Part shown: piece by piece, positions 1-38,831 of the stretch
Position numbering within the stretch: position 1 is the first letter of the stretch
How the letters are laid out: every line of letters begins with the position of its first letter
Virus record (IMG/VR): IMGVR_UViG_3300025853_000245
Location: 1 to 38,831 of that record
Direction: 5' to 3' (one strand)
From: a virus
Length of the DNA: 38,831 nucleotides
Notes under the pieces: generated by a model
Seen by the model: the letters and a program-made list of their open reading frames with translations, nothing else
Database searches by the model: none
Told to the model about the DNA's origin: nothing
Position numbers and translations under genes: made by a program

Positions 1-226
1 TACGATCTAATTTAGTGTGAACTTCTTTAAGTGCTTCTTCTACCTTTGCGATCCGTGCTTCAACAGCTCTATCTCTTTCCCGCTGTGCAGCTAACTCCAC
101 CTCTATCTTAGTCATTCTTTTCTCACCAATGTCTAAGCGTTCGATTATGCGTTTAATAATCCAACCGATAACTCCAAGGGCAATAGCTAGAGCGGTGTTT
201 AATAGACCAGATAGAGATTCGATCAT
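1..226 (-). CDS. Membrane-anchored coiled-coil protein, C-terminus cut by window edge
   Basis: I translated this by hand from an ATG at 224-226; the frame stays open to base 1 (75 codons), so the stop is outside the window. The protein starts MIESLSGLLNTALAIALGVI, a hydrophobic segment covering about residues 5-23, followed by a basic stretch (KRIIER). The rest is a charged heptad-rich helix running to the edge. It follows the preceding fibre gene (stop at 233) with a 6-nt gap, so it is in the late operon. In T7 the genes after the tail fibre are the class II holin and the small terminase, which suggests a lysis or membrane role here. The family is not recognised. The topology, one N-terminal membrane helix plus a coiled coil, is the same as in the protein at 17613-17981. 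Confidence 0.6.
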   Translation of the reverse strand, partial: MIESLSGLLNTALAIALGVIGWIIKRIIERLDIGEKRMTKIEVELAAQRERDRAVEARIAKVEEALKEVHTKLDR

Positions 227-232
227 TACATG

Positions 233-1009
233 TTACCCTACTAAAACAACTCTGATATGGGAATAGTCACCAGTTCCAGTACCCCAATCAACATTTGCAA
301 ATAAACCACTACTATTAATTGTGTAACCATTAGGTGCTAATTGAGCTGTAATCGTTGTGTTTGTTATATCTGTAATAGTTATACCTCTAGGATTTTGTGA
401 ATTACTTATATTAACTATTTCATGCAACTGTTGCTGTCTGTTTGTACCGCTTGCGTCTTCCGCTGCATACACTGAGAAGACAGCACCTAAAGCAGCATCG
501 CCTAAGTCGTGGTCTAAAATCATAGTAGCTCCATTACCTACGCTTACTGGGGTGCCTTGGTCGTCTTGGTCTATCCATCCACTATCCCACTTACTTACAA
601 CCTGAGCATCCACATACGCCTTGATGCTTTGTTGCGTGGCAAGTGCAGTAGCAGAGTTGGATGTCATAGCGTCCTCGTCTTTTATCTCAACTTCCGTAGG
701 AGCAGCATTACTTCCACTTACATTACCAAGTGCTCTAAGGTTCGCTATAGAAGCTAAACTAAGTGTACCACTTGTAGTAATAGGACCACCTGTCAGTCCT
801 GTTCCGCTTGCTATAGAAACTACCGTACCTCCACCTCCAGCTGGTAATTCACTGTGCTTTGCTAAACGAACACCAGTACCTGCACCTCCTCCGGTGTGAA
901 CGTGTAACGTATCGTTTGTTGTGTCTACTGTTACTTCACCTTCCGCTCCAGCAAAGCTACTGTGCTCGGTGTCTGTACCTCTTCTAAGTTGTACTGATAT
1001 ATTTGGCAT
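233..1009 (-). CDS. Short tail fibre protein with N-terminal RRGT module
   Basis: A 258-residue virion protein, probably a distal fibre or receptor-binding component. Residues 1-40 form a module with V-Q-L-R-R-G-T, a GEVTVDT turn and LHVHTG. This resembles the N-terminal module of many phage fibre proteins (Mtd_N-like: xIQxRRGT ... GExxxxTDxxxLxVxDG). The middle (residues 55-135) is low-complexity Gly/Ser/Thr with the fibre phrase SIKAYVDAQ. The C-terminal 100 residues look like a compact beta domain ending in VDWGTGTGDYSHIRVVLVG. The gene sits 7 nt downstream of a smaller protein with the same N-terminal module. A fibre role is inferred from composition, module and location; the receptor is unknown. 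Confidence 0.75.
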   Translation of the reverse strand: MPNISVQLRRGTDTEHSSFAGAEGEVTVDTTNDTLHVHTGGGAGTGVRLAKHSELPAGGGGTVVSIASGTGLTGGPITTSGTLSLASIANLRALGNVSGSNAAPTEVEIKDEDAMTSNSATALATQQSIKAYVDAQVVSKWDSGWIDQDDQGTPVSVGNGATMILDHDLGDAALGAVFSVYAAEDASGTNRQQQLHEIVNISNSQNPRGITITDITNTTITAQLAPNGYTINSSGLFANVDWGTGTGDYSHIRVVLVG

Positions 1010-1016
1010 GATGGTC

Positions 1017-1337
1017 TTATACGATTGATCCGAAGTCTAGCGTAAGTGCAAGCTTTGCGGAAGTTACAGCCTCATCGGCTAATTGCGTGGTATCTACTCC
1101 ACCGTTTGCGATACTTAATGTAGCGTCCCCAGAAGTAGCTCCTCCACTCAGTCCGGTGCTGGCGATAACAGCAGTGATGTCTCCGGTCCCTCCGCTAACA
1201 AGTGTACCACCTGCGGTCGATCCGTCGTGTACGTGAAGTTTCTTGTCGTCTGTTGTGTAGATGAGTTCCCCGGCAGCACCAGTAAAACTAGTGTTCTGCG
1301 TTGCGGTTCCCCTGCGAATTTGTACTGCAATACTCAT
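1017..1337 (-). CDS. Small tail fibre protein, RRGT module
   Basis: A 106-residue protein made of the RRGT fibre module (residues 1-45: [24 protein letters not shown]) followed by a Gly/Ser/Thr spacer. It also carries the common fibre phrase [16 protein letters not shown] and a short C-terminal LDFGSIV. It is a shorter paralogue of the N-terminal part of the next gene (233-1009). The ending resembles the DWGSV near the C-terminus of the upstream adaptor (1344-2141), suggesting a shared docking motif along the fibre. The gene is 6 nt downstream of the adaptor. It could also be read as a fragment of a once longer fibre, but the start, stop and spacing look intact. Confidence 0.7.
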
Positions 1338-1343
1338 AATGTG

Positions 1344-2141
1344 TTATACTATTTGTCCGTAAGAATAAGAAGCCGATACAGGATCAGTGGCTACACTTCC
1401 CCAATCATACTCCGTTGGAATGTCTGTTGATACTTTATATCCCCGTTCAATAACAAGGATTTCTGAAAGATTTGCTGGTGGTGTATCGAACTGTATCTCA
1501 TCTGCTCCACCTGCTATTGTGTAGTCGTCTGGGTCTTGTACTGCACCGTTAATAGATACTAATACAGCAGAAGAAGCTACACCGTTTGTAGTAAAGGAAA
1601 GAGAGAATGTATCAGTCGTACCGTCCCCTGTGAATTTATTAAAGTCTGGAGTAATCCCAACACCCGTAGCAATAGCAGAAGCAATACCGTCTACATAAGC
1701 TTTCGTTGTAGCGTCCGCTAAAGCAGTAGGAGTGCCTACATTTGTAATACGTTTGTTCTTAGCGTCCCACTGTGTACCGCCTTGTTCTAACTGCAACGAC
1801 GCATCATTTAACTCACTGATCTCTTCAGCAAGATAACGATTGTGTAGGTACGCTCTGTCTAACTCCGATTCCGTTAATACAGAACCATTTACAAAGTCTA
1901 CAAGGTTATCATTAGGTTGGCTCTTTCTGCGTACTCGGACGATTTGTCCAGCTGTTGCTCCTGTAGTAAGTACAATCTTTTTAGTCGGAGAAGTTTCAAT
2001 AGTGTAGTCAGCTGTTGGACCTAATGTTTTAACAACACCGTTAATCTCGACTGTAACGTGTTCGTCTTCTAAGTAATCAAAAGTAAAAGCAAAGTCCGTC
2101 TGGTCGGCTGTCGCTGTATAATCTTGGAAAGTGTTAGCCAT
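1344..2141 (-). CDS. Tail fibre adaptor, T7 gp17 N-terminal domain type
   Basis: A 265-residue protein carrying the tail-attachment domain of T7 gp17 (phage_T7_tail family) at residues 1-105: FxFxFDYLEDEHVTVEINGV, VRVRRKSQ, VDFVNGSVLTESELDRAYLH. In T7 this domain binds the gp11/gp12 tail and continues into a long fibre. Here the protein stops after a short linker (residues 106-160) and a second beta domain (173-233). That second domain looks like a copy of the first: TDTFSLSF, VSINGAV, DYTI, EILVIERGY. It therefore seems to be an adaptor on which the separate downstream proteins build. It starts at ATG 2141, 45 bp after the large internal virion gene, the only visible gap in this part of the operon. 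Confidence 0.88.
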   Translation of the reverse strand: MANTFQDYTATADQTDFAFTFDYLEDEHVTVEINGVVKTLGPTADYTIETSPTKKIVLTTGATAGQIVRVRRKSQPNDNLVDFVNGSVLTESELDRAYLHNRYLAEEISELNDASLQLEQGGTQWDAKNKRITNVGTPTALADATTKAYVDGIASAIATGVGITPDFNKFTGDGTTDTFSLSFTTNGVASSAVLVSINGAVQDPDDYTIAGGADEIQFDTPPANLSEILVIERGYKVSTDIPTEYDWGSVATDPVSASYSYGQIV

Positions 2142-2186
2142 GATGTTAAGTGTATATTATTAATTATTGAGTGAGAAGAGCAAGTA

Positions 2187-5100
2187 TTATTGCTTAGGTA
2201 ATGATATGTCTACAATATCATCAGAAGTTGTGGTTCTTCGGTTAGGCTCTAAAAGCTTTCCAGTGATAACATCAAACCAAGCCTCGCCTTGTGCGTTTTG
2301 ATATTTTCTAATTTTTCTATCTTTACGAATTTCTTTCCAAGCCCTATCTCTGTATTGTTTTAGTTTTTCTCTAACTAGTTTAGCTTTTGTATCTTCAACG
2401 CCACTTACTTCAAAGTTAGGTGCTTTCTTGTATCGCTGAGTCTTTATTAAACTTTCTAGTGATCGTCTAAGAGTTTTACCTCCAAGCGTTACTTTAGACA
2501 TTTTATCCATCCACTCATCGTATAAAGATAGCTTAGTCTTAGGGTTCTTAAAGTCTCTTGTATCTATCTTTTCTTTTTCTGTTTTATTAAAATTATAACG
2601 ACCTCCTACGTCTTCTCTTATAGAAGCTAACTCTGTCATTAACTTATCACGCTTATCTTCTGCGAAATAAACAGGACTAAGAACACCCCAAGCACCTTCC
2701 CGTTGCCACTGCCTCTCAACCTTTTCTCCTAATAAATTACGTGCGTATAAACCCGGAAACACTCCAGCAGATCGTTCTAATAACTTATCCTTGAAACTGT
2801 TAGCTCTGGTTTGAAACTCTTGATTAACTTGATTTAGGTCTCTTAATAAAGACGGTGAAAACGAAGACAAGAAATCTACAGCAGCTGATTCCATTGCGTA
2901 GTTACCGGGCTTATAATCTAACAAGCTAAACACAGATTTTAAACCTCTAAGGAAATACTTATCTGAAAAGTTCGTAACAAAGGAAGCGTGCAAAACATTA
3001 TACCACTCTTGGTCGTCTGGCGTAAGTTCTTCCCCGGATAGCATCAGATAGTGAACCAAATCGGCGTGGACAGACATCATAGTAGAGAACGGCTCAAATC
3101 TGCTGTAATCTATTTTGTGACCTCCTATGTATAATGTATTAGGCCTCCACCCAGCTTCTCTTAACCTAGCTCTTTGGTCGTCACTTAAATGTGCTCCACT
3201 GCCTGTAATGTTTCCAGTGGCTATTCCAGTCATAATACCAGCACCCAATACTGTACTTGATATACCATTTGCTGCGGCCTCTGCTTGTTCTTCCGCTTTC
3301 TTAAGAGTTAATTCGTTTCTTTGTTCAAATAAAACTTCATTAGCATCCTCTATCTTTTTTATTTCCTCTTTAGGAATAACATCAGATTTTAAAGCTTCTG
3401 TATTTTTTAATATAGTTTGTTCAACTTCTTTTAGTTTTTTAGCTGAACGAGTACTACCCAATGTAGCTTTAGCCCAATTATAATGAGCTAACACTGGTAA
3501 ATTATCAACTGTCCATTGAGCAATAGCCGTAGGTGTTTTAATAAAAGGAACCAATAATCTAGAAACTATTTTTATAGGATCACGATAAGCATCTTCGCTT
3601 GATCTGCTCCACCTAGAAAAGTCTCTAGCTAATCTAGATATTACTTTATCTGCATACTCTTGTTGATACACCATCGAGAAACCCAACTCAGAAGCCTCGT
3701 GAAACTCTTCATTCTGTGCCCAAGTCAAAACATCACCATCTCTTTTTAAGGCTTCGCTCATTCTCTTTTTAGTAAACTGATCAAGTGCCTTACCTTCTAA
3801 ACCTTTAAGTAATCCTTCTTGCATAGCTTGTGAACGCAAAGCTCTCATAGTACCCATAAATACAAAAGGTTGATCGAAAAGTCCCATCACTCTAAAACTG
3901 ACAGAAAACAATGGGTCTAGCATTTTACCTACAGCTGTTGTAGGTTCTCCTTCTACTGTTTCTTCTAAAAACTTCCTGAGTAGTCCTCGGTTTCTGTCGC
4001 TGTCTACTCCGTACTTATTAACCATTCTTTGTAGTTGGTCTTTGTTTTTAAAGTTTAATTTGATTGGACCTTTCTTTAATGCTTCTGTTTCTTGTTTAGC
4101 TGTCTTTTGAATTAAATCTTCTTCGTGTCTTCTAAAAGCTTTAGCGTTAAAAGCTCCGTGTCCGTTTTGTTTCCAAGTGGCTTTTAATATGGTTAACATA
4201 TCCCCCCAGTTATTAAAGTATTCACTAGTTGCCTTTAGTTCTTGCAAAGCTAGTTTCATCGCACTTACTTCTGGACCGTATACAGCGTCGCCTTGTGCTT
4301 GCCTAATCTTTATTTCGTTGTACTTCTTGAGCATCTGTTTAAATGGTAGATACCCCATATTAAACGAAGCGGATAAAAATCCTACAGTCCAAGTTCTAAT
4401 ACTAGCAAGCATAGCGTTTAACCTAAACTTCTCACCAGTTCTTAATAACAACTCAAATGTGCCCATTTCCTCCATACCGAAAGCATCCATCTTGCTTAAT
4501 GATTTTAAGAACTGAACAACAAATTCGTTATATGCAGCAGCTTCTTCTTCTTTTAACTTGTCAGTTAATACTTTCCTAGCTGCTCGTGCTTGGTCTTTTA
4601 ATCGCTTAATATCAGCAGGTACAGTCTGGGCTTTCTTAGCTGACGCACTTAAGTACTCTCTGATCTCAGCTATAGATTTATCTGACATCTCTTCAAGCTC
4701 TTCTATGGTATGCTTTAAAGAATACTTTTGATATATCTCTTTTGATATAAAGTTTCCTAATATACGTTCACGCATAGCTGATATACTATTCCCCAGCTCT
4801 ACACGTATCATGTCTACCAGCACTTGTTTTTCGTTCGGGCTTAAGTTAGTAATTCTTTTTGATATATCAGTTATTACATCTTCAACTAATTCTTTTTCCG
4901 TGCCTCCTTTAACTGCTTGTTTTATTTTAGCAGTCAAGCCTTCTACTTCTTCGGATAAAACTTTCTGTATCATTTTATCACGCTGTGGCATAGATTCTAA
5001 AAACCGTTTACCAAATGCACCCTCTTTAAGTTCGTTTAAAATCCTTGTAGCTTCTGCGGCTTTTTGTGGGTCTAAGTTTTTAGCTTCGCTTATGTCTTTA

Positions 5101-8100
5101 ATTAAAACATCAATAGACTCTTTATATTTCTCTGGGTTATTAAGTATATCTTGTAAGTTATCTAATGTTTGATTTACTTTCTTAACGATTGGTTTACTAA
5201 CTTGTACAGCATCTGTGAGGTTTTTAGTAAGCCTCTGAGAAAACATATCTAACGCTGCTTTATTAGTGCCTTTATTTAAACGTAATGTTTTTAATACTTG
5301 GTTGGATATTCTTTCTTTGTACTTCCCCCATATTGTATCAATCGCATCGTCTACAGTGAGTCCGAACTCTTTATCGATTATCGATCTAAGGTCGCCTGTA
5401 TTGGCTAACTCGTCAGCGTTGCTCAGTTCTTTCTTTAAGGCTTTTAGTATATTATCGTTTGTTAGCTCTCCGCTTTTTATTCCGTCTATTAAACTTAATA
5501 ACCTATCTATTGATTCGAATTGTTTTTGAACAGCGGGTTTATATTTAATAGGTTTCCTAAAATTCATCTTAGAATTACCTTTAAAACTAACAAGAAGCTT
5601 ACCAGATAAATTACCAGCCTTAGCTCGTAAATCTATCATCTTTCTGTACTTGATTAAGTCTTCTTCTAAGTTAAGTACATCTCCTTTTATACCCTCAAAT
5701 TGTCCTCGTAAATCTTTCGTTATACCTTTTTCAAGGTCTACATCAAACTCCGATAACCGCTCAACCAATCCATTTATTTTAGGATTCATTGTTTTATCTA
5801 GTTCTACATTTAATCGAACTAATCGGTTTACTTGATCTGGTAGGTCTTGTCCTTTATTTATGTAGTCTTCAATTTGATCTTCTGCAAACTTCGGTACACG
5901 TTTTCCGGTAATCCCGAAAGCCTCTTCACCAGTTTCCCTAGGTAGACGCATCTCAGCGATCTCACCAACACGACTAACGATGTTATCAGCTAAGTCTGTG
6001 CTTACTCCTTTACCTAATAAGTTTTTAACTGTGTTAACAATCTTTTCCCACAGCGTCATCTTAGGGGTATACTGAATACCTTTTAATGCTTGCTGTAATT
6101 TAACGTCAGTAAAAGCAAAAGACATAAACTCTCCGGGATTACTGATCCAATATAAGTCTGAGTCTGCACCTGCTTTTATAATATCATCACGCATAGCATC
6201 TGCTTTTTTAAACATGCGGAAAACTTCTGCTACAGGTTTAGGTATTCCTTTTTGTTTCAGCATACCATCAACCGCTTTTGCTCTAGCTGCTATGTCGTTT
6301 AAATCTATTTTATTAAATACATTAGCATCAAAGTGCTTGTATACATTGTCTACAGTTACAGCGTGGGTAGTCTCGTGTAATAACGTATATACAGGGTTTC
6401 TTTGTACTACGTTTGAGTTAATATCTAACACCACCCGTTTACCTGCTTGATCAAAGAAAGCTTCAGATTCTTCAAAACCTTTAGGTATCTTACCAGCAAA
6501 AGCCCTTTCTTCTATTTTAAAATCTATTCCCGTGTCTTTACCTAGGGCTAATAATTTATCTACAACATTACTATATTCTCCAAGCTCTCCAGCAGATAAA
6601 TCTTTTAAATCTTGCAAGGCTGCACGTAAAGTAACAGGAGCTGCTGTTTGTTGTTTTGCTACTACTTTTTCAAGCAATACAGAATCCCTGAAAGAATCCG
6701 AAACGGACTGTTTAACACCAAGTGTAGTATCTATAGCTTCTCTACCTGCTCTTATAGGAAACACGCCTTTGACTCCTTCAAGCGTACCAACTCGTTCAGC
6801 TATTTTAGCAGCAGCTGTGTCACCTACAATAAACGGCATCTTCTCAATCGAGTCGGTAACAACAGCTCTTTTAAAAGTAGAAGCACCTATACCAAGTGAG
6901 AAATCAGGATCAACAGACTTGATCAGATCGTTTATATCATTAGTAGATAACTCACCGACAGAACCGTCTGCTCTTGGTCCAGTAAACACATCATCTTCAA
7001 AGGAATACTTATAGTCGTCTAAATTTAAAGCAGCTTCTCTAGCTTGCTCAGGTATCGCGATTTTAGCACTGATAGTTTGTTCTTCCGACCCGTATTTAAA
7101 AGCTTTTGAAAGTCTGTCTTTAACTAAGTTTCTTTCACCTGTTGCTAAATATTCTATATCTTTCTGGAAGTCCTGCCCCCACTTGTAGCCTTTAGGTAAT
7201 CCCATAGCTGCCATTTGGTCTGCTTGTTCACCGCCTACAGGAGCAAAGTGTTTGGTAGTTTTATTTTTTAATGCACTACTAAACATAGTACCTAATGTCC
7301 TTTGTACATTTATAAAAGATAAATTTTTAGGTATATATACTTTATCAGTGTTGTGTGCATATTGAAGAGCTACTTGATATATTTTTCCCCCTTGCCCAGA
7401 TCGACCTGTTTTTAAAGCACCTACTTCTACTAATTCTTTATTTCCTAAATCTAGTGTTATTAAATCCTTAACTTCATTTAGTGTTTTACTTAAAAACTCT
7501 TGATCGTGTACTACGACAGAAGTCCTGTAGAACGGTGTACCTTTTTCTAACCCGTATTGACCTTGCTCCGCTTTTAAAGGAGCAGTGATGTCAGTGTCTA
7601 CATTTTCTGTGTCAATTATATCAAAGTGCCTCGCATCCTCTACCTTCCTGCCTGGAATTGTTTTAGGGATAACTTTACCTGCTCTAGGTGCGATTGTTTC
7701 TGAAAGTGTTCCGAAGTCCGTGCTATCAATTACAGGAGTTTTAAATAGTTCCTCAGTCTCCGACAACCCAGACCAAACACTTGTTTCTGGCGTTTCTACT
7801 CCTTTTATAACATCCAGCTGCCTTAATTCCTCCGCAGGTACATTATCCACCTTATCATCTATGGGTCGTATGTTAGTAAGTATTTCTTCCTTTAACGCAG
7901 TCTCTTCATCTAAACTTTCTTTTAATTGTTTAAGTGCAGCCGTTGCGTCCCCTTTACCTTCCGAAGCTCTTTTAACAGCTCTTAAAGCCTTAGCACGTTT
8001 AAAGTACATCCTTATATATTTGGCGGTAGGAAATACGAAATTAACACCACCACCTATAACTGCCCCTTCGAATGTGTTTGTTAATCTTTTATAAAGAGCT

Positions 8101-8738
8101 TCTTCTGCTTCTACATCATCAACATCTGTTGTTAGAAAATCAGCTACTGCACCTTTGAGTGCACCCTCTCCAGCTATTCTACCAACCGCTAAAGCTTTCC
8201 TACCTTTTTCTGTCTTACCGATTAATTTAATAACATCATCTGCTTTAGAAGAAATCTTAGTAGTTGTTGAAAATGTTTTAAGTACTGACTTAACCACGCC
8301 TCCCGGTCCTGCAAAAGCCGTAACCCAACTACCCATCTCAGCTGCTATTTCTTCAACGGCGTTCTCAGGTTTACCTAACCACTCTTCTTCCCAGTTAACT
8401 CGTTCGGTTATCGGGGTCACCCCCAAAGCGTTTGTAACGTCATTAACTGTATTAACTAAATCTTCAGCTGATCTTACACCTGCTCTAGCTACAGCTCTAC
8501 CAGCCGTACCTACATCCGCTTGTTTAATATCTTGTAAATTTAATAACGTCCTTACTGCGGGCCCTGCTGCCCATTTAGTAAACTGAGACCAGTAAGAATC
8601 TTCGGGTTCATCTTCAGGTACATCAGGAGTAGGAGGCGGCGGTATCTCAGCAACAGTTGTCGGTTGTAACCACTCAAGTTGTTCCTCTTCAGGCATTGAA
8701 GGTTTTAACCAATCAGGAAGCTCTTCTTCTGCAGCCAT
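2187..8738 (-). CDS. Giant internal virion (ejection) protein at gp16 position, with metallopeptidase motif
   Basis: 2183 residues against 1318 in T7 gp16, in the position of the last internal virion protein before the fibres. T7 gp16 is ejected first and helps carry DNA across the cell envelope. The N-terminus is acidic with a proline run (about 31-48). There is an HExxH motif, LLHETTHAV (H788, E789, H792), with a later NPGEFMSF (E870) that could be a third zinc ligand: the signature of zincin peptidases found in phage polyvalent proteins. Long charged helical regions fill about 950-1500. Near 1825-1885 a hydrophobic Gly-rich stretch and GWRPNTLYIGG ... YSRFEPF resemble the LPD38-type region of large ejection proteins. 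I did not see the lytic transglycosylase signature of T7 gp16. The ejection role rests on position and size; peptidase activity is inferred. Confidence 0.85.
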   Translation of the reverse strand: MAAEEELPDWLKPSMPEEEQLEWLQPTTVAEIPPPPTPDVPEDEPEDSYWSQFTKWAAGPAVRTLLNLQDIKQADVGTAGRAVARAGVRSAEDLVNTVNDVTNALGVTPITERVNWEEEWLGKPENAVEEIAAEMGSWVTAFAGPGGVVKSVLKTFSTTTKISSKADDVIKLIGKTEKGRKALAVGRIAGEGALKGAVADFLTTDVDDVEAEEALYKRLTNTFEGAVIGGGVNFVFPTAKYIRMYFKRAKALRAVKRASEGKGDATAALKQLKESLDEETALKEEILTNIRPIDDKVDNVPAEELRQLDVIKGVETPETSVWSGLSETEELFKTPVIDSTDFGTLSETIAPRAGKVIPKTIPGRKVEDARHFDIIDTENVDTDITAPLKAEQGQYGLEKGTPFYRTSVVVHDQEFLSKTLNEVKDLITLDLGNKELVEVGALKTGRSGQGGKIYQVALQYAHNTDKVYIPKNLSFINVQRTLGTMFSSALKNKTTKHFAPVGGEQADQMAAMGLPKGYKWGQDFQKDIEYLATGERNLVKDRLSKAFKYGSEEQTISAKIAIPEQAREAALNLDDYKYSFEDDVFTGPRADGSVGELSTNDINDLIKSVDPDFSLGIGASTFKRAVVTDSIEKMPFIVGDTAAAKIAERVGTLEGVKGVFPIRAGREAIDTTLGVKQSVSDSFRDSVLLEKVVAKQQTAAPVTLRAALQDLKDLSAGELGEYSNVVDKLLALGKDTGIDFKIEERAFAGKIPKGFEESEAFFDQAGKRVVLDINSNVVQRNPVYTLLHETTHAVTVDNVYKHFDANVFNKIDLNDIAARAKAVDGMLKQKGIPKPVAEVFRMFKKADAMRDDIIKAGADSDLYWISNPGEFMSFAFTDVKLQQALKGIQYTPKMTLWEKIVNTVKNLLGKGVSTDLADNIVSRVGEIAEMRLPRETGEEAFGITGKRVPKFAEDQIEDYINKGQDLPDQVNRLVRLNVELDKTMNPKINGLVERLSEFDVDLEKGITKDLRGQFEGIKGDVLNLEEDLIKYRKMIDLRAKAGNLSGKLLVSFKGNSKMNFRKPIKYKPAVQKQFESIDRLLSLIDGIKSGELTNDNILKALKKELSNADELANTGDLRSIIDKEFGLTVDDAIDTIWGKYKERISNQVLKTLRLNKGTNKAALDMFSQRLTKNLTDAVQVSKPIVKKVNQTLDNLQDILNNPEKYKESIDVLIKDISEAKNLDPQKAAEATRILNELKEGAFGKRFLESMPQRDKMIQKVLSEEVEGLTAKIKQAVKGGTEKELVEDVITDISKRITNLSPNEKQVLVDMIRVELGNSISAMRERILGNFISKEIYQKYSLKHTIEELEEMSDKSIAEIREYLSASAKKAQTVPADIKRLKDQARAARKVLTDKLKEEEAAAYNEFVVQFLKSLSKMDAFGMEEMGTFELLLRTGEKFRLNAMLASIRTWTVGFLSASFNMGYLPFKQMLKKYNEIKIRQAQGDAVYGPEVSAMKLALQELKATSEYFNNWGDMLTILKATWKQNGHGAFNAKAFRRHEEDLIQKTAKQETEALKKGPIKLNFKNKDQLQRMVNKYGVDSDRNRGLLRKFLEETVEGEPTTAVGKMLDPLFSVSFRVMGLFDQPFVFMGTMRALRSQAMQEGLLKGLEGKALDQFTKKRMSEALKRDGDVLTWAQNEEFHEASELGFSMVYQQEYADKVISRLARDFSRWSRSSEDAYRDPIKIVSRLLVPFIKTPTAIAQWTVDNLPVLAHYNWAKATLGSTRSAKKLKEVEQTILKNTEALKSDVIPKEEIKKIEDANEVLFEQRNELTLKKAEEQAEAAANGISSTVLGAGIMTGIATGNITGSGAHLSDDQRARLREAGWRPNTLYIGGHKIDYSRFEPFSTMMSVHADLVHYLMLSGEELTPDDQEWYNVLHASFVTNFSDKYFLRGLKSVFSLLDYKPGNYAMESAAVDFLSSFSPSLLRDLNQVNQEFQTRANSFKDKLLERSAGVFPGLYARNLLGEKVERQWQREGAWGVLSPVYFAEDKRDKLMTELASIREDVGGRYNFNKTEKEKIDTRDFKNPKTKLSLYDEWMDKMSKVTLGGKTLRRSLESLIKTQRYKKAPNFEVSGVEDTKAKLVREKLKQYRDRAWKEIRKDRKIRKYQNAQGEAWFDVITGKLLEPNRRTTTSDDIVDISLPKQ

Positions 8739-8739
8739 C

Positions 8740-11034
8740 TTATCTGTTTTTGTTTCTAAGTATTTTCTCTTGTTCTTCCTTAAAAAACTTTAAGTGCTCT
8801 TCTTTAGATATACCGAACTTTGTATTGTATAAGTTGAACATAGGGAAGTCTTCTATATCCAAACTGGCGGGTGATTCATTATAGATTTTTAATTCTTTGT
8901 AAACTTGAGTTGCATCCTCTATCAACATCTCCGCACTTTCGTACATAGGTGTGTATCTAAAATCTAAGTCCACAGCCATATCAGGTGAAATTTCTCTAGG
9001 ATGTCTGAAACCATAGAACTCTCTGATAGTTTGTAAACCTTCTTTTAACGTGCTGCTGTCTTTATATTCTTCTTTTAATAGCTCCCGCTCGACAAGTTCC
9101 GCCTTTTCAAACGCTTGTAATCTACCTTCTAATGTTGTTGGAAGTTCAGAGGCTAATAATTCGTACTTCCCTATTTTCTTCGGGAATTGTTTAGTGAAAT
9201 CTGTAAGCCAACTAGTTAATACATCTTCTATGTTTTCCTGTGCTTCCTCTAGGTCCGGTATAGTTGGAAGCTCATATACTTCTCCTGCTTTTATATCTTC
9301 CTTTATTGCCCTCAACTTCCCGTCGAACCACTGTTTTTCAACTTTTTTATAATCCCTCCATCTGTCGGTTATATTAGATATAACTTTTGGGATTTGTTTT
9401 ATAATCTTATCGTCCCTTTCTGGGTCTTCCTTTAAAGATGTTTGTAACTTTCTTAACTCAGCCATGTATTCATCTTGAAAAGGTTCAATACCTGTCTCTT
9501 TATATTGCTTTATAGTATCAGCTGACTCGCCCTCAAAAACGTCCATCTCCACTATATTTTTCAAAGCGTTCTCAAACCCTCTTTCGTAGTTCTTGTAAGT
9601 TTCTGTTTTCTCAAACCACAGATTTGATTTAGCTTCTCGACTAAGAGCGATAGCGTCGGCCTTTACTCTAGGGTCTGTTATCTTTTTACTAGCAAGTAAT
9701 TCGTTAATATTGGTTTCTGGATTCAAAGCTAACTCAGCCTCTACTTCTTCTAAAGCTCCTTGCATCTCAGCTCTAGACATAACAGCATTTGATTTAGCTA
9801 CTAAGTCTATTGTGAAACGTTGTATAGAACCCGTTGCGGCGTTCCAAGCTTCTTTATCTTTATCGTTATCTCTGTACTTTAAACCTTCTAAACTTAACGC
9901 GTTTACGTCTTGGCTTTGCATTAACTGCTGTGCCCTAGTTCTTGCGTATGTCTCATCCCACCCAGCGTCCAGTAAAAACTCTACGACTGAATCTAACTGC
10001 ATCTGGTTTATTTGTTCTCTTCTTTCTGGGTTTTTGTCGTTTGATAAACCACCCATAACAGCAGAAGCAGCTGGCATATATAAGTTAGTTATTTCTCGAC
10101 TGCGATCCCCAGCATCTCTCTTACTAGCTTCTTGAGCAGCTTGTATTCTATCCCTTAAAGGGGTGAATTGCCTAACCGCTTCCTTAGAACCGAACACTGG
10201 TTTACCGTTTATCCGTATAGTTTTTATAGAGTCCAACACTTTCTCAGCGTCGTCGTATCTATCTAAGGCATGTAACTGACCAACTACGCCAGCGTATCCA
10301 TCTATTAATAATTTGTTTCTTGTTATCTTATCTATACCAGACTCAGTAAATAGTTCTTCATAATTAAGAGCGATGTCTGCTAATATAGATGTATCAAAAC
10401 CTTTATCACGAGTAGCTGCTGTTAAATTCACAGCCAACTCATCTTGTAATCCTTGTTGTATTACTTGTTGTTTTTGTTCCTCATATTGAAGAGCTAATTT
10501 GTTTTTATACGGAGTAGTAACATAATCCCACAAAGCCTTACCAGCCGTACTGTTTGCTACACCCTCTCCTACTTGGCTTACTAAACTGTTCCATTCTTCT
10601 TGAAAGGTCTCGTCAACGCCTTGTAGGAAAGTAGCTCTATCTTTATAAGTCTCGGCGTTTACTAAATCAGCTTCTTTTGATTGGAGGCTAGGCAGCATCG
10701 TGTTATTGATGTGTCTCTTTAACAACGCATCTCTGTATGCTCTGTCTCTATTGGTTGTAGCTAACGGACTAAAGCCGTCTACATCTTTCTGTTTCTTTAA
10801 CTCAGCTATAACATTCTGTTCTTCTACTAACTGAGCTTGCTCAATACCGATCTGTTTCTGAGTATCCGCTAATTGACCGTAGCTTTTTGCTACACCCATA
10901 AACGCATTTATTGAATCAGCTAAATCTAATGCTTTACTTCTGGGTACAGGAACAGCAGCAGCACGACGTTGTCCTACTGAGTATTGACCTAAACCGCCAA
11001 CTGTTGGTTGTATACCGGGGACTTCTCTTGTCAT
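8740..11034 (-). CDS. Internal virion protein, gp15 position
   Basis: 764 residues, close to T7 gp15 (747). The gene lies in the conserved order between the gp14-like and gp16-like genes, overlapping the first by 4 nt (ATGA) and ending 1 nt before the second. In T7, gp15 is part of the internal core stacked on the portal and forms the periplasmic tunnel section during DNA ejection. The sequence is mostly charged helix, without membrane segments or motifs I can name. The N-terminal 30 residues are Gly/Arg-rich (MTREVPGIQPTVGGLGQYSV). Identification is by order, length and helical character rather than by a motif. Confidence 0.8.
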   Translation of the reverse strand: MTREVPGIQPTVGGLGQYSVGQRRAAAVPVPRSKALDLADSINAFMGVAKSYGQLADTQKQIGIEQAQLVEEQNVIAELKKQKDVDGFSPLATTNRDRAYRDALLKRHINNTMLPSLQSKEADLVNAETYKDRATFLQGVDETFQEEWNSLVSQVGEGVANSTAGKALWDYVTTPYKNKLALQYEEQKQQVIQQGLQDELAVNLTAATRDKGFDTSILADIALNYEELFTESGIDKITRNKLLIDGYAGVVGQLHALDRYDDAEKVLDSIKTIRINGKPVFGSKEAVRQFTPLRDRIQAAQEASKRDAGDRSREITNLYMPAASAVMGGLSNDKNPERREQINQMQLDSVVEFLLDAGWDETYARTRAQQLMQSQDVNALSLEGLKYRDNDKDKEAWNAATGSIQRFTIDLVAKSNAVMSRAEMQGALEEVEAELALNPETNINELLASKKITDPRVKADAIALSREAKSNLWFEKTETYKNYERGFENALKNIVEMDVFEGESADTIKQYKETGIEPFQDEYMAELRKLQTSLKEDPERDDKIIKQIPKVISNITDRWRDYKKVEKQWFDGKLRAIKEDIKAGEVYELPTIPDLEEAQENIEDVLTSWLTDFTKQFPKKIGKYELLASELPTTLEGRLQAFEKAELVERELLKEEYKDSSTLKEGLQTIREFYGFRHPREISPDMAVDLDFRYTPMYESAEMLIEDATQVYKELKIYNESPASLDIEDFPMFNLYNTKFGISKEEHLKFFKEEQEKILRNKNR

Positions 11035-11603
11035 GTTAGTTTCTTAATTTCTAATCCAGTCCTGTAGCCTTGTAAACCGCCACTTGCAATGCCTAATACA
11101 TCTTGTAGACCGAATCCACGTGGCTTAACAGGTTCTGCTATAGGTTGGTCTATACTGATTAAACGTTGTTGTGAAGCTAATCCAATATCCTCAAGAGCCA
11201 TCGCTTTGCCGACTCCTATCAATTCTTGTTGTCTACCTAGTGCTTCTCGTGCTGCTCCTAAGTTAGCTAAGTATTCACCCATAACAGCAGTAACAGATTG
11301 TCCAGCTACTCCTCTGTCTCTAGCTTGTTCTAAACCTACAGCTGCTTGTGTAGCTAATTCTCTCTCACGAGTTTGACGACCTATGGCTTCTTGTTGCTGT
11401 GCTTGTTGCATCCGCTCGCCTGTCATCTGACGTTGTGCACGTGTACGTTCCGCTGCTGCTGCTTGTGCTTGATAACGACGTTGCATCTCAGCTTGTTGTT
11501 TAGCTGCTTGATACTGCATACGGGCTTGTTGTCTAGCACCTATAGCTTGTGCACCTGAAGACAAAGCTCCTAACGCTAAACCTGCTTCTACTATACCACA
11601 CAT
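11031..11603 (-). CDS. Internal virion protein B, gp14 position
   Basis: 190 residues (T7 gp14 has 196). It begins MCGIVEAGLALGALSSGAQA, a short Ala/Gly-rich hydrophobic N-terminus, then a long Gln/Ala/Arg-rich helix (about residues 25-100) and a Gly-rich C-terminus. This is the usual make-up of the gp14 core protein, which is ejected and assembles in the outer membrane. The start ATG at 11603 has a good Shine-Dalgarno (AGAGGAAG) upstream. The stop overlaps the gp15-like start (ATGA). The repetitive Gln/Ala region gives many antisense open frames that I ignored. Confidence 0.85.
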   Translation of the reverse strand: MCGIVEAGLALGALSSGAQAIGARQQARMQYQAAKQQAEMQRRYQAQAAAAERTRAQRQMTGERMQQAQQQEAIGRQTRERELATQAAVGLEQARDRGVAGQSVTAVMGEYLANLGAAREALGRQQELIGVGKAMALEDIGLASQQRLISIDQPIAEPVKPRGFGLQDVLGIASGGLQGYRTGLEIKKLT

Positions 11604-11607
11604 ATCG

Positions 11608-12054
11608 TTACTTCCTCTCTAATATAAATGACAGATAGCCTTCGTACTGACAATCGCTAAACTCTGCACCTAACCACTCCAACCATTTAATACTCAACTT
11701 GTTACTACGCATCACATAGTTCGTCAGATAATCAAACCCATCTAACAGTCCCTCCATCCGTTCCCGTGAGTGTTTCAAAAAGAACTTCTTGATCCTTGGT
11801 AATCTTCTAGTACCTAATAACCAAGCACTTCCGATATTAGTACCTTCGATAGGAGCTACACCAAAAGAACAGTATAAGTTGTTCATCTCGTCCTTTACAC
11901 TGTAACACTTTGTACTACAAGCGTAAGACATCATAACAGCATCTTTCGGGTGGTGCATAAGTCCGAGTATCTCTAACATGTCATCCTCCCGCAAGTCGTC
12001 GTACAGATCAACTGCATCCATATCACCGTGTGCTTCATCTATCCTAAGCTCCAT
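11608..12054 (-). CDS. Internal virion protein A (gp13-like, DUF2833 type, acetyltransferase-like fold)
   Basis: This protein is at the T7 gp13 position, between tail tube B and gp14. The FGVAPIEG ... SAWLLGTRRL segment, the KKFFLKHSRE helix and KWLEWLGAEF match the DUF2833 pattern, whose fold is related to GNAT acetyltransferases. Family members are needed for assembly of the internal core; enzyme activity is not established. The open frame extends up to a TTG at 12087 (159 residues), but I prefer the ATG at 12052-12054 (MELRIDEAHG, 148 residues). It overlaps the tail tube B stop by only 11 nt and is preceded by a purine-rich stretch. The start remains uncertain. Confidence 0.8.
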   Translation of the reverse strand: MELRIDEAHGDMDAVDLYDDLREDDMLEILGLMHHPKDAVMMSYACSTKCYSVKDEMNNLYCSFGVAPIEGTNIGSAWLLGTRRLPRIKKFFLKHSRERMEGLLDGFDYLTNYVMRSNKLSIKWLEWLGAEFSDCQYEGYLSFILERK

Positions 12055-15000
12055 ATCTTCTACTACGTGATATAACCATCGATTCAAACTCTGCCGCTAA
12101 TAGCTTAACTGGTAAAGCAGAATCACTAACAACTTCTATCTTTGCGTCGTTTGGTTGGCACTGAATAGGAAAGCGGAAGTGACCGTCCTGTGGGGTAAAA
12201 GCATTAAGTGTTAAGTTAGCACCGAGGCTGTCAGGATTGAATGCGTAGCTATACTTATCTCTGTACTTTGGAGTTACTTCAACAGTGAAGTGTCCGGTGT
12301 CTGCGTAGTTTATACTACCGTTACGAATCGTTTGGTAGGTGTAATCAGATGCACTTCTTCCGCCACGCTCTGTAGGTTGTTTAAGTGATTGATCGGAGAA
12401 CCTGTACAACATATTGTACGGGATACCAGCTACGAAATCAGTAGATGTAAGATCACCACCAACCGTACCCGCTGTAGATGATGTCCTAGTAAATATCACT
12501 TTATTACCAGCTTTTGTATAGACTACTACATCTGTAGGATCGTACTTAAAGTCGCTTATTGTAGTAGTCTTAGAAGCAGCGTCGTAGCTAGTAGTTAATG
12601 TACTGCCATCCACTTTACTATCCAAATACAATGTATAATCTAAACCTTCGTCTGTTATACCGTCTTCAAGTGTAAGCTTCTCTAAGTGTAACCCATCAGT
12701 GTCTGCTGTGATTAAGTGCAAGTTACTGTCGATAAAGTCAAACCCTCGGATGTCACGACCAAAGGTGAACTTCATCCAAGCACTTTGTATCTTTTCTTTG
12801 TTCGACCAGAAGTACTTATATACAAACAATGTCTTAGCATCTTCTGTCGTACTCATGACAATAGTATTCTCTGCTTGAGAACCTACAATCTTTTGTACGT
12901 CTGATGTAATATACTTCGGTACTTGCTGTGTTATTTCTTCAGCATTAAATGTCTCAGTATTGTTATCTACAAAGTATTCGTATACTCCCTCAAAGTCATT
13001 CCGTTTAAATGGGAAGTATATATAGTTACCCAGTGCTACTGGTTGTATACCATCTGATAGATCGTACTCAGTAACAGGAGATATAGCTACCGTCTTAGGT
13101 GATAACACATCTGCTCCACGAAGTACGAACTGTGACCCTTGACTGAATAACATCAGCTTCTCTTGGAATGGTACAGCGTGTTCAAGGATCGCTACCTTTG
13201 TGTGACTTAATCCTACATCGATAACTGCACTGTCTAGTAACTGCTGTGTGGTAGTACGGAAGAAGTTAAAGTATTCATCAGCTTCACTAAAGATAATGTT
13301 GCTGTCTGTAAGTATACCTAAGCGGTTCTTAAAGAAGAATATATCTCGTATCTGTTTACCGACGAATGATGGGAATGGATTGGTGTTGTCGTCCCCTGCT
13401 TGTCTAGTTGACCAACCTCCTCGTGCGTTTGTTTCAGTAGGGCCGTAGTAGAATGTACCCAACTTCCAAGTTAAATAACCGACTGTAGCTGCTGTATCTT
13501 TTGTCTCGTCTACCTCAGTCCATACATCCTCCCAATCAGTTCCTACACCCGGCTCCGTATCAGCAGCTGCTCTGTTTTCTACATCTAACCTATAGTAGTT
13601 ACTGTTGTGCTTTATATATAACACATCGTTAGGAGTAGATAATCTAAAGTCTGTTATTGTAGTGTTATTAAAATAAGGCGTAAGAGTTACAGGCATTGTA
13701 TCAGTTGTTAACAATGTATCTATACCTTCTAACGCACTTGTTTCTGATTCGTCTTGTAAATAACCAACTGTTTCTATCCAGCTACCTTCCCCGAAATTAG
13801 TCTTATCTTTAGTAGAAAACCGTACATAGTAGTCGTCTTGGTCTATGTCTGCATCACCTATTACTTTAACAGGCCCGAATCCATTAAAACATTTAACTGG
13901 TAATTCAGTAATGCTATTTACTTCTCTGTATACAACACCTAACGCTTGATCCGCTAGACCGTCTTCTACTCGTATATTGAATGGACCTTCTGTGCTTGTA
14001 AGTTTAATAACAGAACCTTCCAGAGTGGCCTCAAATCCTCCATCAGTAAATGATACAGTTGTTATCTGTACAGGGTCAGTGCTAACATTAGTTGAAGAGT
14101 TAAAGGTGGCGGGAGGTACGTAGTAATCTCTATCTCCTGTTTTTATTTCCTCCCATCCTTGCCACTTATTAAAAACGTCCTGTGGTTTTGCTCTCCTATA
14201 TGCTTTATACTGTAAAGATACAGGATTAGATGGATTAAAGCCGCTGCCTTTCTTTATGTTCCTAGCAGCTGTTATAACACCTTTAGTTACTATTAACTCA
14301 GCTGAAGCAGTAGCAGCTCCTGACTGTATGATATTAACTTGTAGTTTTACTTGGTACTCAGTCTTAACTTTCCTTGTACTACTAGTAAAGGTTCTAATAC
14401 TATTACCACTCCTCTTAACGGGTTCTGTTGTTTCTAAAGTATAAGTACCAGTAGAGTGTCCGCCTAACCAGCCGTCCCCTGTAGCAGATGGTCCCGAATT
14501 TATAGTAATAGCAGATACACCTGAGTTTGTATTAACTACGCCTTCATTTATACAGTCATACAAATCTCTAGCTATAAAAGCTGTATCAGCGTGGTTGCCT
14601 TTAGGTTCTACATTAGCAGGTCCGCTTATATAAGTAGCAGGTTGAACAGATGTATTACCGTGACTCGTGCTGCTGTAATCGTGATGCTGTCCTTGTAACG
14701 CTGTAGCTAAAGGTACTAACTTATCGTCTACATATATGGTGTAAGCCTTCTCGTAGTCTCCTAACTTAACAACAATAAGTGCTTCATCAGCAGGTGGTGT
14801 GGACTTTTGTTCAGCAGCTTCGCTCCTTTGTATAACTCTGTTTTTATTAACAAGGAATGTATAGTCAGCTACCGTCAACGCTCGTAAGTCGGCTAAAGGA
14901 TTAGCTACACCACCTAACGATGCCTGTCCTCCTAAGCTCAGATAACTGTTAGCTATAGAAGTTACAGCTACTGATACGTTTGTACCGTCCCCTACATTAA

Positions 15001-15265
15001 TAACACCCACACCACCTAACGATACATTTACGCAGTACTGGTTCTGTTCAGATCGTTTAACGAAGTGTGTGAATAACTTATCAGAGTCGGTACTATCTGT
15101 TGTTATCTTCTTCGTGTATGTAGTAGGTGGTCTTTTAACTAACCCCTCAACAACAGTAGCCCAAGCATTTATTTGTTCGTCACACTGACCGGGAAACCTG
15201 AGATTGTCAGGCTGTTGTGATACGCCCTGTGCGAGATTCGGTACACTGTTTACTAACAGAGGCAT
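12044..15265 (-). CDS. Tail tubular protein B (nozzle), gp12-like
   Basis: 1073 residues, larger than T7 gp12 (794), directly after tail tube A (3-nt gap) and with the typical N-terminus: VNSVPNLAQGVSQQPDNLRF, then EQINAWATVVEGLVKRPPT. The central part has FPSFVGKQIRDIFFFKNRLG and later GSQFVLRGAD and TEYDLSDGIQPVALGNYIYF, phrases typical of nozzle proteins. gp12 forms the hexameric nozzle that closes the tail and carries the fibres with gp11. The extra length seems to lie in Ser/Thr-rich beta regions at about residues 200-450, an insertion compared with T7. The identification is firm; the role of the insertion is unknown. Confidence 0.93.
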   Translation of the reverse strand: MPLLVNSVPNLAQGVSQQPDNLRFPGQCDEQINAWATVVEGLVKRPPTTYTKKITTDSTDSDKLFTHFVKRSEQNQYCVNVSLGGVGVINVGDGTNVSVAVTSIANSYLSLGGQASLGGVANPLADLRALTVADYTFLVNKNRVIQRSEAAEQKSTPPADEALIVVKLGDYEKAYTIYVDDKLVPLATALQGQHHDYSSTSHGNTSVQPATYISGPANVEPKGNHADTAFIARDLYDCINEGVVNTNSGVSAITINSGPSATGDGWLGGHSTGTYTLETTEPVKRSGNSIRTFTSSTRKVKTEYQVKLQVNIIQSGAATASAELIVTKGVITAARNIKKGSGFNPSNPVSLQYKAYRRAKPQDVFNKWQGWEEIKTGDRDYYVPPATFNSSTNVSTDPVQITTVSFTDGGFEATLEGSVIKLTSTEGPFNIRVEDGLADQALGVVYREVNSITELPVKCFNGFGPVKVIGDADIDQDDYYVRFSTKDKTNFGEGSWIETVGYLQDESETSALEGIDTLLTTDTMPVTLTPYFNNTTITDFRLSTPNDVLYIKHNSNYYRLDVENRAAADTEPGVGTDWEDVWTEVDETKDTAATVGYLTWKLGTFYYGPTETNARGGWSTRQAGDDNTNPFPSFVGKQIRDIFFFKNRLGILTDSNIIFSEADEYFNFFRTTTQQLLDSAVIDVGLSHTKVAILEHAVPFQEKLMLFSQGSQFVLRGADVLSPKTVAISPVTEYDLSDGIQPVALGNYIYFPFKRNDFEGVYEYFVDNNTETFNAEEITQQVPKYITSDVQKIVGSQAENTIVMSTTEDAKTLFVYKYFWSNKEKIQSAWMKFTFGRDIRGFDFIDSNLHLITADTDGLHLEKLTLEDGITDEGLDYTLYLDSKVDGSTLTTSYDAASKTTTISDFKYDPTDVVVYTKAGNKVIFTRTSSTAGTVGGDLTSTDFVAGIPYNMLYRFSDQSLKQPTERGGRSASDYTYQTIRNGSINYADTGHFTVEVTPKYRDKYSYAFNPDSLGANLTLNAFTPQDGHFRFPIQCQPNDAKIEVVSDSALPVKLLAAEFESMVISRSRRYGA

Positions 15266-15268
15266 CTC

Positions 15269-15847
15269 TTATCGATCTATTACTCGTAATACGCTGTAGT
15301 TATCAAAGATAGTTCTGTCTGCATTTTCAGAGTCACTATCAATAGCCCGTGCTTTCGCTTCGATCTCATCCCGCAAAGCAAACCCTTCGATTTCCCTGCT
15401 TCCTAAGAATCGATTAGCAAAGATACGAGCTGCTTTAACTGTTATGTAGTGACGGAACTGCTCAGGCATATCTGTAAATGCTAACTCAAAAGTAATAGAG
15501 GCTTTCACCTCTTTCGTCCATACATCCGTGTGATTCTTTCTGTCGTATAACAAAAGTCCACGTTGTACTGGATCGCTGTCTGTATAAATTTCTGGGTCTA
15601 AGTCTACACGAAGCGTATTGCTAGGTAAGTTAATCTTAGATGTGGACGCATCAGGAGTAAGTGTATACTCGTGCTCCGTATTAAAGTGCCAACCCTCTGA
15701 CTGTATAGCTTTACTGGTTTCGTCGAGGACTGCTTCTGCTTGAACGACTGATACAGGAACGGCTGTACCTCCGAGAGTATTAACCGGGGCTTCCCCGATA
15801 ACACTGATCATTGTATTTACTGCATTTAGTTTAGTCGTCAGAGCCAT
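15269..15847 (-). CDS. Tail tubular protein A (adaptor), gp11-like
   Basis: 192 residues (T7 gp11 has 196). The N-terminus (LNAVNTMISVIGEAPVNTLG, then EAVLDETSKAIQSEGWHFNT) and the PEQFRHYITVKAARIFANRF helix are characteristic of gp11-type adaptors. These form the dodecameric ring between portal and nozzle. The gene is preceded by a 75-bp gap holding a GC-rich hairpin and lies 3 nt ahead of the tube B gene. The start is ATG at 15847; I see no strong Shine-Dalgarno, the leader being AT-rich. Confidence 0.93.
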   Translation of the reverse strand: MALTTKLNAVNTMISVIGEAPVNTLGGTAVPVSVVQAEAVLDETSKAIQSEGWHFNTEHEYTLTPDASTSKINLPSNTLRVDLDPEIYTDSDPVQRGLLLYDRKNHTDVWTKEVKASITFELAFTDMPEQFRHYITVKAARIFANRFLGSREIEGFALRDEIEAKARAIDSDSENADRTIFDNYSVLRVIDR

Positions 15848-15875
15848 GATAAGTATAGATAAAATAATCAGTGGA

Positions 15876-15904
15876 GGGGAGCGGAACGAATCACAGACCT
15901 CCCC
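15876..15904 (-). terminator. GC-rich hairpin after the capsid gene, possible terminator
   Basis: On the minus strand GGGGAG (15904-15899) pairs with CTCCCC (15881-15876) across a 17-nt loop, followed by an AT-rich stretch containing TTATTTTATC. It sits between the capsid stop and tail tube A, the place where T7 has its late terminator T-phi. The stem is short and the U run interrupted, so it would be an inefficient terminator that reduces tail gene transcription relative to capsid. Confidence 0.4.
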
Positions 15905-15922
15905 AACACCGAGAGAAGAGCG

Positions 15923-16975
15923 TTACGCTACTAGTTCGATAGCACACTCAGGACGGAGAACTCCGTGACCCATAGCATACTTAGCGACAAATAACGTACC
16001 TTGACGCTCGATCTGATACTCCGATTCGGTAGCAAGATCAAGCAACTTAACGGTTCCTACAGCAGCGGAGTGAGAAACAATACCTAAGCTATTGCGGAAG
16101 TCGGAGTTATATCCGGTTGAACCGCCGAATGGGTTGTTATCTGCATCGCCGTCTGGATCAGAACCAGTAAGGTTTCCGCTGGGAATGTGGTTGGATTTGT
16201 AGATGCTGATACCAGCTACTTGTGGGATAGACCCAGAAGCAATACTACCAAGACCTCCGACATCTTTATTGACGGCAGAAGTAGAGATAGCAAGATCACC
16301 TACGTTACCAGTGATCAACCTGTAGTACTCTTGTGGACGAAGAACGCAGAAACGACCGTCACTAGGAACGTCATTTTCGTCGAGCTTCTGAGCAGCACTA
16401 AACAAAGCAGCAACCAATTCAGCACCTGAAACAGATGCAGGGGTTCCTTCAACATCTCCAGCTGAGAAGTCGTTGTTAGCTACGTCAAGCTTTCCACCTG
16501 TGTTTCCGCCAGTCAAGCTAGCAGAAGAACGAGCAGCAGCGATGAACACTTTAGCAAGAGCCGTATCGAAACGAACGGCAAGAGCTTTACCCAACTCGTT
16601 AGCGTAGACGCTGCGGATGTCGTAGTGGTTCTTTACGTCGTCGATGTTAGCCAAGAAAGTGGAAGCAACAAGCATCTTATCGATGTTAATTACCTTCTCA
16701 GTTTTCTTGATGTCGCTCAGATAGGTGTTACCGCTATCAGCGATGTTCTGACCGGGGGTGTGGTACGAAGCGGAAGCAACACCAGTTACTGGGAACTGTG
16801 CGGACTTTCCGTTTTCAATGGTTCTAATGGTGTGTAGGGCTTTGAAGATGTTAGACTCCTCAAAGGTTTGCAAAATCTCGCCACTGAACTTTTTAAGAAA
16901 CAACGCATTATCTTGAGCGAAGCTTCCGTCAGTAGTTTGATTAACACCTACTCTACTTGGTGTAGTATCTGACAT
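15923..16975 (-). CDS. Major capsid protein, gp10-like
   Basis: 350 residues (T7 gp10A has 345). Recognisable segments are the N-terminal NALFLKKFSGEILQTFEESN, FPVTGVASASYHTPGQ, VINIDKMLVASTFLANIDDV, RFDTALAKVFIAAARS and the C-terminal YAMGHGVLRPECAIELV. Together these are the usual T7-type HK97-fold capsid pattern. The gene has the best ribosome binding site in the window (AGGAGA about 10 nt before ATG 16975) and its own 165-bp leader, consistent with very high expression. I see no slippery frameshift site for a gp10B-type extension, and the stop is followed directly by the hairpin at 15876. Confidence 0.95.
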   Translation of the reverse strand: MSDTTPSRVGVNQTTDGSFAQDNALFLKKFSGEILQTFEESNIFKALHTIRTIENGKSAQFPVTGVASASYHTPGQNIADSGNTYLSDIKKTEKVINIDKMLVASTFLANIDDVKNHYDIRSVYANELGKALAVRFDTALAKVFIAAARSSASLTGGNTGGKLDVANNDFSAGDVEGTPASVSGAELVAALFSAAQKLDENDVPSDGRFCVLRPQEYYRLITGNVGDLAISTSAVNKDVGGLGSIASGSIPQVAGISIYKSNHIPSGNLTGSDPDGDADNNPFGGSTGYNSDFRNSLGIVSHSAAVGTVKLLDLATESEYQIERQGTLFVAKYAMGHGVLRPECAIELVA

Positions 16976-17140
16976 AATATATGATCTCCTATGTTATAAG
17001 TTATTGAATGTGTGATGATTACCAGTGACTTTCACATCTTTCGTCTTCACAGGATTGTCCGCCGCAGCGGGTCGAGGGACTAGTTGTTGCTAGTTGTCGA
17101 TTAAATTTATCTATAAGTAAAGAGGAAAAGTTCTTGACTG
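16976..17140 (-). promoter_or_regulatory. Capsid gene leader with palindrome and possible late promoter
   Basis: This gene-free leader starts (minus sense) just after a 13-bp near-palindrome GTTGACAGTCAAG at 17145-17133. That matches the palindrome core of the early-region repeats (GTTGAYTATCAAC) at 11 of 13 positions on one strand. About 16 bp further on is CTTATAG (17117-17111), similar to the TATAG unwinding/initiation region of T7-type promoters. A host-type reading (TTGACA at the palindrome, 17-bp spacer, TTTACT) is also possible. Two 8-bp copies of ACAACTAG lie 10 bp apart (17097-17090 and 17087-17080). The capsid Shine-Dalgarno is at the end. The promoter assignment is tentative. Confidence 0.35.
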
Positions 17141-17608
17141 TCAACCTCTTCGACCGCTTGGACCAAAGTAGAAACCAAGGATACAAGGCAGTATTACCGT
17201 GCATCCCATAAGGCTGATGTGTCCAGAAGAGATCGTAATCGGCTCTTGGTTGGCTTGGAAGCTGATGAGTCCGAAGAAGAACTCGTTGACTCCCTCTCCG
17301 TCTGCGTTGGTAAGGGTGACGATTTCTGCGGTGGGGAAGAGGGTGCAGAGGATGATACAAGCACAGAGCGTAGACACCCCGATAACAGCAAGAATACGAC
17401 GAGTAAAAGAAACAAACTCACCAGTACCTCCTTTAGCGATTTCAGCTTGTAGTCGAAGGAAATTATCAGACGCACGAGCTTCTCTCGCCATTTCAAGATC
17501 ATGCTTGTTCTGTTTTGCTTCAAAGATATATCCGAACACACCTTTAAGAATCGCCCCCATAGCAGTGCTACCACCGCCCGTAATAAATAACATAAGTAAC
17601 TCGCCCAT
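17141..17608 (-). CDS. Putative holin, three membrane segments
   Basis: 155 residues with hydrophobic segments at about residues 3-28, 71-91 and 128-148. Between the first two is an amphipathic helix (AKQNKHDLEMAREARASDNF). The layout resembles the three-segment holins of the GTA_holin_3TM kind (Gly-rich first helix, Lys/Glu-rich amphipathic linker, FTRRILAVIG second helix). Holins make membrane lesions that end the infection and let the endolysin out. The gene is between scaffold and capsid, 4 nt after another membrane protein, so it is in the late operon. The family assignment is from topology and motif feel only. A structural membrane role cannot be excluded. Confidence 0.6.
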   Translation of the reverse strand: MGELLMLFITGGGSTAMGAILKGVFGYIFEAKQNKHDLEMAREARASDNFLRLQAEIAKGGTGEFVSFTRRILAVIGVSTLCACIILCTLFPTAEIVTLTNADGEGVNEFFFGLISFQANQEPITISSGHISLMGCTVILPCILGFYFGPSGRRG

Positions 17609-17612
17609 CTTT

Positions 17613-17981
17613 TCACTTCGTTAAATGGTTTTCCAATTTGTCACGCATTCTGTCCAACTCTTTTTCAAGATACCGTATCCGTTCAAACTGTTGATGGTCG
17701 GATGTTATCGGTGCATCTTGCATCTCTAGTAGGTGGTTGAGGTCTGCTTTGGATTGTTCTGCAAACTTCTCGATGTGCATCATCCGTGCTGACAAGTCTC
17801 CTAATAACGTACCCTCGTGTTGTACACGGTCTAAGCTACTATCCAATACCATCAGCTTATTCCACACTACAGAGTATCCCCACACACAAGTTCCGACTAT
17901 AGCTATCACTTTAGCCATGAACGCAAGGTTTGCTTTTACCTGTACGTTATCTCCTAGTTCTGTTGCCATGTTCTTAAACAT
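17613..17981 (-). CDS. Single-span membrane protein with coiled coil
   Basis: 122 residues from ATG 17981 (MFKNMATEL). The second ATG (17969) has a better purine-rich site (TTTAAGAAC) and may be the true start, because the first lies only 4 nt after the terminator U run. One membrane segment (about residues 20-42, MAKVIAIVGTCVWGYSVVW) is followed by a heptad-rich helix to the end (FERIRYLEKELDRMRDKLEN). The topology would fit a spanin-like or holin-accessory protein next to the putative holin. Similar proteins occur beside capsid genes of marine podoviruses, with no known function. Confidence 0.65.
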   Translation of the reverse strand: MFKNMATELGDNVQVKANLAFMAKVIAIVGTCVWGYSVVWNKLMVLDSSLDRVQHEGTLLGDLSARMMHIEKFAEQSKADLNHLLEMQDAPITSDHQQFERIRYLEKELDRMRDKLENHLTK

Positions 17982-17985
17982 AACG

Positions 17986-18028
17986 AAAAACCCCTAGTGT
18001 CAGCAAACCAATAAACCAACACTAGGGG
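17986..18028 (-). terminator. Strong Rho-independent terminator after scaffold gene
   Basis: Minus strand: CCCCTAGTGT (18028-18019) and ACACTAGGGG (18000-17991) form a perfect 10-bp stem with an 18-nt loop, followed by TTTTT (17990-17986). It lies between the scaffold stop (18058) and the next membrane protein gene. It would limit read-through from the portal/scaffold part into the membrane and capsid genes, which fits a separate promoter upstream of capsid. Confidence 0.85.
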
Positions 18029-18057
18029 CTACTATACCTTATGAATGAATAAACAAT

Positions 18058-18843
18058 TTAAATCTTACTTACAGAAAGTCTTCTGTCAATCTCTTCGTGA
18101 TACGCTTTATCCCCACTTTTATATCGTGGATCAGATTGAGCACGAGCTAATTCTTGCATACTTTTAAATGGCATGGTTGATACACCAGATACTGCACCTT
18201 GTGTAAGCTTAGGCTTTGCACCCACTTCGTTTTGATAACGTGCGTACAGTCCTTGAACTGCTAACTTAGCTTGCGAAATTGAACCCCCGGTGACGACCTC
18301 ATCAAAAGCATCGATTTCTTCTTGTGGTAAATTCTCGTTCGCCCACTCAGCCATCGCATCGTAGTTGCCTTGAGCCACGCTTTTGATTTGTCCTTCTTCA
18401 GATGATAACAATGCTTGCTGACCAGCAGCGTAGCTGTCAACTAAATCTCTGGGTAATCCGGCTTTCTCTAAAGCGTTATAAGTTTCCTCACTAAGTTGAC
18501 CGTCGTTTTCAAAGAACTCTTTACTTGCTTCCGCAACTGCTTGGTATGCTTCACTAGTGTTCTCTTCACTTTGTTCTTCGTTGTCCTCAGCTTTCTCTTC
18601 AACTTGTTCAGACTCTTCCGTATCTTCTTTAGGAGCTTGTCCAAGTTTCTTTTCCAGCTCGGTGTACGCTTTCGACATATCCTCCGGCGTTTTAAACTTT
18701 TCGGGGAGCCATTCCGGGCGGTCGCCTTGCTCTTGCGGTAGTTCCTCGGCTTGTTGCTCGACGGCTTCTGCGGGTTTCTCTTCGGTGGGTTCGATCTCAT
18801 TCGGTGCTTTCTCGTTAATCTCTACTCGGTGTAATTCAGCCAT
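18058..18843 (-). CDS. Capsid assembly (scaffolding) protein, gp9-like
   Basis: 261 residues, very acidic, between portal and capsid genes as in T7 gp9 (307 residues). The first 110 residues are Glu/Gln/Pro-rich. RPEWLPEKFKTPEDMSKAYT is a typical scaffold phrase, followed by helices (AYQAVAEASKEFFENDGQLS) and a C-terminal basic helix (PFKSMQELARAQSDPRYKSG ... HEEIDRRL) that would contact capsid subunits. The protein is expected in proheads and lost on maturation. A good Shine-Dalgarno (AGAGGAA) precedes ATG 18843, and the portal stop is 6 nt upstream. Confidence 0.92.
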   Translation of the reverse strand: MAELHRVEINEKAPNEIEPTEEKPAEAVEQQAEELPQEQGDRPEWLPEKFKTPEDMSKAYTELEKKLGQAPKEDTEESEQVEEKAEDNEEQSEENTSEAYQAVAEASKEFFENDGQLSEETYNALEKAGLPRDLVDSYAAGQQALLSSEEGQIKSVAQGNYDAMAEWANENLPQEEIDAFDEVVTGGSISQAKLAVQGLYARYQNEVGAKPKLTQGAVSGVSTMPFKSMQELARAQSDPRYKSGDKAYHEEIDRRLSVSKI

Positions 18844-18849
18844 AGTTTG

Positions 18850-20442
18850 TTATTCCTCTTGCGGTGGTTCCTGTTGTTGTGCCATGTACTGCTCCTGTGC
18901 GGCGTTGATGGCGGGTCCGACTGCGGGTGCTCCGAGCTTCTGTGCCATCTCCATCATCTGTTGCTGTTGCATAGCTTGTTGAATTTCTTCCTCCGTCTTA
19001 ATCAATCCTTCCGTCTCGATACCCAAAGCTGTAGCACGACGCTTGAAGTAATCACTGACGTTTAAGTATTGAGTGACGGCTTGTGGTCCTACTACTTGGT
19101 TCGCTCCAGCAAGGAACATATCTAATCTATTCAGATCATTACCACGACCAAGAGCTTCCACTCCTGTAACAATAGTAGGTTTAACGATGTCCTTTGGTAT
19201 CTTAGGTAATCTCTTACTCTTAGACATCTTATCCATTAAACGACTGACGATGGGTAGCTGTAGCTCCTGAGATAACAAAGAGTATAGACCACCTAATGCA
19301 GCTTCTAACTCTTGACTGAGCATTCTTATCTCCTCAGCTGTTACTCGTTCTGCATCTCTAACTACTCCAGATGTCAGTAAAAATGCTTGGCTTAATCGGT
19401 CTGTTATACCAGCCATAGTAGCTTGAGCAGTACGGAAGTCATTGAACTTATTAAGTTGTAACACCGATACATCTGCTTCACTACCTTGTACGATTGCACC
19501 GTTGGGTGCTTCTGCTAATGTTCTTGATCTTGTTGTACCGTTCGGGTTGACCATGAACAATACCTTCGCAGCTGCTGCACTACCTTCGACAATCGCTTTT
19601 GTAAGTGCTTCCAACGACTTGAGGTCACCGAGGTACTCCTCAACAAATCCTCTGCCGTAGTCCTCTCCATCAATCTGGGTGTAACGTAATGGGAGCCACG
19701 GGGACTTTTCAATCGGATACTTACCCACACTTTCTTCGATGAGCATACCCTTGACGTCTTGGTAAACATTGAAGTGGTCATCTTCTCTAACTACTGCTGT
19801 GTATAAATCACAACTGTTCTCTTTCTCTTGACGATATACTTCCTCTCTTACGGATTCAGGAAGCATCATAGGAGCTACTGTTTCTTTAATAGCTATGTGT
19901 GTAACGTTACCCATTGGGTCCCTCTTCACTACATAACGATCCAGCTTGAACACTCTCATACCACCCTCATCAGGGAGATATAACAAAGAGTTACCAGTAA
20001 CAAGCAAGTTCTTGAGTGCTTGGAAGATACCGTTCCTGAAGTTCTGTACTTCTACTTCTTGTGATACACTACGCTCTACATCAGCTAATGCTTTCTCTAA
20101 GTCAGTACGTAGTTGTTCTGCTCCTTCTACACCGAGGTCTTCCTTTGCTTTGTCTAACTCATAGCGATCTATAACAAGACGAAAGAAGGGAGCGTTAGGT
20201 GGAAGCAGTGCAAGCAATAGCTTACTACTAAGATTTAGTACTCCTCTAGCTCCTATACCTTGGTACGGTGTGTAGTACTTAGTAGCGTAGTTGTGTCCGT
20301 CAGGTGGTAAGACATAAGGAAGTGTAAGCTCAGAAGATGTACGTCCTCTGTCTAAGAATGACCACCGCTGGTTCTCCAACGAATGATATAGCCCTTGGGC
20401 TGTTTCGTGCATACCGTTTAGATGTCGTCTTCGCTCGTCCAC
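18850..20442 (-). CDS. Portal (head-tail connector) protein, gp8-like
   Basis: 530 residues (T7 gp8 has 536). Conserved features are the N-terminal YHSLENQRWSFLDRGRTSSE ... YVLPPDGHN, GARGVLNLSSKLLLALLPPN and GNSLLYLPDEGGMRVFKLDR. Later come SPWLPLRYTQIDGEDYGRGF, and RVTAEEIRMLSQELEAALGG in the crown/wing region. Twelve copies form the vertex through which DNA enters and leaves. The frame begins at GTG 20442, giving 18 residues before the conserved Tyr, similar to T7. An ATG at 20412, 10 codons in and just after the stop of the upstream gene (20418), is the alternative start. The C-terminus is Gln-rich (QQQQMMEMAQK). Confidence 0.95.
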   Translation of the reverse strand: MDERRRHLNGMHETAQGLYHSLENQRWSFLDRGRTSSELTLPYVLPPDGHNYATKYYTPYQGIGARGVLNLSSKLLLALLPPNAPFFRLVIDRYELDKAKEDLGVEGAEQLRTDLEKALADVERSVSQEVEVQNFRNGIFQALKNLLVTGNSLLYLPDEGGMRVFKLDRYVVKRDPMGNVTHIAIKETVAPMMLPESVREEVYRQEKENSCDLYTAVVREDDHFNVYQDVKGMLIEESVGKYPIEKSPWLPLRYTQIDGEDYGRGFVEEYLGDLKSLEALTKAIVEGSAAAAKVLFMVNPNGTTRSRTLAEAPNGAIVQGSEADVSVLQLNKFNDFRTAQATMAGITDRLSQAFLLTSGVVRDAERVTAEEIRMLSQELEAALGGLYSLLSQELQLPIVSRLMDKMSKSKRLPKIPKDIVKPTIVTGVEALGRGNDLNRLDMFLAGANQVVGPQAVTQYLNVSDYFKRRATALGIETEGLIKTEEEIQQAMQQQQMMEMAQKLGAPAVGPAINAAQEQYMAQQQEPPQEE

Positions 20443-20654
20443 TCAGGACCACTCAAGATGCTTAGTATCTCTTCGTGTGTGTACTCCGTCTTGCCGAGTA
20501 GAAAGAATGGTTGTGTGCCTTCGTACTTAACGAATGTTTTAGTGCCGTCTAATGAGTAGCGAAGCATTTCTTTGGAAGTGTTTATTACTTCATTAAAATC
20601 AACAGAGTCCGCCTCGGATGCCTCAATGATAACATAAGCGTGTGAATTATGCAT
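20418..20654 (-). CDS. Hypothetical protein upstream of portal
   Basis: 78 residues, soluble, acidic, starting MHNSHAYVIIEASEADSVDF, with no motif I recognise. It overlaps the LamG protein stop by 8 nt and the portal GTG start by 25 nt, so it belongs to the structural operon and is probably co-translated. The strand-turn pattern in its centre (YSLDGTKTFVKYEGTQPFFL) suggests a small alpha/beta domain. The C-terminus EEILSILSGPEWTSEDDI is helical and acidic. It may be a head-completion or decoration factor by location only. Confidence 0.7.
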   Translation of the reverse strand: MHNSHAYVIIEASEADSVDFNEVINTSKEMLRYSLDGTKTFVKYEGTQPFFLLGKTEYTHEEILSILSGPEWTSEDDI

Positions 20655-21516
20655 AGATCGATTCTCCTGTTCCTATTCCAGCTATAGCAGCGTTACCGCT
20701 AAGAGTTGCGTCATTTCCACCACTTGTTAAATCAGTTACTGTGGAACCTGTTCCGTTGTCGCTATCACCTCCACGCCAATATCCCGCAGGACTTAGGTTC
20801 AAACCAGAACTTCCGACATCAACAGGAGTACCGCTGTTGTAGATATTAGCCACCTGTGAAGCGGATAATTCGTATTCAAATACAGCTACCTCATCCAAGT
20901 TACCGTTTAAATAGTATGAATTGTTCGCTCCGTTCTTACCGAAATATAAAGGAGTTGTTGAGTTACCTACATACGAAACGGTTGATGTATCTGTGTGATT
21001 CGGAGAACCTCCTGACCCACCATCTATCCAAATCTTAATTGCTGTACCGTTGATACTAAAAACAACATGATGCCAATTACCGTCTCGAATTGCCAAAGTT
21101 GCGTTCGTTCCTCCTACATTATTATTTAAATATTGAGAAGAACCATCAGCAACTAAGACATAAAAAGCTTTAGTACCTGAAGGTGTTATAACTCTGAACC
21201 CGCCTCCATTACCGCTAGTAGGTGATGTAGCTAACCATGCCATACTACTTGTAGTATTTGATGACTTAGTCCAAAAGCTGTAACTAAATGCAGTGGATGA
21301 GCCTTGATAGTAGCCCGTCGTTGCATAGTCTCCACTACCGTCAAAAGTTAAGTTGTAACGATTCGTGAACCCAGTGGTGTCGTCGTAGTTATAAAAATAC
21401 CAATTTGAACCATCTGATACATTAATAGCTTTATCAGTAGTATTGAATATAGTTAGACCTGTATTACCAACGGCAGACGGTCTAGTGGCTGTAGTGTAAG
21501 CTTGAATTGTACTCAT
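20647..21516 (-). CDS. LamG/concanavalin-like virion protein
   Basis: 289 residues. Residues 1-50 carry the short module TIFNTTDKAINVSDGSNWYF, found in other proteins of this cluster. Residues about 52-235 are a laminin-G/concanavalin A-like jelly roll (Laminin_G_3 type): YNLTFDGSGDYATTG, FSYSFWTKS, DGNWHHVVFSINGTAIKIWI, YLNGNLDEVAVFEYELSASQ. The signature WHHV ... G ... LDEVAVF is clear. Such domains bind carbohydrates and are used in phage decoration proteins and fibres to hold on to cell-surface glycans. Its position just before portal, away from the fibre genes, points to a head-attached decoration protein, which is inferred. Confidence 0.85.
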   Translation of the reverse strand: MSTIQAYTTATRPSAVGNTGLTIFNTTDKAINVSDGSNWYFYNYDDTTGFTNRYNLTFDGSGDYATTGYYQGSSTAFSYSFWTKSSNTTSSMAWLATSPTSGNGGGFRVITPSGTKAFYVLVADGSSQYLNNNVGGTNATLAIRDGNWHHVVFSINGTAIKIWIDGGSGGSPNHTDTSTVSYVGNSTTPLYFGKNGANNSYYLNGNLDEVAVFEYELSASQVANIYNSGTPVDVGSSGLNLSPAGYWRGGDSDNGTGSTVTDLTSGGNDATLSGNAAIAGIGTGESIYA

Positions 21517-21519
21517 GTT

Positions 21520-21729
21520 TTATGAATCGTTATTGAAGATATACCAAGCGGAACCGTCGTAGATATATAGGTCGTAAGTATCTGTTCCAAATTTAATAGT
21601 CACTTCTCCGGTTGGATTGGTTGGTGTTGTTGATAAGATGTTAGATTCAGTGTCTGTATCCTCAATAGTAAAACTACTATCAAGTAGTGTAGAAATAACA
21701 CCTAATCCAACTGTGGGCAAGACAAACAT
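21520..21729 (-). CDS. Small virion-associated protein with aromatic module
   Basis: 69 residues. The C-terminal half (TYDLYIYDGSAWYIFNND) is the same small module as in the 289-residue LamG protein (VSDGSNWYFYNYD, near its N-terminus) and in the 319-residue protein (LYVWDGDAWLIFYDD, at its C-terminus). The N-terminal half is hydrophobic (MFVLPTVGLGVIST). It is 3 nt downstream of the 161-residue protein and 3 nt upstream of LamG. It is likely a subunit or mini-fibre in the same assembly; no function is known. Confidence 0.65.
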   Translation of the reverse strand: MFVLPTVGLGVISTLLDSSFTIEDTDTESNILSTTPTNPTGEVTIKFGTDTYDLYIYDGSAWYIFNNDS

Positions 21730-21732
21730 ATA

Positions 21733-22218
21733 TTAAGAAGCAGTGTCTCCAGCAAGAACAAAGGTATCAGCAGCGTAAGCAACTATACTAGCTACTCCGT
21801 ACTGATCGTTGATCTTGGTGTGGGACTGTCTGTTATTGATGGTAGTTCCTGAAGCACTGAACGATACTTGACCTGCTCCTTTTTGTACAAAGCTACAATT
21901 AAACCCTGCTCCCAATCCGCTTGGTACTGTGACAGTTACGGCAGAAGCATTGTCTAACACTACTACTTTACCGTTATCTCCAGCTACTAATGTATAGGTG
22001 GTTCCTGTTTGATCGTTGATGGAAGCATCAAAGTTACTGATAGCGTTTCCGTTAAAGTCGTAACTAGATAAGTTGGAAGCAGATGCTTGCCCCATTAAAT
22101 TGGTAACGGATACTTTCTTAGTGGTTGCGGTTCCAGCTACGTCGTCAACGATTGCAAGAATGTCTGCACCTGCTGGTGCTGTCAGCTCCGTAAGTTCTGT
22201 TATCTTTTTATTAGCCAT
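21733..22218 (-). CDS. Fibre/decoration-type structural protein
   Basis: 161 residues. The N-terminus (ITELTELTAPAGADILAIVD, then TTKKVSVTNLM) and the C-terminal domain (VLDNASAVTVTVPSGLGAGF, then SCSF-type strand, NNRQSHTKINDQYGVASIVA, ADTFVLAGDTA) are a well-known combination in phage fibre and appendage proteins. The C-terminal beta domain usually trimerises at the distal end. Here the protein consists of little more than these two pieces with a short link, so it is probably a short spike or head fibre. It has an AAAG-type ribosome site before ATG 22218. Confidence 0.75.
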   Translation of the reverse strand: MANKKITELTELTAPAGADILAIVDDVAGTATTKKVSVTNLMGQASASNLSSYDFNGNAISNFDASINDQTGTTYTLVAGDNGKVVVLDNASAVTVTVPSGLGAGFNCSFVQKGAGQVSFSASGTTINNRQSHTKINDQYGVASIVAYAADTFVLAGDTAS

Positions 22219-22233
22219 CTTTAAATATTATTA

Positions 22234-23193
22234 CTAGGGACTTATTCCGTCATCATAAAAAATTAACCAAGCATCACCATCCCATACATATAAATTATCA
22301 GTGTCTAACGCTTTTACGATGGTGACTTTGTTTGCCGGGTTGGTTAAATCACTACGTGTTATTATGTCATCCTCATTATTTACTAAAAGAATGTAAGGGA
22401 ATGATGGAAGGGTAAGAAATGGGTCTTGCGAGACACTCATAAATGTACCGCTAATAGAAGCCTGAGTAAAACCTGAAGCATCTAATGTAATACCCGTTGA
22501 TCCACTGTTCGGATGGGATGGATTCTGTAGAGTAAATGTAACTACAGTATCAGCGTTGTTAGGTACAGTTGTAGATACAGTAAGTACGAGAGTTCCGGTG
22601 GATTGTGTCCAGTCAGCAGTTGTACCAAAGATATTACTTGTGCTTGTTATACTAAGAGATGCATTATCTGTTGTCTGAGAAGCATCAAGTCCTACTAACG
22701 TCACCGTTCCGCTTGCTATAGCTATCTCTGGTCGTATGGTAAGCGTGTAAGTGCTGTCAAGATTCTCAACTGCTGTACTCTCGCTTAAAGTACTTGTAGT
22801 AAATACAGCAGGTATAACAATCGAAGCTGTAATAGAGGTGGTTGTGTCTACTCCATCTGTAGCTACTATCCTGTAGTAATAAGTAACAGCTTTAGATAGT
22901 CCTGTATCATTTACAGTTAAATCTAATGTACCACTAGATATAGTTGTTGGACTAGAAAACCCAGAGTCTGTATCTCTTTCGTAGGTGTAGCTAGTTGCTC
23001 CGCTAACTCCGCTCGTGCTTATCGTCGCACCGTCATCTCCGAGCTGAACAACAGCTATATCAGGAGCAGCTAACCCTACATCTTGTTTTGCATCAAACCC
23101 ATACAGCTCCTCAAATGCTGGGCGTATACAGTTGCTAGGTAAAAGTACTACGTTACTAGGATACCTTGTACCCGTTGGAAACGTAAGAGCCAT
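22234..23193 (-). CDS. Ig/Fn3-like decoration protein
   Basis: 319 residues. Residues 1-40 are specific (PSNVVLLPSNCIRPAFEELY). Residues about 45-130 are an Fn3-like domain (TSYTYERDTDSGFSSPTTIS ... GLSKAVTYYYRIVATDG). A second beta-rich region (about 135-255) follows, with alternating Thr/Ser strands resembling a bacterial Ig-like domain. The end is LVNNEDDIITRSDLTNPANK and LYVWDGDAWLIFYDD, the module shared with its neighbours. Ig-like and Fn3 domains are typical of proteins displayed on phage heads and tails for weak glycan binding. Head decoration is inferred from its position upstream of portal. Confidence 0.75.
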   Translation of the reverse strand: MALTFPTGTRYPSNVVLLPSNCIRPAFEELYGFDAKQDVGLAAPDIAVVQLGDDGATISTSGVSGATSYTYERDTDSGFSSPTTISSGTLDLTVNDTGLSKAVTYYYRIVATDGVDTTTSITASIVIPAVFTTSTLSESTAVENLDSTYTLTIRPEIAIASGTVTLVGLDASQTTDNASLSITSTSNIFGTTADWTQSTGTLVLTVSTTVPNNADTVVTFTLQNPSHPNSGSTGITLDASGFTQASISGTFMSVSQDPFLTLPSFPYILLVNNEDDIITRSDLTNPANKVTIVKALDTDNLYVWDGDAWLIFYDDGISP

Positions 23194-23199
23194 TGTAGA

Positions 23200-23526
23200 T
23201 TACAGAGACTCAACAGTACCAGTAGCGTAGACGCTGTATGTACCGTCAACTCTGCTAGATACTTTAGCTCTGATCTTTTCGTAGTGACCCATGTCGTCTC
23301 TTACCATAATGCTACCGTCTCCTGTGACGGCCTCACTGTGGATAACATGCCAAGCGGAACTGTCGCTTAGATAAGCTTCAATGTCTATTGTTGCTCCAGA
23401 GGTAACAGAAGATGAAACGATTACAAATGTCCATCCCTTAGAACGCTCAACCGAGAATGCACTGCCCGCTCCGTCAGCTGTAACGGATGAGAGCAACGTC
23501 TTTTTATCAAGTGTGCGAAGGCTCAT
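23200..23526 (-). CDS. Small beta-rich structural protein
   Basis: 108 residues: SLRTLDKKTLLSSVTADGAG ... WTFVIVSSSVTSGATIDIEA ... SEAVTGDGSIMVRDDMGHYE ... YSVYATGTVES. Alternating hydrophobic strands and the VTADGAGSAFSVER opening resemble small virion surface proteins found near capsid or appendage genes in marine phages. It lies 6 nt before the 319-residue protein and is likely co-expressed with it. No enzyme motif or membrane segment is seen, and no certain family can be given. Confidence 0.7.
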   Translation of the reverse strand: MSLRTLDKKTLLSSVTADGAGSAFSVERSKGWTFVIVSSSVTSGATIDIEAYLSDSSAWHVIHSEAVTGDGSIMVRDDMGHYEKIRAKVSSRVDGTYSVYATGTVESL

Positions 23527-23550
23527 ATATATTTATATTATTAGTTGTTG

Positions 23551-23778
23551 TTATGAAGAAAGCTGTACTCCCGTTCCACCGTTACCGCCACCCATTCCGA
23601 TACTAGGACGACGACGAGCTGTAACTTGTTGAGTACCACGACGACGCTTAGTAGGTTGAGTAGCTCTCTTTGTAGGTGCTTTCTCAGCCATAGCTAGAGG
23701 CGGTGGAGGTGGTGCTGGCGGAGGTGGAGGTGGTGGTATCTCCGGCATAGCGGGCATCTTAGGTTGGCTGAAACACAT
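23551..23778 (-). CDS. Proline-rich small virion-type protein
   Basis: 75 residues: MCFSQPKMPAMPEI, then a run dominated by proline (residues 15-27), a basic centre (KRATQPTKRRRGTQQVTARR) and a Gly-rich end (GMGGGNGGTGVQLSS). Proteins that begin MCFxxPxMP followed by a polyproline stretch and a short Gly-rich tail are common just upstream of structural genes in marine T7-like phages. Their role is unknown. The strongly basic centre could bind DNA or acidic scaffold. The protein is expected to be extended and disordered. Confidence 0.75.
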   Translation of the reverse strand: MCFSQPKMPAMPEIPPPPPPPAPPPPPLAMAEKAPTKRATQPTKRRRGTQQVTARRRPSIGMGGGNGGTGVQLSS

Positions 23779-23782
23779 GGTA

Positions 23783-23986
23783 TTACTGTACTTGTTTAGT
23801 TACTATATCTTGTTCTAGTTGGTCGTCGTAAGTCTGTTGTAAATAATTAATTACACTTCTTTGTCCTACCTTATACCATACCTCACGTTCTGTGTCTGTC
23901 AACAGCGGACATTTATCAGGGAATAGTTTGTCAAGTTTATTGATTAGCTCCTGAGACAGAGCGGGTAATACTATTTCTTCATTCAT
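23783..23986 (-). CDS. Hypothetical small acidic protein
   Basis: 67 residues, helical and acidic (LPALSQELINKLDKLFPDKC ... TEREVWYKVGQRSVINYLQQ). It overlaps the MazG-like gene stop by 8 nt and ends 4 nt before the proline-rich gene. Small proteins with a PDKCPLLTDTEREVWYKVGQ-type centre recur in this position in marine podoviruses, without a known function. No membrane segment or metal site beyond a single Cys is visible. Confidence 0.7.
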   Translation of the reverse strand: MNEEIVLPALSQELINKLDKLFPDKCPLLTDTEREVWYKVGQRSVINYLQQTYDDQLEQDIVTKQVQ

Positions 23987-24344
23987 CTCTATATCCTATA
24001 TCGTCCAGTTCCGACGGGAGCTTTCCCTCTTTAATCTTTTCTTCAGTCCAGCACCAAGCCGAAGCATTCCACAAGATAGCAGCCGCATGGTCTTCAGAGT
24101 TGTCCCCCTCAGCCAGCCCCAACAAATGTCTAAACATCGAGTCATATAATCTACTTAAAGGGAAACCTCGTTTCCAGTTGTTGTCTCCGTAAAGCTTTCC
24201 GCCATCTTCAAATCTTTTTGCGAGACGGCGAATGGCGATTGGAGGAATAAGGCTGGGTCGTCCCCGTCCATCGTCCCCGTCACGCTTAGCCCCTGTTGAG
24301 AAATCTCTAGTATATCCTTGGTTTGGTAGTTCTTTGGTGTCCAT
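23979..24344 (-). CDS. MazG-like dATP/dGTP diphosphohydrolase N-terminal-type protein (DUF5664-like)
   Basis: 121 residues with the DUF5664/dGTP_diPhyd_N pattern: GRPSLIPPIAIRRLAKRFED (residues 29-48), GKLYGDNNWKRGF (49-61), then RLYDSMFRHLLGLAEGDNSE with the following DHAAAILWNASAW helix. Relatives in this all-alpha MazG-like superfamily remove pyrophosphate from (d)NTPs, with metal bound by acidic residues of the helices; phage members tune the nucleotide pool. Its first 63 codons are read in a second frame inside the 3' end of the exonuclease gene (24155-24344), an unusually long overlap. The strong family match shows this frame is real. The next gene overlaps it by 8 nt. The actual substrate is unknown. 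Confidence 0.82.
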   Translation of the reverse strand: MDTKELPNQGYTRDFSTGAKRDGDDGRGRPSLIPPIAIRRLAKRFEDGGKLYGDNNWKRGFPLSRLYDSMFRHLLGLAEGDNSEDHAAAILWNASAWCWTEEKIKEGKLPSELDDIGYRDE

Positions 24345-25078
24345 AATTTTTTAATAGTATTAGTTCTGAAACAATAGTTATCACTGCGTAGTAGTCGAGC
24401 CATCCACGCATTCATCAGTGCGTCTTGTTCGGAGAGTCCTGCTTTCTCGTAACATGTTACAACAGTCTCCCATGTGTATCCGTCCTTCTCCAGTATCCGT
24501 TCCGCTTTCACCACACCCACGCCGGGCACTCCGCTGTATCCATCTGTATGATCTCCCGCCAAGGATTGTATCAAGTGATAGTTGTCCGCTTCCTCTTCGC
24601 TAGGGTGGTGATACTCCCCACGGTTGTAGTCGTAGAAAATACCCGGCACACTCTTGAAGTCTTTGTCTATACTAACCACGATAGTCTCTTCATCCATCGC
24701 TTTATCGGTAGCTAATATAGATATAACATCATCCGCTTCTAAGTTCGCCCACAACACACCACCTAACTCGTCGATGATCCACTGCTTTACTTGTCGTAAG
24801 ATGATGGGCAAGCGGGACTTAGCACGGTTTGCTTTGTAGTCTGGGTTTAATTTACGACGGAAGTTCGCACGGTCACTCAGGCACAGCACGACATGTTCTG
24901 TCTTTAATTGTTCTTGGAACTCTACGATCCTATTAACTACACGAGCTTTAGCTAATGCCATGTCTGCGTGTACCGTCCACAGTTCGTCCTTCCAATGTAT
25001 TGATTCTTCGGCTACGACTGACGCTTCAAACGCTAATACGTCTGCATCAATCAGTAATGTTGTTTTGGTTTTACTCAT
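24155..25078 (-). CDS. 5'-3' exonuclease, T7 gp6 type
   Basis: 307 residues (T7 gp6 has 300). It has FEN/PIN-type acidic motifs: LLIDADVLAFEA (D11, D13), LSDRANFRRKLNPDYKANR, NLEADDVISILA, VVSIDKDFKSVPG. A helix-hairpin-helix follows (LAGDHTDGYSGVPGVGVVKA). In T7 this enzyme removes RNA primers and degrades host DNA together with endonuclease I. The C-terminal 62 residues share DNA with the MazG-like gene. They look less conserved (SVTGTMDGDDPALFLQSPFA), so the tail may have been shaped by the overlap. The start overlaps the PD-(D/E)XK gene by 8 nt. Confidence 0.93.
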   Translation of the reverse strand: MSKTKTTLLIDADVLAFEASVVAEESIHWKDELWTVHADMALAKARVVNRIVEFQEQLKTEHVVLCLSDRANFRRKLNPDYKANRAKSRLPIILRQVKQWIIDELGGVLWANLEADDVISILATDKAMDEETIVVSIDKDFKSVPGIFYDYNRGEYHHPSEEEADNYHLIQSLAGDHTDGYSGVPGVGVVKAERILEKDGYTWETVVTCYEKAGLSEQDALMNAWMARLLRSDNYCFRTNTIKKLWTPKNYQTKDILEISQQGLSVTGTMDGDDPALFLQSPFAVSQKDLKMAESFTETTTGNEVSL

Positions 25079-25568
25079 AGTATATACTCCAGTTCTCTTG
25101 GTATTTTTTATATTTAGATCGGCTTGCTTGTTCAGGGGATAGCTTGATTGTTTTACTTTCTATTAACTTACGAGGTATCATCCACCACATTTTAATAGGC
25201 GATACATAAACACCTACTACATCTACATCGCTTGATATGTGTAGCTTCTGCGTAGTTCCTGATCCAGCATTAACTGTATAGAATGTGTTAACTTTAACAG
25301 ATGTGCTTTTGATTTGTACCTTCAGGTCTCCAGCTGGACAAGTGACAATAAAGTCCCAAGGCATCGGCGTTGTGGGTGTGTGTGGTTCGAAGTCACGCTC
25401 TAAACATTCTGCTATAAAACGTGTCTCTGCTATTGCTCCGATCCGTTGTGCGTTTGAACTTGGCATCTTATCGTTGTATTGTTGTCTCCAATCGTAATCG
25501 ACTGTAAGGTCTTGAGTATCATAGATCGTGGCAAGGGTAGTGTACATATCATATTCTATCTCTGTCAT
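25071..25568 (-). CDS. PD-(D/E)XK endonuclease (PDDEXK_9-like, homing-type family)
   Basis: 165 residues inserted between DNA polymerase and exonuclease. It shows a nuclease core with helix QRIGAIAETRFIAECLERDF (E48), strand PWDFIVTC (D72), strand LKVQIKST (Q85, K87), then VDVVGVYVSP and WWMIPRKLI. The order E...D...(Q)xK fits the PD-(D/E)XK fold, and the GxxAExxF ... WDF ... KVQIKST wording fits the PF11645-type family that includes the intron-encoded I-Ssp6803I. It could be a free-standing homing-type endonuclease or a domesticated repair/host-degradation nuclease. The polymerase stop and its start overlap as TAATG. The target is unknown. Confidence 0.75.
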   Translation of the reverse strand: MTEIEYDMYTTLATIYDTQDLTVDYDWRQQYNDKMPSSNAQRIGAIAETRFIAECLERDFEPHTPTTPMPWDFIVTCPAGDLKVQIKSTSVKVNTFYTVNAGSGTTQKLHISSDVDVVGVYVSPIKMWWMIPRKLIESKTIKLSPEQASRSKYKKYQENWSIYYE

Positions 25569-27433
25569 TAATGTGTCTCCGCCCAGTTGTTACCGATCTT
25601 ATACTCACCGTCTAACGGTACATTCAGCTTCAGTTGTTTCCCTGCGTGTTGTATAGATTCAACGGCTAACTTACCGAACGCTTCTGCTTTATCGGGTAGT
25701 ACTTCAGCTTGAAACTCGTCGTGTATGTTAGCAACGAATGCATACTCTCTGCCGTGTTGCCATCTTAATCCGTTCAACAAATGAAACAGTTGGATCAGTG
25801 CTACTTTCATAACGACTGCACCAGCTGATTGTAATAACATGTTGAGGGCTGCGTGACTGCTACGTATCGGTAGGATGCGTCCGTCTAAACCGATCAACTC
25901 TCCACCGTGTTTTACTTTACGTTGTACATCAGCTTGTAAACGAGCGAGTGCTGGTAGACTACTGAAGAACTTACGCTTTAGTTTCTGTCCAAGCTGTGCG
26001 TTACCACCTGCTATGTTACCTATCTTCTCGTCACCTGCTCCGTATAACAAAGCGTAGATAAACGTCTTAGCTTGGTCACGTGTCTCTAGTCCTGCTGCCT
26101 GTTGATTGACTGTGTGTACATCTCCTTCCGTTACGATCTTAGCGTACTCTCCTCTGTCGTAGAACGCCATGTAGTGTGCAAGCATACGAAGCTCAAGTCC
26201 AGATGCGTCACACCCTACTAACTTGTAACCGTTACGTGCTTTGAATAACTCTCGACACTCCGATCCGAACTCTGCTCGTACACTTGGTACTTGTGCTACA
26301 TTGGGATTGCTGTGTGTACATCTACCAGTGACTGCTCCGTTGGTGTTGACGCTACCGTGTATCACTCCGTTCTTCTGTAACTTGAGCCACGCTTGTTGTC
26401 CCTCTGCTAACTGACCAAGTCTTTTCTGTACCAATAGATACATCAATAAATCTCCAGCTATAGGGTGGTCGATACCACGCAATACAGATTCATCTACCTT
26501 ATAAGATACTCCGTCGTTCTCAGTAGGTAGTTCATATCCAAGGGCCATCAATCGTTCAGCGATCTGCTTACGACTACCCGGATTAAACGGTATCTCTTTC
26601 ACTGCGTTGCCAGTCTTCACTGCATTCTTAACGAGTGCTTGTACTTCACCAGCTTCTTTTAGTTGTAGCTTGATGTCGTTCTTTGTCTTACCTTCGTAGG
26701 TTGCTTGGTCTGTTGTCAGTGTCCAACCAGCTGGACTCTTCATCTCTACCTTTGTTGGTTTCCAAGCGTTCTGTAAGTCAGTGGTCAGCTTCGCTCGGAT
26801 ACCCATCAGCTTGGCAGTCAGTACGTCTGCTTTATCCAGATCAAACTTAAACCCGTGTCGCTCTTGCAAGCTGATAACAAACTTGAACCAATGTTCTATA
26901 GCTATCATCTCTTTGCTCGGCTTGTGATTGAATAGGAAGTCGTGCAGTAACTGAGTAACAATAACATCACGCTCACAGTACTTACGCATCTCTTCGTTGT
27001 AGTTGTCGAACGCTCCGTCTTCCTCTCCGTAAGTCAGCTTAGTTGTGCTGCCCATCCGGTGTCCCCAAGCTTTCAACGAGTGACTACCAACGAGTGCTTT
27101 ATCAAACTTGTTCCGGCCGAAGTCATCGTTTCGTAGATCAGGGAACACACATCGACTAACTACTAATGTATCTAATACTTTTACTAGTGGTGGTGAGAAA
27201 CCGTACAGCTTCTTCAGTGCTGGTATATCGAAGTCGATGACGTTGTGTCCGACGATACGATCTGCTTTCTGTAGCTCTAACAATCCACGCTCTATACTTT
27301 CCCCGTGAAACGTCAGCATCTTCGGCATCATAGGATCGTAGATGGATAGACAGTGACAAGTGTGAAGGTCTGAGTAGGTGGACCAATCGTTAATGGCGTT
27401 GGTCTCTATATCAAAGAATAGTGTGCGTGTCAT
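25568..27433 (-). CDS. DNA polymerase, T7 gp5 type (family A)
   Basis: 621 residues, shorter than T7 gp5 (704). The 3'-5' exonuclease domain is intact: FFDIET (D8, E10), VGHNVIDFDI (N64, D67), KYCERDV (D156). Polymerase motifs are A (GCDASGLELR, D409), B (RDQAKTFIYALLYGAGDEKI, with K456 and Tyr460 rather than Phe) and C (IHDE, 571-573). It replicates the phage genome, in T7 with host thioredoxin as clamp. The residues between about 220 and 290 seem reduced, so a thioredoxin-binding loop is doubtful. It overlaps the upstream small gene by 4 nt (ATGA) and the nuclease gene by 1 nt. Confidence 0.96.
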   Translation of the reverse strand: MTRTLFFDIETNAINDWSTYSDLHTCHCLSIYDPMMPKMLTFHGESIERGLLELQKADRIVGHNVIDFDIPALKKLYGFSPPLVKVLDTLVVSRCVFPDLRNDDFGRNKFDKALVGSHSLKAWGHRMGSTTKLTYGEEDGAFDNYNEEMRKYCERDVIVTQLLHDFLFNHKPSKEMIAIEHWFKFVISLQERHGFKFDLDKADVLTAKLMGIRAKLTTDLQNAWKPTKVEMKSPAGWTLTTDQATYEGKTKNDIKLQLKEAGEVQALVKNAVKTGNAVKEIPFNPGSRKQIAERLMALGYELPTENDGVSYKVDESVLRGIDHPIAGDLLMYLLVQKRLGQLAEGQQAWLKLQKNGVIHGSVNTNGAVTGRCTHSNPNVAQVPSVRAEFGSECRELFKARNGYKLVGCDASGLELRMLAHYMAFYDRGEYAKIVTEGDVHTVNQQAAGLETRDQAKTFIYALLYGAGDEKIGNIAGGNAQLGQKLKRKFFSSLPALARLQADVQRKVKHGGELIGLDGRILPIRSSHAALNMLLQSAGAVVMKVALIQLFHLLNGLRWQHGREYAFVANIHDEFQAEVLPDKAEAFGKLAVESIQHAGKQLKLNVPLDGEYKIGNNWAETH

Positions 27434-27678
27434 GATGCTTTAGTTTGAAAACATTCTTCAAGTCTCTCAACTGCTACCTCCCTACCGTCTACTTCTATAA
27501 CATCATAGAAAGTTGTAGATTGATCGAAGGCTAATCCTTTTAATCCTCTTCTCATAGTTGGGGTTGAGTCCGCTATTGCTTCATAAGCTTTCTTTTCAGC
27601 GTCCTTTTCAGATTCAGCTTCAACTAGTATAGAGCCTCTTGAATCTATAGATATATATACTGCGTATTTTCTTTTCAT
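27430..27678 (-). CDS. Hypothetical protein between primase-helicase and polymerase
   Basis: 82 residues. It begins MKRKYAVYISIDSRGSILVE followed by AESEKDAEKKAYEAIA: a beta strand, turn, strand, then helix, as in small proteins with a DUF-type alpha/beta fold that act as replication accessories. It sits 3 nt after the primase-helicase stop, and its own stop overlaps the polymerase ATG (ATGA), so translation is probably coupled to polymerase. No catalytic residues are visible, and I do not recognise a family with certainty. Confidence 0.75.
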   Translation of the reverse strand: MKRKYAVYISIDSRGSILVEAESEKDAEKKAYEAIADSTPTMRRGLKGLAFDQSTTFYDVIEVDGREVAVERLEECFQTKAS

Positions 27679-27681
27679 TAT

Positions 27682-29265
27682 TTAGAATGGGTTATTGGTT
27701 TCATCATTTGTTGGTTTGAACACATCAGGAGTGTACCGTCCAGTGTCTCCACTATAGTAGAGTGTGTCGCAGTGTCCTGTTTGTCCGCTGAATCTATTCT
27801 TCAGTACTCGGACTCGTGTCTCGTTGCTTATTGTTTCTGATTGTTGGTTACGTTCCAAGCCGATCACCATGTCCGACAGCTGTGCGATTGCTTGGCTACC
27901 TCTTAGGTGGTGCAGACTTACTCGTCCTCCTTCTTCGTGTCCACTATCGACACGCTTCAAGTGAGACACAAGTACCATACCACATCCTGTCTCTTCAACA
28001 AGACTCCTAAGTTTAGTCATGGTGTTGTCGATCAAGCGTCGCTCGTCGTCTCCTTGAATACCACTGACGACAATGCTTAGGTGATCCAAGAATATCCACT
28101 TACAATCGTACCCTTTTACCAAGTACTTTATCTTACCTAAGAGGTTGTCGCTATCCATCGAGCCGAAGTGATCGTAGGTGTAGAAGTTTCCATTACCTAC
28201 CGTCTCTTCAAACGCAGGTCTCAGTACCTCCTCACTTGTATCGTCTTCCTCAAGGTGGATAGGTTTGTTGATGTGGATGCCCATGATACCGAGTGCTGTG
28301 CGTCGTACACTTTCTTCAAGAGCGATGTATCCTACCTTCTCGTTAAGTCCGAGGATGTGGTGAGCTATCTCTCTACAGAACAACGACTTACCGATGCCAC
28401 TACCAGCACACACAGTAACAAGTTCTCCTTGTCTCAGTCCTAGTGTCAGCTCGTTCAACCCGGCATACGGATACGGTATAGACTTACTGTTTTCTCTGTC
28501 AGCTATGACATCCCACAGTTCTTTACCGTTTACGATACCGTCTGGTCTGTACTCTCTCGCATCGAACAAGCAACTGACTAACTCCTTCGCTCGTCCAGCT
28601 ACTAGCATATCAGATGGGTCATTCAGTGGTATCTCTGCGATGTACGCTTTGCCGGGTGTTAGGAGGGCTGCGCATTCTGCTGCTCCCTTTCGTCCGACAT
28701 CGTCCATATCAAAACAGAAGACGACTTGTTCGTACCTGTCTAACCAATCGATTGCTTGAGCTACGTATTTCTTAGCTGCTCCTGCTCCGTTCGGTACAGA
28801 CACGACGGGCCACTTGTTATCCATTGCTTGGCTAGTAGATAACGCATCGATCTCTCCTTCCACTACGATGACACGACGACCGCCGTCACGCCACAGGTGT
28901 TGACCGTACAGTCCTAGTAGCTCACCTTTTATGTGGAACTTCTTGTTAGGTGTACGAATCTTTTGTCCGCACGTCTTGCCGTCTCGTGTTTTATAGTTAG
29001 CTATCTGTACAGGCTCACCGTTATACACACCACACCAGTACCCCCACTTCCGACAAGTGTCTTCCGTTAGGTTGCGTCGTGCTATTGCTTCTGGTTCTCC
29101 TCGTACATAATCTCTGGGTGTTGGGGAGGTTGATTCGTTCTTCATTCGTCCGGCTCCACGGTGATCGTCGCAACTGAAACAATGGGTGCTACCGTCGTCG
29201 TTAGTGGAGAGAGCGTCTGAACTTCCGCACTTATTGCATGGTTGATGGGTGGTTGTGAAAGCCAT
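27682..29265 (-). CDS. DNA primase-helicase, T7 gp4 type
   Basis: 527 residues (T7 gp4A has 566). Domains in order: an N-terminal zinc ribbon (C10, C13, C29, C32); a TOPRIM primase domain with VVEGEID (E136) and FDMDD (D186, D188); and a RecA/DnaB-type helicase with Walker A AGSGIGKS (287-294), Walker B IFLDH (D394), SHLKR and the LRGSQAIAQLSDMVIGLERN arginine-finger region. It unwinds DNA as a hexamer and primes the lagging strand. The acidic C-terminus ending in Phe (NDETNNPF) matches the polymerase-contacting tail in T7. The zinc-ribbon codons overlap endonuclease I by 124 nt. Confidence 0.96.
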   Translation of the reverse strand: MAFTTTHQPCNKCGSSDALSTNDDGSTHCFSCDDHRGAGRMKNESTSPTPRDYVRGEPEAIARRNLTEDTCRKWGYWCGVYNGEPVQIANYKTRDGKTCGQKIRTPNKKFHIKGELLGLYGQHLWRDGGRRVIVVEGEIDALSTSQAMDNKWPVVSVPNGAGAAKKYVAQAIDWLDRYEQVVFCFDMDDVGRKGAAECAALLTPGKAYIAEIPLNDPSDMLVAGRAKELVSCLFDAREYRPDGIVNGKELWDVIADRENSKSIPYPYAGLNELTLGLRQGELVTVCAGSGIGKSLFCREIAHHILGLNEKVGYIALEESVRRTALGIMGIHINKPIHLEEDDTSEEVLRPAFEETVGNGNFYTYDHFGSMDSDNLLGKIKYLVKGYDCKWIFLDHLSIVVSGIQGDDERRLIDNTMTKLRSLVEETGCGMVLVSHLKRVDSGHEEGGRVSLHHLRGSQAIAQLSDMVIGLERNQQSETISNETRVRVLKNRFSGQTGHCDTLYYSGDTGRYTPDVFKPTNDETNNPF

Positions 29266-29654
29266 GATTTTGGTATAGTTTTATTTGCATATTGTATGTT
29301 TTTCTTTTCGCACCAAGCAGCGTAGGTGGTGTTGCTTCCTTTACGAATCTTATTAAAAGCATTCATAAATACTAGTCGTATGTCTAGATGTGGATGTTGG
29401 GTTTTGACTAGTAAATGCTTTGTTCTATCCTCGACTGTCCACAATCCTTTAGCTTCTATGATGATGCCGTTGGGTAGTATGAAGTCGGGAGTATAAGTTG
29501 CCGTCTTAGTGTACTCTAACTGTAACGTTTCGTATTGGAAACTAACACCACCACGCTTTAATTGGTTGGCTAGTGTAGCTTCAAATCCGGATCGATAATT
29601 AGAAGTTCGCTGTGAGCGTTTCCGTTGTTTCTTCTTCCGCATCGAACCCGCCAC
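29142..29654 (-). CDS. Endonuclease I (Holliday junction resolvase), T7 gp3 type
   Basis: 170 residues (T7 gp3 has 149). The PD-(D/E)XK active site of T7 endonuclease I is preserved: FEATLANQL (E25), YTPDFILPNGIIIEAKG (D57, E67, K69), followed by RTKHLLVKTQHPHLDIRLVF. The enzyme cuts branched DNA and helps break down host DNA. The frame starts at GTG 29654 (MAGS, like MAG in T7) inside the SSB gene; ATG 29642 is the alternative. Compared with T7 there is a C-terminal extension of about 25 residues, rich in Thr/Val (LSPLTTTVAPIVSVATITVE). It is read from the same DNA as the primase zinc ribbon. Confidence 0.94.
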   Translation of the reverse strand: MAGSMRKKKQRKRSQRTSNYRSGFEATLANQLKRGGVSFQYETLQLEYTKTATYTPDFILPNGIIIEAKGLWTVEDRTKHLLVKTQHPHLDIRLVFMNAFNKIRKGSNTTYAAWCEKKNIQYANKTIPKSWLSQPPINHAISAEVQTLSPLTTTVAPIVSVATITVEPDE

Positions 29655-30228
29655 TTAAATCTTCACCACCGTTAGCTACATATCCTTCTTCCGCAGTAAA
29701 TCCAAAAGCATCTGCTCCGATACTGGATACACCACCGTTGTTTAACTCGATGACTTGGACAGCAGACAATTCAAAGGTCACCCCAAACCCCTGACTTGGT
29801 ACATACCAGAACTTCGGACGGAATGCTACGTTCACTTTGGAACCACCCCATACTTGTACGTCTTCAGGTAAGCGATTACCAGCGGCATCGAACAAAGCAA
29901 TAGATAACTCATACTCTGTACCATCCCGTCTTCTACCTCCAGCTTTCAACTTGGCTTTCAACATGTGTCCGCCATCTACTTCGGTAAAAGGTAATCCCTT
30001 CTGCTCGATCTTCTTACCGGGATTAGCTTCCATGATGTCTCGTAACTCAGCCTCGTAGATCGGTTTTAATTTATCTACGATTCCTTGTTTTGTTTCTTCG
30101 TCGATAACAAGATCACAACTCCATACTCCGTACTCATCAAACCGTTTGTTAGGTTCATTCAAGTGGGCATATCTAGCTGTGCCTTGTGCTTTTATTATGT
30201 CGTGTTTCTTACGTGCTTTTACTGTCAT
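29599..30228 (-). CDS. Single-stranded DNA-binding protein, T7 gp2.5 type
   Basis: 209 residues (T7 gp2.5 has 232). An OB-fold region (GTARYAHLNEPNKRFDEYGV ... GSKVNVAFRPKFWYV ... GFGVTFELSAVQVIEL) is followed by an acidic C-terminal tail ending in Phe (FDAEEETTETLTANF). This is the hallmark of gp2.5-type SSBs, which use the tail to contact polymerase and helicase. The gene directly follows RNA polymerase (25-bp gap). It overlaps endonuclease I by 56 nt, which includes the acidic tail codons. Confidence 0.9.
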   Translation of the reverse strand: MTVKARKKHDIIKAQGTARYAHLNEPNKRFDEYGVWSCDLVIDEETKQGIVDKLKPIYEAELRDIMEANPGKKIEQKGLPFTEVDGGHMLKAKLKAGGRRRDGTEYELSIALFDAAGNRLPEDVQVWGGSKVNVAFRPKFWYVPSQGFGVTFELSAVQVIELNNGGVSSIGADAFGFTAEEGYVANGGEDLSGGFDAEEETTETLTANF

Positions 30229-30253
30229 ATTTCTCAGTGTTTATTATTGGTTA

Positions 30254-32599
30254 TTAAGATAACAGATACTGCTGGCGTTTTACTGCGGACACATCTAAGT
30301 CTCCAAGTTCCGGCACATCAGGTAGTTCTGCATCTGGGTTGTTGTTGATTTGCTCCGCACGGAACTCGCTTAGGAGATCAACAGTGAAAGTGTTTGTATA
30401 TGTTTCTCGTACTATCGTATTCATTCTTCGTACATTACAAGCGTGGGTCACGAAACAGTCATGTATAGTAGCGAGGTCAAAGTCAACCTCATTAGCAACT
30501 TGATGTACGATACAAGCGTCTAAGCTGTGTATAAAGTTAGCAGTGACTGCGTTGGCTTGTCCCTTTTCATCTATGTTATCTGCCAGTTGTTCTGCTTGTA
30601 TCGCTATACTCAGGTTCTGAAAGACAGATTGTACTTCTACTTTCTTATACTTACGGTAGCTCTGTACTACTTTAAATCCTGTGGGTGTAGTCCAAGTGAT
30701 CGCTTTGTCGTACCCCAGTGCTCGTACACTTTCACGTAAGAACTTCATCACTCTGTTAACTGGACGACACGCTTCATTAGCTAGTCGGTTGACGATCTTA
30801 CACAGGTAGATAACAGCAGTGAGCATCTCACCTGTACTTGACCAGTTGTGATTCACTCCGATACTTTTAAATACATCTTGTACCAAGTTATAGTGGGTCG
30901 CTCCGTATGGTCGGTTCATAACTGCAAGCTTCGCTAACTTCCGGCTGATACCAAACCTTAACCACTCCTGTGCAAGCACACCTCCGTCTGCCTGTAACTC
31001 ATCGTACACACGGTCAGCAAACTCTTGGTACATATCATTAGCTCGGTCCTCCTCCACTAAATTACACATCCTTCCGATCTCTTTGTCCCGTAATAATAAC
31101 GAAAGGATCTGCATACCGTTGTTACTACAATCCTGACGAACAGGTAAGTACGATACATATCCGTACCCCTCTTCTGTGAATTGCTTAAACTCTAAACAAA
31201 AGCGAAGGAAACAAAACGGATCACTTGCTTCTGTCCACCAATCGGTTCCATGTGGGTCATTCGCTGCTTCAAGTATAAACTTCTGTCGCTTACCTACCCA
31301 CTCCAGTCGCTCCGCTCGTGTACCTTTTACTCCCCACATGTTGGCTCCGTGTACAAGCACAGCTTCCAAGTCCTCTTCATCCACCACTTGCTGTCCGTTA
31401 CTGAAGTCCAACAAACTTTTAGCTAAGTCAGACCCTTGTGGATGTAAGTAGTACGGTAAAGCGTACACTCTACCCCTGTAATCACAACGATACGGAAAGT
31501 AAAACTTATCCCACTCACTGTATATCTTGGCGAGGTGTAGTACACGTACGGTCAGGTAACGTTTACTGGCGTTCGCTTCGTTAGATCCTTTGATGTCCTT
31601 TTGCTTCAGCTTCCACGCACGTAACTCATGCTCGTCATCTCCATTGTACCTCGGTTGCTCTGGTATCTCACTAAAGTTAGGTATGTTTCCTACTACTCTT
31701 TTATTGTCGTAACATTTTCGAGTAATTTCTAAAATCTCTTTGTTAATTTTCCAACTTACCTTCTGTAATTTATTAACAGCACTGAATGCATGTTGGTAAC
31801 TACTCTCGTAATCTTTAAACCAAGACATCGGTTTCCCCGTGAAGAACTCCTGTGGTGGCATGTGCTTTAAGCTGTACCCTCCACCCACTAATGTGTACCA
31901 ATCAATCGGTTCATCCGGGATCGCCATCTTAAATACTCGTGTCGTTTCTTTCCACGCATCAAACCGTTTGACCCAGTCCGTATATCCACCACTCGCTTTG
32001 ACGATACGCTCCGGCTTGTGTCCCTTCTGTCTGCCAAGTGCAAAGTCTAACTCCCATATCCCTGTCTCTTCACGGATCGTTTCCAATAACCAAGCACCCA
32101 GCCCAGCCTTACACCTACTGTCCCACAGTGTGAACCGTTCCTCTTCGTAGTCGTAAAACTGCTTCAACTTCATCGCTTTCGAACGATCGTCAAAGGCAAG
32201 TAAGTCTTTCTTGTGTGGATGCATCTCTTCCATCGCTTTGTCCCACCTCGCTTGGTTCTCAAATGCTTTTCCTATCTTGTAAGCCATCCGTCCAACAGGT
32301 AAGTTAAAGTGAAGGTGATCAAGTAAAGTTTGTAAAGCGATACTAGCTATCTGATACGGACACATATCAAGTACAAAAGTAAGGAACAACGGTGTAGTGT
32401 GCTGTGTGTTGCCTCCAAAAGTGTACATAAACTCATCCACTCGCTTGCCTAACCTAGGAGCCATGACTTTTAACATACGCTTAGATGCTTCCGTCTTAGA
32501 CGACTCCCCTTCCATTCGTAACTTTGCTTGTCGGTTACGGTACGCTGTGCGTCCCCACTCCCTCATCCGCCAAGCGTGTCCTCTTGTTTGCTTTGTCAT
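30254..32599 (-). CDS. Single-subunit DNA-dependent RNA polymerase, T7 gp1 type
   Basis: 781 residues against 883 in T7. Catalytic residues are present: D490 in LPVRQDCSNNGMQ (T7 D537), R553/K557 and Y565 in SRKLAKLAVMNRPYG (T7 R627, K631, Y639), and D714 in TIHDCF (T7 D812). YRCDYRGRVYALPYYLHPQG and NFIHSLDACIV also match. It takes over transcription of middle and late genes from phage promoters. The missing 100 residues are mostly in the N-terminal domain, which in T7 contacts the promoter and binds T7 lysozyme. The specificity loop lies at about 630-665 and differs from T7. It starts 3 nt after the preceding gene, with no Shine-Dalgarno visible, so translation may be coupled. Confidence 0.97.
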   Translation of the reverse strand: MTKQTRGHAWRMREWGRTAYRNRQAKLRMEGESSKTEASKRMLKVMAPRLGKRVDEFMYTFGGNTQHTTPLFLTFVLDMCPYQIASIALQTLLDHLHFNLPVGRMAYKIGKAFENQARWDKAMEEMHPHKKDLLAFDDRSKAMKLKQFYDYEEERFTLWDSRCKAGLGAWLLETIREETGIWELDFALGRQKGHKPERIVKASGGYTDWVKRFDAWKETTRVFKMAIPDEPIDWYTLVGGGYSLKHMPPQEFFTGKPMSWFKDYESSYQHAFSAVNKLQKVSWKINKEILEITRKCYDNKRVVGNIPNFSEIPEQPRYNGDDEHELRAWKLKQKDIKGSNEANASKRYLTVRVLHLAKIYSEWDKFYFPYRCDYRGRVYALPYYLHPQGSDLAKSLLDFSNGQQVVDEEDLEAVLVHGANMWGVKGTRAERLEWVGKRQKFILEAANDPHGTDWWTEASDPFCFLRFCLEFKQFTEEGYGYVSYLPVRQDCSNNGMQILSLLLRDKEIGRMCNLVEEDRANDMYQEFADRVYDELQADGGVLAQEWLRFGISRKLAKLAVMNRPYGATHYNLVQDVFKSIGVNHNWSSTGEMLTAVIYLCKIVNRLANEACRPVNRVMKFLRESVRALGYDKAITWTTPTGFKVVQSYRKYKKVEVQSVFQNLSIAIQAEQLADNIDEKGQANAVTANFIHSLDACIVHQVANEVDFDLATIHDCFVTHACNVRRMNTIVRETYTNTFTVDLLSEFRAEQINNNPDAELPDVPELGDLDVSAVKRQQYLLS

Positions 32600-32602
32600 A
32601 TG

Positions 32603-32842
32603 TTACTGTGAATAGTTATTGAACCAACAGCTTGGTAGTGTACGAGCAGTAGATGTACGATAAGCGACCAATCTGCCGTCCTCCGTGCGTTCGTACTCTC
32701 CGTTCTTGTCCATCTTAAACCCTGTCACTTGGTTCTGTGAGAAGAAATAATCGAAACCTTGACGGATAGCTTCGTGATCCACCCCACCCCAATTAAACAG
32801 CGGGACATCAGTCGGTTCGAAGTCTAAGTAGTTCTCGTTCAC
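32603..32842 (-). CDS. Hypothetical protein just upstream of RNA polymerase
   Basis: 79 residues starting at GTG 32842, with AGGA 8 nt upstream. It begins MNENYLDFEPTDVPLFNWGG. The centre VDHEAIRQGFDYFFSQNQVT is helical, followed by a beta hairpin (GEYERTEDGRLVAYRTSTAR). It ends 3 nt before the RNA polymerase ATG. It is an early gene by position, with a family unknown to me. A 16-codon frame (ATG 32893, stop at 32843) fills the gap to the preceding gene but is too short to call. Confidence 0.7.
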   Translation of the reverse strand: MNENYLDFEPTDVPLFNWGGVDHEAIRQGFDYFFSQNQVTGFKMDKNGEYERTEDGRLVAYRTSTARTLPSCWFNNYSQ

Positions 32843-32892
32843 TTAATAAATCCTGTCGTATGATGTCAGCTTCAGCTTCCCAAAAGATACCA

Positions 32893-33105
32893 TCACAAGT
32901 ACGCTTGGATGTCTCCGAAGTTGAGGTTGTGGATTTGGCAGTAGGTCTGCTGATCTTCTTCTTCCATTTCAGATAGTTCTTCCAAGTGTGCTTCCAGTTT
33001 TTCCATTTCATTGTAATGCTTTTCATAAGGTTCAAATAACCAAGTGTCGTAGTTGTTCATGTTGTTGTATTTCGTTCGGGTAAATAAGCCTGTTGCAAAG
33101 TTCAT
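32893..33105 (-). CDS. Small acidic early protein
   Basis: 70 residues from ATG 33105, whose ATGA overlaps the stop of the 24-residue peptide upstream; the next internal Met is 16 codons later (MNNYDTW). The open frame extends further upstream, to 33258, but that part lies over the end of another gene, so I use the coupled start. The C-terminal 45 residues are a strongly acidic helix (EKHYNEMEKLEAHLEELSEM), then a short end with Cys (QQTYCQIHNLNFGDIQAYL). Function unknown; small acidic early proteins in T7-like phages often target host enzymes. Confidence 0.6.
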   Translation of the reverse strand: MNFATGLFTRTKYNNMNNYDTWLFEPYEKHYNEMEKLEAHLEELSEMEEEDQQTYCQIHNLNFGDIQAYL

Positions 33106-33176
33106 AACATATCGTATGCCCACGCAAAGATCAGTAAGCCAGCTAAGACAAACATTCCAAGGGTAAGTACGCTCAT
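33102..33176 (-). CDS. 24-residue hydrophobic peptide, translationally coupled
   Basis: This short frame reads MSVLTLGMFVLAGLLIFAWA then YDML, which is nearly one complete membrane helix. Its ATG overlaps the stop of the gene before it (ATGA at 33176-33173) and its stop overlaps the start of the gene after it (ATGA at 33105-33102). It therefore fills the space exactly, with 4-nt overlaps on both sides. This geometry and the uninterrupted hydrophobic content argue for a real membrane micropeptide. Function unknown. Confidence 0.5.
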   Translation of the reverse strand: MSVLTLGMFVLAGLLIFAWAYDML

Positions 33177-33430
33177 AGTGGTTGTGGTTCTTTAAAAGTA
33201 AAGGTAAGTCCATCAAAGCCGAAGACGACTGGTACTTTGTGGTTACATAGATGGACAACTTGTGAGGTGTATTCAGCTAAAGCTTTATCGTAGTTTTCAA
33301 ACTCGTAGCCATCTACATACTCATCAGTTTCATTATCACGGACATCTACGATCCAAGTCTCTTCATCAAGGACTCGTAACATTACTTCATAGTCGTATGC
33401 ATAATAGTATAATTCTTTGTCTTCACTCAT
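33173..33430 (-). CDS. Hypothetical early protein
   Basis: 85 residues, acidic and Tyr/Glu/Asp-rich (MSEDKELYYYAYDYEVMLRV ... ETDEYVDGYEFENYDKALAE), with a hydrophobic C-terminal hairpin (PVVFGFDGLTFTFKEPQPL). The central pattern of strand-turn-strand and helix DKALAEYTSQVVHLCNH looks like a small globular domain. It overlaps the preceding gene by 4 nt (ATGA at 33430) and the following micropeptide by 4 nt. No family recognised. The high negative charge is common among DNA-mimic or host-inhibitor early proteins, but that is speculation. Confidence 0.7.
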   Translation of the reverse strand: MSEDKELYYYAYDYEVMLRVLDEETWIVDVRDNETDEYVDGYEFENYDKALAEYTSQVVHLCNHKVPVVFGFDGLTFTFKEPQPL

Positions 33431-33651
33431 TGGTTTTGTATTGGGTTGCCGGTTGTTTGTCGGATCATTCCTTCAATCGTACTCGTCCTGTTAATCAGTT
33501 CCGCTTGTAGCTCCTCCAGTCTGTCACGGACAGTTAAATTATCCGGAAGCTTTTCACGGACGGACAGGTAATGATGGATCAAAGCTTTAATGTGATCCGT
33601 ATCTAAATCTTGCATTGGTAAAAAGTCGGTTAATTGGTTATCGGATTGCAT
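33427..33651 (-). CDS. Hypothetical early helical protein
   Basis: 74 residues, mostly helix (MQDLDTDHIKALIHHYLSVR, then REKLPDNLTVRDRLEELQAE). It overlaps the zinc-ribbon gene by 22 nt and the next gene by 4 nt. Its codons for YLSVR contain a 12-bp exact match (33560-33571) to the repeat found twice in the leader at 34381-34440. Function unknown. Confidence 0.68.
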   Translation of the reverse strand: MQSDNQLTDFLPMQDLDTDHIKALIHHYLSVREKLPDNLTVRDRLEELQAELINRTSTIEGMIRQTTGNPIQNQ

Positions 33652-33917
33652 GTATCGCAGAGATTGGATTCGTTTTCACGCAAGTGCAAGTCATTATCGC
33701 ACTCTTTGCATTTTTTACGGGATCGGTTAAGCTGTTTGATAACGCCCTTTGCTTGCTCGATGAAGTCCTCTTTGCTTTCTGCACGCCCTTGGTACTCAGG
33801 ATGCTGACGACATGCCCATATAAGCTGTGGTGCTGTTAAATATCTCTCTGAGTCTATTCTATAGAAGAAAGCAACCTTGCGTCCGTTGTGATCGGTTAGG
33901 TAGATTGTTACGCTCAT
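33630..33917 (-). CDS. Small zinc-ribbon early protein
   Basis: 95 residues. The N-terminal half is beta-rich (MSVTIYLTDHNGRKVAFFYR), followed by a helix (KEDFIEQAKGVIKQLNRSRK) and a C-terminal CxxC-x13-CxxC zinc ribbon (C70, C73, C87, C90). Zinc ribbons of this size in phage early genes usually bind nucleic acid or a host polymerase; the partner cannot be told. The gene overlaps the next by 22 nt and starts 13 nt after the 55-residue membrane protein. Confidence 0.72.
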   Translation of the reverse strand: MSVTIYLTDHNGRKVAFFYRIDSERYLTAPQLIWACRQHPEYQGRAESKEDFIEQAKGVIKQLNRSRKKCKECDNDLHLRENESNLCDTCNPITN

Positions 33918-33930
33918 GGTCAGGTAAGGA

Positions 33931-34098
33931 TTAAGAAAACAGGATAGCGTAAAGAATCAAACCCCATCCGATACAGCAGATCAGCGGAAAAGCATAGCCA
34001 AGGAACTTGTTTAGCTTGGTATTGAATAGCTTGTCCACCTCTTTGTCTATTTGATCGGCAGGGCTTGGTATGCGATTGATAACTTTGATTTGTTTCAT
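33931..34098 (-). CDS. 55-residue single-span membrane protein
   Basis: Read by hand from ATG 34098 to TAA 33931. The sequence begins MKQIKVINRIPSPADQIDKE, has a charged helix VDKLFNTKLNKF, and ends in a hydrophobic segment (about residues 33-54: LGYAFPLICCIGWGLILYAI). Start and the preceding stop overlap by one base (TAATG), showing coupling. It fills what would otherwise be a 180-bp gap in a densely coded early region. C-terminal membrane anchoring with a cytoplasmic N-terminus is likely. It may be a host-membrane modifier or superinfection factor; function unknown. Confidence 0.7.
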   Translation of the reverse strand: MKQIKVINRIPSPADQIDKEVDKLFNTKLNKFLGYAFPLICCIGWGLILYAILFS

Positions 34099-34346
34099 TA
34101 TGCTAAAGCCTCTTCGTAGATTTCAACATGCTCTTTAAGTTCGTCCCAATCGATTTCCTGTAAGTTGATCATGTCTGCTAATATTTTGTCGGTAACAAGT
34201 TCACTATTAGCTAAGTCTGCAACTTTCTGTTCCAGTTCGTCTTTTATCCAATCTAAGTCAGACTTATAAGTAGGTTCGTACCATACATTGATCAGCCACG
34301 TTGACCTGTTGGTCCATCCGTTGTAAGTGTTATCTGTAGTATTCAT
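34098..34346 (-). CDS. Small early protein with NGWTNRSTW motif
   Basis: 82 residues: MNTTDNTYNGWTNRSTWLINVWYEP, then a helical acidic remainder (DLDWIKDELEQKVADLANSE ... DWDELKEHVEIYEEALA). The NGWTNxxTWxxNxW opening is a hallmark of a widespread family of small phage proteins (I believe DUF7249), function unknown. Its ATG overlaps the stop of the 34-codon leader frame (ATGA), and its stop overlaps the next start (TAATG). The A-rich leader AACCAATAAAAA lies 12 nt before the ATG, as it does before the gene at 34529-34750. Confidence 0.8.
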   Translation of the reverse strand: MNTTDNTYNGWTNRSTWLINVWYEPTYKSDLDWIKDELEQKVADLANSELVTDKILADMINLQEIDWDELKEHVEIYEEALA

Positions 34347-34447
34347 TCTGTATTTTGGTTTTTATTGGTTATTTGGTTTGTACGGACAGGTAAACTGTAC
34401 CCGTCTCGGTTGCTGTTAAATATACGGACAGGTAAGCTGTCAAACAT
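34343..34447 (-). CDS. 34-codon leader frame with repeated SLPVR
   Basis: An open frame from ATG 34447 to TGA 34343, whose stop overlaps the next ATG (ATGA). It reads MFDSLPVRIFNSNRDGY followed by SLPVRTNQ and an Asn/Thr/Lys-rich end. The nearly identical 18-bp repeats 42 bp (14 codons) apart code for SLPVR twice in the same frame. It could be a regulatory leader peptide or a small early protein, or the frame may be accidental over operator repeats. I see no Shine-Dalgarno. Confidence 0.3.
   Translation of the reverse strand: MFDSLPVRIFNSNRDGYSLPVRTNQITNKNQNTE
34381..34440 (-). repeat. Two 18-bp direct repeats, operator-like
   Basis: ACAGYTTACCTGTCCGTA (minus sense) at 34440-34423 and 34398-34381 differs at one of 18 positions, with a start-to-start distance of 42 bp (four helical turns). 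The pair lies between the terminator at 34487 and the next gene. A TTGACA at 34443-34438, with TTTAAC 17 bp downstream, overlaps the first copy and could be a host-type promoter. A third, 12-bp copy is inside the gene at 33427-33651. A protein-binding site or promoter element is inferred. Confidence 0.55.
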
Positions 34448-34486
34448 ATAATTTGAGGAGTTATTCACAGCGATATTACCAGACAC

Positions 34487-34518
34487 AAAAAAACCCCACC
34501 CGATTAAAGGTGAGGTTT
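34487..34518 (-). terminator. Rho-independent terminator in the early region
   Basis: Minus strand: AAACCTCACC (34518-34509) pairs with GGTGGGGTTT (34500-34491), 10 bp with one G-U pair, 8-nt loop, followed by more T residues to 34487. It begins 10 bp after the stop of the 73-residue gene, so the first early transcript(s) would end here and the downstream early genes would need their own promoter or read-through. Confidence 0.85.
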
Positions 34519-34528
34519 AAAGGTTGCA

Positions 34529-34750
34529 CTAGCTGTTAGCTAAGGCTATGAGTTTCATTGAGTCGCTGAAGCTTGGAATATTTCTCCCGGCTTTAGTGTA
34601 GGCTGTTTGAATGGATTCTAAGGCATCAATAATATCCACTTTTTCAGGAATTTGAGCTTCATCAGGCATACGTGTTTCGTTGTAATCGTCACGCATGATT
34701 TCTTGGAGACGCTGTTGACTTGCCTTGTGGTTATACTTGTTATCATTCAT
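34529..34750 (-). CDS. Hypothetical early protein with own promoter-leader and terminator
   Basis: 73 residues, helical and charged: MNDNKYNHKASQQRLQEIMR ... PDEAQIPEKVDIIDALESIQ, then AYTKAGRNIPSFSDSMKLIA. No family recognised. It is framed as a single-gene unit: an upstream leader with a promoter-like TATATAGGG and a cUUCGg hairpin, and a strong terminator immediately after. The A-rich box AACCAATAAAAA stands 12 nt before the ATG, at the same distance as before the gene at 34346. The isolated unit suggests an abundantly made early product. Confidence 0.7.
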   Translation of the reverse strand: MNDNKYNHKASQQRLQEIMRDDYNETRMPDEAQIPEKVDIIDALESIQTAYTKAGRNIPSFSDSMKLIALANS

Positions 34751-34781
34751 AGGTATTTAGTATTTTTATTGGTTTATATGA

Positions 34782-34795
34782 AGTCCCGAAGGACT
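34782..34795 (-). promoter_or_regulatory. cUUCGg tetraloop hairpin in early leader
   Basis: AGTCC-TTCG-GGACT on the minus strand: five base pairs closed by the extra-stable C(UUCG)G loop. It lies about 13 bp after the candidate start site TATATAGGG and 32 nt before the ATG of the 73-residue gene. With no U run it is not a terminator. A 5' stabilising hairpin, as at T7 RNase III-processed ends, is plausible. Confidence 0.5.
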
Positions 34796-34837
34796 GAGAA
34801 AGAACTACCCTATATAAGCAAACGCCATGCCAGTTCT

Positions 34838-34866
34838 ATTTGTTACATAAGTCGTTGATAATCAAC
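34838..34866 (-). repeat. 29-bp repeat copy A with perfect palindrome
   Basis: Contains GTTGATTATCAAC on the minus strand (perfect 6+1+6 palindrome), followed by GACTTATGTAACAAAT. Identical at 23 of 29 positions to the copy at 35091-35119. Identity continues on one side of the palindrome, so the element has a direction. Operator or phage promoter. Confidence 0.5.
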
Positions 34867-34872
34867 AAAAGC

Positions 34873-34922
34873 GTCTCAAGAAGTGTGACAGAATGACACA
34901 TGTGTGACGTCACAGTTGAGAC
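34873..34922 (-). repeat. 50-bp interrupted inverted repeat
   Basis: Plus-strand arms GTCTCAA (34873-34879) and TTGAGAC (34916-34922) pair, as do TGTGAC (34884-34889) and GTCACA (34909-34914). The interior contains the palindromes ACACATGTGT and TGTGACGTCACA. The TTGAGACA half-site recurs at 35768-35775 and 35779-35786. Regulatory or origin-type structure. Confidence 0.45.
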
Positions 34923-35090
34923 AAAGTGTCACGATTTTGAACCTAGAAAACGAAAAAGATACAAACACGACTAATGAGAATCGATTATCAATTAAGAACC
35001 AAGCTTTAATCTAATAACAACTGACGCAATCTACCCTGTTTACCTGTTGATTTGCGAAAAAAAAGAGAAGCTTTTAGCTAAACTTTGGAA

Positions 35091-35119
35091 ATCTGTTTTG
35101 TAAATCGTTGATAGTCAAC
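35091..35119 (-). repeat. 29-bp repeat copy B with palindrome
   Basis: Minus strand GTTGACTATCAAC followed by GATTTACAAAACAGAT, matching copy A at 34838-34866 (23 of 29). The palindrome core also resembles the site just upstream of the capsid leader (17133-17145). It may be a regulator or RNA polymerase recognition site. Confidence 0.5.
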
Positions 35120-35277
35120 ATAGTTCGCACAACATTGATTATGTCTAATTGTAATAACATCCCCCCTCCCTATAAGAATCTTGCGGGTACATGCGGGGGT
35201 AACGGACGGATACACAGCGTTATATTAGCCTTTCAGATTTTTCCGACTAAAACCTTTTGAACAGCTGTAGCAAAGTG

Positions 35278-35541
35278 CTACTTATCGCTTGATATAAGAT
35301 GCTTTATACCGTTTGAGATGGCGATATTGATGTAGTCCTCATCGGATGCTACCTCTTTGCCCCATTTAACAAGCATATCGTGGGTTTCATCTTCCATCTC
35401 CAGTTCCATCTTTACGTGCATCTCTTCTTCTTCGGAGACGATACGAATGATTGGTAGGTCAGAAGCAGCTGTCGAAGCAGGTGCGTTAGGAGCGGAGCTA
35501 CTAGAAGGTAATGTTGTTGTCGGTGTCGGTGTCTTCTTCAT
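35278..35541 (-). CDS. Early protein, possible ribbon-helix-helix DNA-binding domain
   Basis: 87 residues. The first 28 are a Thr/Pro/Ser/Ala-rich flexible arm (MKKTPTPTTTLPSSSSAPNA). Residues about 40-84 have the pattern strand (MHVKMELEME), helix (ETHDMLVKWGKEV), turn (ASDED), helix (YINIAISNGIKHLISS), as in ribbon-helix-helix (CopG/Arc-type) repressors. The palindromes and repeats just downstream (34838-35119) would be natural operators. It overlaps the upstream gene by 41 nt. The fold is inferred from the pattern; there is no certain family match. Confidence 0.6.
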   Translation of the reverse strand: MKKTPTPTTTLPSSSSAPNAPASTAASDLPIIRIVSEEEEMHVKMELEMEDETHDMLVKWGKEVASDEDYINIAISNGIKHLISSDK

Positions 35542-35722
35542 CGGCTAAATCTGGGTTAAAGATAACATCATCTGTTTCCGTCAGTACAGACAGTTTAGCG
35601 AAGTCCAAGCATCCGGCTATCGTGTAATCGTTAATATCGTATTCGCTTTTGAACCTATATATAAGCTTGGCTAGTTCGTACTGGAACGTATCTGTTTGAT
35701 CGTTGATGTTCATCACTAACAT
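35501..35722 (-). CDS. First early gene, hypothetical acidic protein
   Basis: 73 residues from ATG 35722 (MLVMNINDQTDTFQYELAKL); the Met at codon 4 is an alternative start. It has a helix ELAKLIYRFKSEYD, a short IAGCLDFAKLSVLTETDD segment and a strongly acidic end (DLADEEDTDTDNN). It is the first open frame after the long gene-free region that follows the large terminase gene, so probably the first early gene expressed on entry. No family recognised. The acidic tail overlaps the start of the next gene. Confidence 0.62.
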   Translation of the reverse strand: MLVMNINDQTDTFQYELAKLIYRFKSEYDINDYTIAGCLDFAKLSVLTETDDVIFNPDLADEEDTDTDNNITF

Positions 35723-36289
35723 ACTACTTTATAACAAAGCTGTTTACTAGTTAAATGTGAGATGTTATTGAGACAGTTTTGAGACACCCGCTGTCTACCG
35801 CTTAAACACTACATCTTTAACTTTTATGCTTTACATACTCCCTTCGGCTGTTACTTTTTATACTAATGAGATTTAGATAGTCGTTGTAACTTCGTTTAAA
35901 ACGTCTCATATTTATAGGTATTCTTAATAAGCAATAAGCAACAACCACAACAGAGGTTACATCAGCTGATACTTATTGTAGTAGTTCCTTTTAACAAAGG
36001 TAAACCTTACAAATACAGCAGCTTCCATCAGATCAATATACCAGTTGTTTAGTTAGCTCATACATTCGTTCTTTCGCTAACATCTCTAAACGGTCTGATT
36101 GATAACGTGATCTTTAAATAAGTCTTTTAAGGATAGGTGTGTTTACACGTAAACCTAGTAAATCTAAACTCTAACTTTAGTATTTCAAGGTATAGCTATA
36201 GTAGTACTTATGTATTTACACTAACTACGTCATCACCTTATATATCAGCTATAACAGGTAATCAAAGGTTTGTTATAACGATAAGAGAG
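35723..36289 (-). other. 567-bp gene-free region between terminase and early genes; likely genome-end region
   Basis: AT-rich, with no convincing gene in either direction. In T7-like genomes the terminal repeat and the host-type early promoters lie between the large terminase gene and the first early gene, and this is the matching interval. Features seen: two TTGAGACA boxes on the plus strand, exactly 11 bp apart (35768 and 35779), matching one arm of the inverted repeat at 34873; and weak host-type promoter matches on the minus strand, such as TTGAAA, 16-bp spacer, TAGATT around 36160-36187. The genome-end assignment is inference from gene order. Confidence 0.45.
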
Positions 36290-37981
36290 CTACATCCAAG
36301 TGACAGCTACAGCTTTGTTATTACGCTTATGAAAGCTATCAGTGAAGTCTTGTAGTTCTTTATGAAGTAATTCTTGTTGTCTATCAACCATCGATTGGTC
36401 AGCGTTAGCAGCCATCTGCTGCGTCCAATAACCAACAGCGATTGATAGTGCGTCAAGACGGTCGTCGTGTACTAAGCTACCCTTATCTCTTGTTATCCTT
36501 GATAGCTGATACATTAACATATATCTAGTCTGTTGTTCTATAGGGTACGTCAAAGCTGACCTGTAATCATTTGTTATAACTTTAGGGTCTACAACAAGTC
36601 TATGAGCGTTAAGTACAGGTTCCATTACATCAACGATACGTAGTTCCTTTTGTTTGTTGTGTCGTACTTCTTCTATGGTTACCGGGTAAGTGGTACGAAA
36701 CAACGGTTTAATCAGCTCCATGAACATACCGTCTCCAAAGTTAGACTCTATAACAACGATATTAACTTTGTTATCCTTTGCTATAGCTACCAGCTGTTTA
36801 AGTGTCTTCTCGTCGTACCCACCTCGTATACCACCAGCATCAGGTACGTACAGTTGTCCGTTAAGCATCTTTACTACAGCGTACCCCGTCTCGTCCTTAC
36901 CACGCCCACTGGGGTCAATAGATAACACAGAGCCGCTGTACGGTATCATATCTCCTACAGTGGAAGAGGGTCTCCTAAATCGATCCCCCGCCAATCCTAC
37001 ATTAGGTAGTTCTCTATCTGTGTTATCCGGGTCAGAGGACCACACGATCTTCTCAGGAGCTAAGTCTACATCCACATCCGATATAATAAGATCGTTTATC
37101 TTTAGTGGGTATCTATCAGCATCGGATAGCTTAGGATTCAACATGAACTGTAAAGAGTACCCGGTACGACCGTAGCTCATCTTACGTTCTTCTAAGTCTA
37201 AGTCTGTAAACCGTAGGGGTTCTGTAGAGGTACCTACTGTCTCTTCGTTTATATCGTCCGCTATAAGGGGTGCTAGATCGCCTCCATAGTTGTTAGTAGC
37301 CTCTGACTCATCTGGATACTCTGAGGGCCATATACGGCTCTTGTAGCCCCTCTCTCGCAGTTTGTTGTATATACTGTCTTCACATTGAGGAGTGCCGAGA
37401 AAGATGATACGGGAGGTGTCCAAGGGTTTAACGATAGCGTCGAACTCCTTTACTTGTTCATCCAGCTTATCCCTCATTCCTTGTGTAGCACTGTTATTAG
37501 CTACCTCTACGTCGTCCGCTACGATGATGTCTGCACGGGAACCTGTGAGCTGGGACGATATACCAAGGGACTTAACAGAGGGTGCGTGAGATGCTGGAGC
37601 AGGTCCTACATCAAATGCTATCTTACTGAACCGTTGGTTCTCTGACGGCTTTAATCCTTGTAGTATAGGAATCTCTTGGATGATACGAAGGGTGAAAGTA
37701 GAGAAGTCATCTGATCTATTCTTACTGGCTGATACAACAAGTATGTTCTTCGATGGATTAAGCAGTAGCTGATGTACTACAAAGGCTGATGTTATCCAAC
37801 TTTTCCCTACGCCCCGGAACGCCATGATAACAGACCGCTTAGGTCCGTGTTGCAAGTACTCCGCTATATCGTATTGTAGCGGGGTAGGATCAGGGAGGTT
37901 AAGGTGTTTCCAAACTAAGTATAGAAAGTTTCTAAAGTCCCGTAGCTTGGGTGGTATCTCGATGTTGTTCTTCTTCTTCAA
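36290..37981 (-). CDS. Large terminase subunit, T7 gp19 type
   Basis: 563 residues (T7 gp19 has 586). ATPase: Walker A FRGVGKS (55-61) and Walker B IIVADDVE (152-159). Nuclease: SIDPSGRGKDETGYAVVK (D356), VVIESNFGDG (E412) and VHDDRLDALS (D506, D507). It drives DNA into proheads and cuts concatemers. The only start in frame before a stop is TTG 37981 (MKKKNNIEIPP), inside the small terminase gene, giving a 50-nt overlap and probable coupling. It stops at 36290, with the gene-free region after it. Confidence 0.95.
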   Translation of the reverse strand: MKKKNNIEIPPKLRDFRNFLYLVWKHLNLPDPTPLQYDIAEYLQHGPKRSVIMAFRGVGKSWITSAFVVHQLLLNPSKNILVVSASKNRSDDFSTFTLRIIQEIPILQGLKPSENQRFSKIAFDVGPAPASHAPSVKSLGISSQLTGSRADIIVADDVEVANNSATQGMRDKLDEQVKEFDAIVKPLDTSRIIFLGTPQCEDSIYNKLRERGYKSRIWPSEYPDESEATNNYGGDLAPLIADDINEETVGTSTEPLRFTDLDLEERKMSYGRTGYSLQFMLNPKLSDADRYPLKINDLIISDVDVDLAPEKIVWSSDPDNTDRELPNVGLAGDRFRRPSSTVGDMIPYSGSVLSIDPSGRGKDETGYAVVKMLNGQLYVPDAGGIRGGYDEKTLKQLVAIAKDNKVNIVVIESNFGDGMFMELIKPLFRTTYPVTIEEVRHNKQKELRIVDVMEPVLNAHRLVVDPKVITNDYRSALTYPIEQQTRYMLMYQLSRITRDKGSLVHDDRLDALSIAVGYWTQQMAANADQSMVDRQQELLHKELQDFTDSFHKRNNKAVAVTWM

Positions 37982-38189
37982 ATGGTAACGCTTTTAATTG
38001 ATGATCTAATGCTTCCAATGGCGTACCGACACCGCTGTCCATAGTAACGTTGTTATCTTTCAAGAACTGTCTAGCTCCATTTAAAAGAGCAGCGTTGTAC
38101 TCCCCCATATCTTCCATCATATCTATGCTGTGGCTGTACGCTCCTGCAATCTTATCGTGCAGTTTACTTCCCTCTTTATGACTTAGCAT
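37932..38189 (-). CDS. Small terminase subunit (gp18-like)
   Basis: 85 residues (T7 gp18 has 89), immediately before and overlapping the large subunit. Helices HDKIAGAYSHSIDMMEDMGE and EYNAALLNGARQFLKDNNVT resemble the gp18 helical core (LYNAINKLLDRHKFQI in T7). The end is acidic (LPFEEEEQHRDTTQATGL). It would recognise concatemer DNA for packaging. Identification is by length, position and the helix pattern. Confidence 0.85.
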   Translation of the reverse strand: MLSHKEGSKLHDKIAGAYSHSIDMMEDMGEYNAALLNGARQFLKDNNVTMDSGVGTPLEALDHQLKALPFEEEEQHRDTTQATGL

Positions 38190-38225
38190 GATGTTATATT
38201 ACTAACTGTTGTTATCTTTGTAAAC

Positions 38226-38259
38226 AAAAAGAGCCGCCCCCGCTACGCAGAGGCGACCC
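38226..38259 (-). terminator. Rho-independent terminator between fibre and terminase genes
   Basis: Minus strand GGGTCGCC (38259-38252) pairs with GGCGGCTC (38238-38231), 8 bp including two G-U pairs, GC-rich loop, then TTTTT (38230-38226). It follows the fibre stop (38282) by 22 bp and precedes the small terminase ATG (38189). It would reduce terminase expression relative to fibre. Confidence 0.75.
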
Positions 38260-38281
38260 TTAATGATGGATGAGCTAAATC

Positions 38282-38831
38282 TTAGGTTAAAGCAGACTCA
38301 AACTCAGCAACGGTTCCTAATTCAGTTCCGTTGTGGTAGAGATTAGCGTCAAGATCAGCGAGGCTTGCAGAGCCGTCCGTTCCGGAGATGTCGGAAGAAG
38401 CAGCAGTTGCGGAGGTTGAAAGAACCTTGAACTTGTCGTCTCCTTCGTCCCAGATGAATGCAACATTGCTTTCGGAAGAACCACGCTCAACGATGAAACC
38501 ACCGTCATTAGAAGCGTTAGCACCAGAAGCAGCACCTTTCGACAGATTCATTAACGAGTCAGAAACATCGATGTTGGTGGTCTGTACGGAAGTAGTGGTT
38601 CCTTGTACTGTTAAGTTACCGGAGAATACAGCGTTAGCAGCACTGATGTCACCACTGAACGAAGCAGAGTTACCGTCAGAAGCGAGGGAACCAACAGCGT
38701 CAGTAACAGTTTTAAGTTGAGTATCAAGGGCTTCGTCAGCAGCTTTAAGACTGGCTACAGAACCGAGATAGTTAGTAGAACCATTAGCGGTGTAGGAACC
38801 ATCAGTACCAAGACCCGCACCAGATTGAGTA
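38282..38831 (-). CDS. Tail fibre protein, C-terminal part (N-terminus outside window)
   Basis: The frame is open from the window edge to TAA 38282 (182 complete codons after the edge). Typical fibre wording: LGSVASLKAADEALDTQLKT, FSGDISAANAVFSGNLTVQG, TTTSVQTTNIDVSDSLMNLS, DGGFIVERGSSESNVAFIWD, KFKVLSTSA and the final ELGTVAEFESALT. This LTV-G-TTT-(15)-L-(n)-ERG-(n)-W-E pattern is widespread in marine phage fibres and tail appendages. The domain usually ends in a trimeric beta structure. The Met at 38551 is internal, since the upstream sequence continues the same repeat pattern. It is probably another component of the split fibre apparatus. Confidence 0.85.
   Translation of the reverse strand, partial: TQSGAGLGTDGSYTANGSTNYLGSVASLKAADEALDTQLKTVTDAVGSLASDGNSASFSGDISAANAVFSGNLTVQGTTTSVQTTNIDVSDSLMNLSKGAASGANASNDGGFIVERGSSESNVAFIWDEGDDKFKVLSTSATAASSDISGTDGSASLADLDANLYHNGTELGTVAEFESALT

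What the first reader, a model, noticed from the sequence alone, without database searches (positions are those of the whole stretch)
6129..6377. Zinc-metallopeptidase signature inside the giant ejection protein
The gp16-position protein contains LLHETTHAV (H788, E789, H792) and, 78 residues after the second His, NPGEFMSFAFTD (E870). HExxH plus a downstream Glu in an (N)xxEF helix is the zincin layout described for peptidase domains in phage polyvalent proteins. T7 gp16 instead has a transglycosylase domain. An ejected peptidase could cut envelope or host-defence proteins at the moment of DNA entry, or process other core proteins.
Basis: partly seen in the sequence, partly recalled or inferred. 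Interest (0 to 1): 0.62.

Follow-up and report, generated by a model that had tools for sequence, protein, structure and literature searches.

The report
Swappable zinc-peptidase in phage injected protein
A marine T7-like phage carries, inside the giant protein it probably injects with its DNA, a well-conserved zinc-protease domain that close relatives carry, lack or replace with another protease at the same spot, so it looks like exchangeable cargo delivered to the bacterium rather than part of the injection machine itself.

Summary
The 2183-aa gp16-position protein (2187-8738, -) holds H788-E-x-x-H792 and E870. In a 68-sequence alignment only H788, E789, H792, T795 and E870 are invariant. 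AlphaFold2 gives a confident zincin-like fold (pLDDT 84, pTM 0.80), closest to lethal factor/PPEP peptidases. The domain is homologous to the HExxH domain of N4 virion RNA polymerase, described in 2017 as the zincin MPTase of polyvalent proteins, and to phiKMV gp37 and other ejection proteins with solved structures. The family is therefore known; this is a member in a T7-type gp16-like protein. What is new here is its behaviour. Among 49 relatives picked by a neighbouring gene, at least 7 carry this zincin and 8 a divergent one. A relative 71% identical over the C-terminal half lacks window residues ~322-951 (LPD37 plus zincin), having only a Pro/Glu-rich linker there. In another pair with 80-86% identical flanks, one zincin type replaces the other. 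So the peptidase is modular cargo, apparently dispensable for assembly and ejection. Most likely it acts after delivery, on a host protein or on its own chain. Activity, substrate, zinc binding and delivery are inferred, not shown.

The parts
2187..8738 (-). Giant gp16-position ejection protein, 2183 aa, that carries the zincin
   Evidence: Gene order gp13-like, gp14-like, gp15-like, gp16-like; C-terminus matches phrog_6651 internal virion protein, E 9e-20, and 'internal virion protein D' of marine podoviruses.
7725..8738 (-). N-terminal core, aa 1-338, shared with cargo-less relatives
   Evidence: 51% identical to L137 aa 2-317; aa 79-279 align to short Roseobacter/Pelagibacter phage gp16-like proteins.
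5886..7775 (-). Inserted module, about aa 322-951 (LPD37 plus zincin)
   Evidence: Replaced by a short Pro/Glu-rich linker in L137; also missing from L138 and L172.
6846..7436 (-). LPD37 domain, aa 435-631, function unknown
   Evidence: Pfam PF18853, E 4e-16. In the LPD37 scan every context found also carries a zincin.
5922..6677 (-). Zincin peptidase domain, aa 688-939
   Evidence: Profile of 68 homologues; model pLDDT 84.4, pTM 0.80.
6363..6377 (-). HETTH, aa 788-792: predicted zinc ligands H788 and H792, general base E789
6129..6131 (-). E870, predicted third zinc ligand
   Evidence: Invariant in 68 of 68; on a predicted helix.
6150..6152 (-). Y863, seven residues before E870: candidate catalytic Tyr
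   Evidence: Tyr in 45 of 68, in all 27 marine rows of both types, and in 8 of 8 second-clade zincins. The same spacing in lethal factor and PPEP-1 is recalled from knowledge, not tested.
2187..5882 (-). C-terminal core, aa 953-2183
   Evidence: 71% identical to L137 aa 319-1547 across 1231 columns.
8740..11034 (-). gp15-position protein, 764 aa, no family found
11608..12087 (-). gp13-like internal virion protein, used as neutral bait for the survey of relatives
   Evidence: phrog_308, E 1e-25; survey.

Best explanation
The segment is a zincin-type metallopeptidase domain (HExxH ... Y-x6-E) carried as exchangeable cargo between the conserved N- and C-terminal parts of a T7-type gp16-position ejection protein. 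Proposed steps: (1) the protein is packaged in the head and ejected through the tail with the genome (inferred from gene position and from N4 and phiKMV relatives); (2) after passage the cargo refolds and binds Zn2+ through H788, H792 and E870, with E789 as general base (inferred from invariance and fold); (3) it cleaves a host protein, or its own chain to free a cargo such as LPD37, early in infection (inferred). My order for the target: host protein about 0.5, own chain after delivery about 0.3, virion assembly substrate under 0.1, non-catalytic about 0.1. Shown by computation: homology, invariant catalytic set, predicted fold, presence/absence and replacement among close relatives, purifying selection. 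Not shown: zinc, activity, substrate, delivery.
For: Invariant H788, E789, H792 and E870 in 68 homologues. Profile match to the N4 vRNAP zincin (95.8%, E 8e-9) and phiKMV gp37 (96.5%, E 1e-9), controls under 2%. Model pLDDT 84.4, pTM 0.80, with three strands, the HExxH helix and the Glu helix. Top structural neighbours are lethal factor (Z 6.8) and PPEP (about 5), all zincins. Sequence matches to solved ejection proteins 9sfn (3e-40), 8vb2 (2e-15), 11fw (1e-12), 23sg (2e-10). Cargo: LPD37-zincin segment missing in L137 with 51% and 71% identical flanks; L122 with and L123 without, flanks 65/86%. Swap: L115 versus L153, zincin clade 1 versus clade 2, flanks 86/80%. Zincin-only cargo in L024 versus LPD37+zincin in L019. 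Second zincin segment in L031 but not in L030, flanks 96/87%. dN/dS 0.05-0.3. The zincin keeps 53-64% identity while the rest of the protein falls to 22-29% or nothing, apart from LPD37 where present.
Against: No zinc, activity, substrate or virion data. Lethal factor Z 6.8 is under the Z 8 that the tool treats as safe, and Foldseek alone found no PDB match below E 0.001. The residue geometry was not measured. N4 and phiKMV lack the Tyr seen here, so the sites may differ. Dispensability is read from metagenomic contigs, not from a knockout.
Confidence: 0.62

Rival explanations
1. Self-processing after delivery: the zincin cuts its own polypeptide once inside the cell, freeing LPD37 or separating the N- and C-terminal parts, as Iyer et al. 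2017 propose for polyvalent proteins.
For: LPD37 was found only together with a zincin. Processing of multidomain polypeptides is the function favoured in PMC5512222. The module sits where a cargo-less relative has a Pro/Glu-rich linker.
Against: Several relatives carry the zincin with no other recognised cargo (L024, L115). Swapping one zincin clade for another beside near-identical flanks fits changing external substrates better than a fixed self-cleavage site.
Confidence: 0.28
2. Assembly or maturation peptidase: it processes ejection or core proteins inside the head before release.
For: P1 DdrB is cut before packaging (reported in PMC5512222).
Against: Close relatives keep both core halves and lack the peptidase. 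N4 vRNAP is packaged unprocessed (PMC5512222).
Confidence: 0.06
3. Inactive zincin fold used as a structural or binding part of the ejection apparatus.
For: N4 C1 contacts the RNAP domain in the cryo-EM structure (PMC12633501).
Against: Strict invariance of all metal-site residues including the general base E789, and absence of the domain from close relatives.
Confidence: 0.06
4. Chance HExxH in a helical protein.
For: HExxH arises in about 1% of shuffles of this protein.
Against: Invariance, homology and fold.
Confidence: 0.01

Closest known systems
Zincin-like MPTase of phage polyvalent proteins, N4 vRNAP type (Iyer et al. 2017, PMC5512222; C1 domain in PMC12633501)
   Same: HExxH plus downstream Glu, detectable profile homology, embedded in a giant virion protein, accompanied by LPD domains.
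   Different: Here the carrier is a T7-type gp16-position protein without an RNA polymerase, and the zincin is present, absent or replaced among close relatives; Tyr seven before the Glu is present here and absent in N4.
phiKMV gp37 and related Krylovirinae internal virion proteins (PDB 9sfn by sequence)
   Same: Same genomic slot, HEAVH and downstream E aligned, E 3e-40 with the family profile.
   Different: The rest of the protein does not align detectably; annotated as an 'endolysin domain' protein in the record, no zincin named there.
Tetrameric ejection protein gp48 (PDB 8vb2) and gp10 (PDB 23sg)
   Same: Contain the same domain by profile search.
   Different: Known to me only from the PDB names; no paper was found in the library.
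Lethal-factor/PPEP zincins
   Same: Best structural neighbours; same order of strands, HExxH helix and Glu helix.
   Different: Sequence match insignificant (E about 0.2); no toxin-like delivery parts.
T7 gp16
   Same: Same place in the gene order.
   Different: No detectable homology; T7 gp16 has an N-terminal transglycosylase (own knowledge), not found here.

Membership tests
Zincin-like MPTase of polyvalent proteins | HExxH on a helix | tested here: met
   aa 788-792, in predicted helix 123-141 of the model, invariant.
Zincin-like MPTase of polyvalent proteins | Glutamate on a second, downstream helix | tested here: met
   E870 = model residue 211, in helix 209-218, invariant.
Zincin-like MPTase of polyvalent proteins | Three-stranded sheet with N-terminal helix before the HExxH helix | tested here: met
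   Predicted H61-71, E82-85, E101-104, E109-112, then HExxH helix.
Zincin-like MPTase of polyvalent proteins | Sequence homology to the N4 vRNAP MPTase | tested here: met
   hhalign 95.8%, E 8e-9 with the motifs in register; N4 vRNAP aa 2143-2376 found by the family profile, E 3e-14.
Zincin-like MPTase of polyvalent proteins | Found in a large multidomain protein with other polyvalent domains | tested here: met
   LPD37 PF18853, E 4e-16.
Zincin-like MPTase of polyvalent proteins | Residues meet around one zinc | not testable with these tools
   Model coordinates are not exposed.
Zincin-like MPTase of polyvalent proteins | Delivered into the host with the DNA | not testable with these tools
   Inferred from gene position and relatives.
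Lethal-factor/PPEP (M34-like) peptidases | Common catalytic fold | tested here: inconclusive
   Z 6.8 over 159 residues, rmsd 4.5; sequence E 0.2.
Lethal-factor/PPEP (M34-like) peptidases | Catalytic Tyr seven residues before the Glu ligand | tested here: met
   Y863. The reference spacing in the known enzymes is from memory.
T7 gp16 internal core protein | Gene order after gp14- and gp15-like genes | tested here: met
T7 gp16 internal core protein | Sequence homology to T7 gp16 | tested here: inconclusive
   hhalign best 1.8%; too divergent to decide.
T7 gp16 internal core protein | N-terminal lytic transglycosylase | tested here: not met
   No such Pfam match in P0001 at E up to 1.

The most novel reading that the evidence does not exclude
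T7-type gp16-like ejection proteins of this marine phage group have a cargo slot between two conserved halves, in which enzymes, peptidases above all, are exchanged as cassettes between close relatives to hit different host or defence proteins as the genome enters.
Probability: 0.45. Interest if true: 0.75.

Novelty: new variant of a known kind. Interest (0 to 1): 0.56.

Why it matters
Injected phage enzymes act before any phage gene is expressed, and the function of the common zincin domain in them has stayed open since 2017. The natural pairs found here, with near-identical phage parts and the peptidase present, absent or replaced, make the question testable: the phages evidently assemble without it, so its effect should show in host range or defence evasion. 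They also suggest that ejection proteins can accept foreign protein domains in a fixed slot.

Tried and rejected
(1) Pfam, PHROG and NCBIfam for the domain alone: only weak hits, DUF6782 putative metallopeptidase E 0.2 and phrog_2206 virion RNA polymerase E 3e-7. No Pfam model covers the family. (2) Plasmid collection: no match. Genome collection: 77 pattern hits, none a relative. (3) T7 gp16 has HERLH at 559, but profile comparison with this family is 0.2%, so I take it as chance. (4) First Fpv1 profile comparison failed because I gave an out-of-frame stretch; corrected by hmmsearch, E 2e-25. (5) Universal presence in the phage group was my first guess, from loci fetched by the domain itself; the bait-based survey overturned it. 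(6) LPD37 function: the model of LPD37 plus zincin is poor outside the zincin (pLDDT 69.6, pTM 0.49) and gave only weak matches (Z under 5), so nothing is claimed. (7) Alternative cargoes other than the second zincin clade: no convincing Pfam family. (8) Foldseek on PDB gave no match below E 0.001; the zincin match comes from the second aligner. (9) A self-cleavage site at the N-terminal PPPP run was considered and dropped: cargo-less L137 has a similar Pro run. (10) One search repeated by mistake.

Full report
OBSERVATION. The reading frame 2187-8738 (-) is open for 2183 aa. HETTH lies at aa 788-792 and NPGEF at 867-871, so E870 is 78 residues after H792, exactly as reported. By shuffling, HExxH alone is a 1% event in this protein, which is not enough by itself; homology decides.

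CONSERVATION. Loci fetched with the whole protein or the domain share aa 654-937 at about 50-67% identity, while the rest of the protein is mostly 22-29% identical or undetectable. In one close relative (L025) the tail tubular protein A is 95% and the terminase 94% identical, and the gp16 C-terminus only 22%: the ejection genes vary strongly in this group. dN/dS of the zincin between relatives is 0.05-0.3. In a 68-row alignment that adds phiKMV-like, N4-like and second-copy zincins, only H788, E789, H792, T795 and E870 are invariant. HEAVHAAT was one search pattern for most phiKMV-like rows, so their HExxH is partly by construction; E870 is not, and 28 rows were found by other searches.

HOMOLOGY. 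Weak tblastn matches to phiKMV-group, N4-group and Flavobacterium phage Fpv1 proteins all hold HExxH in the matched place. Profile-profile comparison gives N4 95.8%, phiKMV group 96.5% and second copy 97.1%, against 1.2% or less for controls and 0.2% for T7 gp16. The family profile finds phiKMV gp37 (E 2e-44), phiCB2047-B vRNAP (2e-30), Fpv1 (2e-25), RiverRider (3e-20) and N4 vRNAP (3e-14), and in the PDB 9sfn, 8vb2, 11fw and 23sg. BFVD matches are again podovirus internal proteins, virion RNA polymerases and polyvalent proteins, and one crAss-like protein named as fused to a zincin protease.

FOLD. AlphaFold2 on the 68-row alignment: pLDDT 84.4, pTM 0.80, three strands, HExxH helix (model 123-141), Glu helix (209-218). 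The top structural neighbours are lethal factor chains (Z 6.8, rmsd 4.5 over 159 residues) followed by PPEP-1, -2 and -3; all are zincins, though Z is below 8. Y863, seven before E870, is Tyr in all 27 marine rows of both types and in all 8 members of the second clade; I recall the same spacing in lethal factor and PPEP-1.

WHERE IT SITS. Related but shorter gp16-like proteins of marine and freshwater podoviruses (1142-1283 aa; CRP-118, CRP-403, CRP-804, Eistla, HTVC121P, P-SSP7, ctgrD200) have no HExxH and no domain match, yet align to window aa 79-279 and about 1679-2138. The extra length lies between.

UNBIASED SURVEY. To avoid picking by the domain, I fetched relatives by the gp13-like gene. 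Of 49 loci with a gp16-position ORF, 7 carry this zincin and 8 a divergent zincin, HELWH[SG]LS ... Yx6E. The counts are lower bounds because some ORFs run off the contig.

EMPTY SITES AND SWAPS. L137 (1547 aa) matches window aa 3-338 (51%) and 953-2183 (71%), and has a linker of about 35 residues rich in Pro and Glu where the window has about 630 residues of LPD37 plus zincin. L138 and L172 are the same at 37-42%. L122 (LPD37 plus zincin) has the empty counterpart L123 (flanks 65/86%) and the counterpart L133 with another 230-aa segment (L133 against L123: flanks 90/94%). L115 and L153 have 86/80% identical flanks but different zincin clades in the slot. L019 has LPD37 before the zincin and L024 has the zincin alone (flanks 75/90%); L031 has a second-zincin segment that L030 lacks (flanks 96/87%). 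LPD37 was found only with a zincin next to it.

MECHANISM. Because phages with closely similar cores exist without the domain, it is probably not needed for assembly or for ejection as such. Exchange between two peptidase clades, doubling, and strong purifying selection on the catalytic set point to an active enzyme whose target varies. A host protein is my first choice; self-cleavage after delivery, an idea in PMC5512222, is second. N4 vRNAP is packaged unprocessed (PMC5512222), which speaks against cutting before packaging. All steps after fold and homology are inference.

KNOWN OR NEW. Iyer et al. 2017 (PMC5512222) named the zincin in N4 vRNAP, found it the commonest domain of polyvalent proteins, and noted domain mosaicism in Helicobacter prophages. 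The N4 structure preprint (PMC12633501) notes the HExxH of domain C1. A review of ejection proteins (PMC8954989) names phiKMV gp37 as gp16-like and does not mention a peptidase. Their main texts, as searched, do not mention a zincin in phiKMV gp37; supplements could not be read. I therefore call this a new variant of a known kind: a known domain in a T7-type carrier, with clean present, absent and replaced states that I have not seen described for such proteins in the papers searched.

Noticed in passing
L153, L139, L162, L163, L164, L166, L169, L178 (gp16-position ORFs): A second zincin clade, HELWH[SG]LS ... NYRF..xDEYFAE, at the cargo slot; no Pfam model matched it.
   Followed up: partly
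L036 7567-11580 (phiKMV gp37) and PDB 9sfn, 8vb2, 23sg: Phage ejection proteins with solved structures carry the same zincin domain; the phiKMV record calls gp37 an endolysin-domain protein.
   Followed up: partly
L021 aa 453 and 746; L031 aa 490 and 1077: Two zincin domains of different type in one ejection protein, both with HExxH and the downstream Glu.
   Followed up: yes
window 8740-11034 and 2187-8738 against L022, L025: gp15- and gp16-position proteins are hypervariable between phages whose tail tubular protein A is 95-97% identical.
   Followed up: partly
L133 aa 424-652: A 230-aa segment of unknown kind in the cargo slot, absent in L123 (flanks 90/94%).
   Followed up: no
L009 aa 339-383: GYF_2 domain (E 6e-6) upstream of the zincin.
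   Followed up: no
L037, T7 gp16 aa 559: HERLH in T7 gp16; no profile similarity to this family, probably chance.
   Followed up: partly
window 23979-24344: Small protein matching a dATP/dGTP pyrophosphohydrolase (MazG-like) PHROG, E 2e-15.
   Followed up: no
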